Source of the DNA: Cupriavidus pauculus
GTDB taxonomy: Bacteria > Pseudomonadota > Gammaproteobacteria > Burkholderiales > Burkholderiaceae
Assembly (NCBI RefSeq): GCF_008693385.1
Contig: NZ_CP044065.1
Coordinates: 1,426,001 to 1,490,000 of the forward strand
Direction of reading: 5' to 3'
Length of the DNA: 64,000 nucleotides
A model generated the notes under the pieces. That model was not told the origin of the DNA. It did no database searches and saw only the letters and a program-made list of their open reading frames with translations. The stretch's first letter is position 1. The number at the start of each line of letters is the position of its first letter. Positions 1-64,000 of the stretch are shown here, piece after piece. The translations under genes were made by a program, and so were the position numbers.

Positions 1-2273
1 AACAATGTGGCGGCCGGCACGCGATAGACGTTGGCCGCATCGCCATACGACCGGCCGATATACCGCACGCCCAGACCCATCCCCAGTCCTTGCAGCGGCG
101 TCTGCTGGAACTGGTAGTACGTCCACAGCGAAGCCTGATGCTCGGGCACGAACGGCAATGCGTTGCCGGCGATCGTCACGCCCCGTGCATTGGCATTGGC
201 CTTGAGCACCTCGGTATTCGAGTACGCATACGATGCCACCACATCCAGCCCGCGCATCGGGCTGGCCTTGCCCTCGAGTTCCACGCCGCGCACCCGCGCC
301 TCGCCGCTCTGCGTGTTGAAGTTGGTGTTCAGCGGATCGGGCGTTAGCACATTGGTCTGCCGAAGATCGAACGCCGACAGCGTGACGAACGCGTTGATGC
401 CATTGGGCTGGTACTTCACGCCCACCTCGGTCTGGCGCCCGCGCGTGGGCTCGAACGGCGTGCCCGTGCGCCCCGTGCCCGCCTGCGGCTGGAACGACGT
501 GGCAAAGCTTGCAAACGGCGCAATGCCGTTGTCGAAGCGATAGCTCACGCCAGCGCGTCCCGTAAAGGCGTTGTCGCTCTGCCGCGTGCTCACCGTGTTG
601 CCCGTTTGCGCCGTGAGCGTATCGGTATCGCTGCCGGCCCAGTCATAGCGGCCGCTCAGCAGAAACGTCCAGCGGTCGATCGCAAGGCTGTCCTGCAGAT
701 AGCCGCCCACCTGATGGCGCGACTGGTCCACGCGCGTGCCCAGCGGCGGGCGGGTGACCGGCGCGCCGTACACGGGATTGAACACGTCGAGCGCCCGCAC
801 CAGTACCAGCTGCGACTCCTCGTAACGCGCATCTTCATACTGATAATCGACCCCCATCAGCAACGTATGCCTGATGGGACCGGTACGGAAATTCGCTTCC
901 GCCTGATTGTCGATGGAGAACACGCCGCTACGCTCGGGGAACGCCCAGCCGTATCGGCTCTCCGTGCGCAGGTCGGGGTTCATGGCCAGCCCCTGCACGC
1001 GCTGCGAATCCGTATCGATATAGCTGTAGCGCGCGTTCTGCCGGAACTGCCACGTATCGTTGGCGCGATGCTCGAACTTGTAGCCGAACATCATCTGCTC
1101 GCTCTCGAACTTGTCGTAGCCGGGCTCGCCGATAAAGCGGCTAGTCGGAATGCTGCCGTTCGGGTTCGGCAGCAGCGTGCCGGCCGCGGGCAGGGCGGGC
1201 GGCGCGCCGCCGCCATCGGAGCGGATCTTCTGGTACTGCGCCATCAGCGTCAGCGACGTATCGGTGCTGGGCCGCCACGTCAGGCTGGGCGCGACCATCA
1301 CGCGGCGCTCGTCGATGTAGTCGATCTCCGTATTGGTATCGCGCGCGAGCCCCACCACGCGATACAGCAGCTTGCCTTCCTCGTCGACGGGGCCCGTGAA
1401 GTCGAACGCGCCCTGTGCGCGGTCATGGCTGCCCGTCTGCAGCACGACCTCGCGCGAGGCCTGCGCCTGCGGCAGCTTGCTGACCAGATTCAGCAGGCCG
1501 CCCGGCGAGCTTTGTCCATAGAGCACCGACGCCGGCCCCTTCAGTACCTCGACGCTTTCCAGCGCGTAGGGGTCGATACGCGGCTGCGAATAGCCGCGCG
1601 CCCCATAGGGCAGGCGCAGGCCGTCGAGGTAGCGCAACGGCACAAAGCCGCGCACCGCCAGCCAGTCATAGCGCAGGTCGGTGTCGCCATACTGGTTGAC
1701 CACGCCCGGCGTGTACTGCAGCGCCTGCATGACGCTCTGCACGCCCTGTTCGTCCATCTGCTCCCGCGTGACCACGTTGATGGTCTGCGGTGTGTCGATG
1801 AGCGGCGTGCTCGTCTTGCTCCCGCTGGCGCGGAGCGGCACCACGCCGTCCGCGTAACCGGACAGATCCGCCGCGCTGGCGCTGACCGTGACCATCGGCA
1901 ACGTGGCGGCACTGGTATCGGCGGGCGCCTGCACCACGGTAAAGGTACGCGGGCCGTTGCTGACGACGCGCAGGCGCGATCCGGCCAGCATGCGGGCGAG
2001 AGCGTCTTCCACCGTCAGCGTGCCGCGAACGGCGGGCGCGCTCAGGCCATCCGCCAGTGACGTGGCAAACAGGATCTGCGTATCGGACTGGCGCGCGAGG
2101 GCGGCGAGGGATTGCGCGAGCGGCTGCGCGGGGATGTCGATGGCGCGGGCCACGCCCTGCGCGATGGCGCCGGCGGCGAGCATCGCCGCGAGCACGGGTA
2201 CGAGTACCGTAAGCGGGCGGACGGCGAGACGGGAAGCGCGGGCAGAGCGCCGGCGGCGGACGGTGGACTTCAC
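1..2273 (-). CDS. TonB-dependent siderophore receptor (5' part, cut by window edge)
   Basis: Outer-membrane receptor that imports a ferric siderophore using TonB energy. About 757 codons are present; the C-terminal barrel end lies outside the window. Seen: a basic, hydrophobic signal region (about residues 1-43), a short secretin/TonB N-terminal signalling domain (about 44-110, beginning IDIPAQPLAQSL), then a plug domain with TPQTINVVT and the VLYGQSSPGGLLN motif. The signalling domain marks it as a transducer that talks to a FecR-type protein, and fecR and an ECF sigma gene lie just upstream on the same strand. The GTG start at 2273 has AGGGAG six bases upstream; an in-frame ATG at 2315 is an alternative with a weaker ribosome site. 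The siderophore cannot be told from sequence. Family call sure, substrate unknown. Confidence 0.93.
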   Translation of the reverse strand, partial: MKSTVRRRRSARASRLAVRPLTVLVPVLAAMLAAGAIAQGVARAIDIPAQPLAQSLAALARQSDTQILFATSLADGLSAPAVRGTLTVEDALARMLAGSRLRVVSNGPRTFTVVQAPADTSAATLPMVTVSASAADLSGYADGVVPLRASGSKTSTPLIDTPQTINVVTREQMDEQGVQSVMQALQYTPGVVNQYGDTDLRYDWLAVRGFVPLRYLDGLRLPYGARGYSQPRIDPYALESVEVLKGPASVLYGQSSPGGLLNLVSKLPQAQASREVVLQTGSHDRAQGAFDFTGPVDEEGKLLYRVVGLARDTNTEIDYIDERRVMVAPSLTWRPSTDTSLTLMAQYQKIRSDGGGAPPALPAAGTLLPNPNGSIPTSRFIGEPGYDKFESEQMMFGYKFEHRANDTWQFRQNARYSYIDTDSQRVQGLAMNPDLRTESRYGWAFPERSGVFSIDNQAEANFRTGPIRHTLLMGVDYQYEDARYEESQLVLVRALDVFNPVYGAPVTRPPLGTRVDQSRHQVGGYLQDSLAIDRWTFLLSGRYDWAGSDTDTLTAQTGNTVSTRQSDNAFTGRAGVSYRFDNGIAPFASFATSFQPQAGTGRTGTPFEPTRGRQTEVGVKYQPNGINAFVTLSAFDLRQTNVLTPDPLNTNFNTQSGEARVRGVELEGKASPMRGLDVVASYAYSNTEVLKANANARGVTIAGNALPFVPEHQASLWTYYQFQQTPLQGLGMGLGVRYIGRSYGDAANVYRVPAATL

Positions 2274-2373
2274 GAAAACTCCCTGAGGACGGGCCGAACC
2301 ATTCGGCCTGTTCATGGAGTTGCCGTACGTCGCCGCCGGCTTGTACACCTATATCGAAAAACTTTTTTTCCGG

Positions 2374-3228
2374 TCAGGGGCGCTGCCGCGAAGACAGGTG
2401 CGTGCTGCCGTCCGCATCGCCACGGACCGCCACGGGCAGGATGCCCGGCAGCAGCCGCAGAATCGCGGCCACCTGGTCGCGATCGAACTCGCCGGAGAGC
2501 CGCAGCTGCGCCGCGCGCGCGTCGTCGATCACGATGGGCGATGGCGCGTGCGGCTGCATTTCCGCGACGGCATCGGCCAGGGTCGCGCCATCGAACGAGA
2601 ACTTGTCGCGCTGCCATGCGAGGGCACGGTCGACGTTCACGGTCATCGTCTTGCCCGGACGGCCATCCGCCGACACATCGAGGCGCTGGCTTGCCCGCAA
2701 TGACCGGATCTGGCCACCGGCCTCGACTTCCACCGCGCCTTCCAGCACGGTGACGCGCGTGCGTTGCGGCAGCCGCTGGACGTCGAACACCGTGCCGATA
2801 TCGCGCACACGGGTGTCGCCGGCCGTCACGACGAAGGCGCGCGGGCCATGCGCGACCGTGAAGACGGCCTCGCCCTGATCCAGCGACAGCGTGCGCGAGC
2901 GCAACCCCCACTGCACGGTCAGGCGGGTGTCCTTGTCGAGCGTCGCGCGGCTGCCATCGGCGAGCGTGACGGTGCGCGATGCGGACTCGGCGGTGAACTG
3001 CTCGGTGCGATAGACAGGATCGGCGAACCATGTGCCCGCGGCCAGCACGAACACCGCGGCGGCCGCGGCGGCAGTCTGGCGGCGGCGCTTGCGATGGCGC
3101 GCGCCGGCGGCGGCCGTAATGGCTTCGACGGAAGGAAAGCGTTCGCGCAGGGCGTCCTCGTAAGGAGACAGCCGATCGGGCGACCGCCTGGAAGAATTGG
3201 GCATAGATGGGGCAGCTGTGCGACTCAC
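2374..3228 (-). CDS. FecR-type anti-sigma/signal relay protein
   Basis: Inner-membrane protein that relays the receptor signal to the adjacent ECF sigma factor. Seen: a short basic cytoplasmic part (about 45 residues), one membrane segment rich in alanine (TAAAAAAVFVLAAGTWFA), then a periplasmic FecR domain with TLADGSRATLDKDT and a VLEGAVEVEA motif, and a C-terminal STN-like part. The GTG at 3228 overlaps the sigma stop codon as GTGA, which suggests translational coupling; an ATG at 3204 is the alternative start. The N-terminal part is shorter than in FecR proteins that carry the usual DUF4880 segment, so the sigma-contact region may be reduced. About 100 bases separate it from the receptor gene. 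Confidence 0.88.
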   Translation of the reverse strand: MSRTAAPSMPNSSRRSPDRLSPYEDALRERFPSVEAITAAAGARHRKRRRQTAAAAAAVFVLAAGTWFADPVYRTEQFTAESASRTVTLADGSRATLDKDTRLTVQWGLRSRTLSLDQGEAVFTVAHGPRAFVVTAGDTRVRDIGTVFDVQRLPQRTRVTVLEGAVEVEAGGQIRSLRASQRLDVSADGRPGKTMTVNVDRALAWQRDKFSFDGATLADAVAEMQPHAPSPIVIDDARAAQLRLSGEFDRDQVAAILRLLPGILPVAVRGDADGSTHLSSRQRP

Positions 3229-3815
3229 GCCGGCAGATCCTGCATCGCCGACGTCGGTAGCGGTTTGCCGAGGGCAGCCAGTTCCGGCGCCAGCAGGGTC
3301 ATGGCACGCGCCATATGGCGCGCTACCATGCCGCGCGAGATGCCCAATCTTACCGCGACTTCCTGCTGCGGCAGGCCATGCAGGCGATGCAGGATAAACA
3401 CTTCCTGACAGCGGGGCGGCAATGCGGCAATGCATTGCTCGAGCCGATCGACGGTCTGCCGGTAGGCGATGGCATCGGCAACGTCCGCGCTTGCCTCCGC
3501 GCCGCTAGCGTCCGCTTCCCATGCATCGGCATGGGTCTGGCGCGTCGATTCGGCGCGATACCGGTCAATCGCGCGATGCGTGGAAACATGCCGCAGAAAG
3601 GCGAGGGGCTTCCCGACATGGCCGGCCGGCGGACGCTCTAGCAATTGCACGCAGACGTCCTGCAGCACGTCGCGCGCGAAGTGCTTGTCCCCGAAGCGCC
3701 GGCGCACATGATCGACCAGTTCGTCGTAATGGCGAAGCAGCGCGGCGAAGAGTGACGAGGGCGAGGAGGGCGGAGGGTGAGCGGGGTCGCGCAGCACGGC
3801 CGGGTCGGAAGACAT
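3225..3815 (-). CDS. ECF RNA polymerase sigma factor, FecI-like
   Basis: Iron-starvation sigma factor expected to transcribe the downstream receptor gene. Seen: sigma region 2 (HYDELVDHVRRRFGD, DVLQDVCVQLL) and region 4 (ALPPRCQEVFILHRLHGL, then a helix-turn-helix LGISRGMVARHM). The protein is 196 residues from the ATG at 3815, a normal length for this family. A longer reading to 3869 would run over the Fur-box-like operator, so the inner ATG is preferred. It is first in a three-gene set with fecR and the receptor. Iron repression through Fur is likely from the operator at 3839-3862. Confidence 0.92.
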   Translation of the reverse strand: MSSDPAVLRDPAHPPPSSPSSLFAALLRHYDELVDHVRRRFGDKHFARDVLQDVCVQLLERPPAGHVGKPLAFLRHVSTHRAIDRYRAESTRQTHADAWEADASGAEASADVADAIAYRQTVDRLEQCIAALPPRCQEVFILHRLHGLPQQEVAVRLGISRGMVARHMARAMTLLAPELAALGKPLPTSAMQDLPA

Positions 3816-3838
3816 CAAAGTCTGAACCGCGCGAAGTA

Positions 3839-3862
3839 TAAATGACAATGATTCGCATTTGC
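3839..3862 (-). promoter_or_regulatory. Fur-box-like operator
   Basis: On the minus strand the stretch reads GCGAATCATTGTCATTTA, close to the Fur consensus built from GATAAT hexamers. It sits about 25-45 bases before the sigma factor start, where a repressor would block transcription. Inference from motif and position. Confidence 0.7.
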
Positions 3863-4016
3863 AAGCCATGACCTGGACCCGCCAGATTTACAAAGACTGG
3901 TCCTCAAAGTGCAATCGGGCTGGGGACATCGGGGGTCGCTACACGCGCGCTGGCGGGTAAGGGGCGTTGGCATGCGCGATGCGTGACGACACTGCGTCTA
4001 ACCACAGGAGCACCGT

Positions 4017-4565
4017 ATGAGCGAACAAACACTGAAGGGCAGAAAGGTCGCGATTCTCGTCACCGACGGGTTCGAGCAAGTCGAATTGCTCGCGCCACGC
4101 AAGGCATTGGACGAGGCAGGGGCGCAGACCAGCGTGGTGTCGCCGCAGGACAAGCAGGTCAAGGGCTGGAACTTCACCGATTGGGGCGAGACCGTCCCCG
4201 TGGATGTACCGTTGGCCCAGGCAAAGCCCGAGCAGTTCGACGCGCTGCTGCTACCGGGCGGTGTCATCAATCCCGATACCCTGCGCATGCAGCCGGAAGC
4301 GGTCGCGTTTGTCAAGGCATTCGTCGACGCGAAAAAGCCGATCGCGTCGATCTGCCACGGGCCCTGGACGCTGATCGAAGCGGGCGCGGTCAAGGGCAGC
4401 AGGATGACCTCGTGGCCGTCGCTACGGACGGACCTGACGAATGCCGGCGCGGAGTGGGTCGATGAAGAAGCCGTGGTCGACGGCAACCTCGTGACGAGTC
4501 GCAACCCCGACGATATCCCCGCGTTCAGCCGCGCGGCGATCGAAGCGTTCGCCCGGCGCGGTTAG
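4017..4565 (+). CDS. PfpI/DJ-1 family protein (YhbO/YraA-like)
   Basis: Cytoplasmic protein of the type 1 glutamine amidotransferase-like superfamily; relatives act in protein and nucleotide deglycation or as stress proteases. Seen: 182 residues, ILVTDGFEQVEL near the N-terminus (catalytic-region Glu) and the nucleophile elbow SICHGPW with Cys113. Length matches PfpI/YhbO. The start has AGGAG eight bases upstream. It is a single gene whose end overlaps the end of the opposite-strand thioredoxin gene by four bases. Confidence 0.92.
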   Translation: MSEQTLKGRKVAILVTDGFEQVELLAPRKALDEAGAQTSVVSPQDKQVKGWNFTDWGETVPVDVPLAQAKPEQFDALLLPGGVINPDTLRMQPEAVAFVKAFVDAKKPIASICHGPWTLIEAGAVKGSRMTSWPSLRTDLTNAGAEWVDEEAVVDGNLVTSRNPDDIPAFSRAAIEAFARRG

Positions 4566-5377
4566 GACTTTTCCTTTGTGCGCGACGGATAGGCACGCCG
4601 GATCGCATCTTCGAACGTCGCGCGCGAGAAACCGCCGATATGCGTGCTCACAAGCCGTCCCTCGGCGTCGTAAAACAGCGTCGTCGGATATCCCTTGACC
4701 CCCGTCGCGCGGGCGAGCGACAGTCGCGCGTCGTACATGAGGTTCTGAATGCGGACGTCGTGGTCTTCCAGGAATGCCTGCACCACCTCGGGCGGTTCGG
4801 CCTGATTGACGAAGACGACGTTCAGCTCCGGATGGGCCTTCTGCGCCGCGGCCAGCGCGGGCATTTCCGCGCGGCACGGCGGACACCATGTGGCCCAGAG
4901 ATTGACCACCATCGGCTTGCCGTCGCCGCGCGCCAGCGGTTGCGCATTGCCGACGCTGTCGGCAAGCAGCATCGCGGGTAGCGTCGCCACGGGCGCCATG
5001 ATGCTCGCCCCGACGGTCGCCGTGCTCCACGTGACCACCCCGGCCGCGGCCGCGACCAGCAGCGGCTTGCGCAGCGCGCGCTTGCGGAACAGCCACCATG
5101 CCAGCAGACCGCCGCCGGCGATGGCGCCCGCCGTCAGATCGAATCCGCGATCGCGAATATCGAGCACGCCGAAGAGACCCGTCGCCTGGTACGCTGGCAG
5201 ATAGCTGAGCACGAAGATCAGTCGTGCCACCACGAGCCCGAAGACCACGACCAGATAGATCAGCCGCTCCACGGGCGAGGTGTCCTTCACCAGACACCGC
5301 ACGCTGCCCAGCGCGACGAGGATGCTGAGAAACAGAATAAGCGGGCCTTCAGGCAGCAACAGCGAGCCAATCTTCAT
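4562..5377 (-). CDS. Membrane-anchored TlpA-like thioredoxin
   Basis: Predicted thiol-disulfide oxidoreductase acting outside the cytoplasm. Seen: several N-terminal membrane segments (about residues 8-30, 38-60, 82-98, 106-130) followed by a thioredoxin fold with WCPPC (Cys165, Cys168) and a GYPTT cis-proline loop. The N-terminal membrane part is longer than in plain TlpA/ResA and resembles the multi-span part of some DipZ- or Lgt-like fusions. The C-terminus overlaps the end of the PfpI gene by four bases tail to tail. The partner protein is unknown; cytochrome c maturation or periplasmic thiol repair are possible roles. Confidence 0.88.
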   Translation of the reverse strand: MKIGSLLLPEGPLILFLSILVALGSVRCLVKDTSPVERLIYLVVVFGLVVARLIFVLSYLPAYQATGLFGVLDIRDRGFDLTAGAIAGGGLLAWWLFRKRALRKPLLVAAAAGVVTWSTATVGASIMAPVATLPAMLLADSVGNAQPLARGDGKPMVVNLWATWCPPCRAEMPALAAAQKAHPELNVVFVNQAEPPEVVQAFLEDHDVRIQNLMYDARLSLARATGVKGYPTTLFYDAEGRLVSTHIGGFSRATFEDAIRRAYPSRTKEKS

Positions 5378-5467
5378 TGCATTTCCAACCTGTGCGGGGA
5401 GGAGGCAGTGTAGAGGGAACGCAGACGGCGCGCCGACTCGTTCGTCTCACAAACTTGCCCGATCGGC

Positions 5468-6394
5468 TCAGCGCGCCGCCGCCATATGCCACCCCGGTTC
5501 CACCTCGCGCACGAGCGCGGCGACCCAGTCCACGAACGCGCGGACCGTCGGGGAAAGGTGGCGGTTTCTCGGATAGAGGACCGATAGCGGTACCGAGGGC
5601 GACGTGAACTCGCCGAGTACGCGCTGCAGGCGGCCGCTGGCCAGGTGGTGCAGCACCATGTAGCTGCCCGCGCGAATCATGCCGAGGCCTTCGAGCGCGC
5701 AGGCGACGTAGCCGTCGGTGTCGTTGACGATCAGGTGCTCGCGCATGCTGATGTTCCGGTCTTCGCCATCCACCACAAAATGCCAGTCCAGCGTGCGGGC
5801 CGTGCGGCTCGACAGATAGCCGACCGCGTGGTGGTCCGCCAGATCCTCGAGCGTTCTGGGCGTGCCATGCCGCGCCAGGTATTCCGGGGAGGCGCATGTG
5901 ACCCAGTCGAACGCGCCGATGCGCTTTGCCACGAGGGTGGGGGAGTCGTCGGGCGTGCCGGTCCGGATCACGCAGTCGATGCCTTCCTGAATCAGCTCCA
6001 CCGTGCGGTCGTTCATCGTCAGCGTGAGCTCGACATCGGGAAAGCGCGACTGAAAGTCCTTGAGGGCGGGCAGCACCACCAGACGCGCAAGAGACAGCGT
6101 CATATCGACCCGCAAGCGGCCACGGGGCCGGCCGGCACTGCCCGGAAAGCTGGCCTCGACCGCCTCGATATCGGCCAGCAGGCGCCGGCAGTGGTCGTAG
6201 TACTGCGTGCCGTCCGGGGTCAGGCTGATATGGCGCGTCGTGCGTTGGAGCAGCCTCACGCCCAGGAACGACTCGAGTTCCTTGACCGCGCGGGTAACGC
6301 GCGACGCGGGCAGGGAGAGGCTTTCCGCGGCCCGGCTGAAGCTGTGCATATCGACCACGCGGGCGAAGATCTGCATTGACTGGAGGCGATCCAC
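5468..6394 (-). CDS. LysR-family regulator, divergent from RND pump
   Basis: DNA-binding regulator of 308 residues with an N-terminal winged helix-turn-helix (MQIFARVVDMHSFSRAAESL, then PASRVTRAVKELE) and a LysR substrate domain. It belongs to the large group that often controls a neighbouring divergent operon. The 208 bases between it and the adaptor gene hold a TTATTGC/GCAATAA dyad and repeated GGCAATAA boxes, likely binding sites. Probable target: the RND pump genes and itself. Confidence 0.93.
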   Translation of the reverse strand: MDRLQSMQIFARVVDMHSFSRAAESLSLPASRVTRAVKELESFLGVRLLQRTTRHISLTPDGTQYYDHCRRLLADIEAVEASFPGSAGRPRGRLRVDMTLSLARLVVLPALKDFQSRFPDVELTLTMNDRTVELIQEGIDCVIRTGTPDDSPTLVAKRIGAFDWVTCASPEYLARHGTPRTLEDLADHHAVGYLSSRTARTLDWHFVVDGEDRNISMREHLIVNDTDGYVACALEGLGMIRAGSYMVLHHLASGRLQRVLGEFTSPSVPLSVLYPRNRHLSPTVRAFVDWVAALVREVEPGWHMAAAR

Positions 6395-6417
6395 GGCGGC
6401 TCTCTCAGGGATGAAAT

Positions 6418-6525
6418 TTATTGCTCAGTGGGCAATAAGTACAAAGACAAACAGGGCTTCAGGCCACGTTTAATCGAGCCATCCCGTCACCCGCAAACGG
6501 CAATAATTCTATATCAGGCAATAAA
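6418..6525. promoter_or_regulatory. Divergent promoter region with LysR-type dyad and GGCAATAA repeats
   Basis: A perfect dyad TTATTGC-N7-GCAATAA lies at 6418-6438. GGCAATAA occurs again at 6499-6506 and 6517-6524. This is the pattern of a recall site plus activation sites for the adjacent LysR protein. Binding is inferred. Confidence 0.5.
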
Positions 6526-6602
6526 CATAGCCAAATCGAGGTCTGGAAGACGACGCCCGGCGGATGCAGACTGCAATCCAATTTCCTCTGCCCCCAAGTC
6601 GT

Positions 6603-7772
6603 ATGTCCCCCCTCAAGACATCTCATCTGGCCGCCATCGCGGCCGCCGCAGTCGCCGTTGCTGCCACCGTGTTGTGGCGGCAGCCTCCCCAGGCCCATGC
6701 CAGGGCGCCCGCCGCGCTGCCCACGGTCACCTATCGACCGGCCCTGCAACGCCCGGTCACCGACGCGCAGGAATATCCGGGGCGCCTCGAGGCCGTCGAC
6801 GTCGTCGATGTCCGGCCGAGGGTGCCCGGCACGCTGCTGACCGTGCATTTCAAGGACGGCCAGCAGGTGCGTCAGGGCGACCTGCTGTTCACGATCGACC
6901 CGGCCCCGTTCGAGACGCAGGTCCGGCAGGCCCAGGCAAACTTCGCCGGCATCGAGGAGCGCCGGCGGCTGGCGGAGATCGAGCAGGCCCGCGCGCGCAG
7001 GCTGATGGAATCGAATGCCATCGCCCGCAAGGAGTTCGATGCGCTCGACAACGCCGCGCGCGAAGCGGCCGCCGCGCTGAAAGGCGCGCAGGCCGCGCTG
7101 GCCCATGCGCAACTGCAGCTCGGCTATACGCAGGTGCGTGCGCCGATTGCCGGCCGCGTGTCCCGCGCGGAAATCACCGCCGGCAATGTCGTGGGCGCGG
7201 GCGGCGACGCGGCGCCGCTGACGCGTATCGTGTCCGACGGCAAGCTGTACGCCGCGTTCAACGTCGACGAGCAGAGCTACCTCCGGCTCATCGCGCCCTC
7301 GCTGCGCGCCGGCGCGCAGCCGGTGGTCCAGGTCGGGCTCGCCGACGACAACGCCTTCCCGTACTCGGCCTCCATCGTCGCGCTCGACAACCAGATGGAT
7401 ACGCGCTCGGGCACGGTCCGCGTGCGCGCGCGCATCGACAAGGTCAGCCCCGAAATGCTGCCGGGGCTGCAGGCGCGCGTCCGCCTGCAGGGCGGCAAGC
7501 CCTACGATGCCGTGACCGTGGACGACGCCGTGGTCGGGACCGATCAGGACCGCAAGTATGTGCTCGTGGTCAATGCGCAGAACAAGGTCGAACGGCGCTT
7601 TGTCGAACCGGGCGGGCTGCAGGGCAGGGAGCGCGTGCTGCGCAGCGGCGTGGCGCCCGGGGCGAAGGTGATCGTCGATGGTGCGTTCCGCGCGCCCCCG
7701 GGTACGGCCGTGTCGGCTGTCGAGGCGGCAGAGGCGCCGGTTGCGCCCGCCACCGACGGGAGCGCGTCGTGA
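6603..7772 (+). CDS. RND efflux periplasmic adaptor (MexE-like)
   Basis: Membrane-fusion protein linking the inner-membrane pump to an outer-membrane channel. Seen: an N-terminal signal/anchor (about residues 5-28), barrel-sandwich halves around TVHFKDGQQVRQGDLLF and YTQVRAPIAGRVSRAEI, a coiled-coil hairpin between them (about 100-150) and beta-barrel and membrane-proximal domains. About 389 residues from the ATG at 6603; an ATG at 6564 would add 13 residues. The stop overlaps the pump start as GTGA. It lacks a lipobox, so it is probably anchored by its signal helix. Confidence 0.9.
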   Translation: MSPLKTSHLAAIAAAAVAVAATVLWRQPPQAHARAPAALPTVTYRPALQRPVTDAQEYPGRLEAVDVVDVRPRVPGTLLTVHFKDGQQVRQGDLLFTIDPAPFETQVRQAQANFAGIEERRRLAEIEQARARRLMESNAIARKEFDALDNAAREAAAALKGAQAALAHAQLQLGYTQVRAPIAGRVSRAEITAGNVVGAGGDAAPLTRIVSDGKLYAAFNVDEQSYLRLIAPSLRAGAQPVVQVGLADDNAFPYSASIVALDNQMDTRSGTVRVRARIDKVSPEMLPGLQARVRLQGGKPYDAVTVDDAVVGTDQDRKYVLVVNAQNKVERRFVEPGGLQGRERVLRSGVAPGAKVIVDGAFRAPPGTAVSAVEAAEAPVAPATDGSAS

Positions 7773-10700
7773 ATATCTCGAAGTTCTTTATCGACCGGCC
7801 GATCTTCGCGTGCGTGCTGTCCGCGCTGATCCTGCTCGCGGGCATCGTATCGGCCTTCCATATGCCGGTGTCGGAGTACCCGCAGGTCATCCCACCCTCG
7901 GTCGTCGTCCACGCGCAATACCCGGGCGCCAACGCCAAGACCATCGCGGAAACGGTTGCCGCGCCGCTGGAGCAGTCCGTCAACGGCGTCGAGGACATGC
8001 TCTACATGGACTCGAAGGCCAGCGCCGATGGCCACCTGTTCCTTACCGTGACGTTCAAGCTCGGCACCGATCCGGACCGCGCCCAGCAGTTCGTTCAGAC
8101 CCGTGTCTCACAGGCGCTGCCCCGGCTGCCCGAGGATGTGCAGCGGCTTGGCGTCACCGCGGTCAAGAGTTCGCCCGTCATCACCATCGCGGTCCATATG
8201 GTGTCGCCGAAAGGGACCTATGACGACAGCTACATCAGCAACTACGCAATCCTGCACGTCAGGGACCGCCTGGCGCGCATCGCGGGCGTCGGCGACGTCG
8301 TGCTGTGGGGCCCCGGCGGCTACGCCATGCGCGTGTGGCTGGATCCGGCCGCGCTGGCCGAGCGTGGCCTGAGCGCCAGCGATGTCGCCAGCGCCATCCG
8401 GCGCCAGAATATCCAGGCGGCGGTCGGCACCATCGGCAGTTCGCCCGCTTCCCCCGACACGGCGTTCCAGCTCACCGTCAACGCCGACGGGCGCCTGAAG
8501 TCGCCCGAGGAGTTCCGGCGCATCGTCATCAAGTCCGACGCGCGCGGCGCCATTACGCGCCTGGGCGACGTGGCGCGCGTGGAACTCGGGGCCGAGGACT
8601 ACGGCATTCGCGCGACGCTGAACAACGCGCCCGCCATCGCGCTGGCCGTGCAGGAAGCGCCGGGCGCGAACTCGCTCCAGATCTCGCGCGAGGTGCATCA
8701 GCTGATGAAGGAGCTGGAGAAGGAGTTCCCCGACGACCTGGCCTACCGCGTCGTCTACGAGCCGAGCCGCGCGGTGCAGACCGGCATCGATGCCGTGCTG
8801 GAAACGCTGCTGGAATCGGTCGCGCTGGTGGTGCTGGTCGTGTTCCTGTTCCTGCAGACGTGGCGCGCATCGATCATCCCGCTGCTCGCGGTGCCGATCT
8901 CCATCGTCGGTACGCTCACGTTCCTGATGCTCGCGGGGTACTCCATCAACACGCTGTCGCTGTTCGGCCTTGTGGTGGCCATCGGCATCGTGGTCGATGA
9001 TGCCATCGTGGTCGTGGAGAACGTGGAGCGCAATATCGCGCGCGGCCTCGGTCCGCGCGAGGCGACCTACCGCGCCATGCAGGAGGTCAGCGGGCCCATT
9101 GTCGCCATCGCGCTCACGCTGTCGGCCGTGTTCCTGCCGCTGGCGTTCCTCAGCGGCCTGACCGGCGAGTTCTACAAGCAGTTCGCGGTCACCATCGCCA
9201 TCTCCACGCTGATCTCCGCGGTGAACTCGCTGACGCTGTCGCCGGCGCTGTCAGCGCTGCTGCTGAAGGCCCATGGCGATGCGCCCGACGCGGTGACCCG
9301 CTTCACGCACAAGCTGTTCGGCCGCTTCTTCACGCGCTTCAATCGCATATTCGACCGTGCCTCCGAAGGGTATGGCGGCCGTGTCGGCCGCATCGTCAGG
9401 CACAAGGGCGCCATGCTCGTCGTCTACGGCGTGCTGCTGGCCGGCACGTGGTGGCTGACGAACCATGTGCCGGGCGGTTTCGTGCCCGCGCAGGACAAGG
9501 AGTACCTCGTCAGCCTGGCGCAGCTGCCCGAAGGGTCGACGCTGGACCGCACGGAAGCGACCATGAACCAGATGAACGCCATCGCGCTCAGGCATCCGGC
9601 CGTCATGGGCACGTCCAGCTACAGCGGCCTGTCGATCAATGGCGTGACCAAGAGCTCGAGCACGGCGCTGAGTTTTGTCCTGCTGAAGCCATTCGCGGAA
9701 CGCAAGGGCATCAGCGCCGACCAGGTCGCCGCCGACCTCACGCGCGAGTTCGGCCAGATCGGCCATGCCTTCGCGGCGATTTTCCCGGCCCCGCCGGTCT
9801 ATGGGCTCGGTACCCTCGGCGGCTTCAAGCTGCAGATCGAGGACCGCGGAGACCTCGGCTACGAAGCGCTCTACACGGCGACGCAGGCCTTTATCAAGAA
9901 GGCCGCCGAAGCGCCGGAGCTCAGCCCGCTGTACTCCACCTACACGGTGAACGTGCCCCAGCTCAAGGTCGATATCGACCGCGCCAAGGCGCAGCAGCTC
10001 GGCGTCGATACGCCCGCGGTGTTCAGCACGCTGCAGGCATTCCTCGGCTCGTACTACGTGAACGACTTCAACTTCCTTGGCCGCGTGTATCAGGTGCGCA
10101 TGCAGGCCGACGGCAGGTTCCGCTCGCGTCCGGACGATATCGGCCAGCTGCATATCCGCAGCGAGTCCGGCCAGATGGTGCCGCTTGCCTCGGTCGCGAA
10201 GATCGGCCAGACCTACGGGCCCGACCAGGTGCTCCGCTACAACGGCTTTACGGCCGCCGACGTCAGCGGCGCGCCCGCGCCCGGCTACTCGTCGGACCAG
10301 GCGATGGCCGCTATCGATCGCATTGCCGCGGAAACGCTGCCGCCGGGCATGACCTACGAATGGACGGACCTGACGTACCAGCAGATCATCGCGGGCAACA
10401 GCGCGGTCTGGATCCTGCCGCTGTGCGTGCTGCTTGTGTTCTTCGTGCTGGCCGCGCAGTACGAGAGCCTGACGCTGCCGCTGGCCGTCATCCTGATCAT
10501 TCCGATGAGCATCTTCTCCGCGCTGCTTGGCGTGTGGCTGACGAAGGGGGACAACAATATCTTCACGCAGATCGGCCTGATCGTGCTGGTGGGGCTCGCC
10601 TCCAAGAACGCCATTCTGATCGTCGAGTTCGCGCGCGAGCTGGAGATAGCGGGCATGTCGACGATCAAGGCCGTGATCGAGGCCAGCCGCCTGCGGCTGC

Positions 10701-10954
10701 GTCCGATCCTGATGACGTCGCTGGCGTTCATCATGGGCGTCATTCCGCTGGTCGCCTCGACGGGCGCCGGCGCGGAGATGCGGCAGGCGATGGGCATCTC
10801 CGTGTTCTTCGGGATGCTTGGCGTCACGCTGTTCGGGCTGTTCCTGACGCCGCTGTTCTATGTCATGGTGCGCGCGCTCGGCGGCGGCAAGCCATTGCAC
10901 TCGGCCGCGCATCACGAGGCGCCCGTGCTGACATCTTCGGAGGGGCAGGCATGA
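7769..10954 (+). CDS. RND efflux pump, HAE1 family (MexF/AcrB-like)
   Basis: Inner-membrane proton/drug antiporter of 1061 residues, full length for the family. It starts with GTG overlapping the adaptor stop, then NISKFFIDRPIFACVLSAL (TM1). Proton-relay residues are present: Asp410-Asp411 in GIVVDDAIVVVEN and Lys946 in GLASKNAILIVEF. Two large periplasmic loops follow TM1 and TM7. MexF-like pumps export fluoroquinolones, chloramphenicol and aromatic compounds; the substrate here is not known. No outer-membrane factor gene follows. Confidence 0.95.
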   Translation: MNISKFFIDRPIFACVLSALILLAGIVSAFHMPVSEYPQVIPPSVVVHAQYPGANAKTIAETVAAPLEQSVNGVEDMLYMDSKASADGHLFLTVTFKLGTDPDRAQQFVQTRVSQALPRLPEDVQRLGVTAVKSSPVITIAVHMVSPKGTYDDSYISNYAILHVRDRLARIAGVGDVVLWGPGGYAMRVWLDPAALAERGLSASDVASAIRRQNIQAAVGTIGSSPASPDTAFQLTVNADGRLKSPEEFRRIVIKSDARGAITRLGDVARVELGAEDYGIRATLNNAPAIALAVQEAPGANSLQISREVHQLMKELEKEFPDDLAYRVVYEPSRAVQTGIDAVLETLLESVALVVLVVFLFLQTWRASIIPLLAVPISIVGTLTFLMLAGYSINTLSLFGLVVAIGIVVDDAIVVVENVERNIARGLGPREATYRAMQEVSGPIVAIALTLSAVFLPLAFLSGLTGEFYKQFAVTIAISTLISAVNSLTLSPALSALLLKAHGDAPDAVTRFTHKLFGRFFTRFNRIFDRASEGYGGRVGRIVRHKGAMLVVYGVLLAGTWWLTNHVPGGFVPAQDKEYLVSLAQLPEGSTLDRTEATMNQMNAIALRHPAVMGTSSYSGLSINGVTKSSSTALSFVLLKPFAERKGISADQVAADLTREFGQIGHAFAAIFPAPPVYGLGTLGGFKLQIEDRGDLGYEALYTATQAFIKKAAEAPELSPLYSTYTVNVPQLKVDIDRAKAQQLGVDTPAVFSTLQAFLGSYYVNDFNFLGRVYQVRMQADGRFRSRPDDIGQLHIRSESGQMVPLASVAKIGQTYGPDQVLRYNGFTAADVSGAPAPGYSSDQAMAAIDRIAAETLPPGMTYEWTDLTYQQIIAGNSAVWILPLCVLLVFFVLAAQYESLTLPLAVILIIPMSIFSALLGVWLTKGDNNIFTQIGLIVLVGLASKNAILIVEFARELEIAGMSTIKAVIEASRLRLRPILMTSLAFIMGVIPLVASTGAGAEMRQAMGISVFFGMLGVTLFGLFLTPLFYVMVRALGGGKPLHSAAHHEAPVLTSSEGQA

Positions 10955-10955
10955 G

Positions 10956-11058
10956 TCATCGCATGCGGTCACGACCAACTACCTCCGCAAGGGCGGCCTG
11001 AGCGAACGCTTTATCGCCCATATGCGAGGCTGGCCGAACTTTTTTGTCCCGAACTGAT
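10956..11058 (+). pseudogene. Possible short gene remnant after the RND pump
   Basis: Between the pump and the GST gene one frame reads about 33 codons ending VTTNYLRKGGLSERFIAHM-RGWPNFFVPN and a stop. It has no start of its own. The wording looks protein-like, but the stretch is too short to place in a family. It may be the tail of a lost gene, such as a missing outer-membrane factor, or chance. Confidence 0.2.
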
Positions 11059-11087
11059 ATCGTTAGACCCATTGAACAGGAGTTGAC

Positions 11088-11969
11088 ATGAGCGATGACG
11101 AACGCATGAACAATTTCCCGGCCGGATACGTGGTGCCCGAGGTCTGGGCCTGGGAGAACGAGAACGGCGGGCAGTTCTCCACGATCAACCGGCCGACCGC
11201 CGGCGCCACCTTCGAGAAGGCGCTGCCCGTCGGCAGGCATCCGCTGCAGCTTTACTCGCAGGGGACCCCGAACGGCCAGAAAATCACGATCCTGCTCGAG
11301 GAGCTGCTGGCGCTCGGGCACCAGGACGCCGAGTACGATGCGTGGCTGATCAATATCTTCCATGGCGACCAGTTCGGCTCGGGGTTCGTCGAGGTCAATC
11401 CGAACTCCAAGATTCCGGCGCTGGTGGACCGCTCGACCCCCACGCCGACGCGCGTGTTCGAGAGCGGCGCCATCCTGCTCTATCTCGCGCGCAAGTTCGA
11501 CGCGTTCCTGCCGAAGGACCACAAGGCCCATACGGAAGCGCTGAACTGGCTGTTCTGGCAGGTGGGCGCGGCGCCGTATCTGGGCGGCGGCTTCGGCCAT
11601 TTCTATGCGTATGCGCCGATCCGTATCCAGTACGCGATCGATCGGTTCGCGATGGAGGTCAAGCGCCAGTACGATGTCCTCGACCGTCACCTCGCGGACC
11701 ACCGGTTTCTCGCGGGCGATGAATACTCCATCGCCGATATCGCGGTATGGCCCTGGTATGGCGCGCTGGCGCAGAACGAACTCTACGGCGAAGGCGGCAA
11801 GTTTCTCTCGACGGAAAGCTATCGCCATGTGCAGCGATGGAAAGACGAGGTCGCGGCGCGCCCGGCCGTCAAGCGCGGGCGCCTCGTCAATCGGACCAAT
11901 GGGCCGGCCGATCAGCAATTGCGCGAGCGGCACGACGCTTCGGACTTCTCGGTATTGGGGCTGGCATAG
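11088..11969 (+). CDS. yghU: Glutathione S-transferase, YghU type
   Basis: Cytoplasmic glutathione-dependent disulfide-bond oxidoreductase of the Nu class. Seen: 293 residues, with an extended N-terminal arm (FPAGYVVPEVWAWE) typical of YghU, the thioredoxin-like domain with YSQGTPNGQKITILLEE and ESGAILLYLARK (glutathione site), and an all-helical C-terminal domain with EYSIADIAVWPWYGAL. The start is preceded by AGGAG. It is monocistronic between the pump operon and a LysR gene; a link to either is not shown. Confidence 0.93.
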   Translation: MSDDERMNNFPAGYVVPEVWAWENENGGQFSTINRPTAGATFEKALPVGRHPLQLYSQGTPNGQKITILLEELLALGHQDAEYDAWLINIFHGDQFGSGFVEVNPNSKIPALVDRSTPTPTRVFESGAILLYLARKFDAFLPKDHKAHTEALNWLFWQVGAAPYLGGGFGHFYAYAPIRIQYAIDRFAMEVKRQYDVLDRHLADHRFLAGDEYSIADIAVWPWYGALAQNELYGEGGKFLSTESYRHVQRWKDEVAARPAVKRGRLVNRTNGPADQQLRERHDASDFSVLGLA

Positions 11970-12035
11970 CACCGGGCCATCCGGGCCGGGTTTCCCTCGA
12001 TTGAGATTTTCTCAAGCGGGGACCAGAATCCCGGC

Positions 12036-12920
12036 ATGGACCGCCTGCCGCCGCTCAACGCCATTCGCGCCTTCGAAATCGTCGCGCGCCGCCTCAGCAT
12101 TACCGTTGCCGCCACCGAGCTGCACGTGACCGCCGGCGCGGTAAGCCGGCAGATCCGCACGCTCGAGGAAGCGCTGGGCGTGCCGCTGTTCGTACGCGGG
12201 CATCGAGAGATCACGCTGACGCGCGAGGGCGAGGAGTACTACCGCGCCGTTACCAGTTCCATGGACGGGCTGCGGCGCGCCACCAGCCGGCTCACGCATC
12301 GCACGCGCCGCACGCAGCTGAAGGTGCGTGCGTACACGACGTTTGCAATGCGTTGGCTGATTCCGCGCCTGTCCAGCTTTCATGCGGCCAACAAGGGCAT
12401 CGAGGTCCTGCTGACCGCCTCGCTCGATCCCGTCGATTTCCGGCGCGAGGATATCGATGGCGCGATCCGGCTCGGCGACGGCAAATGGCCGGGGGCCAAT
12501 GCCTACCGCCTCGTATCGAATCTGCTCGTGCCCGTTTGCAGTCCCGCCGTTGCCAGGGGCGTGCGCGGCGTAGCGGATCTGCAGCGGCAGGTGCTGCTGC
12601 ACTCCATCGCGCGGCCCGACGACTGGGCTTGCTGGCTCACGGCCGCGAAGGCCGGCGATCGGGTCGATGCGCGCAGCGGCATGACGTATCAGAGCTCGGC
12701 CATGGCGTATGCGGCGGCGCTCGAAGGGCAGGGCTTCGCGATCGCGCAACGCTTTCTGGTCGAGGACGACCTCGCGTCGGGCAAGCTCGTGACGCCGTTC
12801 AGGAAGGTCGTCGATATGGGCGACTACACCTACTATCTGCTGACCCCGGCCGATCGCGCGGAGAGCGCCAGCATGGCCACGTTCCGCAAGTGGCTGCTGG
12901 CGCAGTTCGCGCAGGCCTGA
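12036..12920 (+). CDS. LysR-family regulator, GcvA-like
   Basis: Transcription regulator of 294 residues with the GcvA-type start LPPLNAIRAFEIVARRLSI, a helix-turn-helix (VTAGAVSRQIRTLEEALG) and a LysR substrate domain. It lies 66 bases after yghU on the same strand and converges on the CoA-transferase operon. Either could be the target. A 17-bp repeat array starts at its stop codon. Confidence 0.92.
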   Translation: MDRLPPLNAIRAFEIVARRLSITVAATELHVTAGAVSRQIRTLEEALGVPLFVRGHREITLTREGEEYYRAVTSSMDGLRRATSRLTHRTRRTQLKVRAYTTFAMRWLIPRLSSFHAANKGIEVLLTASLDPVDFRREDIDGAIRLGDGKWPGANAYRLVSNLLVPVCSPAVARGVRGVADLQRQVLLHSIARPDDWACWLTAAKAGDRVDARSGMTYQSSAMAYAAALEGQGFAIAQRFLVEDDLASGKLVTPFRKVVDMGDYTYYLLTPADRAESASMATFRKWLLAQFAQA

Positions 12921-13190
12921 GTCACGCCACCTCATGGGTCGCGCCACCTCATGGGTCGCGCCACCTCATGAGTCGCGCCACCTCATGGGTCGCGCCACCT
13001 CATGAGTCACGCCACCTCATGAGTCACGCCACCTCATGGGTCGCGCCACCTCATGGGTCGCGCCACCTCATGGGTCGCGCCACCTCATGGGTCGCGCCAC
13101 CTCATGGGTCACGCCACCTCATGAGTCACGCCACCTCATGGGTCGCGCCACCTCATGGGTCGCGCCACATCATGGGTCACGCCGCGCACT
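12920..13190. repeat. 17-bp tandem repeat array, about 15 copies
   Basis: The unit is GTCGCGCCACCTCATGG with small variants (GTCACG for GTCGCG, GAG for GGG at the junction). About 15 full copies and one decayed copy fill the gap between two convergent genes. Because 17 is not a multiple of three, long false reading frames arise through it in all phases. The array starts at the LysR stop and ends at the CoA-transferase stop. A role as a transcription boundary, or as a simple variable-number repeat, is possible. Confidence 0.95.
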
Positions 13191-14376
13191 AAATGGCCCG
13201 CCGATCGGCCAGCGCGTCGATCTCGGCGTCGGCGAATCCAAACGCCCGCAACACGGCCACCGTATCCTGCCCGCACGCCGGCGCATGCCGATGCGGCCGA
13301 TCGTTGACCTCGGCGCTGCATACCGGAAACCCGGGCATGCGAATCGTGCCTAAGACCGGATGCTGCGCCTCGGCGATCATGCGGTTGGCCGCCACCTGCG
13401 GATGCGCGGCCACGTCGGCATACGTGGCTACCCGCGCGCAGAGGATATCCGCGGCCTGCAACACGGGCAGCCATTCGTCCGTCGTTCTGGTCACGAACAC
13501 GGTGGTCAGCGCGCCGACGAGTGCCGCGCGGTTCGCGACCCGCAGCGGCGAGGTAGCGAAACGCGGATCGTCGGTGAGCGCCTGTACGTCGAGCACCCTG
13601 CACAGGCTCCGCCATCGCGCCGGCATATAGGCCGCCACCATGATCCATCCATCGCGCGTCCGGAACGCCTGATTGGGCGCGGAATAGGGCGCCGCGCTGC
13701 CCGCACGCACGGGCAGTTCGCTATCGGCCAGATACCCGGCCAGGGCCGATTGCTGGAGGGCCAGCGCCGCATTGAGCAGGTTCACGTCGAGGTGGCCGCC
13801 GTTGCCATCCCGCTGCCGCTGCGCGAGCTTGGCAAGGATGCCCATCACCGCCACATAGCCCGTCATCACGTCCACCACGGGCGACTGGACCTTGCAGGGT
13901 TCGAGCCCATCGATGCCGATCAGGCTCATCAGCCCCGAGTCCGCCTGCAGAATGCCGTCGACGCCCGCGCGATCCGCATAAGGGCCGGTTTGGCCGTACG
14001 CCGAGATGGAGCAATAGATCAGCGCGGGGTGATCGGCGGCCAGTTGCGCATAGCCAAGGCCGAGCCGATCCATCACGCCGGGCCGCATGCTCTCCACCAC
14101 GATATCGGCCTCCGCGATCAGCCGCCGGGCCACCGCCACGCCCTCGGGCGTCTTCAGGTCCAGCGCAATACCGGACTTGTTGCGATTGAACGCGTGGAAC
14201 AGCGTGCTGTCGTCGCCGAGCCAGCCCGGGCCGAGGCCGCGGCCCAGCTCGCCGCCGGGCGGCTCGACCTTGATCACGCGCGCCCCCATGTCCGCCATCA
14301 GCATCGTGGAGATCGGGCCGGCGGCAATCTGCGTGAAGTCGATCACGGTCAGGCCGTCGAGTGCATTGCCTAGCAT
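13189..14376 (-). CDS. CaiB/BaiF family III CoA-transferase
   Basis: Cytoplasmic enzyme that moves CoA between carboxylic acids, probably activating the acid degraded by the upstream beta-oxidation-like genes. Seen: 395 residues, N-terminal LDGLTVIDFTQIAAGP, VIKVEPPGG, and the catalytic-aspartate region YCSISAYGQTGPYADRAGVD, typical of the family. It is last in a leftward operon, 13 bases after the Bug protein gene. The substrate is not determined. Confidence 0.93.
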   Translation of the reverse strand: MLGNALDGLTVIDFTQIAAGPISTMLMADMGARVIKVEPPGGELGRGLGPGWLGDDSTLFHAFNRNKSGIALDLKTPEGVAVARRLIAEADIVVESMRPGVMDRLGLGYAQLAADHPALIYCSISAYGQTGPYADRAGVDGILQADSGLMSLIGIDGLEPCKVQSPVVDVMTGYVAVMGILAKLAQRQRDGNGGHLDVNLLNAALALQQSALAGYLADSELPVRAGSAAPYSAPNQAFRTRDGWIMVAAYMPARWRSLCRVLDVQALTDDPRFATSPLRVANRAALVGALTTVFVTRTTDEWLPVLQAADILCARVATYADVAAHPQVAANRMIAEAQHPVLGTIRMPGFPVCSAEVNDRPHRHAPACGQDTVAVLRAFGFADAEIDALADRRAI

Positions 14377-14389
14377 GATGGGCTCCCGG

Positions 14390-15379
14390 TCACATCGCGA
14401 CCCTGATGTTGTTCTCCGAGATCACGCGCTGCCAGCGCTGCAACTCCCGGCCGATATATGCCTTGAGCTCGTCGGGCGAGGAGCCCTTGACCTCGAAGCC
14501 CTGGTTACGGAACTGCTCGGCCAGGTCGGGCGCCTTCAGCGCGTTCAGCAACGCGGCATTGAGCTTGTCGACCACGGCGCGCGGGGTCCTGGCCGGGGCG
14601 AGCATGCAATACCAGAGCTCGACGTCGTAGCCCTTGAGACCCGCTTCCGTAAAGGTCGGGAGGTCCGGCATCAGCGACGTGCGTTGCTGGCCCGCGATAC
14701 CGAGCGCGCGCAGCTTGCCCGTCTTGACGTATTGCGAGGCGGAGGCATAGGTGGCGAACGACACCTGCACCTGATTGCCCATCAGATCGGCGATCGACGG
14801 CCCGGTGCCGCGATAGGGCACATGCAGCAGCTCGGTCTTGTTGAGCCGCGCGAAGACCTCGCCCGCCAGATGCTGCGGCGTGCCCGGCCCCGGGCTGCTG
14901 TAGCTGACCTTGCCCGGGTTGGCGCGCGTGTAGTCGATGAATTCCTTGAGCGTGCGGTACGGTTGCTCGGGGTTCGACACCAGCATCAGCGGCACCGATC
15001 CGATCTTGCCCACCGCCTCGAAGTCGCGCTCGATATTGAACGGCACCTTCATGCCGAGATACGGGTTCATCGTGATCTGGCTCGACGCGATGACCACCGT
15101 ATAGCCATCGGGCGCCGCATGCGCGACGTAGTCGGCGCCGAGGTTGCCGCCCGCGCCGGGCTTGTTCTCGATGACGATGGGCTGGCCCAGCTGCTGGCTC
15201 ATTTTCGGGGCGATGAGGCGGGCGAGGATGTCGTTGCCGCCGCCGGGGGCGAAGGGTACGACGAGCGTGATCGGCTTGTTCGGATAGTTGCCTTGTGCCG
15301 AGGCGGGCATCGTCGTGCAGACGAGCGTTGCAACGGCGCAGCAGGCTAGTGCGCGCGCCATGCGCGGAAGGGTGTTCAT
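14390..15379 (-). CDS. Bug/TctC-family periplasmic solute-binding protein
   Basis: Binds a carboxylic acid in the periplasm. Seen: a signal peptide ending MPASAQ, then YPNKPITLVVPFAPGGGNDI, the family's usual ligand loop, and YRGTGPSIADL. 329 residues from the ATG at 15379, which has GGAGA seven bases upstream. No TctA/TctB membrane genes are nearby, as is usual for the expanded Bug family of Burkholderiales. Its place inside the acyl-CoA operon suggests that it captures the acid degraded there. Confidence 0.92.
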   Translation of the reverse strand: MNTLPRMARALACCAVATLVCTTMPASAQGNYPNKPITLVVPFAPGGGNDILARLIAPKMSQQLGQPIVIENKPGAGGNLGADYVAHAAPDGYTVVIASSQITMNPYLGMKVPFNIERDFEAVGKIGSVPLMLVSNPEQPYRTLKEFIDYTRANPGKVSYSSPGPGTPQHLAGEVFARLNKTELLHVPYRGTGPSIADLMGNQVQVSFATYASASQYVKTGKLRALGIAGQQRTSLMPDLPTFTEAGLKGYDVELWYCMLAPARTPRAVVDKLNAALLNALKAPDLAEQFRNQGFEVKGSSPDELKAYIGRELQRWQRVISENNIRVAM

Positions 15380-15431
15380 GGTTGTCTCCGGTATGGGTAT
15401 AGGTTTGTATCGGCGGCTATGCGCGTGCGAC

Positions 15432-16235
15432 TCAGCGTCCCGAGAACGCCGCCGGACGCTTCTCGGCGAACGCCGCGCGCCCCTCGATCCGGTCTGCCGT
15501 ATCGCGCAGCGCGCCCCAGTAGAGTTCGGTGAGCTCCTGCGCATCGGCGTCGCTCAGGTGCGCGGTCTGGCGCGCGAGCTTTCTGACCGCCTGCACCGCC
15601 AGCGGTGCATTGCCGGCGATCTTGCAGGCCAGCGCCATCGCGCGATCGACCAGTTGCCCCGGCGCCGTCACCTCCGAGATCAGGCCGATGCGCGCGGCCT
15701 CGGCCGCATCGATACGTTCGCCGGTCAGCACCATCTGCATCGCATGCGCTGACGGCACGGCCTTGAGCAGCCGGTGCAGGCCCGATACGCCCGGAATCGA
15801 CCCCACGCGCACCTCGGGCAGCCCGAAGCTGGCTTCCGCCGACGCAATACGCAGGTCGCACTGCAGCGCAATCTCGAGCCCGGCGCCCAGGCAATGGCCA
15901 TTGACGGCCGCGATCATCGGCTTCCAGCATTGCAGCGCGCTCAGGTCCATCAGGCGCAGATAGAGCCCGAGCTCGGCCGCGGGATCCGGTGCGTGGAACA
16001 ACGCTTCGGCGTACGACGCGGGCGATGACTGCGTGCCTTTGAGATCCGCGCCCGCGCAGAACGCGCGCGTGCCGCTCCCCGTCAGCACGATCGCCCGAAG
16101 CTCGGACCGGTCGCGCACCTCGCACAGTATGTCGCGCAACGTATGCAGCGTGGCCACGTTCAGCGCGTTGAGCGCATCGGGCCGGTCGATCGTCAGCAGC
16201 GCCACGGCGCCGTCGATATGGAGTTGTACGGTCAT
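15432..16235 (-). CDS. Enoyl-CoA hydratase/isomerase family protein
   Basis: Crotonase-fold enzyme that hydrates or rearranges an enoyl-CoA. Seen: 267 residues, oxyanion-hole segments AFCAGADLKG and NGHCLGAGLEIALQCDLRIA, and the active-site region FGLPEVRVGSIPG with the Glu typical of hydratases. The ATG at 16235 starts eight bases after the SDR stop. It is the fourth gene of the leftward operon; the SDR before it would supply the next, dehydrogenase step. Confidence 0.92.
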   Translation of the reverse strand: MTVQLHIDGAVALLTIDRPDALNALNVATLHTLRDILCEVRDRSELRAIVLTGSGTRAFCAGADLKGTQSSPASYAEALFHAPDPAAELGLYLRLMDLSALQCWKPMIAAVNGHCLGAGLEIALQCDLRIASAEASFGLPEVRVGSIPGVSGLHRLLKAVPSAHAMQMVLTGERIDAAEAARIGLISEVTAPGQLVDRAMALACKIAGNAPLAVQAVRKLARQTAHLSDADAQELTELYWGALRDTADRIEGRAAFAEKRPAAFSGR

Positions 16236-16243
16236 GGCGGCTC

Positions 16244-16999
16244 CTACACGCTCGGCGACGACAGGCTGCGGCCGCCGCAGACGTACAGCGTCTGGCCCGT
16301 CACGTACGACGCGTCGGCGCTCGCGAAGAAGCTCACCGCGTTGGCGATGTCCTCGGCCGTGCCGATGCGCTGCACGGGCACCGACTTCTGCAGCCGCGCC
16401 TGCACGTCCGGCGCGAAGTTGCGGAACAGCGGCGTATCGACGATGCCCGGCGCCACCGCATTGACCGTGACGCCCTTGCCCGCGAACTCGATGGCCAGCG
16501 AGCGCGTCAGGCTGACCACGCCGCCCTTGGCGGACGAATAGTTGGCCTGGCCGAAGCCGCCGAGCCACGCGCGCGACGAGATATTGACGATGCGGCCATA
16601 GCCGCGGTCGACCATGCCGGGCAGGGCGGCACGGCAGCACAGGAACGGCGCGCGCAGGTTCGTATCGACGACGAGGTCCCAGTCTTCGTCGCGCATTTTC
16701 AGAAAGCGCATGTCGCGGACGACGCCGGCATTGTTGACGAGGCAGTCGATGCGGCCGAGCGTCGCCTCGATATGCGCGAACGCGCCGTTAACGGCGGCCG
16801 AGTCCGTCAGATCGACGGTCACGCCCATTGCGCGGCAGTCCGCCTGGATCAGGCCCGCCACGGCATCGGAGAGCGCGGCGGCGTCGCGATCGAGCAGCGC
16901 CACAGCCATGCCCTGTGACGCGAGCCGCGTGGCGATGCCAAGGCCGATACCGCGTGCCGCCCCGGTGACGACGGCAACCTGCTGGATGTCCGCGTTCAT
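16244..16999 (-). CDS. Short-chain dehydrogenase/reductase (3-hydroxyacyl-CoA type likely)
   Basis: NAD(P)-dependent oxidoreductase of 251 residues. Seen: the cofactor loop TGAARGIG (residues 12-19), NNAG, catalytic Ser in VNISSRAW and the YxxxK pair in NYSSAKGG. It lies between thiolase and enoyl-CoA hydratase genes, so it probably oxidises the 3-hydroxyacyl-CoA intermediate. A FabG-like assignment alone would not fix the substrate. Confidence 0.92.
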   Translation of the reverse strand: MNADIQQVAVVTGAARGIGLGIATRLASQGMAVALLDRDAAALSDAVAGLIQADCRAMGVTVDLTDSAAVNGAFAHIEATLGRIDCLVNNAGVVRDMRFLKMRDEDWDLVVDTNLRAPFLCCRAALPGMVDRGYGRIVNISSRAWLGGFGQANYSSAKGGVVSLTRSLAIEFAGKGVTVNAVAPGIVDTPLFRNFAPDVQARLQKSVPVQRIGTAEDIANAVSFFASADASYVTGQTLYVCGGRSLSSPSV

Positions 17000-17000
17000 C

Positions 17001-18155
17001 TCACACTCCCAGAATATGCACCGACGACGCGGCATGATCGACGCCCGCGATACCGCCGCCCGTGCACTGCGTCAGGCCGATGCGCGCATCGGCGACCTGC
17101 CGGCTGCCGGCGCGGTCCTGCAGATGCCACATCACCTCGACCATCTGCGCGATCCCCGTGGCCCCGAGCGGATGCCCCTTGGCGAGCAGGCCGCCGCTCG
17201 GATTGACGGGCACGCGCCCACCCAGGCGCGTGGCACCCGAGCGCAGCAGCGGCACCGCATCGCCGGGCGCGGCGAGTTGCAGCGCCTCGTAGTAAAGCAG
17301 CTCGGCGATGGTGAACGCATCGTGCAGTTCCACCACGTTGACATCGCGCGGGCTCACGCCGGCTTGGTCGTACGCCTGCCGCGCGGCGCGCGCGGTGATC
17401 TCGGCATCGAGGATGTCGTCGTCGGCCTGCTCGCGCACGCCCGACACCACGACGGAGGAGAGCACCTTGACGGGCTTCCGCTGCGTCGGCCGGCGGGTCG
17501 TCATCACGACGGCCGCGGCACCATCCACCTGCGACGGGCAGCACTGCAGCAGCGTCAGCGGATCGGCGATCATGCGCGAGGCCAGCACCTCGTCCACGGT
17601 GGTCTCGGTGCGTTGCTGTGCGAGCTCGTTGAGCGAACCGTGGTGCCGATTCTTGACGGCCACCGCGGCCAGGTCTTCGCGTGTGGCATCGCGCTCGTGC
17701 AGGAACCGCGTGCCACGCATCGCGTAGACCGCGGGCAGCACCATGCCGGCCGTGGCATAGAGGTCGGTCTTGATGTCGTTGCGCTGCATCGGAATCGTGC
17801 CGCCGCCGAGCGCGGTGAGCTGTTCGATGCCGAACACGAGCACGGTCGAATACTGTCCGGCCATCAGCGCATGGCGCGCCAGATGCACGCCCGTGGCACC
17901 GCTGGCACAGGCGTTCTCGACGTTGTAGACGGGAATGCCGCGCAGGCCGAGATCGCGCACGACCAACTGGCCGAGGATCATGCCACCCAGCACGTTGGCG
18001 CAGTACACGGCCTCGATATCGTCGAGGGCCACGCCCGCGTCGTCCACGGCCTTGAGGATGGCCTGCTGTGCGAGCTCGGGGGCGAGCACGCCCGTATGGC
18101 GGCCGAAGGCCGTCATGGCACCGCCGGAAATGTAGATGTCCTGCATGATCGCCAT
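17001..18155 (-). CDS. Thiolase family acetyl-CoA acyltransferase
   Basis: Condensing/cleaving enzyme of 384 residues with all thiolase signatures: nucleophile Cys83 in NACASGATG, His in the LLAKGHPLGATG block and the C-terminal Cys in TQCTGGG. The start overlaps the OB-fold gene stop by one base (TGATG), and the stop is one base before the SDR start. Thiolases paired with an OB-fold DUF35 protein are often the acetoacetyl-type or steroid/side-chain type enzymes. It probably ends a beta-oxidation cycle. Confidence 0.92.
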   Translation of the reverse strand: MAIMQDIYISGGAMTAFGRHTGVLAPELAQQAILKAVDDAGVALDDIEAVYCANVLGGMILGQLVVRDLGLRGIPVYNVENACASGATGVHLARHALMAGQYSTVLVFGIEQLTALGGGTIPMQRNDIKTDLYATAGMVLPAVYAMRGTRFLHERDATREDLAAVAVKNRHHGSLNELAQQRTETTVDEVLASRMIADPLTLLQCCPSQVDGAAAVVMTTRRPTQRKPVKVLSSVVVSGVREQADDDILDAEITARAARQAYDQAGVSPRDVNVVELHDAFTIAELLYYEALQLAAPGDAVPLLRSGATRLGGRVPVNPSGGLLAKGHPLGATGIAQMVEVMWHLQDRAGSRQVADARIGLTQCTGGGIAGVDHAASSVHILGV

Positions 18156-18514
18156 CACTCCTGAGTTGCCACAAACACATAGCCGAACGTATCGTCGGCC
18201 CGCGCCATGTACCGGTCGCCGATGCTGGGACGGTCCTTGCCGACCAACCGGCCAAAGATCCGCACAGGACCGTCGAAGTCGACGTAACCGAGCGCATAGG
18301 GCTGGAGTCCGGTCTTCACCGAGGGATGAATGATCGTGTAGCTGTACACGGTGCCCGCGCCCGTCACCGGCACCGTGGCATGGCGCGAGGCCAGCGACGA
18401 GTGATCGGGCAGGGCGGGGAACACATACTCGCCCGTGGCATGGTCGCGGGACGCGAGCAACGCGGGCGGGGCGTCGGCGCTCCACAGGTTGGGCGGGATG
18501 GCTGAGGCTGACAT
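18155..18514 (-). CDS. OB-fold (DUF35-like) thiolase partner protein
   Basis: Small acyl-CoA-associated protein of 119 residues and first gene of the leftward operon. Seen: the OB-fold core GAGTVYSYTIIHPSV and a YALGYVDFDGPVRIFGRLV stretch typical of DUF35. The N-terminal rubredoxin-like zinc ribbon of the family is not intact, because none of its four cysteines is present. The ATG at 18514 has GGAGA nearby; a longer frame upstream has no support. It probably forms a complex with the downstream thiolase. Confidence 0.85.
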   Translation of the reverse strand: MSASAIPPNLWSADAPPALLASRDHATGEYVFPALPDHSSLASRHATVPVTGAGTVYSYTIIHPSVKTGLQPYALGYVDFDGPVRIFGRLVGKDRPSIGDRYMARADDTFGYVFVATQE

Positions 18515-18644
18515 GGGCGTCTCCTTTATCGGTCTTTGCGGGCGGCGGGTGCCGTGCGTTGACTCGATATTGGTGGCCGGACGCCATGCCGACAAACGAG
18601 ATTTCTGCCGCCTTCGATTGAGAAAAACGCAATCGACGGACAGC

Positions 18645-18667
18645 AAAAAGCCCGCGCGAGGCGGGCT
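18645..18667 (-). terminator. Intrinsic terminator of the lyase gene
   Basis: On the minus strand a perfect AGCCCGC/GCGGGCT stem with a short loop is followed by TTTTT, 21 bases after the lyase stop codon. It separates the lyase from the downstream catabolic operon. Confidence 0.85.
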
Positions 18668-18688
18668 TCCGGTCAGGCGCGATGCAAC

Positions 18689-20200
18689 TCAGGGCTGCCC
18701 GGCCAGCTTCGCAAAGTCGCGATCGAGCCGCGCGAGCGACGCATCGATCTTCGTGCGCTTCTCCTGAATCCACGTCGCCTGTTCGGCAAGCGTCTGCTTC
18801 GCTTCCTTCAGCATGCGGTCCATCTCCGCGGGCTGCGGACCGCCGGCCGTCGCGCGATGGTTGACGATGGCCACGGGGTCGAGCGTCTCGCGGAACTCCT
18901 GTTCGCTCATCGGCAGGGTCGCCGGACCGGTCGCGGTATCGAACTCCTTGATGGCCTGTGCGTAGATGCGCTGCGCCTCCGCATACGGGAAATCGCTCGG
19001 GCGGATGTTCTTCGCCTTCGCGTAGTCGACGACTTCCGAGGCAAAGTGGTGGCCCACGCGGAACGGCAGCTTGTACTTGCGCATCAGCACATCGGCCAGC
19101 TCCTGCGAAGCGGTCCAGTCGCTGTTCAGCTCGTCGAGCGCGCGGTCGCGGTCGATGACCAGCGCGTTGAGGATGCGGTCCCAGCCCTGCAGCACCTTGA
19201 TCGCGCTCTGGACCATCTCCTTGTTCGGCTTGACTTCCTTCGCATCGGCCATGCCCGGCGGCAGGTTATGCGCGCGCATGACGGGGCCCATGGCCAGCGT
19301 GATCGCGGTGGAGGCTTCGGCGCGCGTGCCGTTGAGCAGGCCCGGATTGCGCTTCTGCGGCATGGCGCTGGACACGTAGGTATTGCCGCCACCTTCCCGC
19401 AGCAGGATCCACGGACGCGAGTTGGCGTACTGCGCCATCACGTCCTCGATAAAGCTGCCCGCATGCAGCGCGATGCTGGTGACGATCGCGCCAGCTTCCA
19501 CGGGCTGGTCGACGGCCGCGATCTGGTGGGCGTCGTAAGCGTTGTTGACGATCTTCGAGAAGCCGAGGTAGTTGCCCATGCGCGCGCGATCGAGCGGCCA
19601 GCTCGTGCCGTTCAGGACCGTCGTACCCATCGGCGACTGGTCGAGGCGCGCATAGGCCTCGCGAATGCGCTGCGCATCGCGATCCAGCGCGGCAGCGAAA
19701 CCGAGCAGGTAATGGCCATAGCTGTTGGGCTGCGCCGCGACGCCATTGGTGTAGTTCGGCACGATGGTCTTGGCATGCTGTTCCGCCAGTCGCACGACGG
19801 TGGTCGCCGTGGTATTCAGTTGCGCCGCGAGCTTCAGCATGTCGTCGCGCAGGATGGCCGCGCGGTATGTGGCATGCATGTCCTGGCTCGAACGGCCCGC
19901 ATGCAGCAGCGTGACTTCCACACCGCCGGCCTTGATCAGCAGCGGCTCGAACGTGATGACGGTGGACGGGCGCTTGCCGCCCGGCTGGTCGCCGTCCTTG
20001 AGTACCTTGTCGAGGCCCACGGCGATGCGCTGCGCGGTCTGCCTGTCCAGCAGGCCCTGCTCGGAATTGATGACGGCCGTCGCCTTGTTGATCTCACCGA
20101 GCCAGTAGAACTCGTCGCGGTCTTTGGCGTGCTGGGCGTGGACCGGGATCGCCTGCACCAGCATCAGCGTGGCAAGAGCGATGATTTTCGATTTGAACAT
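18689..20200 (-). CDS. Secreted fumarase/aspartase-superfamily lyase (argininosuccinate-lyase-like)
   Basis: Protein of 503 residues with a clear signal peptide (MFKSKIIALATLMLVQAIPVHAQ), so it is predicted to be periplasmic or secreted. The body carries superfamily features: a HAGRSSQDMHATYR substrate region, the signature loop SSAMPQKRNPGLLNGTRAE and the helical C-terminal part. Argininosuccinate and adenylosuccinate lyases are normally cytoplasmic, so the export signal is unusual. The ATG at 20200 is chosen because it places the signal peptide at the N-terminus. It is flanked by a terminator. The natural substrate is unknown. Confidence 0.85.
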   Translation of the reverse strand: MFKSKIIALATLMLVQAIPVHAQHAKDRDEFYWLGEINKATAVINSEQGLLDRQTAQRIAVGLDKVLKDGDQPGGKRPSTVITFEPLLIKAGGVEVTLLHAGRSSQDMHATYRAAILRDDMLKLAAQLNTTATTVVRLAEQHAKTIVPNYTNGVAAQPNSYGHYLLGFAAALDRDAQRIREAYARLDQSPMGTTVLNGTSWPLDRARMGNYLGFSKIVNNAYDAHQIAAVDQPVEAGAIVTSIALHAGSFIEDVMAQYANSRPWILLREGGGNTYVSSAMPQKRNPGLLNGTRAEASTAITLAMGPVMRAHNLPPGMADAKEVKPNKEMVQSAIKVLQGWDRILNALVIDRDRALDELNSDWTASQELADVLMRKYKLPFRVGHHFASEVVDYAKAKNIRPSDFPYAEAQRIYAQAIKEFDTATGPATLPMSEQEFRETLDPVAIVNHRATAGGPQPAEMDRMLKEAKQTLAEQATWIQEKRTKIDASLARLDRDFAKLAGQP

Positions 20201-20349
20201 GGGGGAGTGCGGCGCGCGCAAAGCCTTGGAAGGTAGCGTAGGACTATATCGCATCCACATTCGATGACAAATATCGATGGGGTCGTTATCCATATGTTGC
20301 GCGTATGGATGGCCCGGGCAGCAGGGAGGGGTGCGTGTTAGAATCCGCG

Positions 20350-20604
20350 ATGCTTAAAATCGAAGAGTGGGAAGAACTGCACCTGACGGCCGACGGCTGG
20401 ATCAGTGGTACACATCGCGTCGAACCGTGGTCCGAAGTGACCGCGCCAGCGCCTGAAAACCGCGTGCTCACGGCACGCCGCCGCGTGACGGCGACCTACG
20501 GTGGCGCGTCGGAAGTCGTGGAAGTGCGCTCGCCGCATACGACCGACCTCGATCACATCGCCGCGCTGCTGCAGCGCTACGGCGACCCGGCCTTCCGTAT
20601 CTAG
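20350..20604 (+). CDS. Small conserved-looking hypothetical protein
   Basis: 84 residues from the ATG at 20350 (MLKIEEWEELHLTADGW). It has no signal or membrane segment and mixes beta-strand-like and helical stretches. It stands alone, divergent from the lyase gene and convergent with the secreted-protein operon, and a shared terminator follows it. Codon use is like that of neighbouring genes. An upstream GTG at 20335 is possible. Family not recognised. Confidence 0.65.
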   Translation: MLKIEEWEELHLTADGWISGTHRVEPWSEVTAPAPENRVLTARRRVTATYGGASEVVEVRSPHTTDLDHIAALLQRYGDPAFRI

Positions 20605-20614
20605 TCTCCCGCAT

Positions 20615-20647
20615 CAAAAAAGGCACGGCTCTCCCGAGCCATGCCTT
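20615..20647. terminator. Bidirectional intrinsic terminator
   Basis: A GC-rich stem (AGGCACGGCTC/GAGCCATGCCT, one mismatch, TCCC loop) with a run of A on its left, which is a T tract for the minus strand, and TTT on its right. It lies between the stops of convergent genes and mainly serves the secreted-protein operon. Confidence 0.8.
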
Positions 20648-20656
20648 TCCCGACGC

Positions 20657-21344
20657 TTAAATCTCCTCGACCTTCTTCGGCTTTTCGGAAGCCGACGTCG
20701 GCAGCGAGGCGATCTTGCCTGCCTTGGCGAGCTTGACCAGGCCTTCGCCAATCTTCGCGGTGTTGCTCAGTTGCGAGCTCACCGACGACGCCACATCCTT
20801 CAGCGCGCCCAGACGCGGAATCAGCGTGGGGTTCGACGACACGCCGGACACCAGCGCCGTGCTGCCGTCCGCCAGTTGCTTGTCCTTGAGCACGCCCAGC
20901 ATGAACGTGAACGCGGCGTTGCCGAACGAGGCCATCTGCGCCTTGTTCATCGAGGCCAGCTTGGCCTCGCCATCCTTGCTCGCGAGTACCTTCTGCACGG
21001 CCGTGGCTTCATCGCTCTTGATCTTGCTGACTTCCGCCGCCTTTTCGGCCGGATCGGCAATCGCGTTGGCGGCGGCCATGCGCGCTTCCAGCTCGGCGAT
21101 CTCTTCCTTGCTTGCCAGTGCCTTGAAGATGTGCGCCGACGACGTGCTGATCATCTGGTTCGCGTCGTTCGCGGTCTGGATGAATGCGTCGATGTCGCCA
21201 CCGGACACAGCCGCGGCGGAGCCGCCGCCCACGCCCGGAATCGCCGAGGTGATATTGCCAAGGCCGAACGCCATGGCGGCAGGCGCGGACACGAACAGGG
21301 CGCCGCTCACGAGCGCGGCCAGTGCTACAGAGGTCTTCTTCACG
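20657..21344 (-). CDS. Secreted helical protein, third gene of unknown operon
   Basis: 228 residues starting at GTG (KKTSVALAALVSGALFVSA signal peptide, cleavage after AMA). GAAGGA lies nine bases before the start. The mature part opens with a glycine-rich stretch (FGLGNITSAIPGVGGGS) and then is mostly helical, alanine/lysine rich, with ASKEEIAELEARMAAANAI. The family is not recognised. It lies 37 bases after the 667-residue gene and ends at a strong terminator. Probably a periplasmic or secreted partner of the two larger proteins. Confidence 0.8.
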
Positions 21345-21381
21345 TTGACGTTTCCTTCTTTCGTTCTCGGGTGGATCAATT

Positions 21382-23385
21382 TCAGTTGGGGTTCAACAGT
21401 TGCTTCATGACGCCGTCGAGGCTCGTGCGGGTATCGCGGTCCAGGTCCATGGCCTGCAATGCCGCCACGTCGCCTGCATCGGTGGCGGCGGGATAGCCGT
21501 TCGAAACAAAACCATGCTCGAGGATCGCCTGTCCCACCACGCTGCCGCCGGCACGCTGCCGGTAGGCGAGGCGGACGTTGTAGCCCTGCGCGCAGGAACC
21601 GTCCTCGCATTTGCGCTCGCGTGGATCGATGCGATACAGCGCCTCGATGCAGCGGTCATACGTCCCCGGCCGCAGCGACAGGTCGCGCGCGAAACCCGAC
21701 TGGCCGCCCACGCGTCCCTTGACGAGGTCCGCCAGCGCGGGATTGATCATCACGACCCTGGCCGATGCCGCGCCCGCGTAAGCCAGCAGATTGAAGCGGT
21801 CCATCGCCACCGAGCCGATCTGGCTCTTCTCGGCGGGGCAATAGGCCAGACGCTGGCCGCCGCCGCCGGCGCCCGCGACGCTTTCCGCCAGCACCACGTC
21901 ACCGGCCTCGGGGCGCGGCGGCTTGCCGGCGATCGGCAGTACCGGGGTGGCGGTCACGCGTGAACCGTCGCGGCCGGTGACCGTGGCATCCCACGTGGGC
22001 ACCAGCGCCTCCTCGGTCAACGGACCCGGCTTGCCGATGCCGTGATACACGCGGATGGTGTCGCCGTTCTGCAGCGCGCCGGCCGCATCGTCGATCTGGA
22101 AGCTGTCGGCGGCCGCGGCCGTCACCTTCAGCGACAGCGGCTGGAAGCGGACTTCCTTGCCGAAGCGGTCGGCCAGATCGTTCAGCGCATTCTTGAGCAC
22201 CACCTCGCGGCGGTCCGCGGCATTGAAGCCGGCCTTGTCCGTCACGGTGTCGTCGATACGCTGCGTGACGTCCGCCGCGTACAGTACGCGGCCGTCACGC
22301 GACAACAGCTCCGCGAACGCCCAGGCCTGATAGCTTTGCTGCGTCTTGTAGGCGAGGTTGGTCGGCAGCGTGTACTGCCGCGCGGGCGGCACCACCATGC
22401 GGATGAAGTAGTCGGGCAGCGCGCGCTTGCCGCTGACGTCATGGCCGATGCCGGTATTGCTGTCGATCGATGCCTGCACCTGGCTGAAGTTGGCATTGAG
22501 AGGCAGCGTGGCAAACGGCGCGCCGCTGCCGAGCTTGTCGGTGAACAACTGCGTGCTCACCGCATCCGACAGGTCGTTGTTGCCGTCGCTCACGAGCGCC
22601 AGCACGCGCGGCTTCTTCACATCGGAGAGCGCCATCGTGCCGGCCCGGCTGAATACCGCACCGTCCTTCGGGTTGCCCAGCACGGGCACGGCCACCGCAT
22701 AGTCGGCGCCGGCATGCTCCACGCGGATCTCGCTGGCGCCGTCGTTCATGACGTCGCCCTTGCCGATGCCCGCGCGGTAGCCCTTGTCGAGAATCACGAA
22801 TCCGCGCCATGTATCGGCGACGCGCGTCTCCACGACGTACGGGTTGAACTGGCGCGCGGCGGAAGCGAGCATCGTGTCCAGCAGCGTCGTGAAGCCATTG
22901 CGATAGGCATTGGCCACGCTGGCCTCGATGGCGGGCTGGCCCAGCGCACGCGACGCGGTCAACACGTCGTAGCGCGTCTGGCTGAACGACTGCAGCACCT
23001 CGCCCGTCATCGGATTGCTGAAGTACAGGCTCAGCGTGACCGGTAGATAGATATCGGTCGTGCCGTCGGACTTGTCGATCTGGTAGCGCGAGGCGCGCGT
23101 GACCTGTACCGACAGCGCCAGCGTCCGCAGGCGGTTCTTGCTGTCGATGGTCGGCGCCAGCGATCTGAAGTGGGCCTGCGCGCGCTGCTGTAGCTGCGCC
23201 ACGCTCTGCCGGATATCGAGCGCGGGCCGGAATGCGGGATCGATCTTGCTGCTGCCCGTGCCGGCATCGTCGAAGAAAATGCCGGGCACCACGTACAGTC
23301 CCACGCCCGCCGCGGCCGATGCGCCGCCGCTGGCGAGCAGCAGCGCGGCGACGGCCGCCGTCGTTGTCAGCGATGTCTTGCGCAT
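21382..23385 (-). CDS. Large secreted protein of unknown function, second gene of operon
   Basis: 667 residues from the ATG at 23385. Signal peptide RKTSLTTTAAVAALLLASG to about residue 25. Seen: an N-terminal region on ancestral-looking beta/alpha alternation, a middle stretch WRGFVILDKGYRAGIGKGDV that resembles the property described for FlgT-type surface domains (a repeated glycine turn before a strand), and a C-terminal region with four cysteines (CPAEK, DRCIEAL, KCEDGSCAQGY). It starts one base after the stop of the previous gene, so translation is coupled. No enzyme motif was seen. Function unknown. Confidence 0.82.
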   Translation of the reverse strand: MRKTSLTTTAAVAALLLASGGASAAAGVGLYVVPGIFFDDAGTGSSKIDPAFRPALDIRQSVAQLQQRAQAHFRSLAPTIDSKNRLRTLALSVQVTRASRYQIDKSDGTTDIYLPVTLSLYFSNPMTGEVLQSFSQTRYDVLTASRALGQPAIEASVANAYRNGFTTLLDTMLASAARQFNPYVVETRVADTWRGFVILDKGYRAGIGKGDVMNDGASEIRVEHAGADYAVAVPVLGNPKDGAVFSRAGTMALSDVKKPRVLALVSDGNNDLSDAVSTQLFTDKLGSGAPFATLPLNANFSQVQASIDSNTGIGHDVSGKRALPDYFIRMVVPPARQYTLPTNLAYKTQQSYQAWAFAELLSRDGRVLYAADVTQRIDDTVTDKAGFNAADRREVVLKNALNDLADRFGKEVRFQPLSLKVTAAAADSFQIDDAAGALQNGDTIRVYHGIGKPGPLTEEALVPTWDATVTGRDGSRVTATPVLPIAGKPPRPEAGDVVLAESVAGAGGGGQRLAYCPAEKSQIGSVAMDRFNLLAYAGAASARVVMINPALADLVKGRVGGQSGFARDLSLRPGTYDRCIEALYRIDPRERKCEDGSCAQGYNVRLAYRQRAGGSVVGQAILEHGFVSNGYPAATDAGDVAALQAMDLDRDTRTSLDGVMKQLLNPN

Positions 23386-23386
23386 C

Positions 23387-25030
23387 TCAGCGTGCCGCCT
23401 TCGTCTTGACGCAGCCATTCATGCACAGCGTCACGATATTGCCGTCGACCATCGAGTCGAGCCCGGCGAACATCGGGTTGCCGCCGAGCGCCATCGCCAC
23501 GGCCTGGTCCAGCGGATCGGTGCCGCGGTAGGTGGCCACCACCTCGAGCTTGTCGGTACCGGCCTGACGCTGCGTGGGCTTCTCGAGGCCCGGCACGTTC
23601 TTCAGTGCCTGATTGAACGCGGTACGGTTCATCAGCGTCAGCGTGCCGCCGGTCAGCCGAATCACGTACTCTGCACCGTACATCGTGCGGCGCTTGACGA
23701 AGTCCTGGATGCGCTTGCCCACCTGATTGCCGAGGCTCGCGGCGAGCTTGCCCGCCAGCTTCGCGCGGCAGTCGTCGGAAGAGATACCGATGGCGGCCTC
23801 CGATTGCGTGGCCGAGCCGATGTCCTCGCCGGTCTTCGTCGAGAAGGTCTTGGTGCTGGCCACGCCCGTGCAGGCGGGCTGGCCCGAGTTGCGGTCGACG
23901 CCCACGTCGTAGATGACGGACGAGCCGATCATCAGGTAGTCCGCGATCGCTTCCTGCCGCGCGAACTCCGTGTACCTGGCGAGTTCCGCGCCGTTCTCGA
24001 GCTGGTCGAGCGTGATCGCACGGTTGCCGAAGTACTTGCTCTTGAACAGCGCGTTGTCGATGACCTTGATGTCGAGGTCGCCAAGCTGGCCCTTGAGCTC
24101 GTTGTACGTGTAGTTCTTGCTGTCCGGACCCGTGTTCTGCGGCTGGTACTTGACCAGCTTGCGGAAGTACGTGTTGTTGTGGTCCTCGGCGGCGACGTTG
24201 CGCGAGTATGCGGACTGCGACGACGACGCCGATGCCACGCTGCTGGTGCTGGCCGCGGCGACCTGACGCGATGCCGCGCCGGCGGCCTGGCGGCTGCTGG
24301 CACTGGCGGCGTCGTAGCGCGCGGTATCGCGGCCGGCCACGGCCGCTTCGCCACCATAGCCGTCGCGCGCGGCACCGGCCACCTGCGTATCGCGCGCCGC
24401 GCTCACGCGGCCGGCCGATGCTTCCTTCACGGCGAAAGCGGCCTGTTCCTTCGAGGCATAGGCGGAGCTGCTGTTCGCGGCATAGGCGGCCTTGCGCGAG
24501 CTCGATGCCGCTTCCTTGTCGCTATAGCTGCTGCCTTCCTCGTGACGGAACTCGGTCAGTTCTTCCAGCGGCGCGCGCAGGTTCGTCGGCGTGGTGAAGA
24601 ACTCGTCCATCATCACGAGGATGGGCTGGCTGCGCGTCGCGGTCGTGTTCAGGGCCAGGCCGAGATCGCTGATCTGCGTGCGCAGTTCCTTGTCGTCCAT
24701 GCGCAGCGTGATGCTGACGCGGAATTGCCCGTCCACCGAGCTCGGCACGGGGCTGTAGAACGATTCCTCGCCCACCTGCACGACGAGGTCGTCGAGCTTT
24801 GCCTGTACATCGGGGTTCTTGCTCGTGCCCGCCCCCACGACCTTGTCCAGCGCCGCGAGTACCGCGTTGCGCTTGGCCTGCCGCATCGCTGCCGTGCGAA
24901 CCGATGCCAGATCGTCGGTGATCGTCGCGGTGCCGACGCCACGCGCCTCGATATCCATCGCCTGTGCGGCGGGCGCGGTCAGCACGAATGACGCGGCCGT
25001 TGCGAGCAGCGTTTTTTGGAATGCGTTCAT
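23387..25030 (-). CDS. Secreted protein with FlgT-like N-terminus and Ala/Ser-rich linker, first gene of operon
   Basis: 547 residues. Signal peptide MNAFQKTLLATAASFVLTA, cleaved after AQA. The mature N-terminus (IEARGVGTATITDDLASVRT, AAMRQAKRNAVLAALDK) resembles the start of FlgT/LPP20-type periplasmic domains. Residues about 165-280 form a low-complexity Ala/Ser-rich linker with irregularly spaced YAAN, YASK and SRQAA units. The C-terminal half has a TPA-like alpha/beta look and four cysteines. It heads the operon; no function can be assigned beyond export. Confidence 0.82.
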   Translation of the reverse strand: MNAFQKTLLATAASFVLTAPAAQAMDIEARGVGTATITDDLASVRTAAMRQAKRNAVLAALDKVVGAGTSKNPDVQAKLDDLVVQVGEESFYSPVPSSVDGQFRVSITLRMDDKELRTQISDLGLALNTTATRSQPILVMMDEFFTTPTNLRAPLEELTEFRHEEGSSYSDKEAASSSRKAAYAANSSSAYASKEQAAFAVKEASAGRVSAARDTQVAGAARDGYGGEAAVAGRDTARYDAASASSRQAAGAASRQVAAASTSSVASASSSQSAYSRNVAAEDHNNTYFRKLVKYQPQNTGPDSKNYTYNELKGQLGDLDIKVIDNALFKSKYFGNRAITLDQLENGAELARYTEFARQEAIADYLMIGSSVIYDVGVDRNSGQPACTGVASTKTFSTKTGEDIGSATQSEAAIGISSDDCRAKLAGKLAASLGNQVGKRIQDFVKRRTMYGAEYVIRLTGGTLTLMNRTAFNQALKNVPGLEKPTQRQAGTDKLEVVATYRGTDPLDQAVAMALGGNPMFAGLDSMVDGNIVTLCMNGCVKTKAAR

Positions 25031-25164
25031 TGATCAGGATGGTTTTACGAATGGAGGGACGAGCGCCGCCACAACCAGTCGTGCTGGCTGATTTGCAGGG
25101 CGTTTCCGGGAGTGTGGTTTCGGCGCTGTGTGCGCGGTGATGATACGGTTTTCGTGTGCTTTAT

Positions 25165-25186
25165 GCGCCCCACTAGAGTGGGGCGC
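25165..25186 (-). terminator. Strong hairpin downstream of the FUSC gene
   Basis: A perfect 10-bp stem GCGCCCCACT/AGTGGGGCGC with a two-base AG gap. No T tract follows, so it may be a factor-assisted terminator or an attenuating hairpin before the secreted-protein operon. A smaller CGCGGA/TCCGCG dyad adjoins it. Confidence 0.55.
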
Positions 25187-25219
25187 GGAATCCGCGATCG
25201 CTGCCGATTAGGCCTGCAA

Positions 25220-27289
25220 TCAAACGGTTGCAGCGGTTTGCACTGCAGAACGCATATAGCCGTCGAATGCCGTGATGAGGTTGCGCACCGCGTGGTCGAG
25301 GTCGTCGGCGGGGGCGTCGAGATCCACGCGCGGCGGACCGCTATCGGCGGCATTCAGCGCACCGAGCATGCTGGCCGCGATGGCGTCGTAGTGATCGGCA
25401 CGCTGCCGGTCGCGCGCGTCGGGTTCGCCGGTGCGCAGCACTTCGATCACGGCCGCCGCGCCGCACACCACGCGCGCCGCGTGAATCAACTCGTGCAGGC
25501 GCTCCAGCCGCGCCGACCGCCAGCGCCCCTCCAGCAGCATGCGTTCACGCGCGGTTTCCAGCCGCGTGCTCGCCATGCCGGCCTCGCGTTGCAGTTGGTC
25601 GAGCTTGGCCGCGTGGCTCGGGCCAAGGCGCGCTACCGCGGCCGCAAATGCCATGTTTGTCGAGATCACCGCCGAGATCGCCTCGGGCAGTCCGTTGCCG
25701 GCGCGCCCCGGCCATAGCAGGAAGCTCGCGGCGACACCGACGCATGCGCCGACGAACTCGTTCGTCAGCCGCGCAAGGATCAACCCCTCGGTAGGGCGGA
25801 TGAAATCCGACAGCAGCATGAACATCGGCGTGAGGAACACGACGAACAGGCCGTAGTTCACGAGCCGCAGCGATACCGTGATGGCCGCCAGCGGCAGGAT
25901 GGCGAGCGTCATCGCCAGCGGCGTGGAGACATGCGTCAGCAGGTAGGCCGCGAGGATCCCGCCGAGAAAGCTGCCGCACGCGCGCTCGACCACGCGTATC
26001 CACGTATTGGCCGAGATCGGCTGCGTGACGACGATCGCGGCGATTGCGCCCCAGTAGGCGAACGTCACGTTGAACGCGGTGCAGATCAGATAAGCCAGCA
26101 CCGACGCGGTAGCCACGCGCAACGCATGACGCCAGACCAGTGCGTCGAGATGAAAGGTTGCCGAGGGAGGGGCCACGGATGGGGTGCCGGGGGACGCCAC
26201 AGTGGGCGCCGCCGTTGCCGCATCGCTTGATACCGGCACGGGCACAGGACCGCGGTCGCCAAGCCGCGCGATGGCCCGCGCGGCAAACGACACCGCGCGC
26301 GCGGCCTGATCGTTGCGGCCCGCCGTCTGCCGCACGAGGGCATGGGCCTGCGCGATCGGCGCGTCGGCCATCGGCATCTCCTGCTGCGCAAGATCGCTCA
26401 GGCTTTGCAGCAGTTGCCGCAGGCTCTGGAGCAGCGACCGCCAGTCGTCGCAAATGGCCACCTCGGGATTGCGCCGCGAATGCCCCAGCGCGATCAGCGC
26501 GGAGAAGACCCGGCCCGCCGCATCGATACCGGGGCCGAGCACGGGGCCCGTGCGCGGGTCATGCGCCGCCAGCGCGCGGCCACGCTCGATCGACATGCGC
26601 ACGCCGCGGCGATAGACGGTATCGAACTCGTCCCAGCCTTCGGTATCCATGCCCGGCCGCGCGTCGAGCGACTCCAGATGGGCCGCCATATCGTCGAGCC
26701 GCGCGAAGATCGTGGCGAGCGTCAGGCAGGCGGACTGCCGGAACGGCAGCGGCCAGAGCACGATGCAGAACAGCATCGTCCATAACGAACCCAGCAGGAA
26801 GTAGCCGCCCTGCGCAAGGGCGCCGGAGAGTTCCGCGGGCGAGGCAATGCCGATGACCACCGCAAGCGAGGCAATGAGGCCTGCCTGCGCGGGCATCGGT
26901 CCCAGCGCGGGCTTGTACGAGCGCGTGAGCCCGCAGAGAAAGACCAGCACGAACAGCGTCGCGAGGCTGACGCCATAACCCCAGTGCGCGAGGTACGCGG
27001 ACGCGGGCAGCACCACGGTACCCAGCGCGGTGAACATGCCCATCGTCCGAAGCCGTTCATCCTTCGGCCCCTGCGGGTCGCACAGGACGTTCCAGAACGC
27101 GGCGACCGCCCCGAATGCAATCTCGGGACGCGCGAGCAGCACGGCCGCGCAAAGCATCGGGGCCATCGCCAGCGCGGTGTGAATGCCTTCCGCCACGGCA
27201 ATGCGCTCGGGCGTCACGGCAAAGACATGCCCCTCCGACCGTAGCGTGCGACGGCTGACCAGGGAAACGAGCTTGCCGATGAGGGCCAT
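25220..27289 (-). CDS. FUSC family membrane transporter (aromatic acid/fusaric acid exporter-like)
   Basis: 689-residue inner-membrane protein with two blocks of membrane segments (about residues 35-190 and 395-535) separated and followed by soluble helical regions. This is the usual duplicated plan of the FUSC/AaeB/YccS families. Segments such as AFGAVAAFWNVLCDPQGPKD and FAYWGAIAAIVVTQPIS are the family's conserved loops. The exported substrate is unknown; relatives export hydroxylated aromatic acids. It is a single gene, with the CoA-transferase gene divergent. Confidence 0.9.
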   Translation of the reverse strand: MALIGKLVSLVSRRTLRSEGHVFAVTPERIAVAEGIHTALAMAPMLCAAVLLARPEIAFGAVAAFWNVLCDPQGPKDERLRTMGMFTALGTVVLPASAYLAHWGYGVSLATLFVLVFLCGLTRSYKPALGPMPAQAGLIASLAVVIGIASPAELSGALAQGGYFLLGSLWTMLFCIVLWPLPFRQSACLTLATIFARLDDMAAHLESLDARPGMDTEGWDEFDTVYRRGVRMSIERGRALAAHDPRTGPVLGPGIDAAGRVFSALIALGHSRRNPEVAICDDWRSLLQSLRQLLQSLSDLAQQEMPMADAPIAQAHALVRQTAGRNDQAARAVSFAARAIARLGDRGPVPVPVSSDAATAAPTVASPGTPSVAPPSATFHLDALVWRHALRVATASVLAYLICTAFNVTFAYWGAIAAIVVTQPISANTWIRVVERACGSFLGGILAAYLLTHVSTPLAMTLAILPLAAITVSLRLVNYGLFVVFLTPMFMLLSDFIRPTEGLILARLTNEFVGACVGVAASFLLWPGRAGNGLPEAISAVISTNMAFAAAVARLGPSHAAKLDQLQREAGMASTRLETARERMLLEGRWRSARLERLHELIHAARVVCGAAAVIEVLRTGEPDARDRQRADHYDAIAASMLGALNAADSGPPRVDLDAPADDLDHAVRNLITAFDGYMRSAVQTAATV

Positions 27290-27520
27290 GGAACCTTTGG
27301 CGTGTCGGGAAGGGGGCGATGTGGCTGTTACCTCATTCTAGATACCTGAAGGATTCCGGCAAGCTCGACCATGGTCGGGGGTGCCCCAGCCCCCGCGCGA
27401 TCCGCCCCAACCATGAAAATCCCGACTGCTTTCCAGTCGTTTATGTCGCCGCCGGAATACATCGCCCTCGCTACACTCAACTCATGCAAAAGGCGCCCCC
27501 GCGCCGCAGAAGGAGACAAG

Positions 27521-29074
27521 ATGTATCGCGATCGGATCCGGCTGGCGAGCCTCCAGGACAAGGTCATGTCGGCGGAACAGGCCGCCGGCCTCATTCAGGA
27601 CGGCATGACCGTCGGCATGAGCGGGTTCACCCGCGCGGGCGACGCCAAGGCCGTGCCATTCGCCCTGGCGCGGCGCGCCGAAACCGACCCGCTGCAGATC
27701 ACGCTGATCACCGGTGCTTCACTGGGCAACGACGTCGACAAGGTGCTCGCGGAAAGCCATGTGCTCGCGCGGCGCCTGCCGTTCCAGTCCGATGCGACCC
27801 TGCGCGAAAAGATCAACAACGGCGAGGTGATGTTTATCGACCAGCATCTGGGAGAAACCGCCGAACTGCTGCGTAGCGGCCAGATCGCCCCGGTGGACGT
27901 CGCCGTGATCGAGGCCTGCGCCATCACGGAGTCGGGCGGCATCGTGCCGACCACCTCGGTTGGCAACTCGGCCAGCTTCGCGATGCAGGCCAGCAAGGTA
28001 ATCGTCGAGATCAATATGAACATGCCGGCCGGCCTCGAAGGCCTGCACGACGTGGCACTGCCCGTGGCGCGGCCTTACCGCCAGCCGATCCCGCTGATCG
28101 CGGTGGAGCAGCGCATCGGCCTGCCGTATATCCCCGTGGATCCGGCAAAGATTGCAGCGATCGTCATCACGCAGCGCGACGACAGCCCGTCGAATGCATC
28201 GGCGCCCGACGACGACACGCGCCACATCGCGCGCCATCTTATCGACCTGCTCGTGAAAGAGGTCGAGGCCGGCCGCCTGCCGTCGTCGCTGCAGCCGTTG
28301 CAGGCCGGTATCGGCACCATCGCCAACGCGGTGTTGCACGGTCTTGCCGATTCGCCGTTCCACGACCTGACGATGTATTCGGAGGTGCTGCAGGACAGCA
28401 CGATCGCGCTGATCGATGCCGGCAAGCTGCGTTTTGCTTCGGCCTCGTCGATGACGCTGTCGGCGCCGGTCTACCAGAAGGTGCTCGGCGATATCGAGCG
28501 GTACAAGTCGCGCATCGTCCTGCGGCCGCAGGAGATCAGCAATCATCCGGAAGTCATTCGCCGGCTTGGGCTGATCACCATCAACACGGCACTCGAATGC
28601 GATATCTACGGCAACGTCAATTCGACGCACGTGGGCGGCACGCATATGATGAACGGCATCGGCGGCTCCGGCGACTTCGCGCGCAATGCGTCGCTGTCCG
28701 TGTTCGTCACCAAATCGGTGGCGAAGGGCGGCAAGATCTCGAGCATCGTGCCGATGGTCTCGCACGTGGACAATGCCGAGCATGACGTCGATATCCTCGT
28801 GACCGAGCACGGGCTGGCGGACCTGCGTGGCCTTGCGCCCCGGGAACGGGCGCGCGCGATCATCGCGAACTGCGTCGATCCCAGCTACCGGGGGCCGTTG
28901 CAGGACTATTTCGATCGGGCCTGCGCGCGAGGCGGCCAGACCCCGCACTTGCTGGAAGAAGCCTTTGCGATGCATCTGCGGTATCGGGATACGGGCACGA
29001 TGCTGCCGGCACCGGCGGTCGTACCCGTACGCGACGCCGCGTTGCTGACAGCCGTGGAACCGCTCGCGGCCTGA
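27521..29074 (+). CDS. Acetyl-CoA hydrolase/CoA-transferase (Ach1/Cat1 family)
   Basis: Moves CoA between acetate or propionate and succinate. 517 residues from the ATG at 27521, which has AAGGAGA six bases upstream; the longer upstream frame is not supported. Seen: the N-terminal GMTVGMSGFTRAGDAK, the glycine-rich GIGTIANAVL, and the MMNGIGGSGDFARNA block that defines the family. Length fits the ScpC/Cat1 type. A LysR gene converges on it. Confidence 0.93.
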   Translation: MYRDRIRLASLQDKVMSAEQAAGLIQDGMTVGMSGFTRAGDAKAVPFALARRAETDPLQITLITGASLGNDVDKVLAESHVLARRLPFQSDATLREKINNGEVMFIDQHLGETAELLRSGQIAPVDVAVIEACAITESGGIVPTTSVGNSASFAMQASKVIVEINMNMPAGLEGLHDVALPVARPYRQPIPLIAVEQRIGLPYIPVDPAKIAAIVITQRDDSPSNASAPDDDTRHIARHLIDLLVKEVEAGRLPSSLQPLQAGIGTIANAVLHGLADSPFHDLTMYSEVLQDSTIALIDAGKLRFASASSMTLSAPVYQKVLGDIERYKSRIVLRPQEISNHPEVIRRLGLITINTALECDIYGNVNSTHVGGTHMMNGIGGSGDFARNASLSVFVTKSVAKGGKISSIVPMVSHVDNAEHDVDILVTEHGLADLRGLAPRERARAIIANCVDPSYRGPLQDYFDRACARGGQTPHLLEEAFAMHLRYRDTGTMLPAPAVVPVRDAALLTAVEPLAA

Positions 29075-29104
29075 CGCTGTCCTCGCTGGGCCACGGCGGG
29101 GGGC

Positions 29105-30010
29105 CTACTTTTTCGGCGCGGGTCCCATGACTTCCTTGCAGACCTCCAGCCACGCCCTGGCCGCATGCGACAGGTAGCGGCCGGGCGACCAGATATGGGC
29201 CATCGCCCAGTCCACGTTCGGTTCGATCAGGCGCGCAACGGCGAGCCCGTCGCGCGACTCCAGCCGCGCCAGCAGGGGTTCGGGCAGGAATGTCGTGCCC
29301 AGACCGGCGGCCGCCATGGACGCAAGGAAGTCCCAGTGGCCGCTCTGCGCCACCACGCGCGGCTCGATGCGCGCCTCCAGAAACGCCTGCCGTAGCATGC
29401 GCGTCAGCGAGAACGCGTCGGTCAGCAGCACCAGCGGCTCCTCGCTCAGTGCCTGCAGCCGCACGGTGCGGCCCCTGGCCCATGCCGCTTCGCGCGGTCC
29501 CACGGCCCAGATCGGGTACTTGGCGAACTGCCGCGTCTCCAGCGCCAGTCCGCTGTCGCCGGGCAGCACCGTCGCCCCGACCTCGATCTCGCCGCTGGCG
29601 ACGCGTTGCTCGATCACTTGCCCGCCATGTTCGGCCAGCGTGAGTTGCAGATTCGGATAGCGCTTGCGGAACGTACTGACAGCGGGCGAGAAGAACAGAT
29701 TGACCATCGGCGGAATGCCCACCTCGAGCTGGCCACGGCCCAGCGACGAAAGGTCGGCCACTTCCAGCGTCAGCCGATGCACCACGCCCAGCGCTTCCTG
29801 ACCCCGGTCGTAGACGACCTTGCCCACATCGGTCAGCCGCACGGACTTGCCTTCGCGGATCAGCAGCGGCTGCCCGACCTCGTCCTCCAGTTGCCGGACC
29901 ATCTTGCTGATGGTGGACTGGGTGACATAGAGCGAGGAAGCCGCCTGCGTAAAGCTCTTGAGGCGCGCGGTCTCGACGAAATAGCGCAGCGCGCGGATGT
30001 CGATGGGCAT
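29105..30010 (-). CDS. LysR-family regulator, divergent from FUSC exporter
   Basis: 301 residues. A helix-turn-helix (LRYFVETARLKSFTQAASSL, VTQSTISKMVRQLEDEVG) and a LysR effector domain. It is divergent from the FUSC gene at 30136 across 125 bases, like the aaeR-aaeB arrangement, so it probably controls that exporter in response to an aromatic acid. It is convergent with the CoA-transferase gene. Confidence 0.92.
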   Translation of the reverse strand: MPIDIRALRYFVETARLKSFTQAASSLYVTQSTISKMVRQLEDEVGQPLLIREGKSVRLTDVGKVVYDRGQEALGVVHRLTLEVADLSSLGRGQLEVGIPPMVNLFFSPAVSTFRKRYPNLQLTLAEHGGQVIEQRVASGEIEVGATVLPGDSGLALETRQFAKYPIWAVGPREAAWARGRTVRLQALSEEPLVLLTDAFSLTRMLRQAFLEARIEPRVVAQSGHWDFLASMAAAGLGTTFLPEPLLARLESRDGLAVARLIEPNVDWAMAHIWSPGRYLSHAARAWLEVCKEVMGPAPKK

Positions 30011-30135
30011 GGTGGTTCTATGAAAATTTCGACTGGATCGCCGAATCTTAAATCATGCCGGGAATGTCCGCACGGCAACTACACTTCCCATCTCGACCCC
30101 CGCAATCGCGCCGGACCGCCGGCGCGTGACTCGTT

Positions 30136-32028
30136 ATGGCGCACTGGCCAAATGCCCGACAGTGGCTGTTCTCGCTGAAGGCATTCGTGGCCGCGATGCT
30201 GGCCCTCTACATCGCGCTTTACTTCGGTCTGCCTCGCCCGCATTGGGCCATGGCCACCGTCTACTTCGTCGCGAATCCGCTCACGGGCGCAACGCGGTCG
30301 AAGGCCGCCTACCGCGTGGCCGGCACCGTGCTCGGCGCGGCGGCGGCGGTGATCACCGTACCGCAGCTCGTCAATATGCCGATCGTGCTGACGGGCGCGA
30401 TCGGGCTATGGATCGTGCTGCTGGTCTATCTGTCGCTGCTGCAGCGATCGCCGCGCAGCTACGTCTTTCTGCTGGCCGCCTATACGCTGCCCATCGTCGC
30501 GCTGCCGACCGTCATGCATCCGGCAGACATCTTCGACGTGGCGGTCTCGCGCGTCGAGGAAATCGTCATCGGTATCGTGTGCGCGTCGCTGGTGGGGGCT
30601 ATCGTCTTTCCCGCGCGCGTGGCGCCGGCGCTGCGGGCGCGCGCGCAGCAGTGGCTCGACGATGCGAACGCATGGGCACGCGATATCGCCGCGGGAAAGC
30701 CCGGCGCGGTCGCCAGCCGGCACCGGCTGGCGACGGACATGCTCGCACTCGACCATATGATCGAACAGCTGTCGTTCGATACGGAGAGCCGGGAGACGGT
30801 GGCCCGCGCACGTGCGCTGCGCGCGCGCATGTCCAGCGTCATGCCCATCCTGTCCGGGCTGGAGAGCGTACTGCATGCCATGCGCGACGATGCACCGGCC
30901 CGGCTGCCACGCGCCGCGCTCGAGACGGCCGCGGCGGGCCTGCGGGCACGGCTGGACGCCCTGATGGCCAGTTGCACGATGTTGCAGCAGGGGATCGGTG
31001 ACCGCGGCGTCCGGGGTGCAGAGACGCCCGTCCGTCCGCTTGCGGCCGGCGGGCGGGACGCCGCCGCGGACCTGCACCACGATCACGCCATGCTGCTGTT
31101 CAACGCCATGTCGGCCGGGCTGGCCGTTTTCTGCGCCGGCATGCTGTGGATACTTTCCGGCTGGGAAGAGGGTGGGGGACCGGTGGCGCTGTCGTCCATC
31201 GCCTGCTGCTTCTTCGCGACCGTCCACGAGCCGCGACCCGTGGCCCGTCTGTTCGTTCGCTGGGGCGCGGTCTGCGCGGCCATCTCCCTGTTCTATCTGT
31301 TCGTGGTGCTGCCTTGCGCCGAAACGTTCGAGACGCTGGCCGGCATGCTGGCCATGCCTTACGTGGCCCTGGGCGCCCTGATCGCACGTCCGGGCTACAA
31401 CGTGGTGGCGATGCTCCTGGCCATCACGACGGCATCGTTCACCAACGTGCAGAGCGTCCATGACGCCAACTTTCTTGGCCTGTTCAACACATATCTCGCG
31501 AACGCGGCGGCCCTGCTGTTTGCGCCGCTGTGGGCCATCCTCGTGCGCCCGTTCGGCGCGCAGGTCGTGGCGCGCCGGCTGATCGGCGCCAGCTGGCGCG
31601 ATCTCGCGCGCGCGGCCACATGGCATGCCGCCGACAGAGGGCTTCCCGACGAACGCTCCCGGCTGGGCGCGCGCATGCTCGACCGGCTGGGGCAATTGAT
31701 GCCGCGCCTTGGCGCGACCCGCGGACGGATCGCATCGGATGGGTTCGCCGAACTGCAGATCGGCTATTGCACCGTGGCCCTGCAGCGTGCGATGCCTTCG
31801 CTGACGGGCCCGCTGCGCCGGTCGGTGCGGCGCGTGCTCAGCATTGTCGCGCGCCATTTTCGCGCGCAGTCCCAAACGGGCGACGCTGCGCCCGTCCCGC
31901 CGGAACTCGAGACATGGATCCGCGCGGCGATTGCCGAGGCATCGCTGCTCGGCGATCGGGACCTGGCACTGCGGGTCGAGAGCGCGCTCGTGGTGCTGAG
32001 CCTGACATTGTCGACCTCGCGAGCCTGA
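30136..32028 (+). CDS. FUSC family exporter (AaeB/YccS-like)
   Basis: 630-residue inner-membrane transporter with N-terminal membrane block (LYFGLPRPHWAMATVYFVAN, typical of AaeB-type proteins), a soluble middle (about residues 165-320) and a second membrane block (about 320-475). It is a paralogue of the FUSC gene at 25220 but clearly different in sequence. The divergent LysR gene suggests effector-induced export of an aromatic acid. Confidence 0.9.
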   Translation: MAHWPNARQWLFSLKAFVAAMLALYIALYFGLPRPHWAMATVYFVANPLTGATRSKAAYRVAGTVLGAAAAVITVPQLVNMPIVLTGAIGLWIVLLVYLSLLQRSPRSYVFLLAAYTLPIVALPTVMHPADIFDVAVSRVEEIVIGIVCASLVGAIVFPARVAPALRARAQQWLDDANAWARDIAAGKPGAVASRHRLATDMLALDHMIEQLSFDTESRETVARARALRARMSSVMPILSGLESVLHAMRDDAPARLPRAALETAAAGLRARLDALMASCTMLQQGIGDRGVRGAETPVRPLAAGGRDAAADLHHDHAMLLFNAMSAGLAVFCAGMLWILSGWEEGGGPVALSSIACCFFATVHEPRPVARLFVRWGAVCAAISLFYLFVVLPCAETFETLAGMLAMPYVALGALIARPGYNVVAMLLAITTASFTNVQSVHDANFLGLFNTYLANAAALLFAPLWAILVRPFGAQVVARRLIGASWRDLARAATWHAADRGLPDERSRLGARMLDRLGQLMPRLGATRGRIASDGFAELQIGYCTVALQRAMPSLTGPLRRSVRRVLSIVARHFRAQSQTGDAAPVPPELETWIRAAIAEASLLGDRDLALRVESALVVLSLTLSTSRA

Positions 32029-32181
32029 CCTGCGAACCAGCCTAGCGCGCGAACCTTACGCCAGCGTTAATTGCGCCGCGCAAGCGATGCCGGAGAGCGC
32101 GCCGCGTCGCATGGGCGCGACCTCGCCGGCCGCCGGGGTAGCGTCCGGCATCCCATTGCGCATATGCTCAAGCCATATGCA

Positions 32182-32793
32182 ATGGCGGAGGAGGATATGG
32201 GGTTGCGGGTCTCCGGGATGGCTGGCGTCGGGCGCGGGCCGTTTTCATTGAGCGTGGCGCGCGGGCAGTGCGTCGTGTTGAGCGGGCCGTCCGGATCGGG
32301 CAAGAGTCTGCTGCTGAGAATGATTGCCGATCTCGATCCGAACGAGGGCGACGTCGCGCTCGACGACACGCAGCGATCGGCGGTCAGTGCGCCGGAATGG
32401 CGGCGGCGCGTCGTCTATGTGCCCGCCGAGTCCGGCTGGTGGGAGGACGAGGTGGGCGCGCATATGTCGGATATCGCGGCTGCCAGCGCCTTGCTTGCCC
32501 CCCTTTGCCTGCCGCCCGCGATCCTGTCATCGCCGGTCAGCCGCGTCTCCACCGGCGAGAAGCAGCGGCTCGCACTGATCCGCGCGCTGGTGCGCCGGCC
32601 GGACATCCTGTTGCTCGACGAGCCGACCTCGGGCCTGGATCAGGCGTCCACGCGGGCCGTCGAAACCGTGCTGCGGGAGCGGCTGGAAGAGGGCGTGGGC
32701 ATCCTGATGGTGTCGCACCACGACGAGCAGGCCGCCAGAATGGGCACCGCGCACTATCGGATGGGCCCGCACGGACTGGAGAACGGACGATGA
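32182..32793 (+). CDS. fetA: ABC transporter ATP-binding protein FetA
   Basis: ATPase of the FetAB transporter, which in relatives exports iron and protects against peroxide stress. Seen: Walker A GPSGSGKS, the signature block VSTGEKQRLALIRAL and Walker B DILLLDEPTSGLD, in a compact protein of about 203 residues, as is usual for FetA. Several ATGs are possible (32164, 32182, 32197); 32182 keeps the family's N-terminal length. The stop overlaps fetB as ATGA. Confidence 0.87.
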   Translation: MAEEDMGLRVSGMAGVGRGPFSLSVARGQCVVLSGPSGSGKSLLLRMIADLDPNEGDVALDDTQRSAVSAPEWRRRVVYVPAESGWWEDEVGAHMSDIAAASALLAPLCLPPAILSSPVSRVSTGEKQRLALIRALVRRPDILLLDEPTSGLDQASTRAVETVLRERLEEGVGILMVSHHDEQAARMGTAHYRMGPHGLENGR

Positions 32794-33599
32794 CCGGCAC
32801 CATCGCGCCCGACCCGCTCTCCGCGATGGACCTGGTTCTCGCCAGCGGGTTCGTGCTGGCCAGCGCCGGAGCGTCGCTGCTGCTGTCCCTTGGCGTCCAT
32901 CGCACGCTGATGTGGTCGGCCATCCGCATGGTCGCGCAGTTGCTGGTCGTGGGTTTTCTGCTGCGGATCGTGTTCGGGCTGGCATCGCCGTGGGTCACTG
33001 CGCTGACCGTGGCCGCGATGATCGCGGCGGCCGCGCGCGAAGTCGGCGCGCGGCAGGAGCGTCGGTTGTCCGGGCCGATCCATATCGCCATCGGCGCGGC
33101 CTCGGTGTTCCTGCCCACGGTCGTGGTCACGGTGCTGGCCCTGACGACCGCGCTGCAGCCCACGCCGTGGTACGACCCGCGTCACGCGATTCCGCTGGCC
33201 GGCATCGTGCTGGGCAATGTCATGAACGCCGCGAGCCTGACGCTTGGCGCCACGTTCAACGCGGTCTGGCATCAGCGCGCGGCCATCGAGGCAAGGCTGG
33301 CGCTCGGCGACGACCGGTTCACGGCCCTGCGGGGCGTGGTGAAGCAGGGTGTGAGGACGGGACTGATGCCGACGCTGAACACGATGGCCGCGGCCGGCAT
33401 CATCACGATGCCCGGCATCATGACCGGTCAGATCCTGGCGGGCATGGATCCCATCGCGGCCGCCCAGTATCAGATCCTGCTGATGTTCCTGCTGGCCGGC
33501 GGCAGCATGCTCGGCGTTACCGTGGCGGCGCTCCTTGCGGTGGCGCGGCTGACCGACGAGCGGCATCGGCTGCGGCTCGACCGGCTGGTCCGCCGGTGA
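32790..33599 (+). CDS. fetB: ABC transporter permease FetB
   Basis: Inner-membrane permease of 269 residues with about seven membrane segments and the family's HAIPLAGIVLGNVMNAASL and MPTLNTMAAAGIITMPGIMTGQIL stretches, typical of the YbbM/FetB family. It overlaps fetA by four bases. With the siderophore cassette at the window start, it is the second metal-related gene set here, but there is no visible shared regulation. Confidence 0.92.
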   Translation: MTGTIAPDPLSAMDLVLASGFVLASAGASLLLSLGVHRTLMWSAIRMVAQLLVVGFLLRIVFGLASPWVTALTVAAMIAAAAREVGARQERRLSGPIHIAIGAASVFLPTVVVTVLALTTALQPTPWYDPRHAIPLAGIVLGNVMNAASLTLGATFNAVWHQRAAIEARLALGDDRFTALRGVVKQGVRTGLMPTLNTMAAAGIITMPGIMTGQILAGMDPIAAAQYQILLMFLLAGGSMLGVTVAALLAVARLTDERHRLRLDRLVRR

Positions 33600-33622
33600 G
33601 ACGGACCGGCCGGATTCATCAT

Positions 33623-34567
33623 TCAGCGCGCCCAGGATTCCAGCAGCGCTTCCTCGAATGCCATCTGGCCGGCGGTATCGAATAGCGCATCGATCGTCGG
33701 CGACATGGCGGGGCTCTCCGCCGTCGACGCGGAAGCTGGCTGCAATGCCTCCTGCAGCGTGCCAAGCGACTGCCCCATGCCGCGCATGGCGGCCAGTGGA
33801 AGCAGGGTAGTGAGGCTGGCGCGCCGCACGCCAATCTCGCGCATGCGTTCGAGCGTGAGATGGCCGGCCGATGCCGCGGGCTGCAGGCCGGTACCGGCGC
33901 TCAGCGTCACCGGAATCCGCAGTGCGCGCACGAGTGCCGCGACATCGGCCTCGCATGTCGCGCTCACCGGTCCGATCGGCAACAGCATGTCGGCGCCCGC
34001 ATCCTGATACGCACGGGCCCGCGCGATGATCTGCCCGATCGGCTCCACGCCGAACGCGTCGGTGCGGGCAATGATCATGAAGTTGTCGTCGACGCGCGCC
34101 CGCACGGCCGCCGCCAGTTTGGCGACCATCTCGCCGACGGGCACGACCTCCTTGCGGCGCGTGCTGCCCCACCGGCGCGGCACGACCTGATCTTCGATAT
34201 TGAGTCCGGCGGCGCCCGCATCCTCGAACAACTCCACCGCGTGGTGCACACCGCGTGGATTCCCGTAGCCGGCATCGCCGTCGGCCGTGATGGGGATGCG
34301 GGCATGTCGGGTCAGGCGCCGGCAATGCTCCACGCATTCGGTCAGCGTCAGCAGGCCGATGTCCGGAACGCCGAGCAAACTGTAGGAGAGCATGGCCCCG
34401 CTGATGCAAGCGCTGTCGAAGCCCGCCTGTTCGGCCAGCCGCAGGCTGAACATGTCGTGCACGGCCGGCGCGACGACGAACGGGGTGTCCGTCAGCAGGC
34501 GCCGCAGGGCAGCGTTCTTCTGTTGCCGCATGGATGGACGCATAGAGGGCGCGATATCGATTGCCAT
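33623..34567 (-). CDS. Isocitrate lyase/PEP mutase family protein
   Basis: Carbon-carbon lyase of 314 residues. Seen: the metal-site block ITADGDAGYGNPR and NIEDQVVPRRWG, and a FVVAPAVHDMFSLRLAEQAG start, all typical of the oxaloacetate decarboxylase/methylisocitrate-lyase-like branch. The canonical KKCGH active loop of true isocitrate lyase is absent. The ATG at 34567 lies 19 bases after the HpcH-type gene stop. It is the last gene of a leftward carboxylate operon. Exact substrate unknown. Confidence 0.9.
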   Translation of the reverse strand: MAIDIAPSMRPSMRQQKNAALRRLLTDTPFVVAPAVHDMFSLRLAEQAGFDSACISGAMLSYSLLGVPDIGLLTLTECVEHCRRLTRHARIPITADGDAGYGNPRGVHHAVELFEDAGAAGLNIEDQVVPRRWGSTRRKEVVPVGEMVAKLAAAVRARVDDNFMIIARTDAFGVEPIGQIIARARAYQDAGADMLLPIGPVSATCEADVAALVRALRIPVTLSAGTGLQPAASAGHLTLERMREIGVRRASLTTLLPLAAMRGMGQSLGTLQEALQPASASTAESPAMSPTIDALFDTAGQMAFEEALLESWAR

Positions 34568-34586
34568 AGAAGTATCCGTGAATGAA

Positions 34587-35318
34587 TCAGCGTTCCGCGG
34601 GCCCATAGACCGCATTGACGGTCGCCACCTGCGCAGCCGTGAGGCACGTGGCGACGCGGAAGCCGAACTCGCGCGAGCGCGCCACCATCGCGGCAAATGC
34701 GTCCGGTCCGGACTTGTCGGCCACGCTCGCCAGAAAGCCTATCGGGGTCACGCCGCCGGCAAACGCCGCATAGATCAGTTGCTGCTTGAGCGGCAGCAGC
34801 GTCTCCGCGCTCGCGCGGAAGCCGCACTCCCGGGCAATATCCTCGCCGCCCAGTCCCACTGCGCGCAGCCGGCCGCCAGCCTGGCAGATTTCGGCCATGC
34901 GCTGCGTGGCGGCAGCCGTCTCGATCAGTGCGATCAGCTTGATACGGCCGTGCGGCAACCCGCGCGCGTCTTCGAGTTCGCCGACCAGTTCGTCCAGCAG
35001 CGTCAGATGATCGGCCCCCATGACCTTCGTGACCATGATGGCGTCCACCGCTTCCAGCACAGCGCAGCGCAGGTCCGCAACGGCCTGCTCGAGCGACCGA
35101 TTGATGCGGACCACGACGCCCATACCGTGCTCGCGCAGCGTCGCTGCGCTGTTCGTCAGCGCATCGCGCGCAGCGGGCTTGGACGCGTCCGGAACGAAAT
35201 CCTCGAGATCGAGAACGACGGCATGCGCGTCACTGCCGAGGGCGGCGCGCAACCGTTCCGCGTCGTGCGCGGGCACGTAAAGCATCGACTGCCACGGGAA
35301 CTGCCGGATCTCTGCCAT
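34587..35318 (-). CDS. HpcH/HpaI aldolase or citrate-lyase-beta-like protein
   Basis: 243-residue TIM-barrel lyase. Seen: SMLYVPAHDAERL, VLDLEDFVP (metal-binding Glu/Asp), ALIETAAA and VGLGGEDIAREC, the CitE family pattern. Two bases separate its ATG from the Bug gene stop. It is shorter than CitE from citrate lyase and more like the stand-alone CitE-like acyl-CoA lyases. With the PEP-mutase-like gene it would cleave a dicarboxylic intermediate. Confidence 0.9.
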   Translation of the reverse strand: MAEIRQFPWQSMLYVPAHDAERLRAALGSDAHAVVLDLEDFVPDASKPAARDALTNSAATLREHGMGVVVRINRSLEQAVADLRCAVLEAVDAIMVTKVMGADHLTLLDELVGELEDARGLPHGRIKLIALIETAAATQRMAEICQAGGRLRAVGLGGEDIARECGFRASAETLLPLKQQLIYAAFAGGVTPIGFLASVADKSGPDAFAAMVARSREFGFRVATCLTAAQVATVNAVYGPAER

Positions 35319-35320
35319 GC

Positions 35321-36313
35321 TCAGTCCGCCGTGATGTGCTGTTCGGTAACGATCATCTTGCGCAGCGCGTACTCGTGCTGGATCACCTCGACGAACGCCG
35401 CGGGCGGCTTCGCTGCTGCATTGGCGCCATTGCGACGGAGCACGGCGATCAGCTCCGGACTCTGCACGGCCTGCAGATTGGCATCCGCAAGCCGTTTGGC
35501 GACGGCCGGGGGCAGGTTCTTTGGTCCCACCAGTCCGAACCACGCCATATTGTTCAGCTTCGGGAAACCGGCCTCGGCGTAGGTGGGTACGTCCGGCAAC
35601 TCCGGAATGCGGCTGCTCGACGCGACGGCGAGCGCGCGCAGCTTGCCGGCCTTGATAAAGGTCAGCGACGACGAGACGTTGTCGAACTGCGCGGTCACCT
35701 GGCCGGCAACGGTATCGTTGAGCGCCGGGCCCGAGCCGCGATACGGGATGTGATCCATCTGGGTATGGGTCAGGCTCTTGAACAACTCGCCGTCCAGATG
35801 CGCGATGCCGCCCACGCCGGAACTCGCATACGAGTATTTGCCGGGATTGGCCTTGAGCAGCGCGATGAATTCGGCGAGGTTCTTTGCGGGGACCTGCGGA
35901 TTGACGGTCAGCACATTGGGCACGAAGGCGACCAGACCGATCGGCGTGAAATCGGTAAGCGGATTGTAGGCCGGCTGGCGCGTGGTGAGCGGCGCGGTGG
36001 CCAGCGTGCTGACGGTGGCAACGCCCAGCGTATAGCCATCGGCCTCGGCCCGCGCCACTGCGGCCGCGCCCAGCATGCCGCCGGCACCGGCCCGGTTGTC
36101 CACCACGACCGGCTGGCCCAATCTGGCCGACAGTTCGCGGGCGAGTGCGCGACCGACGATGTCGGTGGTGCCGCCGGCCGGATACGGTACGATCAGCCGA
36201 ATCGGCTTGTCGGGAAACTCGGCGGCGGAGGCGGGCGTAACGGGCGCGAACGCGGCGAGGCAGGGCAGGCCGATCGCTACGGCGCGGCGGAACAGGGCGA
36301 TGGGATAGGGCAT
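35321..36313 (-). CDS. Bug/TctC-family periplasmic solute-binding protein (first of pair)
   Basis: 330 residues from the ATG at 36313. Signal peptide up to TPASA, then EFPDKPIRLIVPYPAGGTTD and YRGSGPALND, family hallmarks. It is immediately followed by the CitE-like lyase gene. Together with the next Bug gene it gives this operon two binding proteins but no transporter, a frequent arrangement in Burkholderiales. Ligand unknown. Confidence 0.92.
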   Translation of the reverse strand: MPYPIALFRRAVAIGLPCLAAFAPVTPASAAEFPDKPIRLIVPYPAGGTTDIVGRALARELSARLGQPVVVDNRAGAGGMLGAAAVARAEADGYTLGVATVSTLATAPLTTRQPAYNPLTDFTPIGLVAFVPNVLTVNPQVPAKNLAEFIALLKANPGKYSYASSGVGGIAHLDGELFKSLTHTQMDHIPYRGSGPALNDTVAGQVTAQFDNVSSSLTFIKAGKLRALAVASSSRIPELPDVPTYAEAGFPKLNNMAWFGLVGPKNLPPAVAKRLADANLQAVQSPELIAVLRRNGANAAAKPPAAFVEVIQHEYALRKMIVTEQHITAD

Positions 36314-36365
36314 GGCAGGGAAGAATGAAACGACGGAAAGCGTGCGCGCGGACTCGAGGTACCGC

Positions 36366-37337
36366 CTATTCCTTTGGCATCGCGGCGGCAAGCTTGCGCA
36401 TCATCTCCGCGCGGCCGGCGATGGCCTGGGTCCATGCCGCACCGGGCAGATATGCCAGCGCGGGCGCATCCTCGCCGGCACGCTTCAGGTACTCGGGGTC
36501 TTGCATGGTGGCCGCAATCGCTGCCTGCAGGCGTTCGCCGATATCCGGCGGCGTTCCGCGGGGCACGGCAAAGCCGCGTTCGGCCGGCATGACGTCGTTG
36601 AAGCCTTGCTCGTTGGCCGTGGGGATTTTCGGGAGCGCCGGCGAGCGCTGGTCCGCCATCTGGGCGAGCACCTTGAGCGGCACGGCCTCTTTTCCCGCTT
36701 CGCGCAATTCGCTTACCGTGATCGCGGCGAAATCGATATGACCGCCGAACAGCGCCGTCTTCGATTGCGTGGTGCCGTTGAACGGAATCTCGTTCATCTT
36801 CACGCCTGCGCTGCTGGCCAGCTGCATCAGCGCCAGATGGCCATTGGTACCGACGCCGTTATGCCCGAACGACAGCGACGACGGATGGGCCTTGAGGGCG
36901 CTCACGACGTCCTTGAGCGTCGCGTAGGGGCTGTCCTGCTTCGCCACGAGAATCGTCGGGTCGCTCATCACGCGGGCCACGAGCGTCAGCGCGGCTGGGT
37001 CGAAGCTGGTCTTGCGGTACAGCGGCGAGAATGCCATCGCAGGCAGATTCACCACGCCGATCGTGTAGCCGTCCTTGCGGGCGTTCATCAGGCTCAGGTT
37101 GGAAATCTCGCTGGCGGCACCGGGCTTGTTGACGACGATCAGGTTGGCGCGCGGCCCAAGGTGGCGCGCGATGACGGGTGCCATGGCACGGGCCATCGTG
37201 TCCGTGGCGCCGCCGGCGGCAAAGCCGACCAGCACCTGGATGGGGCGGTCGTCGGGCCATTCCGCCAGCGCGATCGAGGGAAGGGCGAGGGCGGCGCAGA
37301 ACAGCGAGGCTGCCGAGGCAAGGTGCGGGAAGCGCAT
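36366..37337 (-). CDS. Bug/TctC-family periplasmic solute-binding protein (second of pair)
   Basis: 323 residues from the ATG at 37337, which has AAGGAG seven bases upstream. Signal peptide RFPHLASAASLFCAALALPS, then DRPIQVLVGFAAGGATDTMAR. It is less similar to the other Bug proteins in this window, with FNGTTQSKTAL in place of the usual YRG loop. It is first in the leftward operon and divergent from the LysR gene at 37466, which probably controls it. Confidence 0.92.
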   Translation of the reverse strand: MRFPHLASAASLFCAALALPSIALAEWPDDRPIQVLVGFAAGGATDTMARAMAPVIARHLGPRANLIVVNKPGAASEISNLSLMNARKDGYTIGVVNLPAMAFSPLYRKTSFDPAALTLVARVMSDPTILVAKQDSPYATLKDVVSALKAHPSSLSFGHNGVGTNGHLALMQLASSAGVKMNEIPFNGTTQSKTALFGGHIDFAAITVSELREAGKEAVPLKVLAQMADQRSPALPKIPTANEQGFNDVMPAERGFAVPRGTPPDIGERLQAAIAATMQDPEYLKRAGEDAPALAYLPGAAWTQAIAGRAEMMRKLAAAMPKE

Positions 37338-37465
37338 GCAATCTCCTTGGGGCATCGAACCTGCCCGATGCATGGAGATTACGGAGTGGACGTCCGGAGA
37401 AAAAGCGAAGAATCTTCACCCCTCCCCATGCATAAAGCGAATGTGCGGACGAAAGGAACCCGGAA

Positions 37466-38377
37466 TTGACCATCAAGCAGCTCGAAGCCTTCTTCTGGGC
37501 CGCCAAACTCGGCAGCTTCTCGCTGGCCGCCGCGCGGCTTTGTGTCACCCAGTCGTCGCTGTCCAAGCGTATTGCCGAGCTGGAAGCCGATCTGGGCAAG
37601 CCGCTGTTCGACCGTGCGGGCCAGCGGGCGGTGATTACCGACGCCGGCGTTCGGCTGCTCGAGCACGCGGGCCGCATGCTCGAACTCGAAAGCCTGATCC
37701 GCTCGGACCTCGACACGCAGGGCACGTTGCGTGGATCGTGCCGGTTCGGCATCAGTGAGCTGGTGGCATCGACGTGGTTCCCGGCGTTCGTCGCCCGCGT
37801 GCGGCGCGAGCATCCGGATCTGGTGCTGGAGCCGCATGTGGAGTTGACCAGCAAGCTCGAGCGGATGCTGGAGCGGGGCGAACTCGATTTCGCGATCGTG
37901 CCGGGCCCCTCGGCGTCGCCCAACCTCTCGCACGAGAAGGTCGGCGAGCTGGAATACCGGTGGATGGCATCGCCCGAACGGCTGCCTGCCGGCACGGTGC
38001 TGACGCCCGCGCATTTCAGCGAGCATCCCATGATCACGCTCAGCGCCGACGCCAGACTCTCGCGCGAAGTGGAACGCTGGCGCGCGCACGTCGGCGTGGC
38101 CATTCCGCACGCACTCGTCTGCAACAGCCTTGCGGCGTTGATCACGCTGGTGATGGCGGGCGTGGGCATCAGTACGTTTCCCACGGCCTACGTGGCGCCA
38201 TTCCTGGCATCGGGCAGACTGGTCGCGTTAGTCAGCGATCCGCCGCCGTACAACCTGAACTATTGCTTCCACTGGCGTACCGACGACCCGCGAGCGGTGG
38301 TCCGCGTCCTCCGCGAGATCGTCCGCGCCGAGGCGAATTTCCTGATGCCTTCACCGCTGTGGCCGGCTGCGACATAG
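37466..38377 (+). CDS. LysR-family regulator with TTG start
   Basis: 303 residues. It starts with TTG at 37466, with AAAGGAA nine bases upstream; no ATG fits, since the helix-turn-helix begins at once (KQLEAFFWAAKLGSFSLAAA, VTQSSLSKRIAELEADLG). The LysR effector domain follows. It is divergent from the two-Bug operon across 128 bases and probably its regulator. Confidence 0.92.
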   Translation: MTIKQLEAFFWAAKLGSFSLAAARLCVTQSSLSKRIAELEADLGKPLFDRAGQRAVITDAGVRLLEHAGRMLELESLIRSDLDTQGTLRGSCRFGISELVASTWFPAFVARVRREHPDLVLEPHVELTSKLERMLERGELDFAIVPGPSASPNLSHEKVGELEYRWMASPERLPAGTVLTPAHFSEHPMITLSADARLSREVERWRAHVGVAIPHALVCNSLAALITLVMAGVGISTFPTAYVAPFLASGRLVALVSDPPPYNLNYCFHWRTDDPRAVVRVLREIVRAEANFLMPSPLWPAAT

Positions 38378-38440
38378 CGATGTGGACAGTGACGGTTCGC
38401 CGACTCACACCCATCTTCCCAACGATACCGAAAGCACTGG

Positions 38441-39286
38441 ATGTCAGCCCATTCGCCTTCTCGTGCAGCACCGCGCAACAAGTCGACGCAGCTGTTCTGG
38501 CACGACCCGAGTATGCCTTTCGTCGAGAGCCGCCGTGCCTGCCATAGCCGAGCCTGCTACAAGCCGCACCAGCATCCCACCTTTTCCATTGGCGCCGTCG
38601 ACGACGGCCACAGTGTCTTCGACGGCGGCACCGACGGTCCGGTCGCGCTGCACCCCGGCACGCTCGTATTCGTGCCCGCGACACGCGTGCACGCCTGCAA
38701 CCCGGCACCGGAAGCGGCTTGGAGCTACCAGATGCTGCACCTGGACGCGGCCTGGCTCCAGGCCGTCCGGATGGAGTACGCGCAGGCCCACCCGCTAGCT
38801 GCCGAGCCAATAAGGATCGTGGCCGACCCGTCGGCCTACGCACGGTTCTGCGAACTCAACGCGTTGCTGTTCTCCGAGGCACGCCCGTGCGAGAAAGAAG
38901 CCGCGTTGATCATGTTCATCGGCGACTGCGACACGGGGCAGGGCCTGCGCATCGAAGCGCCAGACGCGCCGTCGAACCTGCTCGCGCAAATCCGGCCAGC
39001 CCTCGATTGCCTTCGCACCGCGCCCGCTTCCAACATGCCTTTGGACGAACTGGCGCAACTGGCGGAGATGAGTCGCTACCAGCTGATCCGCGCTTTCCGC
39101 GCAGTCACCGGCCTGACGCCGCATGCGTGGCAACTGAGCCAACGCATCAATCTGGCAAGGGAGCGGATTCGGGCCGGAGACCGCATCGCGGACGTGGCGC
39201 AGGACCTCGGCTTTGCCGATCAGGCGCATTTTCAGCGGGTTTTCAAGGCGCATGCGGGCATCACGCCAGGCCGCTTCCGCGCGTAG
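38441..39286 (+). CDS. AraC-family regulator with AraC-binding N-terminus
   Basis: 281 residues. An N-terminal cupin-like sensor domain (HQHPTFSIGAVDDG, HPGTLVFVPATRVHACNP) and a C-terminal pair of helix-turn-helix motifs (LAEMSRYQLIRAFRAVTG, DVAQDLGFADQAHFQRVFKA). It sits directly before a LysE exporter on the same strand, a common regulator-exporter pair in which the exported amino acid or analogue is the effector. Confidence 0.92.
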   Translation: MSAHSPSRAAPRNKSTQLFWHDPSMPFVESRRACHSRACYKPHQHPTFSIGAVDDGHSVFDGGTDGPVALHPGTLVFVPATRVHACNPAPEAAWSYQMLHLDAAWLQAVRMEYAQAHPLAAEPIRIVADPSAYARFCELNALLFSEARPCEKEAALIMFIGDCDTGQGLRIEAPDAPSNLLAQIRPALDCLRTAPASNMPLDELAQLAEMSRYQLIRAFRAVTGLTPHAWQLSQRINLARERIRAGDRIADVAQDLGFADQAHFQRVFKAHAGITPGRFRA

Positions 39287-39374
39287 CAGCGGAAACGGTA
39301 CGACTGCAATTTCCTTCAATACAGAGCGCGCCGCGTTCGGCACACTGCGAGAAAGGTTCGCAGGTGTAAATTGA

Positions 39375-40016
39375 ATGCAGCAGTTCTTGATGATCGCCGC
39401 AGCCCATTTCCTGGCGCTGCTGTCTCCCGGCCCTGACTTCTTCCTGATCGCCCGAACATCCCTGTCGGCTGGATGGCGCATCGCCAGCGGCGCCTGTCTT
39501 GGCATCGCCATCGCCAATGGGGTGTTCATCGTTGCGGCATTCGCCGGCACCGCCGTGCTGCGGCCGGACACGACCGTGTTCGTGGTTCTGCAGTTGGCCG
39601 GCTGCGCCTATTTGCTCTATATCGGCGCGCTGTTCGTGCGGTGCGCCGGCAGCAATGACCTCAGGGGGGCGGCATCCGTTGGCCGGGACGCGCCGCTCAC
39701 GCATCCACTCGTCGCCTGGCGACGTGCCGCCGGCATGGGGTTCGTCTCTGGCATCCTCAACCCGAAGAACGCGCTGTTCTATGCCAGTCTGGCCGCGATG
39801 CTGACAGGTCCGCACGCCAGTGAGGGGTGGAAGGCGCTCTACGGGACTTGGATGTTCAGTGTGGTGCTGCTTTACGACCTGGCGATAGCTGTCCTGATTG
39901 GCCACCAGCGCGTGCTGCGGCGCTTTGCACGGATGCTGCCTTGGCTGGAACGCATTTCCGGGCTAATTCTGATCCTGCTCGCACTTGGCGTGATCACGGT
40001 GCTTTTGCTGCGTTGA
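39375..40016 (+). CDS. LysE/RhtB family amino-acid exporter
   Basis: 213-residue membrane protein with six predicted membrane segments. Seen: the family start FLALLSPGPDFFLIARTSL with the conserved PGP, and GFVSGILNPKNALFYASL. It exports an amino acid or homoserine lactone-like compound; substrate unknown. It follows the AraC gene by 88 bases. Confidence 0.93.
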   Translation: MQQFLMIAAAHFLALLSPGPDFFLIARTSLSAGWRIASGACLGIAIANGVFIVAAFAGTAVLRPDTTVFVVLQLAGCAYLLYIGALFVRCAGSNDLRGAASVGRDAPLTHPLVAWRRAAGMGFVSGILNPKNALFYASLAAMLTGPHASEGWKALYGTWMFSVVLLYDLAIAVLIGHQRVLRRFARMLPWLERISGLILILLALGVITVLLLR

Positions 40017-40147
40017 GCCATGCCACCGCAGCTGGGAGCCGTCTCTTGTCTCCAACACCCCACTTCACGACACTGCTGCTCCGAGATGCGTTCTGCTAGG
40101 CTCTCCGCCGATAGAACCTGCCAAGGCCGCGTCGCCCCTGATAAAAC

Positions 40148-40975
40148 ATGCCGAGACTCGATCCACGGTTGTCCCTTCTCGCGGTAATAACTGCTGTCGC
40201 CGGCTGCGCGACGCAGCCGGTCGAGCCGCTAACCGACGCAGAGGCAGGCAATATCGCCACCGTATTTTTCGCCGAAAAGGCGCGCTCGAGTCTGGCTCGC
40301 GACTACTGGCGGCAGGAGCGGATGAAGTGGGCAGTGAGCTGTGTGGGCGGATGGAGCGCTGGGGACATGGGCCAACGGCTCGTTCCCGCCCTTCGTCGCG
40401 AGCTGACGGAGGACGAACTGCATCAGGCACGGCGGTTTCTCGCGACACCCACCGGCCAACTCTATGCGGAGCAGGCCGTGTACCGGGCCCCGCGCGCGGC
40501 CTTGACGCCCGAGCAGTCCGTCGACATGCGCGTGTTCGCCGAATCCGACGCTGGGCGCAAGCTCATGAACCCTGCCACTGTCAGCCAGATGGTCCACGAA
40601 CTCGCATCGGCGTCAGGGGCTACCTTGGAGGCTTGCAAGACGCGGCATGCGTCGGCACCCGGGCCAAGCGTCGAGCCGATCACCGACCCTCGTATCCTGG
40701 AGCGAGCGATAGGCGAGATCGCCTGCACAAGACCGACCCCCTCGTACCCCAGAGAGGCCATCCGAGACGACCAGACCGGCAAAGCCAACGTCCGCGTCTG
40801 GATCAACCCGCAAGGCATCGTGTTCATGACCTTGGTCGTCAAGTCCTCGAACTTTCAAGCGCTGGACGACGCTGCAGAGAGAGCGGTGCAAGCGATGCGA
40901 TGCGCACCGTTCATCCACGAGGGCAAGGCAATTTCGGTCACGGCCATCCAGCCCATCAGCTTCGAGCTGCGCTGA
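40148..40975 (+). CDS. Lipoprotein with DUF2059-like middle and TonB-like C-terminus
   Basis: 275 residues. A lipobox AVAGC places Cys20 as the lipidated residue. A helical middle (about residues 60-140, TEDELHQARRFLATPTGQLY) resembles DUF2059. The C-terminus (about 195-275) has the TonB C-terminal pattern SYPREAIRDDQTGKANVRV, without the proline-rich periplasmic spacer of TonB. Four cysteines are in the mature part. It is not an energy transducer by layout; function unknown. It is the last core-like gene before the accessory region. Confidence 0.8.
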   Translation: MPRLDPRLSLLAVITAVAGCATQPVEPLTDAEAGNIATVFFAEKARSSLARDYWRQERMKWAVSCVGGWSAGDMGQRLVPALRRELTEDELHQARRFLATPTGQLYAEQAVYRAPRAALTPEQSVDMRVFAESDAGRKLMNPATVSQMVHELASASGATLEACKTRHASAPGPSVEPITDPRILERAIGEIACTRPTPSYPREAIRDDQTGKANVRVWINPQGIVFMTLVVKSSNFQALDDAAERAVQAMRCAPFIHEGKAISVTAIQPISFELR

Positions 40976-41399
40976 CTAGTAGTTTTAGAGCGTGGTGGGC
41001 TGTATTGCCGTGACAGGCGACTCATCGAACGTCCGCGCAAAACACTAAACTTCGATACACCGGCAGAACGATTCCATCATGCTGTTGCATCGACCGGTTG
41101 ACTCCACAGCCGGAAGCCGCCGGTCATTCGACATGAGGTGCAACCTGAGTCGTGTCATCGTCCGACACCTTGGCCAGCGGACTTTGGCGCATCGCGCGCT
41201 CGAGATCGAGGCGGTTGATCTGTCGCTGACGACGCGCATTCGGCGGAACAGGTGGAGCGCCTGGCGGCACGCCTGACATGGTTCGTGACGGCCCCTCTTG
41301 ATGGCGGTTGTCGCGTAGCGCCCGTACCTTCTGCGCGACCTCCAGTACGTGGCCGAGCCGTATGTTCGCGACGATCGCGTCTTGGTCGAGGGCTGATCC
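40976..41399. other. Intergenic stretch with IS remnant, entry to accessory region
   Basis: About 420 bases with no intact gene. The first 130 bases show nothing recognisable. From 41111 to 41346 the sequence matches the C-terminal part of the ISNCY-type transposase remnant at 51528-51761. Confidence 0.6.
41111..41346 (-). pseudogene. ISNCY-type transposase remnant (C-terminal fragment, left copy)
   Basis: Closely similar base by base to 51528-51761, including runs such as CATCGTCCGACACC and GGCGGCACGCCTGACATGGT. The minus-strand frame encodes the same tail as the right copy but is broken. Only the last 75 or so codons remain. With the right copy it brackets the accessory region in the same orientation. 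Confidence 0.75.
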
Positions 41400-41427
41400 T
41401 TATTGCTACCAATTTTAGTAGCAATAA
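41400..41427. promoter_or_regulatory. Perfect inverted repeat before the HTH gene
   Basis: TTATTGCTAC and GTAGCAATAA form a perfect 10-bp dyad with an 8-base spacer. The right arm runs into AAGGAG, the ribosome site of the next gene. This suggests an operator for the DNA-binding protein encoded directly downstream, or an RNA hairpin hiding the ribosome site. Confidence 0.6.
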
Positions 41428-41445
41428 GGAGTATTTGGTCTTAGA

Positions 41446-41880
41446 ATGTGCGCTATGCATGGAAACACATACACGGTTGAGGAAGTAGCCAGACAACTGA
41501 AGTTGCACGTCAAGACAGTGCTGCGCCATATCAAGGAAGGGCGCCTGCGCGCCTCTAAGATCGGTAAGTCCTATCGGATCTCCGGTAAAGACTTGGATGG
41601 CTTTGCTGGTTTGGCGGCACCGACGTCCGAGCAGGGCAGAGTCGTAGTACGCACGACGAGCATCATCGATGTGCCGAAGATTTCGGCGACATTTGCCGAC
41701 CGCATTGCAATCAGCCTTCAGGCTTTACTGATCAGCCGGCAGGAACGCGACGGGCCGATGCACGTTGATACGGTTTACAACCCGCTTGAGGGCGATCTGA
41801 AAATCATCGTGGTTGGGTCACCCAAGGACGCCGCAACCGTGCTGGAGGCGCTCGCGTCTTTCCTGGACGCGGCGCGATGA
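41446..41880 (+). CDS. Excisionase-family (HTH_17) DNA-binding protein
   Basis: 144 residues. An N-terminal MerR-like winged helix (YTVEEVARQLKLHVKTVLRH, IKEGRLRASKIGKSYRISGKDL) of the kind found in excisionases and small regulators, then a C-terminal domain of about 80 residues with no recognised family (VVVRTTSIIDVPKISATFAD and VDTVYNPLEGDLKIIVVGSP), which may sense a ligand. ATG at 41446; an ATG at 41455 is the alternative. The stop overlaps the hydrolase start as ATGA. Probable regulator of the five-gene operon, acting at the dyad just upstream. Confidence 0.85.
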   Translation: MCAMHGNTYTVEEVARQLKLHVKTVLRHIKEGRLRASKIGKSYRISGKDLDGFAGLAAPTSEQGRVVVRTTSIIDVPKISATFADRIAISLQALLISRQERDGPMHVDTVYNPLEGDLKIIVVGSPKDAATVLEALASFLDAAR

Positions 41881-42746
41881 TGGCGATGTTCAAGACGAAC
41901 CATGCCGAACGCGTGGCCTTGACGCGCTATCGCGAGCTGCTGGACGAATGGGACATCACTCATACCCAGCGCATGGTGCCGAGTGGTACCGGAGAAACCT
42001 TCGTGCTCTCATGCGGCCCTGTCGACGGGCCGCCGCTGGTGCTGCTGCACGGTGCCCAGGCCAACTCGGCTAGCTGGCTGGCGGATGCGGCCACATGGTC
42101 GCAGCAGTTCCGTGTCCATATCCTCGACATTCCAGGTGAACCCGGCCTGAGTACGGCTTCCCGTCTTGTCCCGATCGATGGCGCGGCCGTGCCCTGGCTC
42201 GACGAAGTGATGGACGCGCTGGGACTGGCGAAGGCCTCCTTCGTTGGCATTTCACTTGGCGCGTGGATAGCGTTGAACTTCGCGATATCGCGTCCTGCGC
42301 GGGTCGCGCAGTTGGCCCTCATCTCGCCTGCGGGCATAGGGCGGCAGCGTCCATTCCTGCTCAAGGCCTGGCCTTATCTAATGCTCGGACAGTGGGGGCT
42401 GCGCAGGATCCGCACCATGGTCATCGGTCCTGTTGCCGGCAAGCTGTCGCCTTTCCATGCCAAGGTTGCAGCGCTCATGGAGTACATCGGCTTGCATGTG
42501 CGCATCCGGCCCTTCGTGCTACCAAGATTCAGCGATGCCGCGCTGCGTTCGCTGGGCATGCCGGTCGTGGCCGTGCTGGCGGGAAAAGACGTGCTGCTTG
42601 ACTCCGGCCACACCCAGGCTCGGCTTCAACAGTGTGTGCCGCACGCCCGTATCCACTGGAGGCAGGACGCTTTTCACTTCATTCCCCGTGAAGCGGCAAC
42701 CATCCATTCATTCCTCCTCGCGCCTCAGACGCGCAGAGCATCATGA
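41877..42746 (+). CDS. Alpha/beta hydrolase
   Basis: 289 residues with the alpha/beta hydrolase fold: oxyanion region LVLLHGAQANSASW, nucleophile elbow VGISLGAW (Ser in GxSxG), a C-terminal acid in LAGKDVLLDSG and His in QDAFHFIPRE. No signal peptide, so cytoplasmic. It overlaps both neighbours by four bases (ATGA). Within the operon it could be an esterase, lactonase or amidase; no specific class can be read. Confidence 0.9.
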   Translation: MMAMFKTNHAERVALTRYRELLDEWDITHTQRMVPSGTGETFVLSCGPVDGPPLVLLHGAQANSASWLADAATWSQQFRVHILDIPGEPGLSTASRLVPIDGAAVPWLDEVMDALGLAKASFVGISLGAWIALNFAISRPARVAQLALISPAGIGRQRPFLLKAWPYLMLGQWGLRRIRTMVIGPVAGKLSPFHAKVAALMEYIGLHVRIRPFVLPRFSDAALRSLGMPVVAVLAGKDVLLDSGHTQARLQQCVPHARIHWRQDAFHFIPREAATIHSFLLAPQTRRAS

Positions 42747-43111
42747 GAAGCGTGATCGTCCAGTTCGGCTCGACCCGGGTATTGCATTGCCCCGCCGAGG
42801 AAGAGCGTATTGCCAGCGAAGGCGATACGGACGCCGTCCTCGGCGCAGCGTGGGAGCATCGCGCGCATCTGGTGGCCATCGATACAAGCCGCCTGGACGA
42901 TGCCTTCTTCGATTTGTCGTCCGGACTGGCGGGCCGCATTGTCCAACGCTTCGTGAACTATCGCATACCGCTCGCCATCCTCGGCGATATCGGTCCCCAC
43001 CTGCATAGGAGTCGGGCACTTGCAGACTATTTGCGGGAATCCAATCGTGGCAGCGCCGTTTGGTTTCTTGACAGTCTCACGGATCTGGAAACCCGACTCC
43101 TGGAGAAGTAG
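42743..43111 (+). CDS. DUF4180 domain protein
   Basis: 122 residues fitting the DUF4180 pattern: EEERIASEGDTDAVLGAAWE, a middle LDDAFFDLSSGLAGRIVQRF and VNYRIPLAILGDIGPHL. DUF4180 proteins are small cytoplasmic proteins of unknown biochemical role that often sit near small-molecule or stress genes. It overlaps the hydrolase by four bases; two bases separate it from the beta-lactamase gene. Confidence 0.85.
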   Translation: MRSVIVQFGSTRVLHCPAEEERIASEGDTDAVLGAAWEHRAHLVAIDTSRLDDAFFDLSSGLAGRIVQRFVNYRIPLAILGDIGPHLHRSRALADYLRESNRGSAVWFLDSLTDLETRLLEK

Positions 43112-43113
43112 AA

Positions 43114-43944
43114 ATGCGTAAGACATCGATTTTTGCGCTCCTGATCGTAAGTGGACTTCTTTCGACCGCGGCGTCGGCGCGGACGATATGCACGATCGTC
43201 GCCGATGCGTCGAAGAGCGGTGCCGTCCTTCAGAGTGGAGACTGCACCAGCCGGGTCACGCCGGCCTCCACCTTCAAGATCGCCATCAGCCTGATGGGTT
43301 TCGATGCAGGTGTCTTGCAGGACGAGCACACGCCGGCGTGGCCATATCAGCCGGGATATCCAGATTGGGGCGGCGATGCCTGGCGCCAATCCACCGACGC
43401 CAGCCGATGGATGCAGTATTCGGTAGTCTGGTTCTCACAGCGCGTGGCGCACCAGCTGGGAGAGGCAAAATTCCAACGCTATGCGCGCGACTTCGGCTAT
43501 GGCAACCACGATGTGTCGGGGGAACCGGGCAAGCGCAATGGAATGGAGGGGGCCTGGATCAATTCATCGCTGCGCATATCGCCGTCGGAGCAGATTGTCT
43601 TCCTGCGCAGGCTGGTGAACCGGCAACTGCCCGTCAGCGCGCACGCGTATGAAATGACCGGCAGGATCACACTGATTGCGGCTGCACTGGACGGGTGGGA
43701 AATCCACGGCAAGACCGGTACGGGTTCACCGGGTTCGGATGGTCGCTACGATCCGGCACATGCCTATGGCTGGTTTGTGGGTTGGGCCATCAAGGGAGGC
43801 CAGAAACGCCTGTTCGCGCGCCTCATCCAGGATGACAAGCCTACTCAGCCCAACGCCGGACTGCGAGCCCGCGATAGCCTGCTGGCGGACTTTCCCGTAC
43901 TGGTGGAGGCAATGGACGACAATCGCGCGAGTCGCCAGCGATGA
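43114..43944 (+). CDS. Class D (OXA-type) beta-lactamase
   Basis: Periplasmic serine hydrolase that opens beta-lactam rings. 276 residues with signal peptide to about residue 22. All class D motifs are present: Ser52-Thr-Phe-Lys55 (STFK, the nucleophile and the carbamylated lysine), Ser103-Val-Val105 (SxV), Tyr129-Gly-Asn131 (YGN), Trp148 before the INSSLRIS helix, and Lys200-Thr-Gly202 (KTG). Length is normal. GGAGAAG lies before the ATG. It is not close enough to name a known OXA group by eye. It is the fourth gene of a coupled operon and overlaps the acyltransferase gene by four bases. Substrate range unknown. Confidence 0.93.
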   Translation: MRKTSIFALLIVSGLLSTAASARTICTIVADASKSGAVLQSGDCTSRVTPASTFKIAISLMGFDAGVLQDEHTPAWPYQPGYPDWGGDAWRQSTDASRWMQYSVVWFSQRVAHQLGEAKFQRYARDFGYGNHDVSGEPGKRNGMEGAWINSSLRISPSEQIVFLRRLVNRQLPVSAHAYEMTGRITLIAAALDGWEIHGKTGTGSPGSDGRYDPAHAYGWFVGWAIKGGQKRLFARLIQDDKPTQPNAGLRARDSLLADFPVLVEAMDDNRASRQR

Positions 43945-45035
43945 GCGTCGGCCAGCGCAATGCACATATCGACGCGCTGCGCGGCGTGTCCATTCTGTTG
44001 GTGCTGTTCCATCATTTCAACATCGCTTATCCGCTCAAAGAAACGCTGCTGGCGACAGTCCTCGGTTGGCCCGTCGTGCACGCGATTGCCCGCAACGGCA
44101 ACTACGGCGTGACCATCTTCTTCGTGATTTCCGGCTATCTGATGACGGCCAACACCTTGCGTCGATGGGGGCGGCTCGAAGCCATCGATGCAATCCGCTT
44201 CTACGCGCTGCGGATGGCGCGCATTTTGCCGTGTGTCCTCTTGCTGCTGGCGATCGTTACTAGCTTGGCAGCGCTCGGCGGGACACTCTTTCAGAACCGG
44301 GGATTTGGCGAGACACCGTTACCGATGTGGATGATCTGCCTGGCGAGCATCACGTTCTGGATGAACGTACTGATTGCGCAGCATGGCTGGGTGAATTATC
44401 CGCTGGGGGTGCTTTGGTCACTGTCCGTCGAGGGGGTGTTCTACCTGGTGTTTCCTCTTGTTTGCCTGATGTTCCGCAGCACACGTCGCATCTTCGCCTT
44501 CTGGTTGCTGTTCGTCGTGACGGGCCCCTTGTACCGCCTCGCGCATCAGGGGGATGAAGGCGGCTTTCTCTATTCTTACATGGCGTGCTTCGACGGAATC
44601 GCCATCGGCTGCTGTACGGCGATCCTGACTCAACGAGGCACGTATCGATGGATCTCGAAGGGCTGGCTGCAGGGCACGGTGATGCTGGCAATGGCGCTGC
44701 TATACCTGTGCTGGCCCATTGCGCGGAGCAATGTGCTGGGCGTGACGGGAATGGCGCTGGGGACGAGTTTCCTGCTAGCTGGCGCCTCGAGGCAAACTAC
44801 ATCGACGGGTAGTGCCGGTCGCCAATGCCTGACCTTTTGTGGTCGGCTCAGCTACGAGGTCTACTTGTTTCACTTGATCGTCTTGGGACTGATGCGCACC
44901 GCCATTCCGGCGAACACTGCCTCATCCGCCCTAAAGATGGGGCTTCTCGCGACGTACTTCGTTTGCTCTTTAGTGGTGGCGCACGTCGTAGCCAATTTAT
45001 TTTCGCGCCCCTTTAGCAGGCTTGCATATGAATGA
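43941..45035 (+). CDS. Acyltransferase 3 family membrane protein (OafA/YrhL-like)
   Basis: 364-residue inner-membrane protein with about ten membrane segments. Seen: the family start HIDALRGVSILLVLFHHFNI with catalytic His, then YGVTIFFVISGYLMT and LGVLWSLSVEGVFYL. Members O-acetylate surface polysaccharides or peptidoglycan. It overlaps the beta-lactamase stop as ATGA. A role in modifying the cell wall or envelope would fit a beta-lactamase operon; this is inference. Confidence 0.92.
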   Translation: MSVGQRNAHIDALRGVSILLVLFHHFNIAYPLKETLLATVLGWPVVHAIARNGNYGVTIFFVISGYLMTANTLRRWGRLEAIDAIRFYALRMARILPCVLLLLAIVTSLAALGGTLFQNRGFGETPLPMWMICLASITFWMNVLIAQHGWVNYPLGVLWSLSVEGVFYLVFPLVCLMFRSTRRIFAFWLLFVVTGPLYRLAHQGDEGGFLYSYMACFDGIAIGCCTAILTQRGTYRWISKGWLQGTVMLAMALLYLCWPIARSNVLGVTGMALGTSFLLAGASRQTTSTGSAGRQCLTFCGRLSYEVYLFHLIVLGLMRTAIPANTASSALKMGLLATYFVCSLVVAHVVANLFSRPFSRLAYE

Positions 45036-45327
45036 CCACTTCTGGCCCCGATGACGGACGCCTCGCGGCGGGCTAGCGGCGGAAAGCTGTGAGCATAGCC
45101 CGTCCGTGGACGTCTCGGATCGGCCATGAGCCGCCATTGAAAGCCCGACCTCAAACTGTGTGCAATCTTTGAAAGAAGTACACTTAAGAGCGCCTTAGTG
45201 CCAATGGCAAGGGACCGGAGGATCCATAAAGGCTGGCGCCTGCATGGTTGCCTCTGGAGTCGGAGCAAAAGATTTGAACACACCCCAATTGCGACATTAG
45301 GAATAGCGCCTAGCGTCTGGAGAGATA
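45036..45327. other. Intergenic gap after the beta-lactamase operon
   Basis: 292 bases with no gene found. It holds one copy of the dispersed motif ATCGGCCATGAGCCGCCATT (45119-45138). GC drops from here rightward. A ribosome site GGAGAG precedes the next gene. Confidence 0.5.
45119..45140. repeat. Dispersed intergenic motif, copy 1
   Basis: ATCGGCCATGAGCCGCCATT; related copies lie at 47995-48017, 48869-48891 and 50470-50492, each in a gap between orphan genes. Confidence 0.45.
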
Positions 45328-45957
45328 ATGATTCACCTATTGTTGAATTCTGAGGCTCCGCCGGTAGCGGAGATTGCTACAAGATTTGGTGGGCTTCCGT
45401 TGGTTCCCTCTGAGTCGCAGTTCCAATGGCCTTGCTGTTCAACTTGCAATGGGGCCATGCAATTTCTCGGCCAGATCGTTTTGCATGATGGCGATGCAAC
45501 GCGTCTAGTACTTATATTCATGTGCCAGAATGACCCCGGACTATGCGAGGAATGGGATGCAAACGCCGGGGGAAATCACGCGACTGTCATGACGATTGAA
45601 GGCGAGATGCGCCTCGCCGATGCGCCACCTACAGGCGTAGTCCAACTGGATACGGTTTACGGAGCGCGAGTTGAAGTTCTCGAGGCCGCTGACTACGACA
45701 GCGCACGGCAACGGTGGCAAGACACCAACCCAAATCAACAGCGACAAATTCTAGGTCAGATTGAGGGGCAACCGTTATGGCTTCAGGCGGATGAATCACC
45801 AGTCTGCGATGCGTGCGGAGACGCAATGTCGTTCTTGGCCCAACTTGAAGAGGGGCCGGACTATAGAACTTCCATGAACTTCGGTGGTGGAGGCTGCGCG
45901 TATGTGTTCCGATGCCACTGTAGCCGACAAGGTGCAAAGCTGCTGTGGCAGTGCTGA
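45328..45957 (+). CDS. DUF1963-like protein
   Basis: 209 residues. Cysteine pairs typical of DUF1963/YwqG proteins: Cys36, Cys37 and Cys40 in WPCCSTCNGAMQFLGQI, Cys160 and Cys163 in VCDACGDAMSFLAQL, then Cys190, Cys196 and Cys198 in the tail, probably two zinc-knuckle-like sites. No signal peptide. GGAGAG precedes the ATG. DUF1963 proteins are often orphan immunity-like genes. GC is lower than in core genes. Confidence 0.75.
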   Translation: MIHLLLNSEAPPVAEIATRFGGLPLVPSESQFQWPCCSTCNGAMQFLGQIVLHDGDATRLVLIFMCQNDPGLCEEWDANAGGNHATVMTIEGEMRLADAPPTGVVQLDTVYGARVEVLEAADYDSARQRWQDTNPNQQRQILGQIEGQPLWLQADESPVCDACGDAMSFLAQLEEGPDYRTSMNFGGGGCAYVFRCHCSRQGAKLLWQC

Positions 45958-46195
45958 TGAGCATGGCCAGCCAGTCTGCTTCTTGGTCAAACGAGCGACT
46001 CTTGGCGATCGTCACTATTCGGCAGAAGGGATATCGGGCAGTTCTCTTTCACGGTCGTTCCGCCGTGCGCTGTTCAAATGTTGAGACGATACAGTCTACA
46101 GCCCGCCGCGGAGCGGCCGAAGTTCCCCGTATGCTTACCGCTACCGTTCTCCCCTACAATGCCTCTCATTCCATCAAGGCGACCGGGAGACGACA

Positions 46196-46852
46196 ATGGG
46201 CTGGTCTGACGCAGCGATTATCTTTGCAACGCTTTTCGGCCCCGTCTTTGCAATCCAAGTTCAGAAGTTCATAGAGCGCCGGGGAGCCAAGCGAGGCAAG
46301 CAAGAACAGATTTTCTTTACCCTCATGGCTACCCGTGCCGTCCCTACCTCTCCGGGACACGTAGAGGCACTTAATGCCATCCCCATTATGTTCTATGACC
46401 GCAATGTCCGTAGAACATCCAAAGAGGGGCGAGCGCTGGAAAAGATCAACTCCGGCTGGCGACGCCTACTGCATCATTTCAATGACCGGGCCAATTACGC
46501 CGACGACCAAGGACGCGAATGGGAGCGAGATAGAATCGCTAATGAGGTCCGCCTATTGAAAGACATGGGCGATTATCTAGGGTTCAATTTTGAAGAATTG
46601 GAGTTAGAGAATCAGCATTATTTTCCCGTGGGACAAGGCAGTCTGATAGAGGATCAAGAGGTAATCCGGCGTGGGCTGGCGACTGTCCTAAGTGGAAAAT
46701 CAGGTTTCCCGGTGTTTATTACCGGTGCCGCCGCGCCGCCACCTCAAACGGCCCCGACAGAATCCGCACCCGTGCCCGCAACGGCGCCCGCGAATGACGC
46801 CCCTGTGCCAAACGTAGACGGCGCGGATTCCGGCAATCGCCCTGCGGCGTAA
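46196..46852 (+). CDS. DUF6680-like membrane protein
   Basis: 218 residues. One membrane segment at the N-terminus (about 5-22, AAIIFATLFGPVFAIQVQKF), followed by a basic arm, then a cytoplasmic helical domain (about 40-165) and a proline/alanine-rich flexible C-terminus. GGGAG precedes the ATG. It is followed after 15 bases by the MauJ/HEPN-like gene on the same strand, so the two probably form a pair. The family name is recalled from the sequence pattern and is not certain. Confidence 0.7.
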   Translation: MGWSDAAIIFATLFGPVFAIQVQKFIERRGAKRGKQEQIFFTLMATRAVPTSPGHVEALNAIPIMFYDRNVRRTSKEGRALEKINSGWRRLLHHFNDRANYADDQGREWERDRIANEVRLLKDMGDYLGFNFEELELENQHYFPVGQGSLIEDQEVIRRGLATVLSGKSGFPVFITGAAAPPPQTAPTESAPVPATAPANDAPVPNVDGADSGNRPAA

Positions 46853-46867
46853 CCCAAAGGGACGACG

Positions 46868-47614
46868 ATGGACGATTGGCTTAACGTGACGGTGCGCGGA
46901 ACAGCTATATGGCCCGCCGAAGAAACCACTGTGCAATTCGGCGGACATACGCTGATCCTCAAGCCCATGAAGAGGGACACAGAGCAATCCATACACATTA
47001 ACTTACGGGGCACGTCAGAGATTGAGGCGCAGACGATCATTAACAGATTTCTTAGTCTGCTGTCGTGGATCGATGATCAACCCATGGAAAACATATTCGG
47101 ATTCTCTGGGTCACCCGTACCTATTCCCGCAGGTAGGGGAGACCGGGTTACCGCTCAGTCAAGGATATTCCCCTTTGGGCGCACTCTTGAGACGAACCCA
47201 AAATCCCGGCTTGCACTGGCATTATTCCGCGAGGCCCGGACTGTAAATAGCACTCCCTATGAATTTCTAGGCTATTTCAAGATTCTAAATATCGTTTGGA
47301 ATGATCGGTGGGCGACCATTAACGGCACCCGCGAGCGCCCCATTGTTGACGGGATACGTACGACGCTACCGCACCTGAAAGACAGCCGGTCACTACAGCG
47401 TCTCCGGGTAATCTCGCAGACACACACCGACTCCGCCGCCTATCTGTATGAGTCTGGCCGCTGTGCCGTGGCGCATGCCAATTTGTCCAATGTGGTGGAC
47501 CCTGACGACTTCGGAGACCTGCGCCGCCTGTCCGCCGACATGTGCATCATCAAGGAAATCGCAGAGTACCTGCTAGAGACGCATTTCGGTCAGTCCCGGT
47601 CAATCCTTGGGTGA
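46868..47614 (+). CDS. MauJ-like protein with HEPN-type motif
   Basis: 248 residues. The C-terminal helical part contains GRCAVAHANL with Arg198 and His203, the R-x4-H spacing of HEPN ribonuclease motifs, next to a helix full of charged residues. The N-terminal half is a mostly beta domain without a recognised motif. MauJ-type proteins are annotated in methylamine loci, but no other methylamine genes are here. Placed 15 bases after a membrane protein gene, it could be a nuclease or toxin part of a defence pair. Function is inference. Confidence 0.65.
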   Translation: MDDWLNVTVRGTAIWPAEETTVQFGGHTLILKPMKRDTEQSIHINLRGTSEIEAQTIINRFLSLLSWIDDQPMENIFGFSGSPVPIPAGRGDRVTAQSRIFPFGRTLETNPKSRLALALFREARTVNSTPYEFLGYFKILNIVWNDRWATINGTRERPIVDGIRTTLPHLKDSRSLQRLRVISQTHTDSAAYLYESGRCAVAHANLSNVVDPDDFGDLRRLSADMCIIKEIAEYLLETHFGQSRSILG

Positions 47615-47641
47615 CACCGGCAACCTCAGCCTCCAACTTCG

Positions 47642-47995
47642 ATGAAATCCGCGCTTTCCGTGAACACCGTGCTTGATGAACTAGCGACATTGGTAGGTAA
47701 GGACGTCGCCTTGGTAGGCATCCTGCGCTTCGAGTTCGAGGGGACGGCGCTGGACCATTTCCCAAAGTCAGAGCGCCGCAATGCGGAGAATGGCGGCCCG
47801 CTCGAGCCATCGAGCGTCTGGTTGAGCGTCGGGTCAGGCGCCCTTCAATTTAACGAAGAGCAGCTTCGGCGATGGCACGGAAAGCGAGTCACGGTGCTTG
47901 GCACCTTGCTCCGTCCCGATGGAAAGCTCGGGGGATGCGGCCATTTGTCAGCGTTTCCCGCTGAGGTGTTGGCACGGTCCATCGAGCGGCTCTAG
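47642..47995 (+). CDS. Small hypothetical protein, possibly immunity-type
   Basis: 117 residues, no signal peptide. It has an OB-like strand pattern (VALVGILRFEFEGTALDHF, KRVTVLGTLLRPDGK) and a tail GCGHLSAFPAEVLARSIERL. It follows the MauJ-like gene by 27 bases on the same strand, so it could be the third gene of that set. A copy of the dispersed intergenic motif overlaps its stop. Family not identified. Confidence 0.65.
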   Translation: MKSALSVNTVLDELATLVGKDVALVGILRFEFEGTALDHFPKSERRNAENGGPLEPSSVWLSVGSGALQFNEEQLRRWHGKRVTVLGTLLRPDGKLGGCGHLSAFPAEVLARSIERL

Positions 47996-48017
47996 CCGGC
48001 CAGAAGCGGCCACTCGA
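47995..48017. repeat. Dispersed intergenic motif, copy 2
   Basis: GCCGGCCAGAAGCGGCCACTC, variant of the motif at 45119, directly after the 47642 gene. Confidence 0.45.
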
Positions 48018-48124
48018 CCTCCTGACCTCGATCGTCGGCAATATATGCTTCAAGCCACTGCTATACGCGTCGTCGAATCAGACTCATGGCGTTGGCCTTC
48101 CACTTCTTCTATGGTGTTGCGTCG

Positions 48125-48811
48125 ATGAGCATCAGCAATTGGATAGCGCGCATACGTAAATATGCAGAAAGTAGCGAAGCATTCAACACGGTGAACTTGG
48201 AGGAGGCGCATAGGGTAATCTACCCTGTCGTCGATGCCGCTCTGAATCCGCGAGGATTCGAGGCAGTCTCGCCGCTGAAGTGGGTGCGATTCGACGGGTC
48301 ACCCATCCGCCAAATATTTGCGTTCCCAGCATGGAAAGGCGGTGTAATAGCGCCACGCTGGGGTCTGTCCATTGACTTTGTCCCACACGTATCGGGCAGC
48401 TCTGTGCGCTGGCACCGTACCAACAAATCTGCGATCTTTGATCTTGCCGTCGATGCACGCGACAGAGATTTGGACATCAGTGTTATTCGCGGAGAGCGCT
48501 TCGTTGCAGAGAAATCGTCAACGGTCGTGGAAGCCTCAATCGCACGGGCAGACGAATTTTGGCGACCGGTCAACTCGGTGGAGGATGTCGTCGGGGCCTT
48601 CGAATGGCTGCGAAGCCATCTGGCGAATGGAGGCCTGGGGTTCTACAACTACACCCAGCATCCGATTGCGCTCGCGTTCGTGCTCGCGAGGATAGGCGAT
48701 GCTGATGGCGCACGTAGGGAGCTAGATCGATTCCTAGAGGGGCGCTCAGCCGAAGACCCCGTTTCCTTACAACTCGGCAGAATGTTGACTAGAGCTACCT
48801 CCATCGCATGA
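48125..48811 (+). CDS. DUF4304-like protein
   Basis: 228 residues from the ATG at 48125 (MSISNWIARIRKYAESSEAF); an upstream ATG at 48086 would add 13 residues without support. Seen: PVVDAALNPRGFEAVSPLKW and FDGSPIRQIFAFPAWKGG, the pattern of DUF4304, a domain common in orphan genes next to toxin or immunity loci. Soluble. The next 300 bases hold no clear gene. Confidence 0.7.
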   Translation: MSISNWIARIRKYAESSEAFNTVNLEEAHRVIYPVVDAALNPRGFEAVSPLKWVRFDGSPIRQIFAFPAWKGGVIAPRWGLSIDFVPHVSGSSVRWHRTNKSAIFDLAVDARDRDLDISVIRGERFVAEKSSTVVEASIARADEFWRPVNSVEDVVGAFEWLRSHLANGGLGFYNYTQHPIALAFVLARIGDADGARRELDRFLEGRSAEDPVSLQLGRMLTRATSIA

Positions 48812-49119
48812 TGTCGGTAGTTGCCCTTAGCGCTGGAAAGCCTTCACTTGAATCGGTAGAGGGCCAAGATCGGCCAAGAGCCGCCACTCGATGAAGGGAC
48901 CAAAGATGGAGATTCACGGGAAGCAACCACCAGCTTCACGGCCGAAGGCCGCCGTTTGCCACGCTTACCCAGGCTCCGGATACCCCCCGTCGTTGCGCTT
49001 GTCCTGCTCCGCACATTGCCTTTAAGCTCACCCGCGATGGGCGCGTCACTGCAGAGTGAATGTCTTTGGTCCACGCCGCCTTGCCGCCGCTCCCCAATGC
49101 ACGCCGAACCCTGAATAAC
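48812..49119. other. Intergenic gap with dispersed motif
   Basis: About 300 bases with no supported gene. It contains copy 3 of the dispersed motif at 48869-48891 and a related palindromic GGCCGAAGGCC at about 48940. Confidence 0.45.
48869..48891. repeat. Dispersed intergenic motif, copy 3
   Basis: ATCGGCCAAGAGCCGCCACTC, nearly the same as copy 1. Confidence 0.45.
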
Positions 49120-49452
49120 ATGGTAGACCAGAAGAACTTCGCGTTAGTCGTCTCGCTGTGGACGTTCATGTTCGCGGTTATCTTCATACTGTGTTGGGGA
49201 TTTGTGTTCGGATATTCCCTTCAGAATGTTGTTGTTCTTGGCTCGGCCGGAGCCCTTATAGGTGCTATTGGGGCGCCGGAAATATACCCGCGACTGTTTC
49301 GATTTCCACGGCTTTGGCAAATGACCCTCGCAGTGCTCGGCTGCGTTCTTGTTGCAGACAATATTGGAGTGGGAACACTCGGCTATATTGTTGCGATAGC
49401 GTCGGGGCTTGCCCTTGGCTACTTCGCGCGCTTCTGGAGCCTCCGTGTTTAG
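49120..49452 (+). CDS. Small four-span membrane protein
   Basis: 110 residues from the ATG at 49120 (MVDQKNFALVVSLWTFMFAV). Four hydrophobic stretches (about 8-30, 33-50, 65-80, 83-105). No recognised family. An ATG at 49060 would add 20 residues, but neither start has a clear ribosome site. It lies among orphan genes of the accessory region. Confidence 0.55.
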   Translation: MVDQKNFALVVSLWTFMFAVIFILCWGFVFGYSLQNVVVLGSAGALIGAIGAPEIYPRLFRFPRLWQMTLAVLGCVLVADNIGVGTLGYIVAIASGLALGYFARFWSLRV

Positions 49453-49505
49453 CTCGGAGACCAGTGATTCAATCTAGCGACGAAGTCCGCGGTCGGCCAA
49501 TTTGA

Positions 49506-49936
49506 CTGGGTATCGAGACGGGGACGATAGAACCGAATCAAGCGAAGGAATGGGCAGATCAGGTGATCGCACAGAGCGAGCAAGCTCCTGGCGATCTTGT
49601 CGACATAGCTCTGAGCGCGACGTCCCGCAGGTACTTCTTGGGCTTGAAGAAGTGACTGGGGATCGGAATAGGGACAAAGGTTCGCGTTAGCTGTTCAGAG
49701 TTCTGATAGCGCAGCTTGACTATCGCCGCGATCCTCAGGAAGTGATAATGGCGGCCAAGCATTCTGCGATGAGGTCGGATATGGAAGGGACGCTCTACGA
49801 GTCGCTCTGTTCCATCGATAGCAGCCTTGACGTGGCAGAGCTCGGCTATTTCGGTACAGTTCCCGAAGTCATGGATGATTTGAGGCGGATTCTCGCACAA
49901 GTAGCAGCATCTTCTCCGCCTCCGTTATCTTCTTGA
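49506..49936 (+). pseudogene. Decayed immunity-like gene (frameshift and in-frame stop)
   Basis: Two frames together read one plausible protein of about 140 residues. The first part IEPNQAKEWADQVIAQSEQA-PGDLVDIALSATSRRYFLGL ends in a stop at 49653. The second frame carries LEEVTGDRNRDKGSR, then a TAG at 49688, then LFRVLIAQLDYRRDPQEVIM and later LYESLCSIDSSLDVAELGYF-GTVPEVMDDLRRILAQ. So at least one frameshift and one stop separate them, and no start codon remains. The wording resembles small immunity proteins that follow toxin genes. A short intact frame from 49748 may still be read. Confidence 0.55.
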
Positions 49937-49961
49937 CGATCACAACAGACAGTGCTTAAAA

Positions 49962-50405
49962 ATGAAGAAAATTGATTTATTCGGAAGGGCGTTCATCCTG
50001 CTTCCCGATTACTGGACGAGTTTCTTGGACGGCGATTGTTGCGTTATCCATGAACACGGCGACGATGATCGCACGCTTCGCGGAAAATTACTTTCCGTAA
50101 GCACAGGAGGATCCAAAGAGGGCAATCTGCCATTAATTATTCTGAGGGACGTCGCAAATAAAGATAATCCGCAAATTAATAAGATTGGTGACAACAAATA
50201 TTGTCACAGAGATGAAGATAATCAACCGGAAGGCGGGACATCAATTCACGGAATACGATGGTGTGTTGCCGCCATGTCAAATCAGGATGAGGTGGTATTG
50301 GCAATATTCACCCTCACGTTCCCCGAGTCGCTGAGAGATGACTTAGAAACGATTCAAATCGTAGCGATGTTAGATGAAGCGATAAATTCATGTGAATTTA
50401 TTTGA
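49962..50405 (+). CDS. AT-rich hypothetical protein
   Basis: 147 residues, acidic, no signal or membrane segment. Seen: FGRAFILLPDYWTSFLDGDC and YCHRDEDNQPEGGTSIHGIR. GC is clearly lower than in the rest of the window and codon use is different, pointing to transfer. A single gene in an array of orphan genes; family not recognised, possibly immunity-type. Confidence 0.65.
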   Translation: MKKIDLFGRAFILLPDYWTSFLDGDCCVIHEHGDDDRTLRGKLLSVSTGGSKEGNLPLIILRDVANKDNPQINKIGDNKYCHRDEDNQPEGGTSIHGIRWCVAAMSNQDEVVLAIFTLTFPESLRDDLETIQIVAMLDEAINSCEFI

Positions 50406-50469
50406 TTGGTTGTTGAAACATTATATTAGTTTGCAACTAATTAATTGCGAAAAAGGCCGAGCCGTCGAT

Positions 50470-50492
50470 CATCGGCTAGAAGCGGACCGTCG
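50470..50492. repeat. Dispersed intergenic motif, copy 4 (degenerate)
   Basis: ATCGGCTAGAAGCGGACCGTC, a weaker match, in the 153-base gap before the SMI1-like gene. Confidence 0.35.
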
Positions 50493-50558
50493 GCACGCCC
50501 CTCTATATCGTCGACAATCTGCCTCTAGGCGGCTGGAAACGATCCGGTAGTAGTCTCC

Positions 50559-51287
50559 ATGGCAAAAATGTCCAAATTCGCGCTGTATTCCGATAATCAA
50601 CTCCCAGTGGGCTTTATCTATCCCGCAGAAATCAAGAATTTTTCGTTAAGCGGTGAGTACCCACAAATTTATCCATGGTGGTTTTTCGATGCTCATTCAA
50701 AAGCGGGTGAACTTGCTTATTCGATAAGGCTGCATGATGGTCGGAACCTTATCCCCTTTGCGAAGGTGGATGATGGTAGGGGCGACATCGCGTGCTTCGA
50801 CGGTGACGATGTATCGGGGGACCCAAGAGTCCTCATGCTGGTACTGGACGAATCGGGGCGTTCCTATTCCTTCGTAAATTTCTCACACTGGAAAAATACT
50901 GTGCTGGAAGATACAACTTCCCAGTTTTTGATTGCTGCAGATTTTTTGCCGGTTGGGGAATTACTTCTGGCGGAACTGGCGAACAAAATTCCTTCCGTAT
51001 GTTTGCGCGATTGGGGCGAAGACGTAAGGCAAGCGTATGCACGTTCTGTCGCGCTCCTCGATATCGAGTTGCGTGGAATATTGGGCGTAGTTCATCTGAC
51101 CGATTGTGTCGCGTTTTACAATGCATATTACTGGAGCTTGATCTTTACGCAGCGTTATCAGACCCGATATGGCTCCGATTCCGGCATTGAACAGGAAGCC
51201 ATCAAAAGGCTGGCACAAGCACCGAAAGAGGTGGACTGGCAGGTGGTAGAGAGCATCCGGCAAGTAGCGCAGCGGAAATATAAATAA
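50559..51287 (+). CDS. SMI1/KNR4-like orphan protein
   Basis: 242 residues, low GC. N-terminal half looks like the SMI1/KNR4 fold, a common immunity-protein fold (LPVGFIYPAEIKNFSLSG, YPWWFFDAHSKAGELAYSIR, IPFAKVDDGRGDIACFDGDD). C-terminal half is helical and unassigned. No cognate toxin gene is seen nearby. It ends 240 bases before the right IS remnant. Confidence 0.7.
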   Translation: MAKMSKFALYSDNQLPVGFIYPAEIKNFSLSGEYPQIYPWWFFDAHSKAGELAYSIRLHDGRNLIPFAKVDDGRGDIACFDGDDVSGDPRVLMLVLDESGRSYSFVNFSHWKNTVLEDTTSQFLIAADFLPVGELLLAELANKIPSVCLRDWGEDVRQAYARSVALLDIELRGILGVVHLTDCVAFYNAYYWSLIFTQRYQTRYGSDSGIEQEAIKRLAQAPKEVDWQVVESIRQVAQRKYK

Positions 51288-51527
51288 CATCCATTTCAGA
51301 CCGCCCTATACACAACACTGATGATCACCTATTTCTGAGGTCGGACATTGCTGCCAAGGCGATGAATCGCCCTACCTCGGGGGCGTTGATACGACGAACA
51401 TGATTCGTCGCCGATATACGAAGTGTGCAAGCGCCGAGAGTTACGAGACGTTTCCGCGCCTGGGGGAGCCGTCTTACTAGGCCTTACGAATGACTGCTTT
51501 GGAGAAATCTGGGAGGCCGTTATGGGT

Positions 51528-52260
51528 CGGAAGCCGCCGGTCATTCGACATGCGGCGACCTGAGTCGGGTCATCGTCCGACACCGTGGCCAAAGGACTTT
51601 GCCGAATCGCGCGCTCCAGATCGAGGCGGTTGATTTGGCGCTGGCGTCGCGCGCCCGGTGTGACAGGCTGAGGGCCTGGCGGCACGCCTGACATGGTGCG
51701 CGACGGCCCCTCGTAGTGCCGATTGTCGCGTAGCGCCTGCACCTTCTGCGCAATCCCCAGTCGACCTCTGGATAGCGATAGTGGGTGGTGTAGGGCAGGG
51801 AGGTGTCGTCCGCCCATAGCTCGGTCGCACCGTCCGGATACTCGGCCACTTCGATGTAATGGTGGATCAGTTGCCGGTGCTCCGGAAGGTCATCGAGCAG
51901 ATACAACGTCTTGTCGTACTGGAGGCTCAGGCTATGGGTGACCTTGTGCCATTCGCGCCAGCAAAAGATGCGCCGTAAGTCCTCATGGTTGTGTATCGGC
52001 CGATGGCGTTGAAATCGCTGCGTGGAACCTTGGCGAACCGGGCGTTGAAGTCGGCGATGAAGGCGGCCGCATACGCGTTGGCGTCGGCCATCGAGCTGAT
52101 GCCGCGCAGGCGCAGCTCCTTCACCAGCCGGTCCTGCAGCGTGCCATTCATTCGTTCGACACGGCCCTTGGCCTGGCTCGTTTTGCAACCGCGGCAGCTG
52201 GCGGTGCCCGGGCTGGCCGCGCTGATGCGACACCAGGCCCATCGGGCCGTCCCGGTTCCA
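51528..52260 (-). pseudogene. ISNCY-type transposase, decayed (right copy)
   Basis: Minus-strand frames read in order: QAKGRVERMNGTLQDRLVK (catalytic-domain end, 52151 downward), then after a frameshift near 51960 WREWHKVTHSLSLQYDKTLY-LLDDLPEHRQL, then after another shift near 51760 a tail KVQALRDNRHYEGPSRTMSG. The N-terminal two thirds are missing. Its C-terminal part matches the left remnant at 41111-41346. It lies before the ArsR operon. Confidence 0.8.
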
Positions 52261-52386
52261 GCTCAGGCGCCACCAGTATAGGTCCGGGAAGCGGACATTC
52301 TGATTTGGCCCTGACAATCGAAATGATGTACAACACTTATTATGTTAAATGACGTAAAAGGATAGGCACCGACGATCCGCTTCGCA

Positions 52387-52406
52387 TATCGGAATATTCC
52401 GATATA
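52387..52406. promoter_or_regulatory. Perfect 20-bp palindrome, likely ArsR operator
   Basis: ATATCGGAATATTCCGATAT is a perfect dyad 10 bases before the ArsR start. A related dyad ATATCGA-N6-TCGATAT at 52746-52765 precedes the next gene. Both are probable binding sites of the ArsR protein. Confidence 0.75.
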
Positions 52407-52415
52407 CTCCCGGCC

Positions 52416-52718
52416 ATGGACTTGCTCGAAGTATTCAAAGCCCTCTCGAATCGCACGCGTCTCGAGATCCTCAAAGGTTTGAAGGATCCCGAGAAGCATT
52501 TCCCTCCCCAGGACGAAGGTGACGTCCACACGGTCGGCGTGTGTGTCAGCAGCATCCAGGAAGGCGTCGGACTGTCGCAATCGACGGTGTCCGACTACCT
52601 CGCGACGCTGCAACGTGCGGGTCTGGTGGAAGTCCGGCGCATCGGTCAGTGGACCTATTACAAGCGGGACGAAGCCGCCATCCGTGCGCTGGCCGAGCAT
52701 ATCGGGGCTGACCTCTGA
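52416..52718 (+). CDS. ArsR-family regulator
   Basis: 100 residues with the ArsR winged helix-turn-helix: [39 protein letters not shown] and [20 protein letters not shown]. The metal-binding cysteine box ELCVCDL of ArsR is not present (only SSIQEGVG at the place), so it is probably not a metal sensor. It binds the palindromes at 52387 and 52746, inferred, and so controls itself and the oxidoreductase gene. Confidence 0.92.
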
Positions 52719-52745
52719 GGGGTTGCCCTGTTTTTTTGACGGTTC

Positions 52746-52765
52746 ATATCGATATTTCTCGATAT
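52746..52765. promoter_or_regulatory. Second ArsR-type operator before the oxidoreductase
   Basis: ATATCGA-TATTTC-TCGATAT, 7-bp arms, 28 bases before the start codon; sequence relative of the 52387 palindrome. Confidence 0.65.
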
Positions 52766-52792
52766 CTCGTTTTTTCGAAACAAAGGAATGCT

Positions 52793-53770
52793 ATGAAAGC
52801 CCTCGTACTCACATCATTTGGCGGCCCGGCGTCGTTCGAGCTTCGCGACGTCCCGAAGCCCGTCCCGCACGCTGGCCAGGTTCTCGTCCGGGTCCATGCG
52901 ACGTCCATCAACCCGCTGGACTATCAGGTCCGTCGTGGCGACTATCCCGATCTGGTGCCGCTGCCGGCCATCACCGGCCATGACGTGTCCGGCGTGATCG
53001 AGGCCGTTGGCCCCGGTGTTACCGCCTTCGCGCCGGGCGACGAGGTCTGGTACACCCCGCAGATCTTTGATGGACCCGGCAGCTATGCCGAGTATCACGT
53101 GGCCGCCGAAGGCATCGTCGGCAGAAAGCCTCGCTCGCTGAGTCATCTCGAGGCGGCGAGCCTGTCCCTGGTCGGCGGAACCGTGTGGGAAGCACTGGTC
53201 GTGCGCGCGGGCCTGCGCGTCGGCGAAAGCATCCTGATTCACGGCGGCGCGGGCGGTGTCGGGCATGTGGCGATCCAGGTCGCCAAAGCGATGGGCGCCA
53301 GAGTCTTTACGACCGTGCGCGAGGCGAACTTCGAGTTCGCCCGAACGCTGGGTGCCGACGTGCTCATCGACTACACGAAAGAAGACTATGTGGACGCCGT
53401 CATGCGGGAATCGGAAGGCCGCGGCGTCGATGTCGTGTTCGACACCATCGGCGGCGACACGCTGTCACGCAGCCCCGACGCCCTTGCGCAGCTCGGCCGC
53501 GTCGTGTCGATCGTGGACATTGCCCAGCCGCAGAACGTCGTGCAGGCCTGGGGCAAGAACGCGAGCTACCACTTTGTCTTCACGCGACAAAACCGCGGCA
53601 AGCTCGACGAGCTGAGTGCATTGGTCGATCGCGGCCTGTTGCGGCCCCACGTTGGCGCCGTCTATTCGCTGGCCGAGATTCCGCTCGCGCATGCGCGGCT
53701 GGAGACGCCCAATAACGGCATCAGGGGAAAGATCGCGATTACCGTGTCGGAGGGACGTCATGATCTATGA
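52793..53770 (+). CDS. Zinc-independent quinone oxidoreductase/alcohol dehydrogenase-like
   Basis: NADPH-dependent oxidoreductase of the medium-chain family, 325 residues. Seen: [40 protein letters not shown] and the cofactor loop [20 protein letters not shown]. The zinc-binding cysteines of true alcohol dehydrogenases are absent, as in quinone oxidoreductases. The ATG at 52793 has AAGGAA nearby. It ends 11 bases inside the start of the monooxygenase gene, so the two are co-translated. Under ArsR control, inferred. Confidence 0.92.
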
Positions 53771-54056
53771 GATCGCCCTGCTCCCCCTGCGCCACGACCG
53801 CGTCGACACGTTCAGAGACGCATTTGCCAGGGTCGCCCCACTGCTCGAGCGCGCAAAAGGATACCGCGGTCACATGCTCGCGCAAGGGGTCGAAAGTCCC
53901 CTCCTATTCAACCTGATCGTGCAATGGCAATCGCTCGCCGATCATTCGCCGGGATTCGAATCGAGCGACGATCATCGGCGGTTCATGATGGAACTGGAGC
54001 CATATTTCTCGGAAGAACCGAAGGTTTATCACGTTGAGGGGGACTGGAAAACGTAG
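53760..54056 (+). CDS. Antibiotic biosynthesis monooxygenase-like protein
   Basis: 98 residues of the dimeric ferredoxin-like ABM fold: [20 protein letters not shown] and a central [20 protein letters not shown]. Small proteins like this oxidise or isomerise quinol-type compounds. The start lies inside the end of the oxidoreductase gene (11-base overlap), so both belong to the ArsR-controlled unit. Substrate unknown. Confidence 0.88.
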
Positions 54057-54060
54057 ATGA

Positions 54061-55001
54061 CTACAGCACCAGCGTGCCGCCGGCAGACGTGCGCTGAATG
54101 GCCTGCGGCGATTGGCCGAACGCACGCAGAAACGCCTGTCGCATGCGTTCGCGATCGCCGAATCCCGTCTCGCGCGCGATGACTTCGATCGGGTGCCGCG
54201 TCGTCTCCATCATCAGCCGCGCGGCCTCGACGCGGAGGCGTTCGATGGCCTTGGCCGGCGACTGGCCGGTCTCTTCGCGAAAGACGCGGCTGAACTGCCG
54301 CGGGCTCAGCCGTGCCACCTCCGCCAGCGATTCCACCGAGAGGTCGGCGCCCAGATTCTCCTTCGCGTAGGTCACCGCCATCTGCACGCGATCGGACTTG
54401 GCATCGAGTTCCAGCAGCGCAGAACATTGCGATTGGCCGCCACCGCGCCGCTGATACACCACGAGCTTGCGCGCGACCATGCGCGCCGCCTCCACGCCAA
54501 AGTCTTTCTCGACGATGGCAAGCGCGAGATCCACGCCCGCGGTCATGCCCGCCGAAGTCCAGATGTCGCCATCGACCACGAAGATGCGGTCTTCATCGAC
54601 CTGCACGAGGGGTATTGCTTCCGGAACGCCTGCGCATGCAGCCAGTGCGTGGTCGCGCGTTTGCCGTCGAGCAGGCCCGCCGCCGCCAGCACGAACGCCC
54701 CCGTGCAGATGGAGGCGACGCGCCGGCTCGGCGCGGTCCGGATGTAGTCGAGCAGGCTCTCCGCCGGCAGCCGGCAATCGTTGTCGCCCGCCACGATCAG
54801 CGTGTCGTACGTGGCGTCCCGGACCCGATCGGTGTTGACCGAGAAACCCTGGGACGTCATTACCGGACCACCGTCTTCCGACACGAGCCGGAACTGATAG
54901 GCCACCTCTCCGCGCATGCGATTGGCGTATTCGAACACGCTGCCCACAGCCAGTCCCATGACCTGAAAATTCGGGAACACGACGAGTCCGACGGTATGCA
55001 T
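54061..55001 (-). pseudogene. GlxA-like AraC regulator with frameshift
   Basis: Two frames give one normal GlxA-type protein. The first (from the ATG at 55001, with GGAG upstream) reads a DJ-1-like domain: MHTVGLVVFPNFQVMGLAVG, then ASICTGAFVLAAAGLLDGK, up to AFRKQYP. The second frame takes over at a run of four G (54609-54612) with LVQVDEDRIFVVDGDIWTSA and goes on through the AraC helix-turn-helix domain (LAEVARLSPRQFSRVFREET). The shift equals one missing base in the run. It may be a real inactivation, a phase-variable site or a sequencing error. Opposite to the SDR gene at 55163. Confidence 0.85.
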
Positions 55002-55162
55002 GGCCACTCCGAACGCAATGAAAGGGTTCACGGAATATAGCAGAGGCCATGACCTAAATCATTGCATCTACGTCATTGAGGATATCGCGCCGGGATACCA
55101 GAATGGGTTCCAGGCCCGGCACGCCGCCGGGTGACCCAAATCGGTTATCCCTTATCGAGACA

Positions 55163-55999
55163 ATGACCATGACTTCGACCGCCATCACCCCGGACACCCC
55201 CTCCTCCAAAGGCACCGCCCTGATCACGGGGGCATCCGCCGGCATCGGCGCCGTGTACGCCGACCGCCTGGCCAAACGCGGCTACGACCTCATCCTCGTC
55301 GCCCGCAACGCCGCCCGCCTCAGCGCGCTGGCCAATCGACTCACCACCGAGACCGGACGCTCGGTCAGCACCATCGCGGCCGATCTCAACCGCAAGGAAG
55401 ATCTGGCCAGCATCGAGGCCGTCCTGCGTCAGGATCCGAACATCACCATGCTCGTGAACAACGCCGGCGTCGGCTCCGTCGCCTCCGTGCTCGCCAACGA
55501 CGTGGACGATATGGAAGCGATGATCGGCCTGAACATCACCGCCCTCACCCGCCTGACCTATGCCATCGCGCCGGTCTTCGCGGCAAAGGGCGCCGGCACG
55601 ATCGTCAATATCAGCTCGGTGGTCGGCATTGCCGTGGAAATGCTCAACGGCGTCTACAGCGCTTCCAAGTCCTACGTCCTGAGCTTTGGCCACACGCTGC
55701 AGCGCGATCTCGCCGACAAGGGCGTGCGCATCCAGACCGTACTGCCGGCAGCCACGGCTACCGAATTCTGGGATGTCGCCGGCTACGCGAAACAGAAAGA
55801 GGCTGCCAGCACGATGACCGCCGACGACCTCGTGGATGCGGCGCTGAGCGGCCTCGATCTGGGCGAACTCGTGACCATCCCGACGCTGCAGGACGACGCG
55901 GACTGGACGTCGTGGGAAGCCTATCGCCGTGCGCTGGCGCCGAAGTTCGCCAACGCCAGGCCCGCGCCCCGCTACGCCGTTGCGGCAGCCAAAGCCTGA
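55163..55999 (+). CDS. Short-chain dehydrogenase/reductase
   Basis: 278 residues. Cofactor loop TGASAGIG, NNAG and the catalytic Ser/Tyr/Lys in VNISSVVGI and YSASKSY. The ATG at 55163 or the second ATG at 55169 could start it; GAGAC lies upstream. It is divergent from the broken GlxA-like regulator, its probable regulator. Substrate unknown. Confidence 0.92.
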   Translation: MTMTSTAITPDTPSSKGTALITGASAGIGAVYADRLAKRGYDLILVARNAARLSALANRLTTETGRSVSTIAADLNRKEDLASIEAVLRQDPNITMLVNNAGVGSVASVLANDVDDMEAMIGLNITALTRLTYAIAPVFAAKGAGTIVNISSVVGIAVEMLNGVYSASKSYVLSFGHTLQRDLADKGVRIQTVLPAATATEFWDVAGYAKQKEAASTMTADDLVDAALSGLDLGELVTIPTLQDDADWTSWEAYRRALAPKFANARPAPRYAVAAAKA

Positions 56000-56118
56000 A
56001 CCCGGCCAACGCGCTGGCGCAAGCTGGCGCGGAAGTCGATACGGTGGCAAGCTTCCATGGCAACGTCATGGGGCAGCTTGACGCCTTATCGCCATGGATT
56101 CGAATCATCGGAGGAGAC
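56000..56118 (+). pseudogene. Possible dienelactone hydrolase-like remnant
   Basis: In frame with the next gene, ANALAQAGAEVDTVASFHGN reads like part of dienelactone hydrolases around the VVSFHG loop. No start or remaining domain. Could be chance. Confidence 0.25.
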
Positions 56119-56514
56119 ATGCCCTACCTGCAGCTGGACGTCAACGACCATTACTCGACCGAACAGAAAAAACGACTCGCGGCACGCATGAGCGAGACCT
56201 ATGCGGCCATGATGTCGGTGGATATCCGCCGCATCTCGGTGGCCATTCGCGAGCTTGGCGAAGGGGGCGTATGGCGCATTCCCGAAGTCGGGCAGGAGCC
56301 GACGCCCGTCGCGCTCATGATGCTCGACATCCGGAAAGGCCGTCCGCCCGAACTTCGTATGGAAGTCGCCAAGGCACTCTGTGCGCACTGCATCGAGATT
56401 CTGGGCCTGCGTGAGGACCGACTCAATGTCGAATTCACCCAGCATTCCGGGGACGAGATGTACCACCCGACGCTGGGCGGCTATAGCCCCGACTGGCAGC
56501 CTGGCGAGGCGTGA
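56119..56514 (+). CDS. Tautomerase family protein
   Basis: 131 residues, with Pro as the residue after the start Met (MPYLQLDVNDHYSTEQK), the nucleophile expected in 4-oxalocrotonate tautomerase-like enzymes. The double-length size fits the fused two-subunit branch (MSAD/cis-CaaD type) or the DUF1904-like branch. GGAGGAG lies before the ATG. It is convergent with a second tautomerase gene. Confidence 0.85.
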   Translation: MPYLQLDVNDHYSTEQKKRLAARMSETYAAMMSVDIRRISVAIRELGEGGVWRIPEVGQEPTPVALMMLDIRKGRPPELRMEVAKALCAHCIEILGLREDRLNVEFTQHSGDEMYHPTLGGYSPDWQPGEA

Positions 56515-56561
56515 GCCTTACCCCGCGCGCGCTCACCGACGCCGATATACGGTGTTCCCCT

Positions 56562-56960
56562 TTATTGGCCATCCTTGGGCGCGTATTGCATCTCGCCCCT
56601 GCCGAACGACCAGTCCTCGCGGGCAACGTCGATGAGGTTGATCCAGACGTCGTCGATACGCATGCCCGTCTTCGCGGCGATGCCCTCGGCCACGGCCTTG
56701 TAGAAGGCCTTTTTTACGTCGGTGCTCCGGCCCGCATTCCACGTGATCTGGATAAACACGATATTCGGCGTGTAGCTGACACCGAGATAGCCTTCCTGCG
56801 GGTAGATCAGTTCATCCTCGGCATGGCGCGTCACGATCTGAAACTTGTCGTGGGCGGGAACGTTGGCGACGGACGTCATGGCGTCGTAGATCACGTTGCC
56901 GATGGCGCGCACGGTGTCGGCGGATGCGGTTTTGGCGATGTTGATGCGGGCGAGAGGCAT
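56562..56960 (-). CDS. Tautomerase family protein (second)
   Basis: 132 residues starting MPLARINIAKTASADTVRAI, with Pro2 as the probable catalytic base, and YPQEGYLGVSYTPNIVFIQI. It faces the tautomerase at 56119 tail to tail, 47 bases apart. The two differ in sequence, so they are probably old paralogues or separately acquired. Substrate unknown. Confidence 0.87.
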   Translation of the reverse strand: MPLARINIAKTASADTVRAIGNVIYDAMTSVANVPAHDKFQIVTRHAEDELIYPQEGYLGVSYTPNIVFIQITWNAGRSTDVKKAFYKAVAEGIAAKTGMRIDDVWINLIDVAREDWSFGRGEMQYAPKDGQ

Positions 56961-57088
56961 GATGGCTCCGGGATGATGAAAGTCACCGTACAGGTGGAGG
57001 TGAAACAGTAGGCCGGGCCATACGATTCCTCAAGCGAATGTTTTTCATCTTTAGTATGCTGATGGCGCATGACTAAAATCGATGCCAT

Positions 57089-57982
57089 ATGCTTGAAGAA
57101 CTGAAGGCCTTTATCGCCGTCGTCGATCACACCTCGCTCACCAGGGCGGCGGAGAAGCTCTACCTCACGCAGTCCGCCGTCTCGCGCCGCGTCCAGCAGC
57201 TGGAAGACTTGCTGGGGACGACGCTGCTCGACCGGTCGAGCCGGCCACCGAGCGTCACCGCCGTGGGGCAGCGCGTCTATCAGTCCGGCGCCGCGATCCT
57301 GCGGGACCTCGACCGCCTGATGCGCATTACCAAAGATGACGAGGAGCCCAGCGGCACGTTCCGAATCGGCCTGCCGCAGGTCATTGCGGACGTTGCATTG
57401 TTCGAGATCGCAAGGCGCCTGAAGACGAGCTTCCCCCGGCTCGAACTGCGGTGCCGCACCGAATGGAGCGCAACGCTGCAGCAGGCAATCGCCGCCGGCG
57501 ATCTCGATGCCGCGATACTGATGCTGCCGATCGGGACCATGCCGTTAGACGGCATGGAGGCCGAGCACATCGCGAGGTTCGACGTATTGATCGTGCAGAG
57601 CAAGGCCACGCCGCTCGTGACCAGCCCCGCGCGCATCGCCGAGCTCGCCGACCACGAGTGGATCCTGAATCCGCAGGGGTGTGGCTATCGTGCATTGCTG
57701 CAAGGCGCGATGGAGGGCGTGGGCAAACAGCTGCGCCTTGGCGTCGACGTCCATGGGACCGAGACACAGCTGCATCTGGTCGCGGCCGGCATGGGCCTGG
57801 GACTGGCACCGCGCAGCCTGCTCTCGGCCAGCAGCCATTTGCCGGCGCTGTCCGTCGTGGATGCCATCGACATCTCGCTCGTTTTCGACCTGTGGCTGGC
57901 GCATGCGAGAACGCTCGGCAATCTCGCGAAAGCGCTCGGCGTCCTTCATCAAGCGCTCGTCGATCCCGTGCAGCCGGCCTAG
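57089..57982 (+). CDS. LysR-family regulator
   Basis: 297 residues. Helix-turn-helix (LEELKAFIAVVDHTSLTRAA, LTQSAVSRRVQQLEDLLG) and LysR effector domain. It is divergent from the tautomerase gene at 56562 across 128 bases and probably controls it. Confidence 0.92.
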   Translation: MLEELKAFIAVVDHTSLTRAAEKLYLTQSAVSRRVQQLEDLLGTTLLDRSSRPPSVTAVGQRVYQSGAAILRDLDRLMRITKDDEEPSGTFRIGLPQVIADVALFEIARRLKTSFPRLELRCRTEWSATLQQAIAAGDLDAAILMLPIGTMPLDGMEAEHIARFDVLIVQSKATPLVTSPARIAELADHEWILNPQGCGYRALLQGAMEGVGKQLRLGVDVHGTETQLHLVAAGMGLGLAPRSLLSASSHLPALSVVDAIDISLVFDLWLAHARTLGNLAKALGVLHQALVDPVQPA

Positions 57983-58134
57983 ATTGCAAACTTGGCACGA
58001 TCCGGATGGCATTCGCACGCCGGGTTCGTATCGCAACGTATCCCGCCGCCCTGCTCTGGCCACATGGGCCGCGAAATCGCTTACCGTTGTTCCGCTCCGG
58101 CCGAATCGGAGCGTATCGCCGCTTTCTCGGGACA

Positions 58135-59094
58135 ATGGACAAGCCGCTTCTGACGTTGACTTACGACCAGCTCGATCAATGGATCGAGTCGTTACAACCC
58201 GCATTGCTTGCGGAATCGTTTACAGCAAGCATCGGCATTCTTCGCGGCGGTGCGCCGCTGGCGCTGATGGTGTCGCACGCCATTGGCGTGCCGGTGGCGT
58301 TCGTCGGCTATGAGCGTCAGGCACGCAAGGTCTCGTGGCAGTCGGCCACACCGATGCCACCGCCGGGCTCGAAGGTCCTGCTCTGCGAGGATATCGCCGG
58401 CCGGGGCTTTACGCTGGCCGACAGCAAGGCGTTTCTCGAGAGGCACGGTCTTGTCGTCAGGACATTGACGGGCGCGTTCGATGACATCAGCCGCCTCCGG
58501 CCGGACTATGCCAACGACGCACGGGGCTACTTTACGATCTTCCCGTGGGAGCGACAGGCTTATACCGCGGGATATCGCGCGGACTGGGAACGCATGGCAT
58601 CAGGCGCGGCGGACAGGATGGCGGAAGACCACGAATACGCGGCCTATGCCATCGACCTCGACGGCATTCTGCTCCCCGACGTGCCGCTATCGCGCTACGA
58701 CGACCTCGCTTCGGCATTGCGCGAGCGCGACGCCCTGCTTCCCTTCGAGGTGCTGCCCACCCGCCGCCTGAAGAACGTGCGGGCCGTGATCACGGGGCGT
58801 CCCGACATCGACCGGGACCGCACCGAAGCATGGCTGCGCCGGCACGGTTTCGACCATCTGGACCTCGTCATGCGACCCCGCGATCAGGACGACAGCCCCG
58901 CCAGCACCGCCGCGTACAAGGCCGCCGCCGCGCGCCGCTGCGGCGTGACGCACTTTATCGAAAGCGATCCGGTGCAGGCGCTGCTGATTGCAAAAGAGGA
59001 ACCTCTTTTGCGCGTGGTCTGGTGGGACGCCGCAAACCGAAGCGGCATGCTGATCAATACCGTCGGATGGAACGCCACGGCCGTCCCTGCTTGA
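58135..59094 (+). CDS. Phosphoribosyltransferase-HAD hydrolase fusion protein
   Basis: 319 residues from the ATG at 58135. N-terminal part has a type I phosphoribosyltransferase fold with the PRPP loop VLLCEDIAGRGFTLADS (residues 81-97). The C-terminal part has a HAD-type motif YAIDLDGILLPD with Asp174 and Asp176 and ITGRPDIDRDRTEAWLRRHG. Such fusions occur as stand-alone genes of unclear role; nucleotide salvage or repair is possible. Monocistronic. Confidence 0.85.
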   Translation: MDKPLLTLTYDQLDQWIESLQPALLAESFTASIGILRGGAPLALMVSHAIGVPVAFVGYERQARKVSWQSATPMPPPGSKVLLCEDIAGRGFTLADSKAFLERHGLVVRTLTGAFDDISRLRPDYANDARGYFTIFPWERQAYTAGYRADWERMASGAADRMAEDHEYAAYAIDLDGILLPDVPLSRYDDLASALRERDALLPFEVLPTRRLKNVRAVITGRPDIDRDRTEAWLRRHGFDHLDLVMRPRDQDDSPASTAAYKAAAARRCGVTHFIESDPVQALLIAKEEPLLRVVWWDAANRSGMLINTVGWNATAVPA

Positions 59095-59838
59095 TTACAG
59101 CGTCCAGCCCCCATCGATGGTCACGCTCGTACCTGTGACATAGCGCGCGTCGTCGCCCGCCAGATACGACACCAGTCCCGCGATTTCCGAGGGCTGGCCG
59201 ACGCGCTTCATCGGGCTGATGCCCTTCAGGGCGTCGATGGCACCGGCATTCATATCGGTATCCGTCGGGCCCGGCTGGACATTGTTGACGGTGATCCCAC
59301 GCGGCGCGAGGTCGAGCGCAATACCTTTGACCATGCCGGCCACGGCGGTCTTGGTCATCTGGTAGACGCTGGAGCCGGCGAAACCACGGGTGTGAATCGC
59401 GACATTGCTGCCGATGGTAATGACGCGCGCGCCATCGGCGAGGTGCGGCACCGTTGCCTGAATCGAGAGGAATACCCCGCGCACGTTCACGTCGAGCATC
59501 TGGTCGAGCTCTTCCAGCTTGACCGCATCGATCGCACCGACGCGGAGCAGTCCGGCATTGACCACCACGACGCTCAGTGTGCCGACCTGCGCCACCGCTT
59601 TCGCGACCGCATCGCGAATCTCGGTCGGGTCGGCACTGTCGGCGCGGATGGCAAACGCTTCGCCACCGTCCGCGGAAACGCGATCCACCAGGGCCTGCGC
59701 CTTGTCCGCGCTCGACATGTAGGTGAACGCCACCACGTATCCATCCTTCGCGAGGCGGGCGACAGTCGCCGCACCGATGCCGCGCGAGCCGCCGAACACG
59801 AGAGCGGCCTTGCGTGCCGCGGAAGTTGTCTGTTGCAT
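59095..59838 (-). CDS. Short-chain dehydrogenase/reductase under TetR control
   Basis: 247 residues with cofactor loop GGSRGIG, NAG loop and YQMTKTA catalytic residues; the C-terminal YVTGTSVTIDGGWTL is the usual SDR end. The operator-like dyad GACT-N4-AGTC at 59855-59866 lies just before the start, the same pattern as before the adjacent TetR gene. Probably repressed by that TetR and induced by its ligand. Substrate unknown. Confidence 0.93.
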   Translation of the reverse strand: MQQTTSAARKAALVFGGSRGIGAATVARLAKDGYVVAFTYMSSADKAQALVDRVSADGGEAFAIRADSADPTEIRDAVAKAVAQVGTLSVVVVNAGLLRVGAIDAVKLEELDQMLDVNVRGVFLSIQATVPHLADGARVITIGSNVAIHTRGFAGSSVYQMTKTAVAGMVKGIALDLAPRGITVNNVQPGPTDTDMNAGAIDALKGISPMKRVGQPSEIAGLVSYLAGDDARYVTGTSVTIDGGWTL

Positions 59839-59854
59839 TGTTTGCTCCTTTATT

Positions 59855-59866
59855 GACTATTCAGTC
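59855..59866. promoter_or_regulatory. TetR-type operator, SDR copy
   Basis: GACTATTCAGTC; the same GACT-N4-AGTC frame is repeated before the TetR gene at 60535-60546. Confidence 0.6.
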
Positions 59867-59927
59867 CAAAATAAACCAAAAAAAACGGCCACATCGCGGG
59901 GTGCGTGCCGATGCGTGCCGATGCGTT

Positions 59928-60512
59928 TTATGCCGCCGCCAGCCGGCCGACCACGAAGTCGGCAAGCTTGTGGAGATCCCCAACGCTGGCCCCCGCGCGC
60001 GCCGCGACCTGAAAGCCGGTCATCGTCGTCTGCACGAAGGCCGCGCCTTCGACGGGATCGACGTCTGGATCGATCTCGCCGCTGCGTTGCCCCTCTCGAA
60101 TCCGTTCCGCGATATGCGCGCCGAGCGTCTGGGAAATCTTCTGCGCCAGCTGGCGCAGCACCGCCTCGCTCGTGCCGAACTCGCCCACCGCGCTGACGCC
60201 CAGGCAGCCGAGCCCGCGCAGCGCATCGTCCGCGGGTGCCAGTCCCCGCAGCAGTTCCCGAATGCCATCGAGCGGCGACGCCGGACCGTTCAGGCGCGTG
60301 AGATGCGCGCCCAGCATGTTCTGCTGGTAGGTCTGCAAGACCTCCAGATACAGCTTCCACTTGTCGCCGAACGCGTTGTACATGCTCTGCCGGCCGATAC
60401 CCATGGCCTTGAGCAGCTCGTCCGTGGACGTCGCGGCAAAGCCTTTCTGCCGGAACAGGGTCATGGCGCTGGTCAGCGCGGCATCGCGATCGAATTCTCT
60501 TGGTCTCACCAT
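59928..60512 (-). CDS. TetR-family regulator
   Basis: 194 residues. Helix-turn-helix FRQKGFAATSTDELLKAMGI (GRQSMYNAFGDKWKLYLEVL) of the TetR type and a helical ligand domain with a C-terminal TetR_C-like region. The ATG at 60512 is used. The operator dyad 23 bases upstream matches that of the SDR gene, so it is probably self-regulated. Confidence 0.92.
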   Translation of the reverse strand: MVRPREFDRDAALTSAMTLFRQKGFAATSTDELLKAMGIGRQSMYNAFGDKWKLYLEVLQTYQQNMLGAHLTRLNGPASPLDGIRELLRGLAPADDALRGLGCLGVSAVGEFGTSEAVLRQLAQKISQTLGAHIAERIREGQRSGEIDPDVDPVEGAAFVQTTMTGFQVAARAGASVGDLHKLADFVVGRLAAA

Positions 60513-60534
60513 GGAGGCAAGACTATACGTTGTA

Positions 60535-60546
60535 GACTGATTAGTC
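60535..60546. promoter_or_regulatory. TetR-type operator, tetR copy
   Basis: GACTGATTAGTC, a perfect GACT/AGTC dyad just upstream of the TetR gene start, overlapping the end of the membrane protein gene at 60545. Confidence 0.6.
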
Positions 60547-61117
60547 AAGAACGTTGAACTCGCGGGTCTCGGGCGAGCCGGGCATATCGGGCGCAGCGGA
60601 CAAGCTCCTCCGCGTAAGGCGCGACGACCAGCACCAGGATGGCGACAAGCAAACCGGCGATCTCCGCGGCGGGTAAAGGTACCGCTTTCAATGCGAGCGA
60701 GTAATCGGGCGTTGCGGGTCCGGCTCCGAACAGTGCGAGGAACTGCTCCCAATGCACGCTGGCAATCAGCGCCACCGCGGCCAGCGGCAGGACTTCGAGC
60801 AGGCTGTGCATGTGCTGCTCGATCGGCCGGATGGTGCGGTGATTCGTGGCGTAGGCCACATCGATCCAGGCCGTGACGGCGTGAACGGCTGCGCCGGCGA
60901 GCATCGCGGCGAAGACCATGGCGTTGATTTCCAGAAAGAGCGCCATCAGCACCGGAATGCCGACCTCGATCATCATTGCGCTATGCATGGCCGACTCGCG
61001 CAGCCCGGCATTGCGTTCGATCGCGGTCCGCCGATGGCACCACCAGTCACCGAGGCCGGCCAGTATCCACAACGGCACGAGTCCGTACATCAGGATCGTG
61101 CGGACGGCGTCGACCAT
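60545..61117 (-). CDS. Small membrane protein of unknown function
   Basis: 190 residues, five predicted membrane segments. Two histidine-bearing stretches look alike (WCHRRTAIERNAGLRESAMH and NHRTIRPIEQHMHSLLE). No clear family recognised. It lies 18 bases after the thiamine enzyme gene on the same strand, so it is probably co-transcribed, and its end overlaps the TetR operator. Confidence 0.75.
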   Translation of the reverse strand: MVDAVRTILMYGLVPLWILAGLGDWWCHRRTAIERNAGLRESAMHSAMMIEVGIPVLMALFLEINAMVFAAMLAGAAVHAVTAWIDVAYATNHRTIRPIEQHMHSLLEVLPLAAVALIASVHWEQFLALFGAGPATPDYSLALKAVPLPAAEIAGLLVAILVLVVAPYAEELVRCARYARLARDPRVQRS

Positions 61118-61135
61118 GGGTGCTCCTTCGCTGCG

Positions 61136-62941
61136 TTATCCGTCGTCTCTGGCACGCGCGGCCGGCACGACTTCCGCCCACATCTCGCGGGCCGTGGCGC
61201 GCAGCACGGCCCGGCTCTGCGAGTCTCGGCTGACCATCGCCTTCAGATAGTTGCGGACCGCCTCCGCCGGCATATGCGGCGGAACCGGCGGCACAGCCGG
61301 ATCGGTGAGCACGTCGAGCACGACGGGCCGTTTGGCCGCCAGCGCATGCTCCCACACGGGGCCCAGCGCATCCGGCGTTTCCACGCGGATGCCTTCGAGC
61401 CCCAGCATTCGCGCGTAGGCCGCGTAATCGAACGGCGGCACCGTTTGCGACGTGTCGAAGCGCCGGTCGCCGGCGAGGGAGCGCTCCTCCCACGTGACCA
61501 TGTTCAGATCGCCGTTGTTGAGCACGAGCACGATCAGCCTCGGGTCGGACCACTCGCGCCAGTAGGCCGCGACCGTGATGAGTTCGTTGATGCCGTTCAT
61601 CTGCATGGCGCCGTCCCCTTCCAGCGCGAGCGCCGGACGATCGGGGAAGCAGAACTTCGCGGCAATCGCGTAAGGCAACGCCGGTGCCATGGTCGCGAGG
61701 CCACCGGACAACGAACCCTTCATCCCTCGCTGCATGCGGATATCGCGCGCATACCAGGTGGCGGCCGTGCCCGAATCCGCGCAGAGGATGGCATTCGCGG
61801 GCAGACGCGACGACAGTTCCCAGAACACCCGTTGCGGGTTGATCGGTACCGCATCGTCGAGCGCGCGCTTCTCCAGCACGCGCCACCAACGCTCGGTATT
61901 GGCTTCGACTTCCTCGCGCCAGGCGAAGTCGGTACGGATGTCCAGCAGCGGCAACAGCGCGGCGAGCGTCTCTTTTGCATCGCCGACCATCGGCACTTCC
62001 ATCGGATACCGCATGCTCAGCTTGCGGCCATCGAGGTCGATCTGCACGCCGCGCGCCTGGCCCTCCTGAGGCAGGAATTCCGAGTACGGGAACGAAGAGC
62101 CGACCATCAGCAACGTATCGCACTCGCTCATCAGCTGCCAGCTGGCACGTGTCCCGAGCAGGCCGATACTGCCCGTGACATAAGGCAGGTCATCGGGCAA
62201 GACCGCCTTGCCGAGCAGCGCCTTGGCGACGCCCGCGCCAAGCCGCTCCGCCACGGCGATCACTTCGTCGGTGGCGCCGAGCGCGCCCGCCCCGACGAGC
62301 ATCGCGACCTTCTTGCCGCCGTTGAGCACGGCCGCGGCGCGCGCGAGCGTCTCGGCATCGGGCACCACGCGCGGCTTGACGTAGCCGACGCCGCTATGCA
62401 CGGTGCCATGCTCTGCCGGCGGCGTGGGTACGGCGTCCATCTCCTGCACATCGTTCGGCAGGATCACACAGGTGACGGTACGCTGGTCGAGTGCAATACG
62501 TAGCGCCCGATCGACGAGATGCCGGACCTGCCCCGGCGTCACGGCCATCTGCACATATTCGTGCGCGACATCCTTGAACAGCGACAGCAGGTCGACTTCC
62601 TGCTGATAATCGCCGCCCAGCGCGGCAAGGCGCTGTTGCCCGATCAGGCAAACCACGGGCTGGTGATCGGCCTTGGCGTCGTAGAGTCCATTGAGCAGGT
62701 GGATCGCGCCGGGCCCCGACGTGGCCATGCAGACGCCGACCTCCCCGGAAAATTTGGCGTGCGCGCAAGCCATCATGGCCGCGCTTTCCTCGTGACGCAC
62801 CTGAATCAGCCTCGGCCCGTCTTTCCGCGCCCGGTCGAGCGCGCCGAGCATGCCGTTGATCCCATCGCCGGGATAGCCATAGATGCGTCCGATGCCCCAG
62901 GCACGCAGCCGCTCGAGAATGAAATCTGCCACGGTGGCCAT
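61136..62941 (-). CDS. Thiamine-diphosphate enzyme, pyruvate oxidase/PoxB-like
   Basis: 601 residues with the three domains of the acetolactate synthase/pyruvate oxidase family. Seen: catalytic Glu51 in RHEESAAMMACAHAKFSG, the FAD/central domain and the diphosphate motif EGDGAMQMNGINELITVA with the GDG...N metal site. It lies in a pair with a membrane protein. The C-terminal membrane-binding tail of E. coli PoxB is not obvious, so oxidase versus synthase is open. Probable substrate pyruvate or a 2-oxo acid. Confidence 0.9.
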   Translation of the reverse strand: MATVADFILERLRAWGIGRIYGYPGDGINGMLGALDRARKDGPRLIQVRHEESAAMMACAHAKFSGEVGVCMATSGPGAIHLLNGLYDAKADHQPVVCLIGQQRLAALGGDYQQEVDLLSLFKDVAHEYVQMAVTPGQVRHLVDRALRIALDQRTVTCVILPNDVQEMDAVPTPPAEHGTVHSGVGYVKPRVVPDAETLARAAAVLNGGKKVAMLVGAGALGATDEVIAVAERLGAGVAKALLGKAVLPDDLPYVTGSIGLLGTRASWQLMSECDTLLMVGSSFPYSEFLPQEGQARGVQIDLDGRKLSMRYPMEVPMVGDAKETLAALLPLLDIRTDFAWREEVEANTERWWRVLEKRALDDAVPINPQRVFWELSSRLPANAILCADSGTAATWYARDIRMQRGMKGSLSGGLATMAPALPYAIAAKFCFPDRPALALEGDGAMQMNGINELITVAAYWREWSDPRLIVLVLNNGDLNMVTWEERSLAGDRRFDTSQTVPPFDYAAYARMLGLEGIRVETPDALGPVWEHALAAKRPVVLDVLTDPAVPPVPPHMPAEAVRNYLKAMVSRDSQSRAVLRATAREMWAEVVPAARARDDG

Positions 62942-63163
62942 GTGGAACCCCTCAGAAAAGCCGTCAGCGATGCGGAGATTGGTAGCGTGCGCGGGCGCTC
63001 TTTACACGCAGGGGGTAAAGATTGCCCGTCTCCGCCGCCGGCGGCCCGGCAGGGGAAGCGTCGCGGCGGCTCACCAACCGGATGCCGAACATCGGTGCGA
63101 AATGCATGCCATGTCCGGCCTGCGCTTCCGCCGCGTCGTGTAGACGCGTGCGTGGGGCGGGGC
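62942..63163. other. Intergenic gap
   Basis: 222 bases between two leftward genes; no gene seen. A short run of A/T-rich triplets near 63000 may hold the promoter of the thiamine enzyme gene. Confidence 0.4.
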
Positions 63164-64000
63164 CTATGTGGCGGCCCAGCCGTGCACCTCGAGCACCGCA
63201 TCGGCAAACGCTTCCGGCGCCTCCTGCGGCAGGTTGTGACCCGCGTTCTCGACCAGGCGGCGCTGATGGCGCCCCGTGAAGCGGCTCAGGTTGGCCTGAT
63301 TGTTGGCCTGATCGTTGGCCTGATTGCCCGCGGGTGGCATGACGCCGTCGGCGCCACCGTCCATCGTGATCGCGGGTACCGTGATCGATGGGCTGGCCGC
63401 GAGGCGGCGCTCGATGTCGTCGTAGCGCGGGTCGCCTTCCACGAGGCCGAAGCGGTGACGGTAGGAATGCACGACGACGTCGACGAAATCGGGATTGTTG
63501 AACGACGCGGCCGAGCGCGCGAAGGTGTCTTCCGCGAAATGCCACGTGGGCGACCACAGGGACCAGAGCAGACGGCAGAACTCGCGCCGGTTCTCGCCGA
63601 GTCCGGCACGGCCCCGTTCGCCGTGGAGGTAGTACTGATACCAGAGCCGGTACTCCTGCTCCGGCTTCAGCGGCTGCATGGCGGTGGCCAGATGCTGGAT
63701 GTTGTAGCCGTTGACCGAAACCAGCCCCTGCACGCGCGACGGATAGAGCGCCGCCACGATGCACGCCGCGCGGCCGCCCCAGTCGTATCCGCCCAGACAG
63801 GCCCGATCGATCCGCAATCCATCGAGCAGCGCAAGCAGGTCGGCGCCCAGCGCCGCCTGTTGGCCGGAACGTGGGGTGTCCGCCGAGAGGAAGCGCGTGG
63901 GGCCGTATCCGCGCAGGTATGGCCGGATGACTCTCGCGCCCTGACGCGTGAGGCGCGGCACCACATCGTCGTACGTGTGGATGTCGTACGGGAACCCATG
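63164..64000 (-). CDS. Alpha/beta hydrolase (5' end outside window)
   Basis: About 278 codons are present; the start lies right of the window edge. Seen: the oxyanion loop HGFPYDIHTYDDV at the very edge, RVIRPYLRGYGPTRFL, nucleophile elbow LGGYDWGGRA (Asp in GxDxG, the haloalkane dehalogenase/epoxide hydrolase type) and the His in ENAGHNLPQEAPEAF. An NQAN/NQAD repeat (NQANDQANNQAN) is inserted before the last strand. Substrate unknown. Confidence 0.9.
   Translation of the reverse strand, partial: HGFPYDIHTYDDVVPRLTRQGARVIRPYLRGYGPTRFLSADTPRSGQQAALGADLLALLDGLRIDRACLGGYDWGGRAACIVAALYPSRVQGLVSVNGYNIQHLATAMQPLKPEQEYRLWYQYYLHGERGRAGLGENRREFCRLLWSLWSPTWHFAEDTFARSAASFNNPDFVDVVVHSYRHRFGLVEGDPRYDDIERRLAASPSITVPAITMDGGADGVMPPAGNQANDQANNQANLSRFTGRHQRRLVENAGHNLPQEAPEAFADAVLEVHGWAAT

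Follow-up and report, generated by a model that had tools for sequence, protein, structure and literature searches.

Five adjacent genes on the forward strand of the 64,000-nucleotide stretch of DNA analysed here (the window) were found to be intact, closely packed and kept in the same order in two further genomes, and we put the chances as about even that they constitute a mobile, autoregulated beta-lactam-defence operon, with an HTH regulator, an esterase and a DUF4180 protein standing where sister operons have BlaI and BlaR1. The order is a MerR/BldC-like HTH gene (HTH), a Nap-type esterase (ABH), DUF4180, a class D beta-lactamase (OXA) and a membrane acyltransferase (AT), with these features:

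41396..45047, + strand: five-gene mobile block, by blastn similarity to the L123/L124 copies (about 78-82% nucleotide identity)
41397..41430, strand not assigned: 34-bp palindrome, probable operator, half-sites TCCTTATTG / CAATAAGGA, spacing 25 bp
41455..41880, + strand: HTH_17 (MerR/BldC/excisionase-type) regulator with C-terminal domain (start in the initial annotation, 41446)
41877..42746, + strand: alpha/beta hydrolase, Nap/YbfK carboxylesterase type (Pfam, PDB homologues, GISLG motif at residue 124)
42743..43111, + strand: DUF4180 protein (Pfam; predicted STAS-like fold; Ser-60)
43114..43944, + strand: class D (OXA) beta-lactamase (NCBIfam, PDB, motifs, tree)
43941..45035, + strand: Acyl_transf_3 acyltransferase (Pfam, partner census, tree), its start overlapping the OXA stop by 4 bp

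The initial annotation had read the five genes as one unit, an order that would be accidental if they were never kept together elsewhere. The HTH/ABH, ABH/DUF4180 and OXA/AT junctions each overlap by 4 bp, the DUF4180/OXA gap is 2 bp, and a search of 34 genomes from a second genus, inferred to be Herbaspirillum, recovered the same order in two (L123 and L124), with amino acid identities to the window of 75% (HTH), 75-78% (ABH), 71-72% (DUF4180), 82-85% (OXA) and 78-80% (AT). Purifying selection acts on each of the five genes (dN/dS of 0.13-0.33 between the window and these two relatives; 0.12-0.50 between L123 and L124, with DUF4180 highest), and as the order is also kept in both further genomes, the single-unit reading stands and the arrangement is not due to chance. 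Since the L123 and L124 copies are 93.2% identical to each other over 3963 bp while their flanks are unrelated, the sequences indicate that the block moves as a unit of its own. Pfam annotation of 20 window ORFs named no integrase, and when an occupied or empty insertion site was sought by means of the TonB-like neighbour, relatives showed only partial, diverged matches. An order-wide search with the HTH returned 1 of 399, the window's own genome alone, and two further family searches returned 0 of 130 and 0 of 60.

The regulator scored 50.9 bits against the Pfam profile HTH_17 (cut-off 27) and 49.7 against the excisionase-type profile TIGR01764 (cut-off 28.8), in agreement with its earlier description as an excisionase-like DNA-binding gene with its own palindrome. 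Its start is more likely at 41455 than at 41446, as the nearest homologue begins at the second Met. The structure predictions that the initial annotation had proposed for the HTH C-terminal domain and for DUF4180 gave a ferredoxin-like beta-alpha-beta-beta-alpha arrangement for the former and a STAS-like fold for the latter, and the HTH model showed a BldC/MerR-like DNA-binding fold (VIA-align). PDB sequence searches with the HTH, DUF4180 and AT proteins gave no match, and a literature search for excisionase-type regulators of class D genes found no paper. An anti-phage reading was dropped because PADLOC gave nothing beyond a weak HTH match to MAD1 (19.5 bits).

The hydrolase (Abhydrolase_1, 50.9 against a cut-off of 25.8) matched PDB entries 4ccw (4.1e-26, over 17-272), 2r11 and 4ccy, and homology over most of its length together with a GxSxG motif (GISLG-124) places it among the Nap/YbfK-type carboxylesterases. 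The next gene product scored 119.4 against DUF4180 (PF13788; cut-off 25), and the column of its Ser-60 held Ser or Thr in 13 of 13 sequences (10 aligned and three more read by eye). A genome-contig scan with DUF4180, using 8-residue words as patterns, confirmed 1 locus of 125 pattern matches.

The fourth gene product exceeded the cut-offs of the Transpeptidase Pfam profile (167.1 against 22.1) and of the NCBIfam class D beta-lactamase profile NF000270 (350.4 against 280). As had been noted initially, it keeps every catalytic motif, SxxK, SxV, YGN and KTG all being present (STFK-52, SVV-103, YGN-129, KTG-200), and motifs and curated profile together identify it as a class D beta-lactamase with predicted hydrolytic activity. 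Its score of 394.1 against NF040600 (cut-off 525) places it outside the OXA-1043 family; papers that contain the term OXA-1043 concern Burkholderia. A search of the genome with the OXA as query gave, besides the OXA itself, only a 338-aa frame; such a search would miss a BlaR1 whose sensor is of a different type. The acyltransferase matched Acyltransferase 3 (PF01757) at 98.9 against a cut-off of 31 over residues 9-347. OatA-type peptidoglycan O-acetyltransferases have two domains, Acyl_transf_3 and a C-terminal SGNH domain; the AT has 364 aa and only Acyl_transf_3 was found in it. The envelope-modifying role ascribed to it initially is a putative one.

The palindrome upstream of the HTH gene has 16-nt arms that are 94% complementary, and the genome contains a single exact copy of its 34-bp half-site form. 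It is also one of the 6 terminator-like hairpins reported by a terminator scan (3.4 expected), and a promoter scan found no sigma-70 consensus promoter on the + strand. The window half-sites recur 5' of distant HTH homologues, as assessed by a half-site test used in place of a strict single-centre palindrome test. With the window excluded, 8 of the 13 stretches had a half-site match that no more than 37 of 1000 shuffles attained, and the spacing was 15, 25, 35 or 45 bp in 9 of the 12 stretches with a pair, a phasing that shuffled controls did not reproduce (mean 0.47, maximum 3; 0 of 500 reached 9). The L123 five-gene copy had no half-site pair, and the test was not significant for L042, L043, L095 and L006. 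By the strict test, 6 of the 14 stretches (window, L124, L006, L096, L044 and L041) had a palindrome that no more than 19 of 200 shuffles matched, with the signals of L044 and L041 lying off the operator position.

At 9 of the 11 distant loci examined the HTH was accompanied by the esterase and/or DUF4180, two of these loci adjoining another class D gene, so that HTH-hydrolase-DUF4180 (module A) is a recurrent module elsewhere and the unusual part of the window is its fusion to the beta-lactamase-AT pair (module B), both modules being older than the five-gene unit. A possible alternative, to which we give real but lesser credence, is that two separate modules travel together, module A serving ester or xenobiotic detoxification and OXA-AT forming a beta-lactam unit, with the HTH controlling its own three genes or a basal level of read-through. 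This would be consistent with the stretches in which the HTH occurs with ABH and/or DUF4180 and no class D gene or AT (L041, L043, L044, L097, L099 and L006), and with L095 and L098, where it has neither ABH nor DUF4180 nor OXA and so is not a dedicated bla regulator. It would also suit the absence of half-sites from the stretch directly 5' of the OXA gene in L096 and L042, where the HTH therefore need not control the OXA, and the 84-88 bp between DUF4180 and OXA in L123 and L124, a leader long enough that the OXA there could have its own promoter; moreover, 15 of 16 family genomes with OXA-AT lack module A. Against it, the OXA of the window is unlikely to be controlled separately with a gap of only 2 bp before it, the five-gene unit is intact across genera under purifying selection, and a second lineage (L042/L096) also has an OXA next to module A. 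An OXA also lies beside HTH-ABH on the Klebsiella plasmid pOXA926, as it does, divergently, in L096; the Klebsiella cassette had no match in E. coli genomes.

That the OXA is bound to an acyltransferase had seemed unusual initially, a view that did not survive a partner census of the 34 AT-positive genomes of the family: a class D gene lies directly 5' of the AT in 16 and a class A gene in 6, and a 2006 paper already noted class D-AT adjacency in B. cenocepacia (PMC1766932). Of these 16 class D loci, 4 (L100-L103) have BlaI and BlaR1 ahead of OXA-AT, and 11 have neither BlaI-BlaR1 nor module A nearby; BlaI-BlaR1 upstream of OXA-AT is thus not the rule in this sample. BlaI and BlaR1 also precede class A-AT on Paraburkholderia caribensis plasmid 2 (L037), and BlaR1 is present at a minimum of three of the six class A-AT genomes, the short stretches of L053, L060 and L069 starting inside the BlaR1 match; at class A-AT locus L092 no BlaI-BlaR1 was found within 4.5 kb. 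In the OXA tree the five-gene OXAs form one clade (100/99), which groups (97/91) with the OXAs of L096 and of L100, a BlaI-BlaR1-OXA-AT locus from the window's genus. An OXA-1206-family match points to Cupriavidus as that genus. The five-gene ATs group with that of L100 as well (94/88), a placement that may be artefactual because the L100 branch is long. Different regulators thus precede the same OXA-AT clade, and the unusual feature of the window is that module A occupies the BlaI-BlaR1 place of the sister operons. Of the beta-lactam or cell-wall-damage response unit suggested initially, the beta-lactam response is the best fit, as the beta-lactamase-AT pair lies in BlaI-BlaR1 operons of some relatives.

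An improbable reading is that the OXA-like enzyme and the AT jointly edit peptidoglycan or another glycan, with resistance as a side effect. The AT persists in L081 and L082, where the OXA is reduced to remnants, and in L090, where class A has been lost; a polysaccharide deacetylase gene begins 13 bp after OXA-926; and a B. cenocepacia AT fusion is reported to respond to a quorum-sensing signal (PMC1766932), all of which would fit such remodelling. The pairing of the same AT with both class A and class D enzymes, some with BlaI-BlaR1, points instead to beta-lactams, as does the reduced susceptibility to piperacillin and cephalothin reported for the relative OXA-926 (PMC10794605).

In the beta-lactam-defence operon that we favour, the HTH protein would act on its own promoter by binding the palindrome there, and would set the level of a single transcript encoding the HTH, the esterase, the STAS-like DUF4180 protein, a periplasmic OXA and the membrane AT. 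OXA and AT would be the effectors, the OXA destroying the drug and the AT acylating an envelope glycan or another periplasmic target. HTH, esterase and DUF4180 would most likely be the control module, in place of the repressor BlaI and the sensor BlaR1; the HTH C-terminal domain may read the signal, directly or via DUF4180, and the esterase may make or remove that signal or handle a second toxic substrate. A more specific version, which we offer tentatively and hold to be rather doubtful, is that module A provides BlaR1-independent bla induction, in which a STAS-like DUF4180 gated by the esterase or by Ser-60 phosphorylation governs a BldC-like regulator that sits on phased half-sites, and that it replaced BlaI-BlaR1 before the same OXA-AT effectors and is spreading within a mobile unit of 4 kb. 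Acyl_transf_3 proteins and alpha/beta hydrolases can serve as tailoring enzymes, and the initial annotation had proposed a small-molecule pathway as an alternative; we found nothing in support of it, and a gene set for small-molecule biosynthesis or self-protection is very improbable, as a Pfam scan of the block found no core biosynthetic gene and the flanks do not travel with the block.

To our knowledge, beta-lactamase regulation takes few forms (AmpR, BlaI-BlaR1, two-component systems and RP3), and a module A holding the BlaI-BlaR1 position in a portable operon would add one more, hinting at a different switch for resistance genes in the place of the penicillin sensor. In such an operon DUF4180 and the excisionase-like HTH family would gain a function open to experiment, and the beta-lactamase-linked AT, kept with two Ambler classes, would become a candidate for an envelope function tied to beta-lactam stress.

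Several known systems share parts of this arrangement. The window HTH resembles BldC/MerR-type DNA-binding proteins and differs from them by its added, predicted ferredoxin-like C-terminal domain. ORF-RP3 of Ralstonia pickettii, likened to the HTH by description rather than by sequence, is a regulator reported to bind tandem repeats 5' of class D genes and to act positively on the separate genes OXA-22 and OXA-60 (PMC3660660). The Klebsiella plasmids NZ_CP099749 and pOXA926 match the window's gene order for HTH and hydrolase, NZ_CP099749 also for DUF4180, and blaOXA-926 adjoins HTH-hydrolase on pOXA926; there, however, the OXA gene is divergent and a YqeY-like gene lies in between. The Burkholderia class D and AT pair (BCAM0392, with the class D gene upstream) has the two genes adjacent with overlapping codons, as seen in named and inferred Burkholderia loci, whereas the copies examined lack module A and the window OXA falls below the OXA-1043 cut-off. 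BlaI-BlaR1-bla operons such as that of P. caribensis plasmid 2 are likewise multi-gene, with regulators first and a beta-lactamase and the same type of AT last; the window operon differs from them in having HTH_17, abhydrolase and DUF4180 genes upstream in place of BlaI and BlaR1.

All five genes were found where the initial annotation had placed them, with Pfam scores exceeding the curated cut-offs, save that its start for the HTH regulator gene, 41446, was 9 bases too early as judged by the nearest homologue. The operon and its candidate operator are as follows:

41397-41430: palindrome with two 16-nt arms, 24 bases before the HTH start
41455-41880: HTH_17 protein (HTH), start placed by the nearest homologue
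41877-42746: alpha/beta hydrolase (ABH), above the Pfam curated cut-off
42743-43111: DUF4180 protein, above the Pfam curated cut-off
43114-43944: class D beta-lactamase (OXA), above the curated cut-offs of Pfam and of the general class D model
43941-45035: Acyl_transf_3 acyltransferase (AT), above the Pfam curated cut-off

The beta-lactamase was said to keep every catalytic motif, and STFK, SVV, YGN and KTG are all present; it is near the OXA-1043 family but below the cut-off of that family (profile score 394 vs 525). A second class D beta-lactamase is encoded in the same genome (G000:C3:610361-610924), and because it exceeds the cut-off of the OXA-1206 model class_D_Cupria (522.6 vs 420), the window OXA is suggested to be an extra enzyme of this class. 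The operon genes have 57-63% G+C, compared to 66.9% in window bases 1-38000. Behind them lies a stretch of 54% G+C (45036-52000), probably an island, that encodes DUF6680 and a MauJ-domain protein alongside several ORFs unmatched in Pfam (6 of the 7 there in a Pfam search).

The feature is rare in the genome samples drawn, for which the following counts hold: DUF4180 occurred in 1/60 genomes of the genus and 2/369 of the class-level sample, and HTH in 1/399 genomes of the order and 6/398 of the phylum sample (own genome counted throughout). Protein searches returned Herbaspirillum matches for DUF4180 (71%), AT (79%) and HTH (75%), and a genus-wide search of one genus, inferred to be Herbaspirillum, found HTH in 2 of 34 genomes. 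Both carry HTH-ABH-DUF4180-OXA-AT in unchanged order and orientation (L123 and L124), so that the proposed single unit is indeed kept together elsewhere, with identities to the window of 75% (HTH), 75-78% (ABH), 71-72% (DUF4180), 82-85% (OXA) and 78-80% (AT). Within the 16.4 kb compared, these two loci share a single common stretch of 3963 bp at 93.2%, with no similarity in the flanks on either side, and the part of the window matching them runs from 41396 to 45047; the five genes are therefore mobile as one unit of about 4 kb. Purifying selection acts on each of the five reading frames (dN/dS 0.13-0.33 for the window against the two relatives, 0.12-0.50 between the relatives themselves), with DUF4180 highest in both comparisons, and the DUF4180-OXA gap is 2 bp in the window vs 84-88 bp in the relatives. 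Genes for MBL-fold hydrolases, 62% identical, lie near HTH and its partners in L124 (oriented 4446-5276) and in a Klebsiella plasmid, NZ_CP099749 (L004, 6424-7263).

Relatives of AT were found in 34 of the 249 genomes of the family sample. The gene directly upstream was class D in 16 (window counted) and class A in 6; a class A remnant behind a BlaR1 fragment was present in one, a divergent OXA starting about 0.7-0.8 kb away in two, a divergent BlaR1-like gene in one, and none of these in the remaining 8. In two of those 8 the last OXA residues are still at the usual place, which indicates that OXA decayed and AT stayed. Of the 16 class D loci, 4 (L100-L103) have the genes for the repressor BlaI and the sensor BlaR1 ahead of OXA-AT, one, the window, has HTH-ABH-DUF4180 there, and the other 11 have neither system within 4.5 kb. 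For class A, the retrieved stretch begins inside a BlaR1 match in 3 of 6 loci (L053, L060, L069) and is too short to judge in two (L063, L072), and L092 is without BlaI-BlaR1; a full BlaI-BlaR1-class A-AT series is present on Paraburkholderia caribensis plasmid 2 (L037). The BlaR1-like protein of that plasmid (1307-3064) matches Peptidase_M56 and, at its sensor end, Peptidase_S11 (DD-carboxypeptidase, 161 bits). One AT type thus accompanies two Ambler classes, each of them also found with BlaI-BlaR1, and this pairing ties AT to beta-lactam stress. Retention of AT beside beta-lactamases decayed to remnants (L081, L082, L090) hints that AT has a use of its own. Envelope remodelling and other uses, taken jointly, are an unlikely account of the operon. 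In another locus, L094 (G242), AT matches as two pieces and looks broken, with the upstream OXA open. The part consulted of a 2006 quorum-sensing screen already records that the B. cenocepacia AT gene immediately follows one for a class D enzyme (PMC1766932).

Eleven HTH loci besides the five-gene ones were collected from 5 other phylum-sample genomes, 5 of 14 plasmid records (the plasmid collection supplied the Klebsiella, Bosea, Microvirga, Burkholderia and Paraburkholderia loci) and one DUF4180-scan locus. HTH was joined by ABH and DUF4180 in three (L004, L097, L099), by ABH in four (L042, L043, L044, L096), by DUF4180 in two (L041, L006) and by neither in two (L095, L098). A divergent class D gene adjoins this module in 2 of the 11, Klebsiella pOXA926 (L042) and L096, with OXAs 56% identical to one another and 54% and 60% identical to the window OXA; as these two loci look like kin, they and the five-gene block were counted as two independent lineages. 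In L004 a class A gene lies about 5 kb away. That two modules, HTH with its partners and beta-lactamase with AT, merely travel together is a lesser but real possibility, to be set beside the unchanged order of the block in three genomes. A divergent YqeY-like gene (about 125 aa) adjoins HTH in L042 (3543-3926), L044 (3563-3934), L095 (5476-5841) and L096 (within 3446-4153); the annotation of the Bosea plasmid has a GatB/YqeY gene at this position, and the L042 protein had no Pfam match. Another glycan enzyme gene adjoining a class D gene, a polysaccharide deacetylase (L042, 1558-2484), begins 13 bp after blaOXA-926. The OXA-926 study mentions neither a helix-turn-helix nor a hydrolase gene in the part consulted (PMC8430219), and an excerpt of another paper describes a B. 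plantarii mutant in a DUF4180-annotated gene as having impaired virulence on rice (PMC10920822).

The OXA tree, built from 41 rows of which 37 differ, places the five-gene OXAs in a single clade (support 100/99) that groups at 97/91 with those of L100, a BlaI-BlaR1-OXA-AT locus of the window's genus, and L096, where OXA is divergent to HTH-ABH. In the AT tree (40 rows) the five-gene ATs grouped with L100 at 94/88, less safely because the L100 branch is long. One effector clade thus occurs with either BlaI-BlaR1 or HTH-ABH-DUF4180.

The exact 34-bp half-site form of the palindrome occurs at one place in the 7.06-Mb genome and its 3-mismatch form at one further place, equal to the control count; a terminator scan also lists the palindrome as a terminator-like hairpin. 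The window half-sites, TCCTTATTG and CAATAAGGA, served to score 13 further stretches, each preceding an HTH homologue; of these, L042/L096 and perhaps L043/L044 are kin. Scores in 8 of the 13 were reached by at most 37 of 1000 shuffles; those in L123, L042, L043, L095 and L006 did not reach that level. When the best-scoring pair was taken at any spacing, 9 of the 12 stretches having a pair showed a spacing of 15, 25, 35 or 45 bp (no pair in L123; off phase in L095, L097 and L099). Over 500 dinucleotide shuffles such spacings averaged 0.47 and never exceeded 3 of 13, a control count lowered because shuffled stretches often had no pair. The concentration on one helix phase is far beyond one in ten. 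No half-site of at least 7 matches was found upstream of the L096 and L042 OXA genes or in the relatives' DUF4180-OXA leader, and control of OXA is therefore plausible only via the operon promoter.

Judged from sequence, the five genes most likely constitute a portable beta-lactam-defence operon in which HTH would act on its own promoter, as repressor or activator; that HTH, ABH and DUF4180 are its control module we consider an even prospect. Another known regulator of class D genes is RP3 of Ralstonia, according to the part consulted of PMC3660660.
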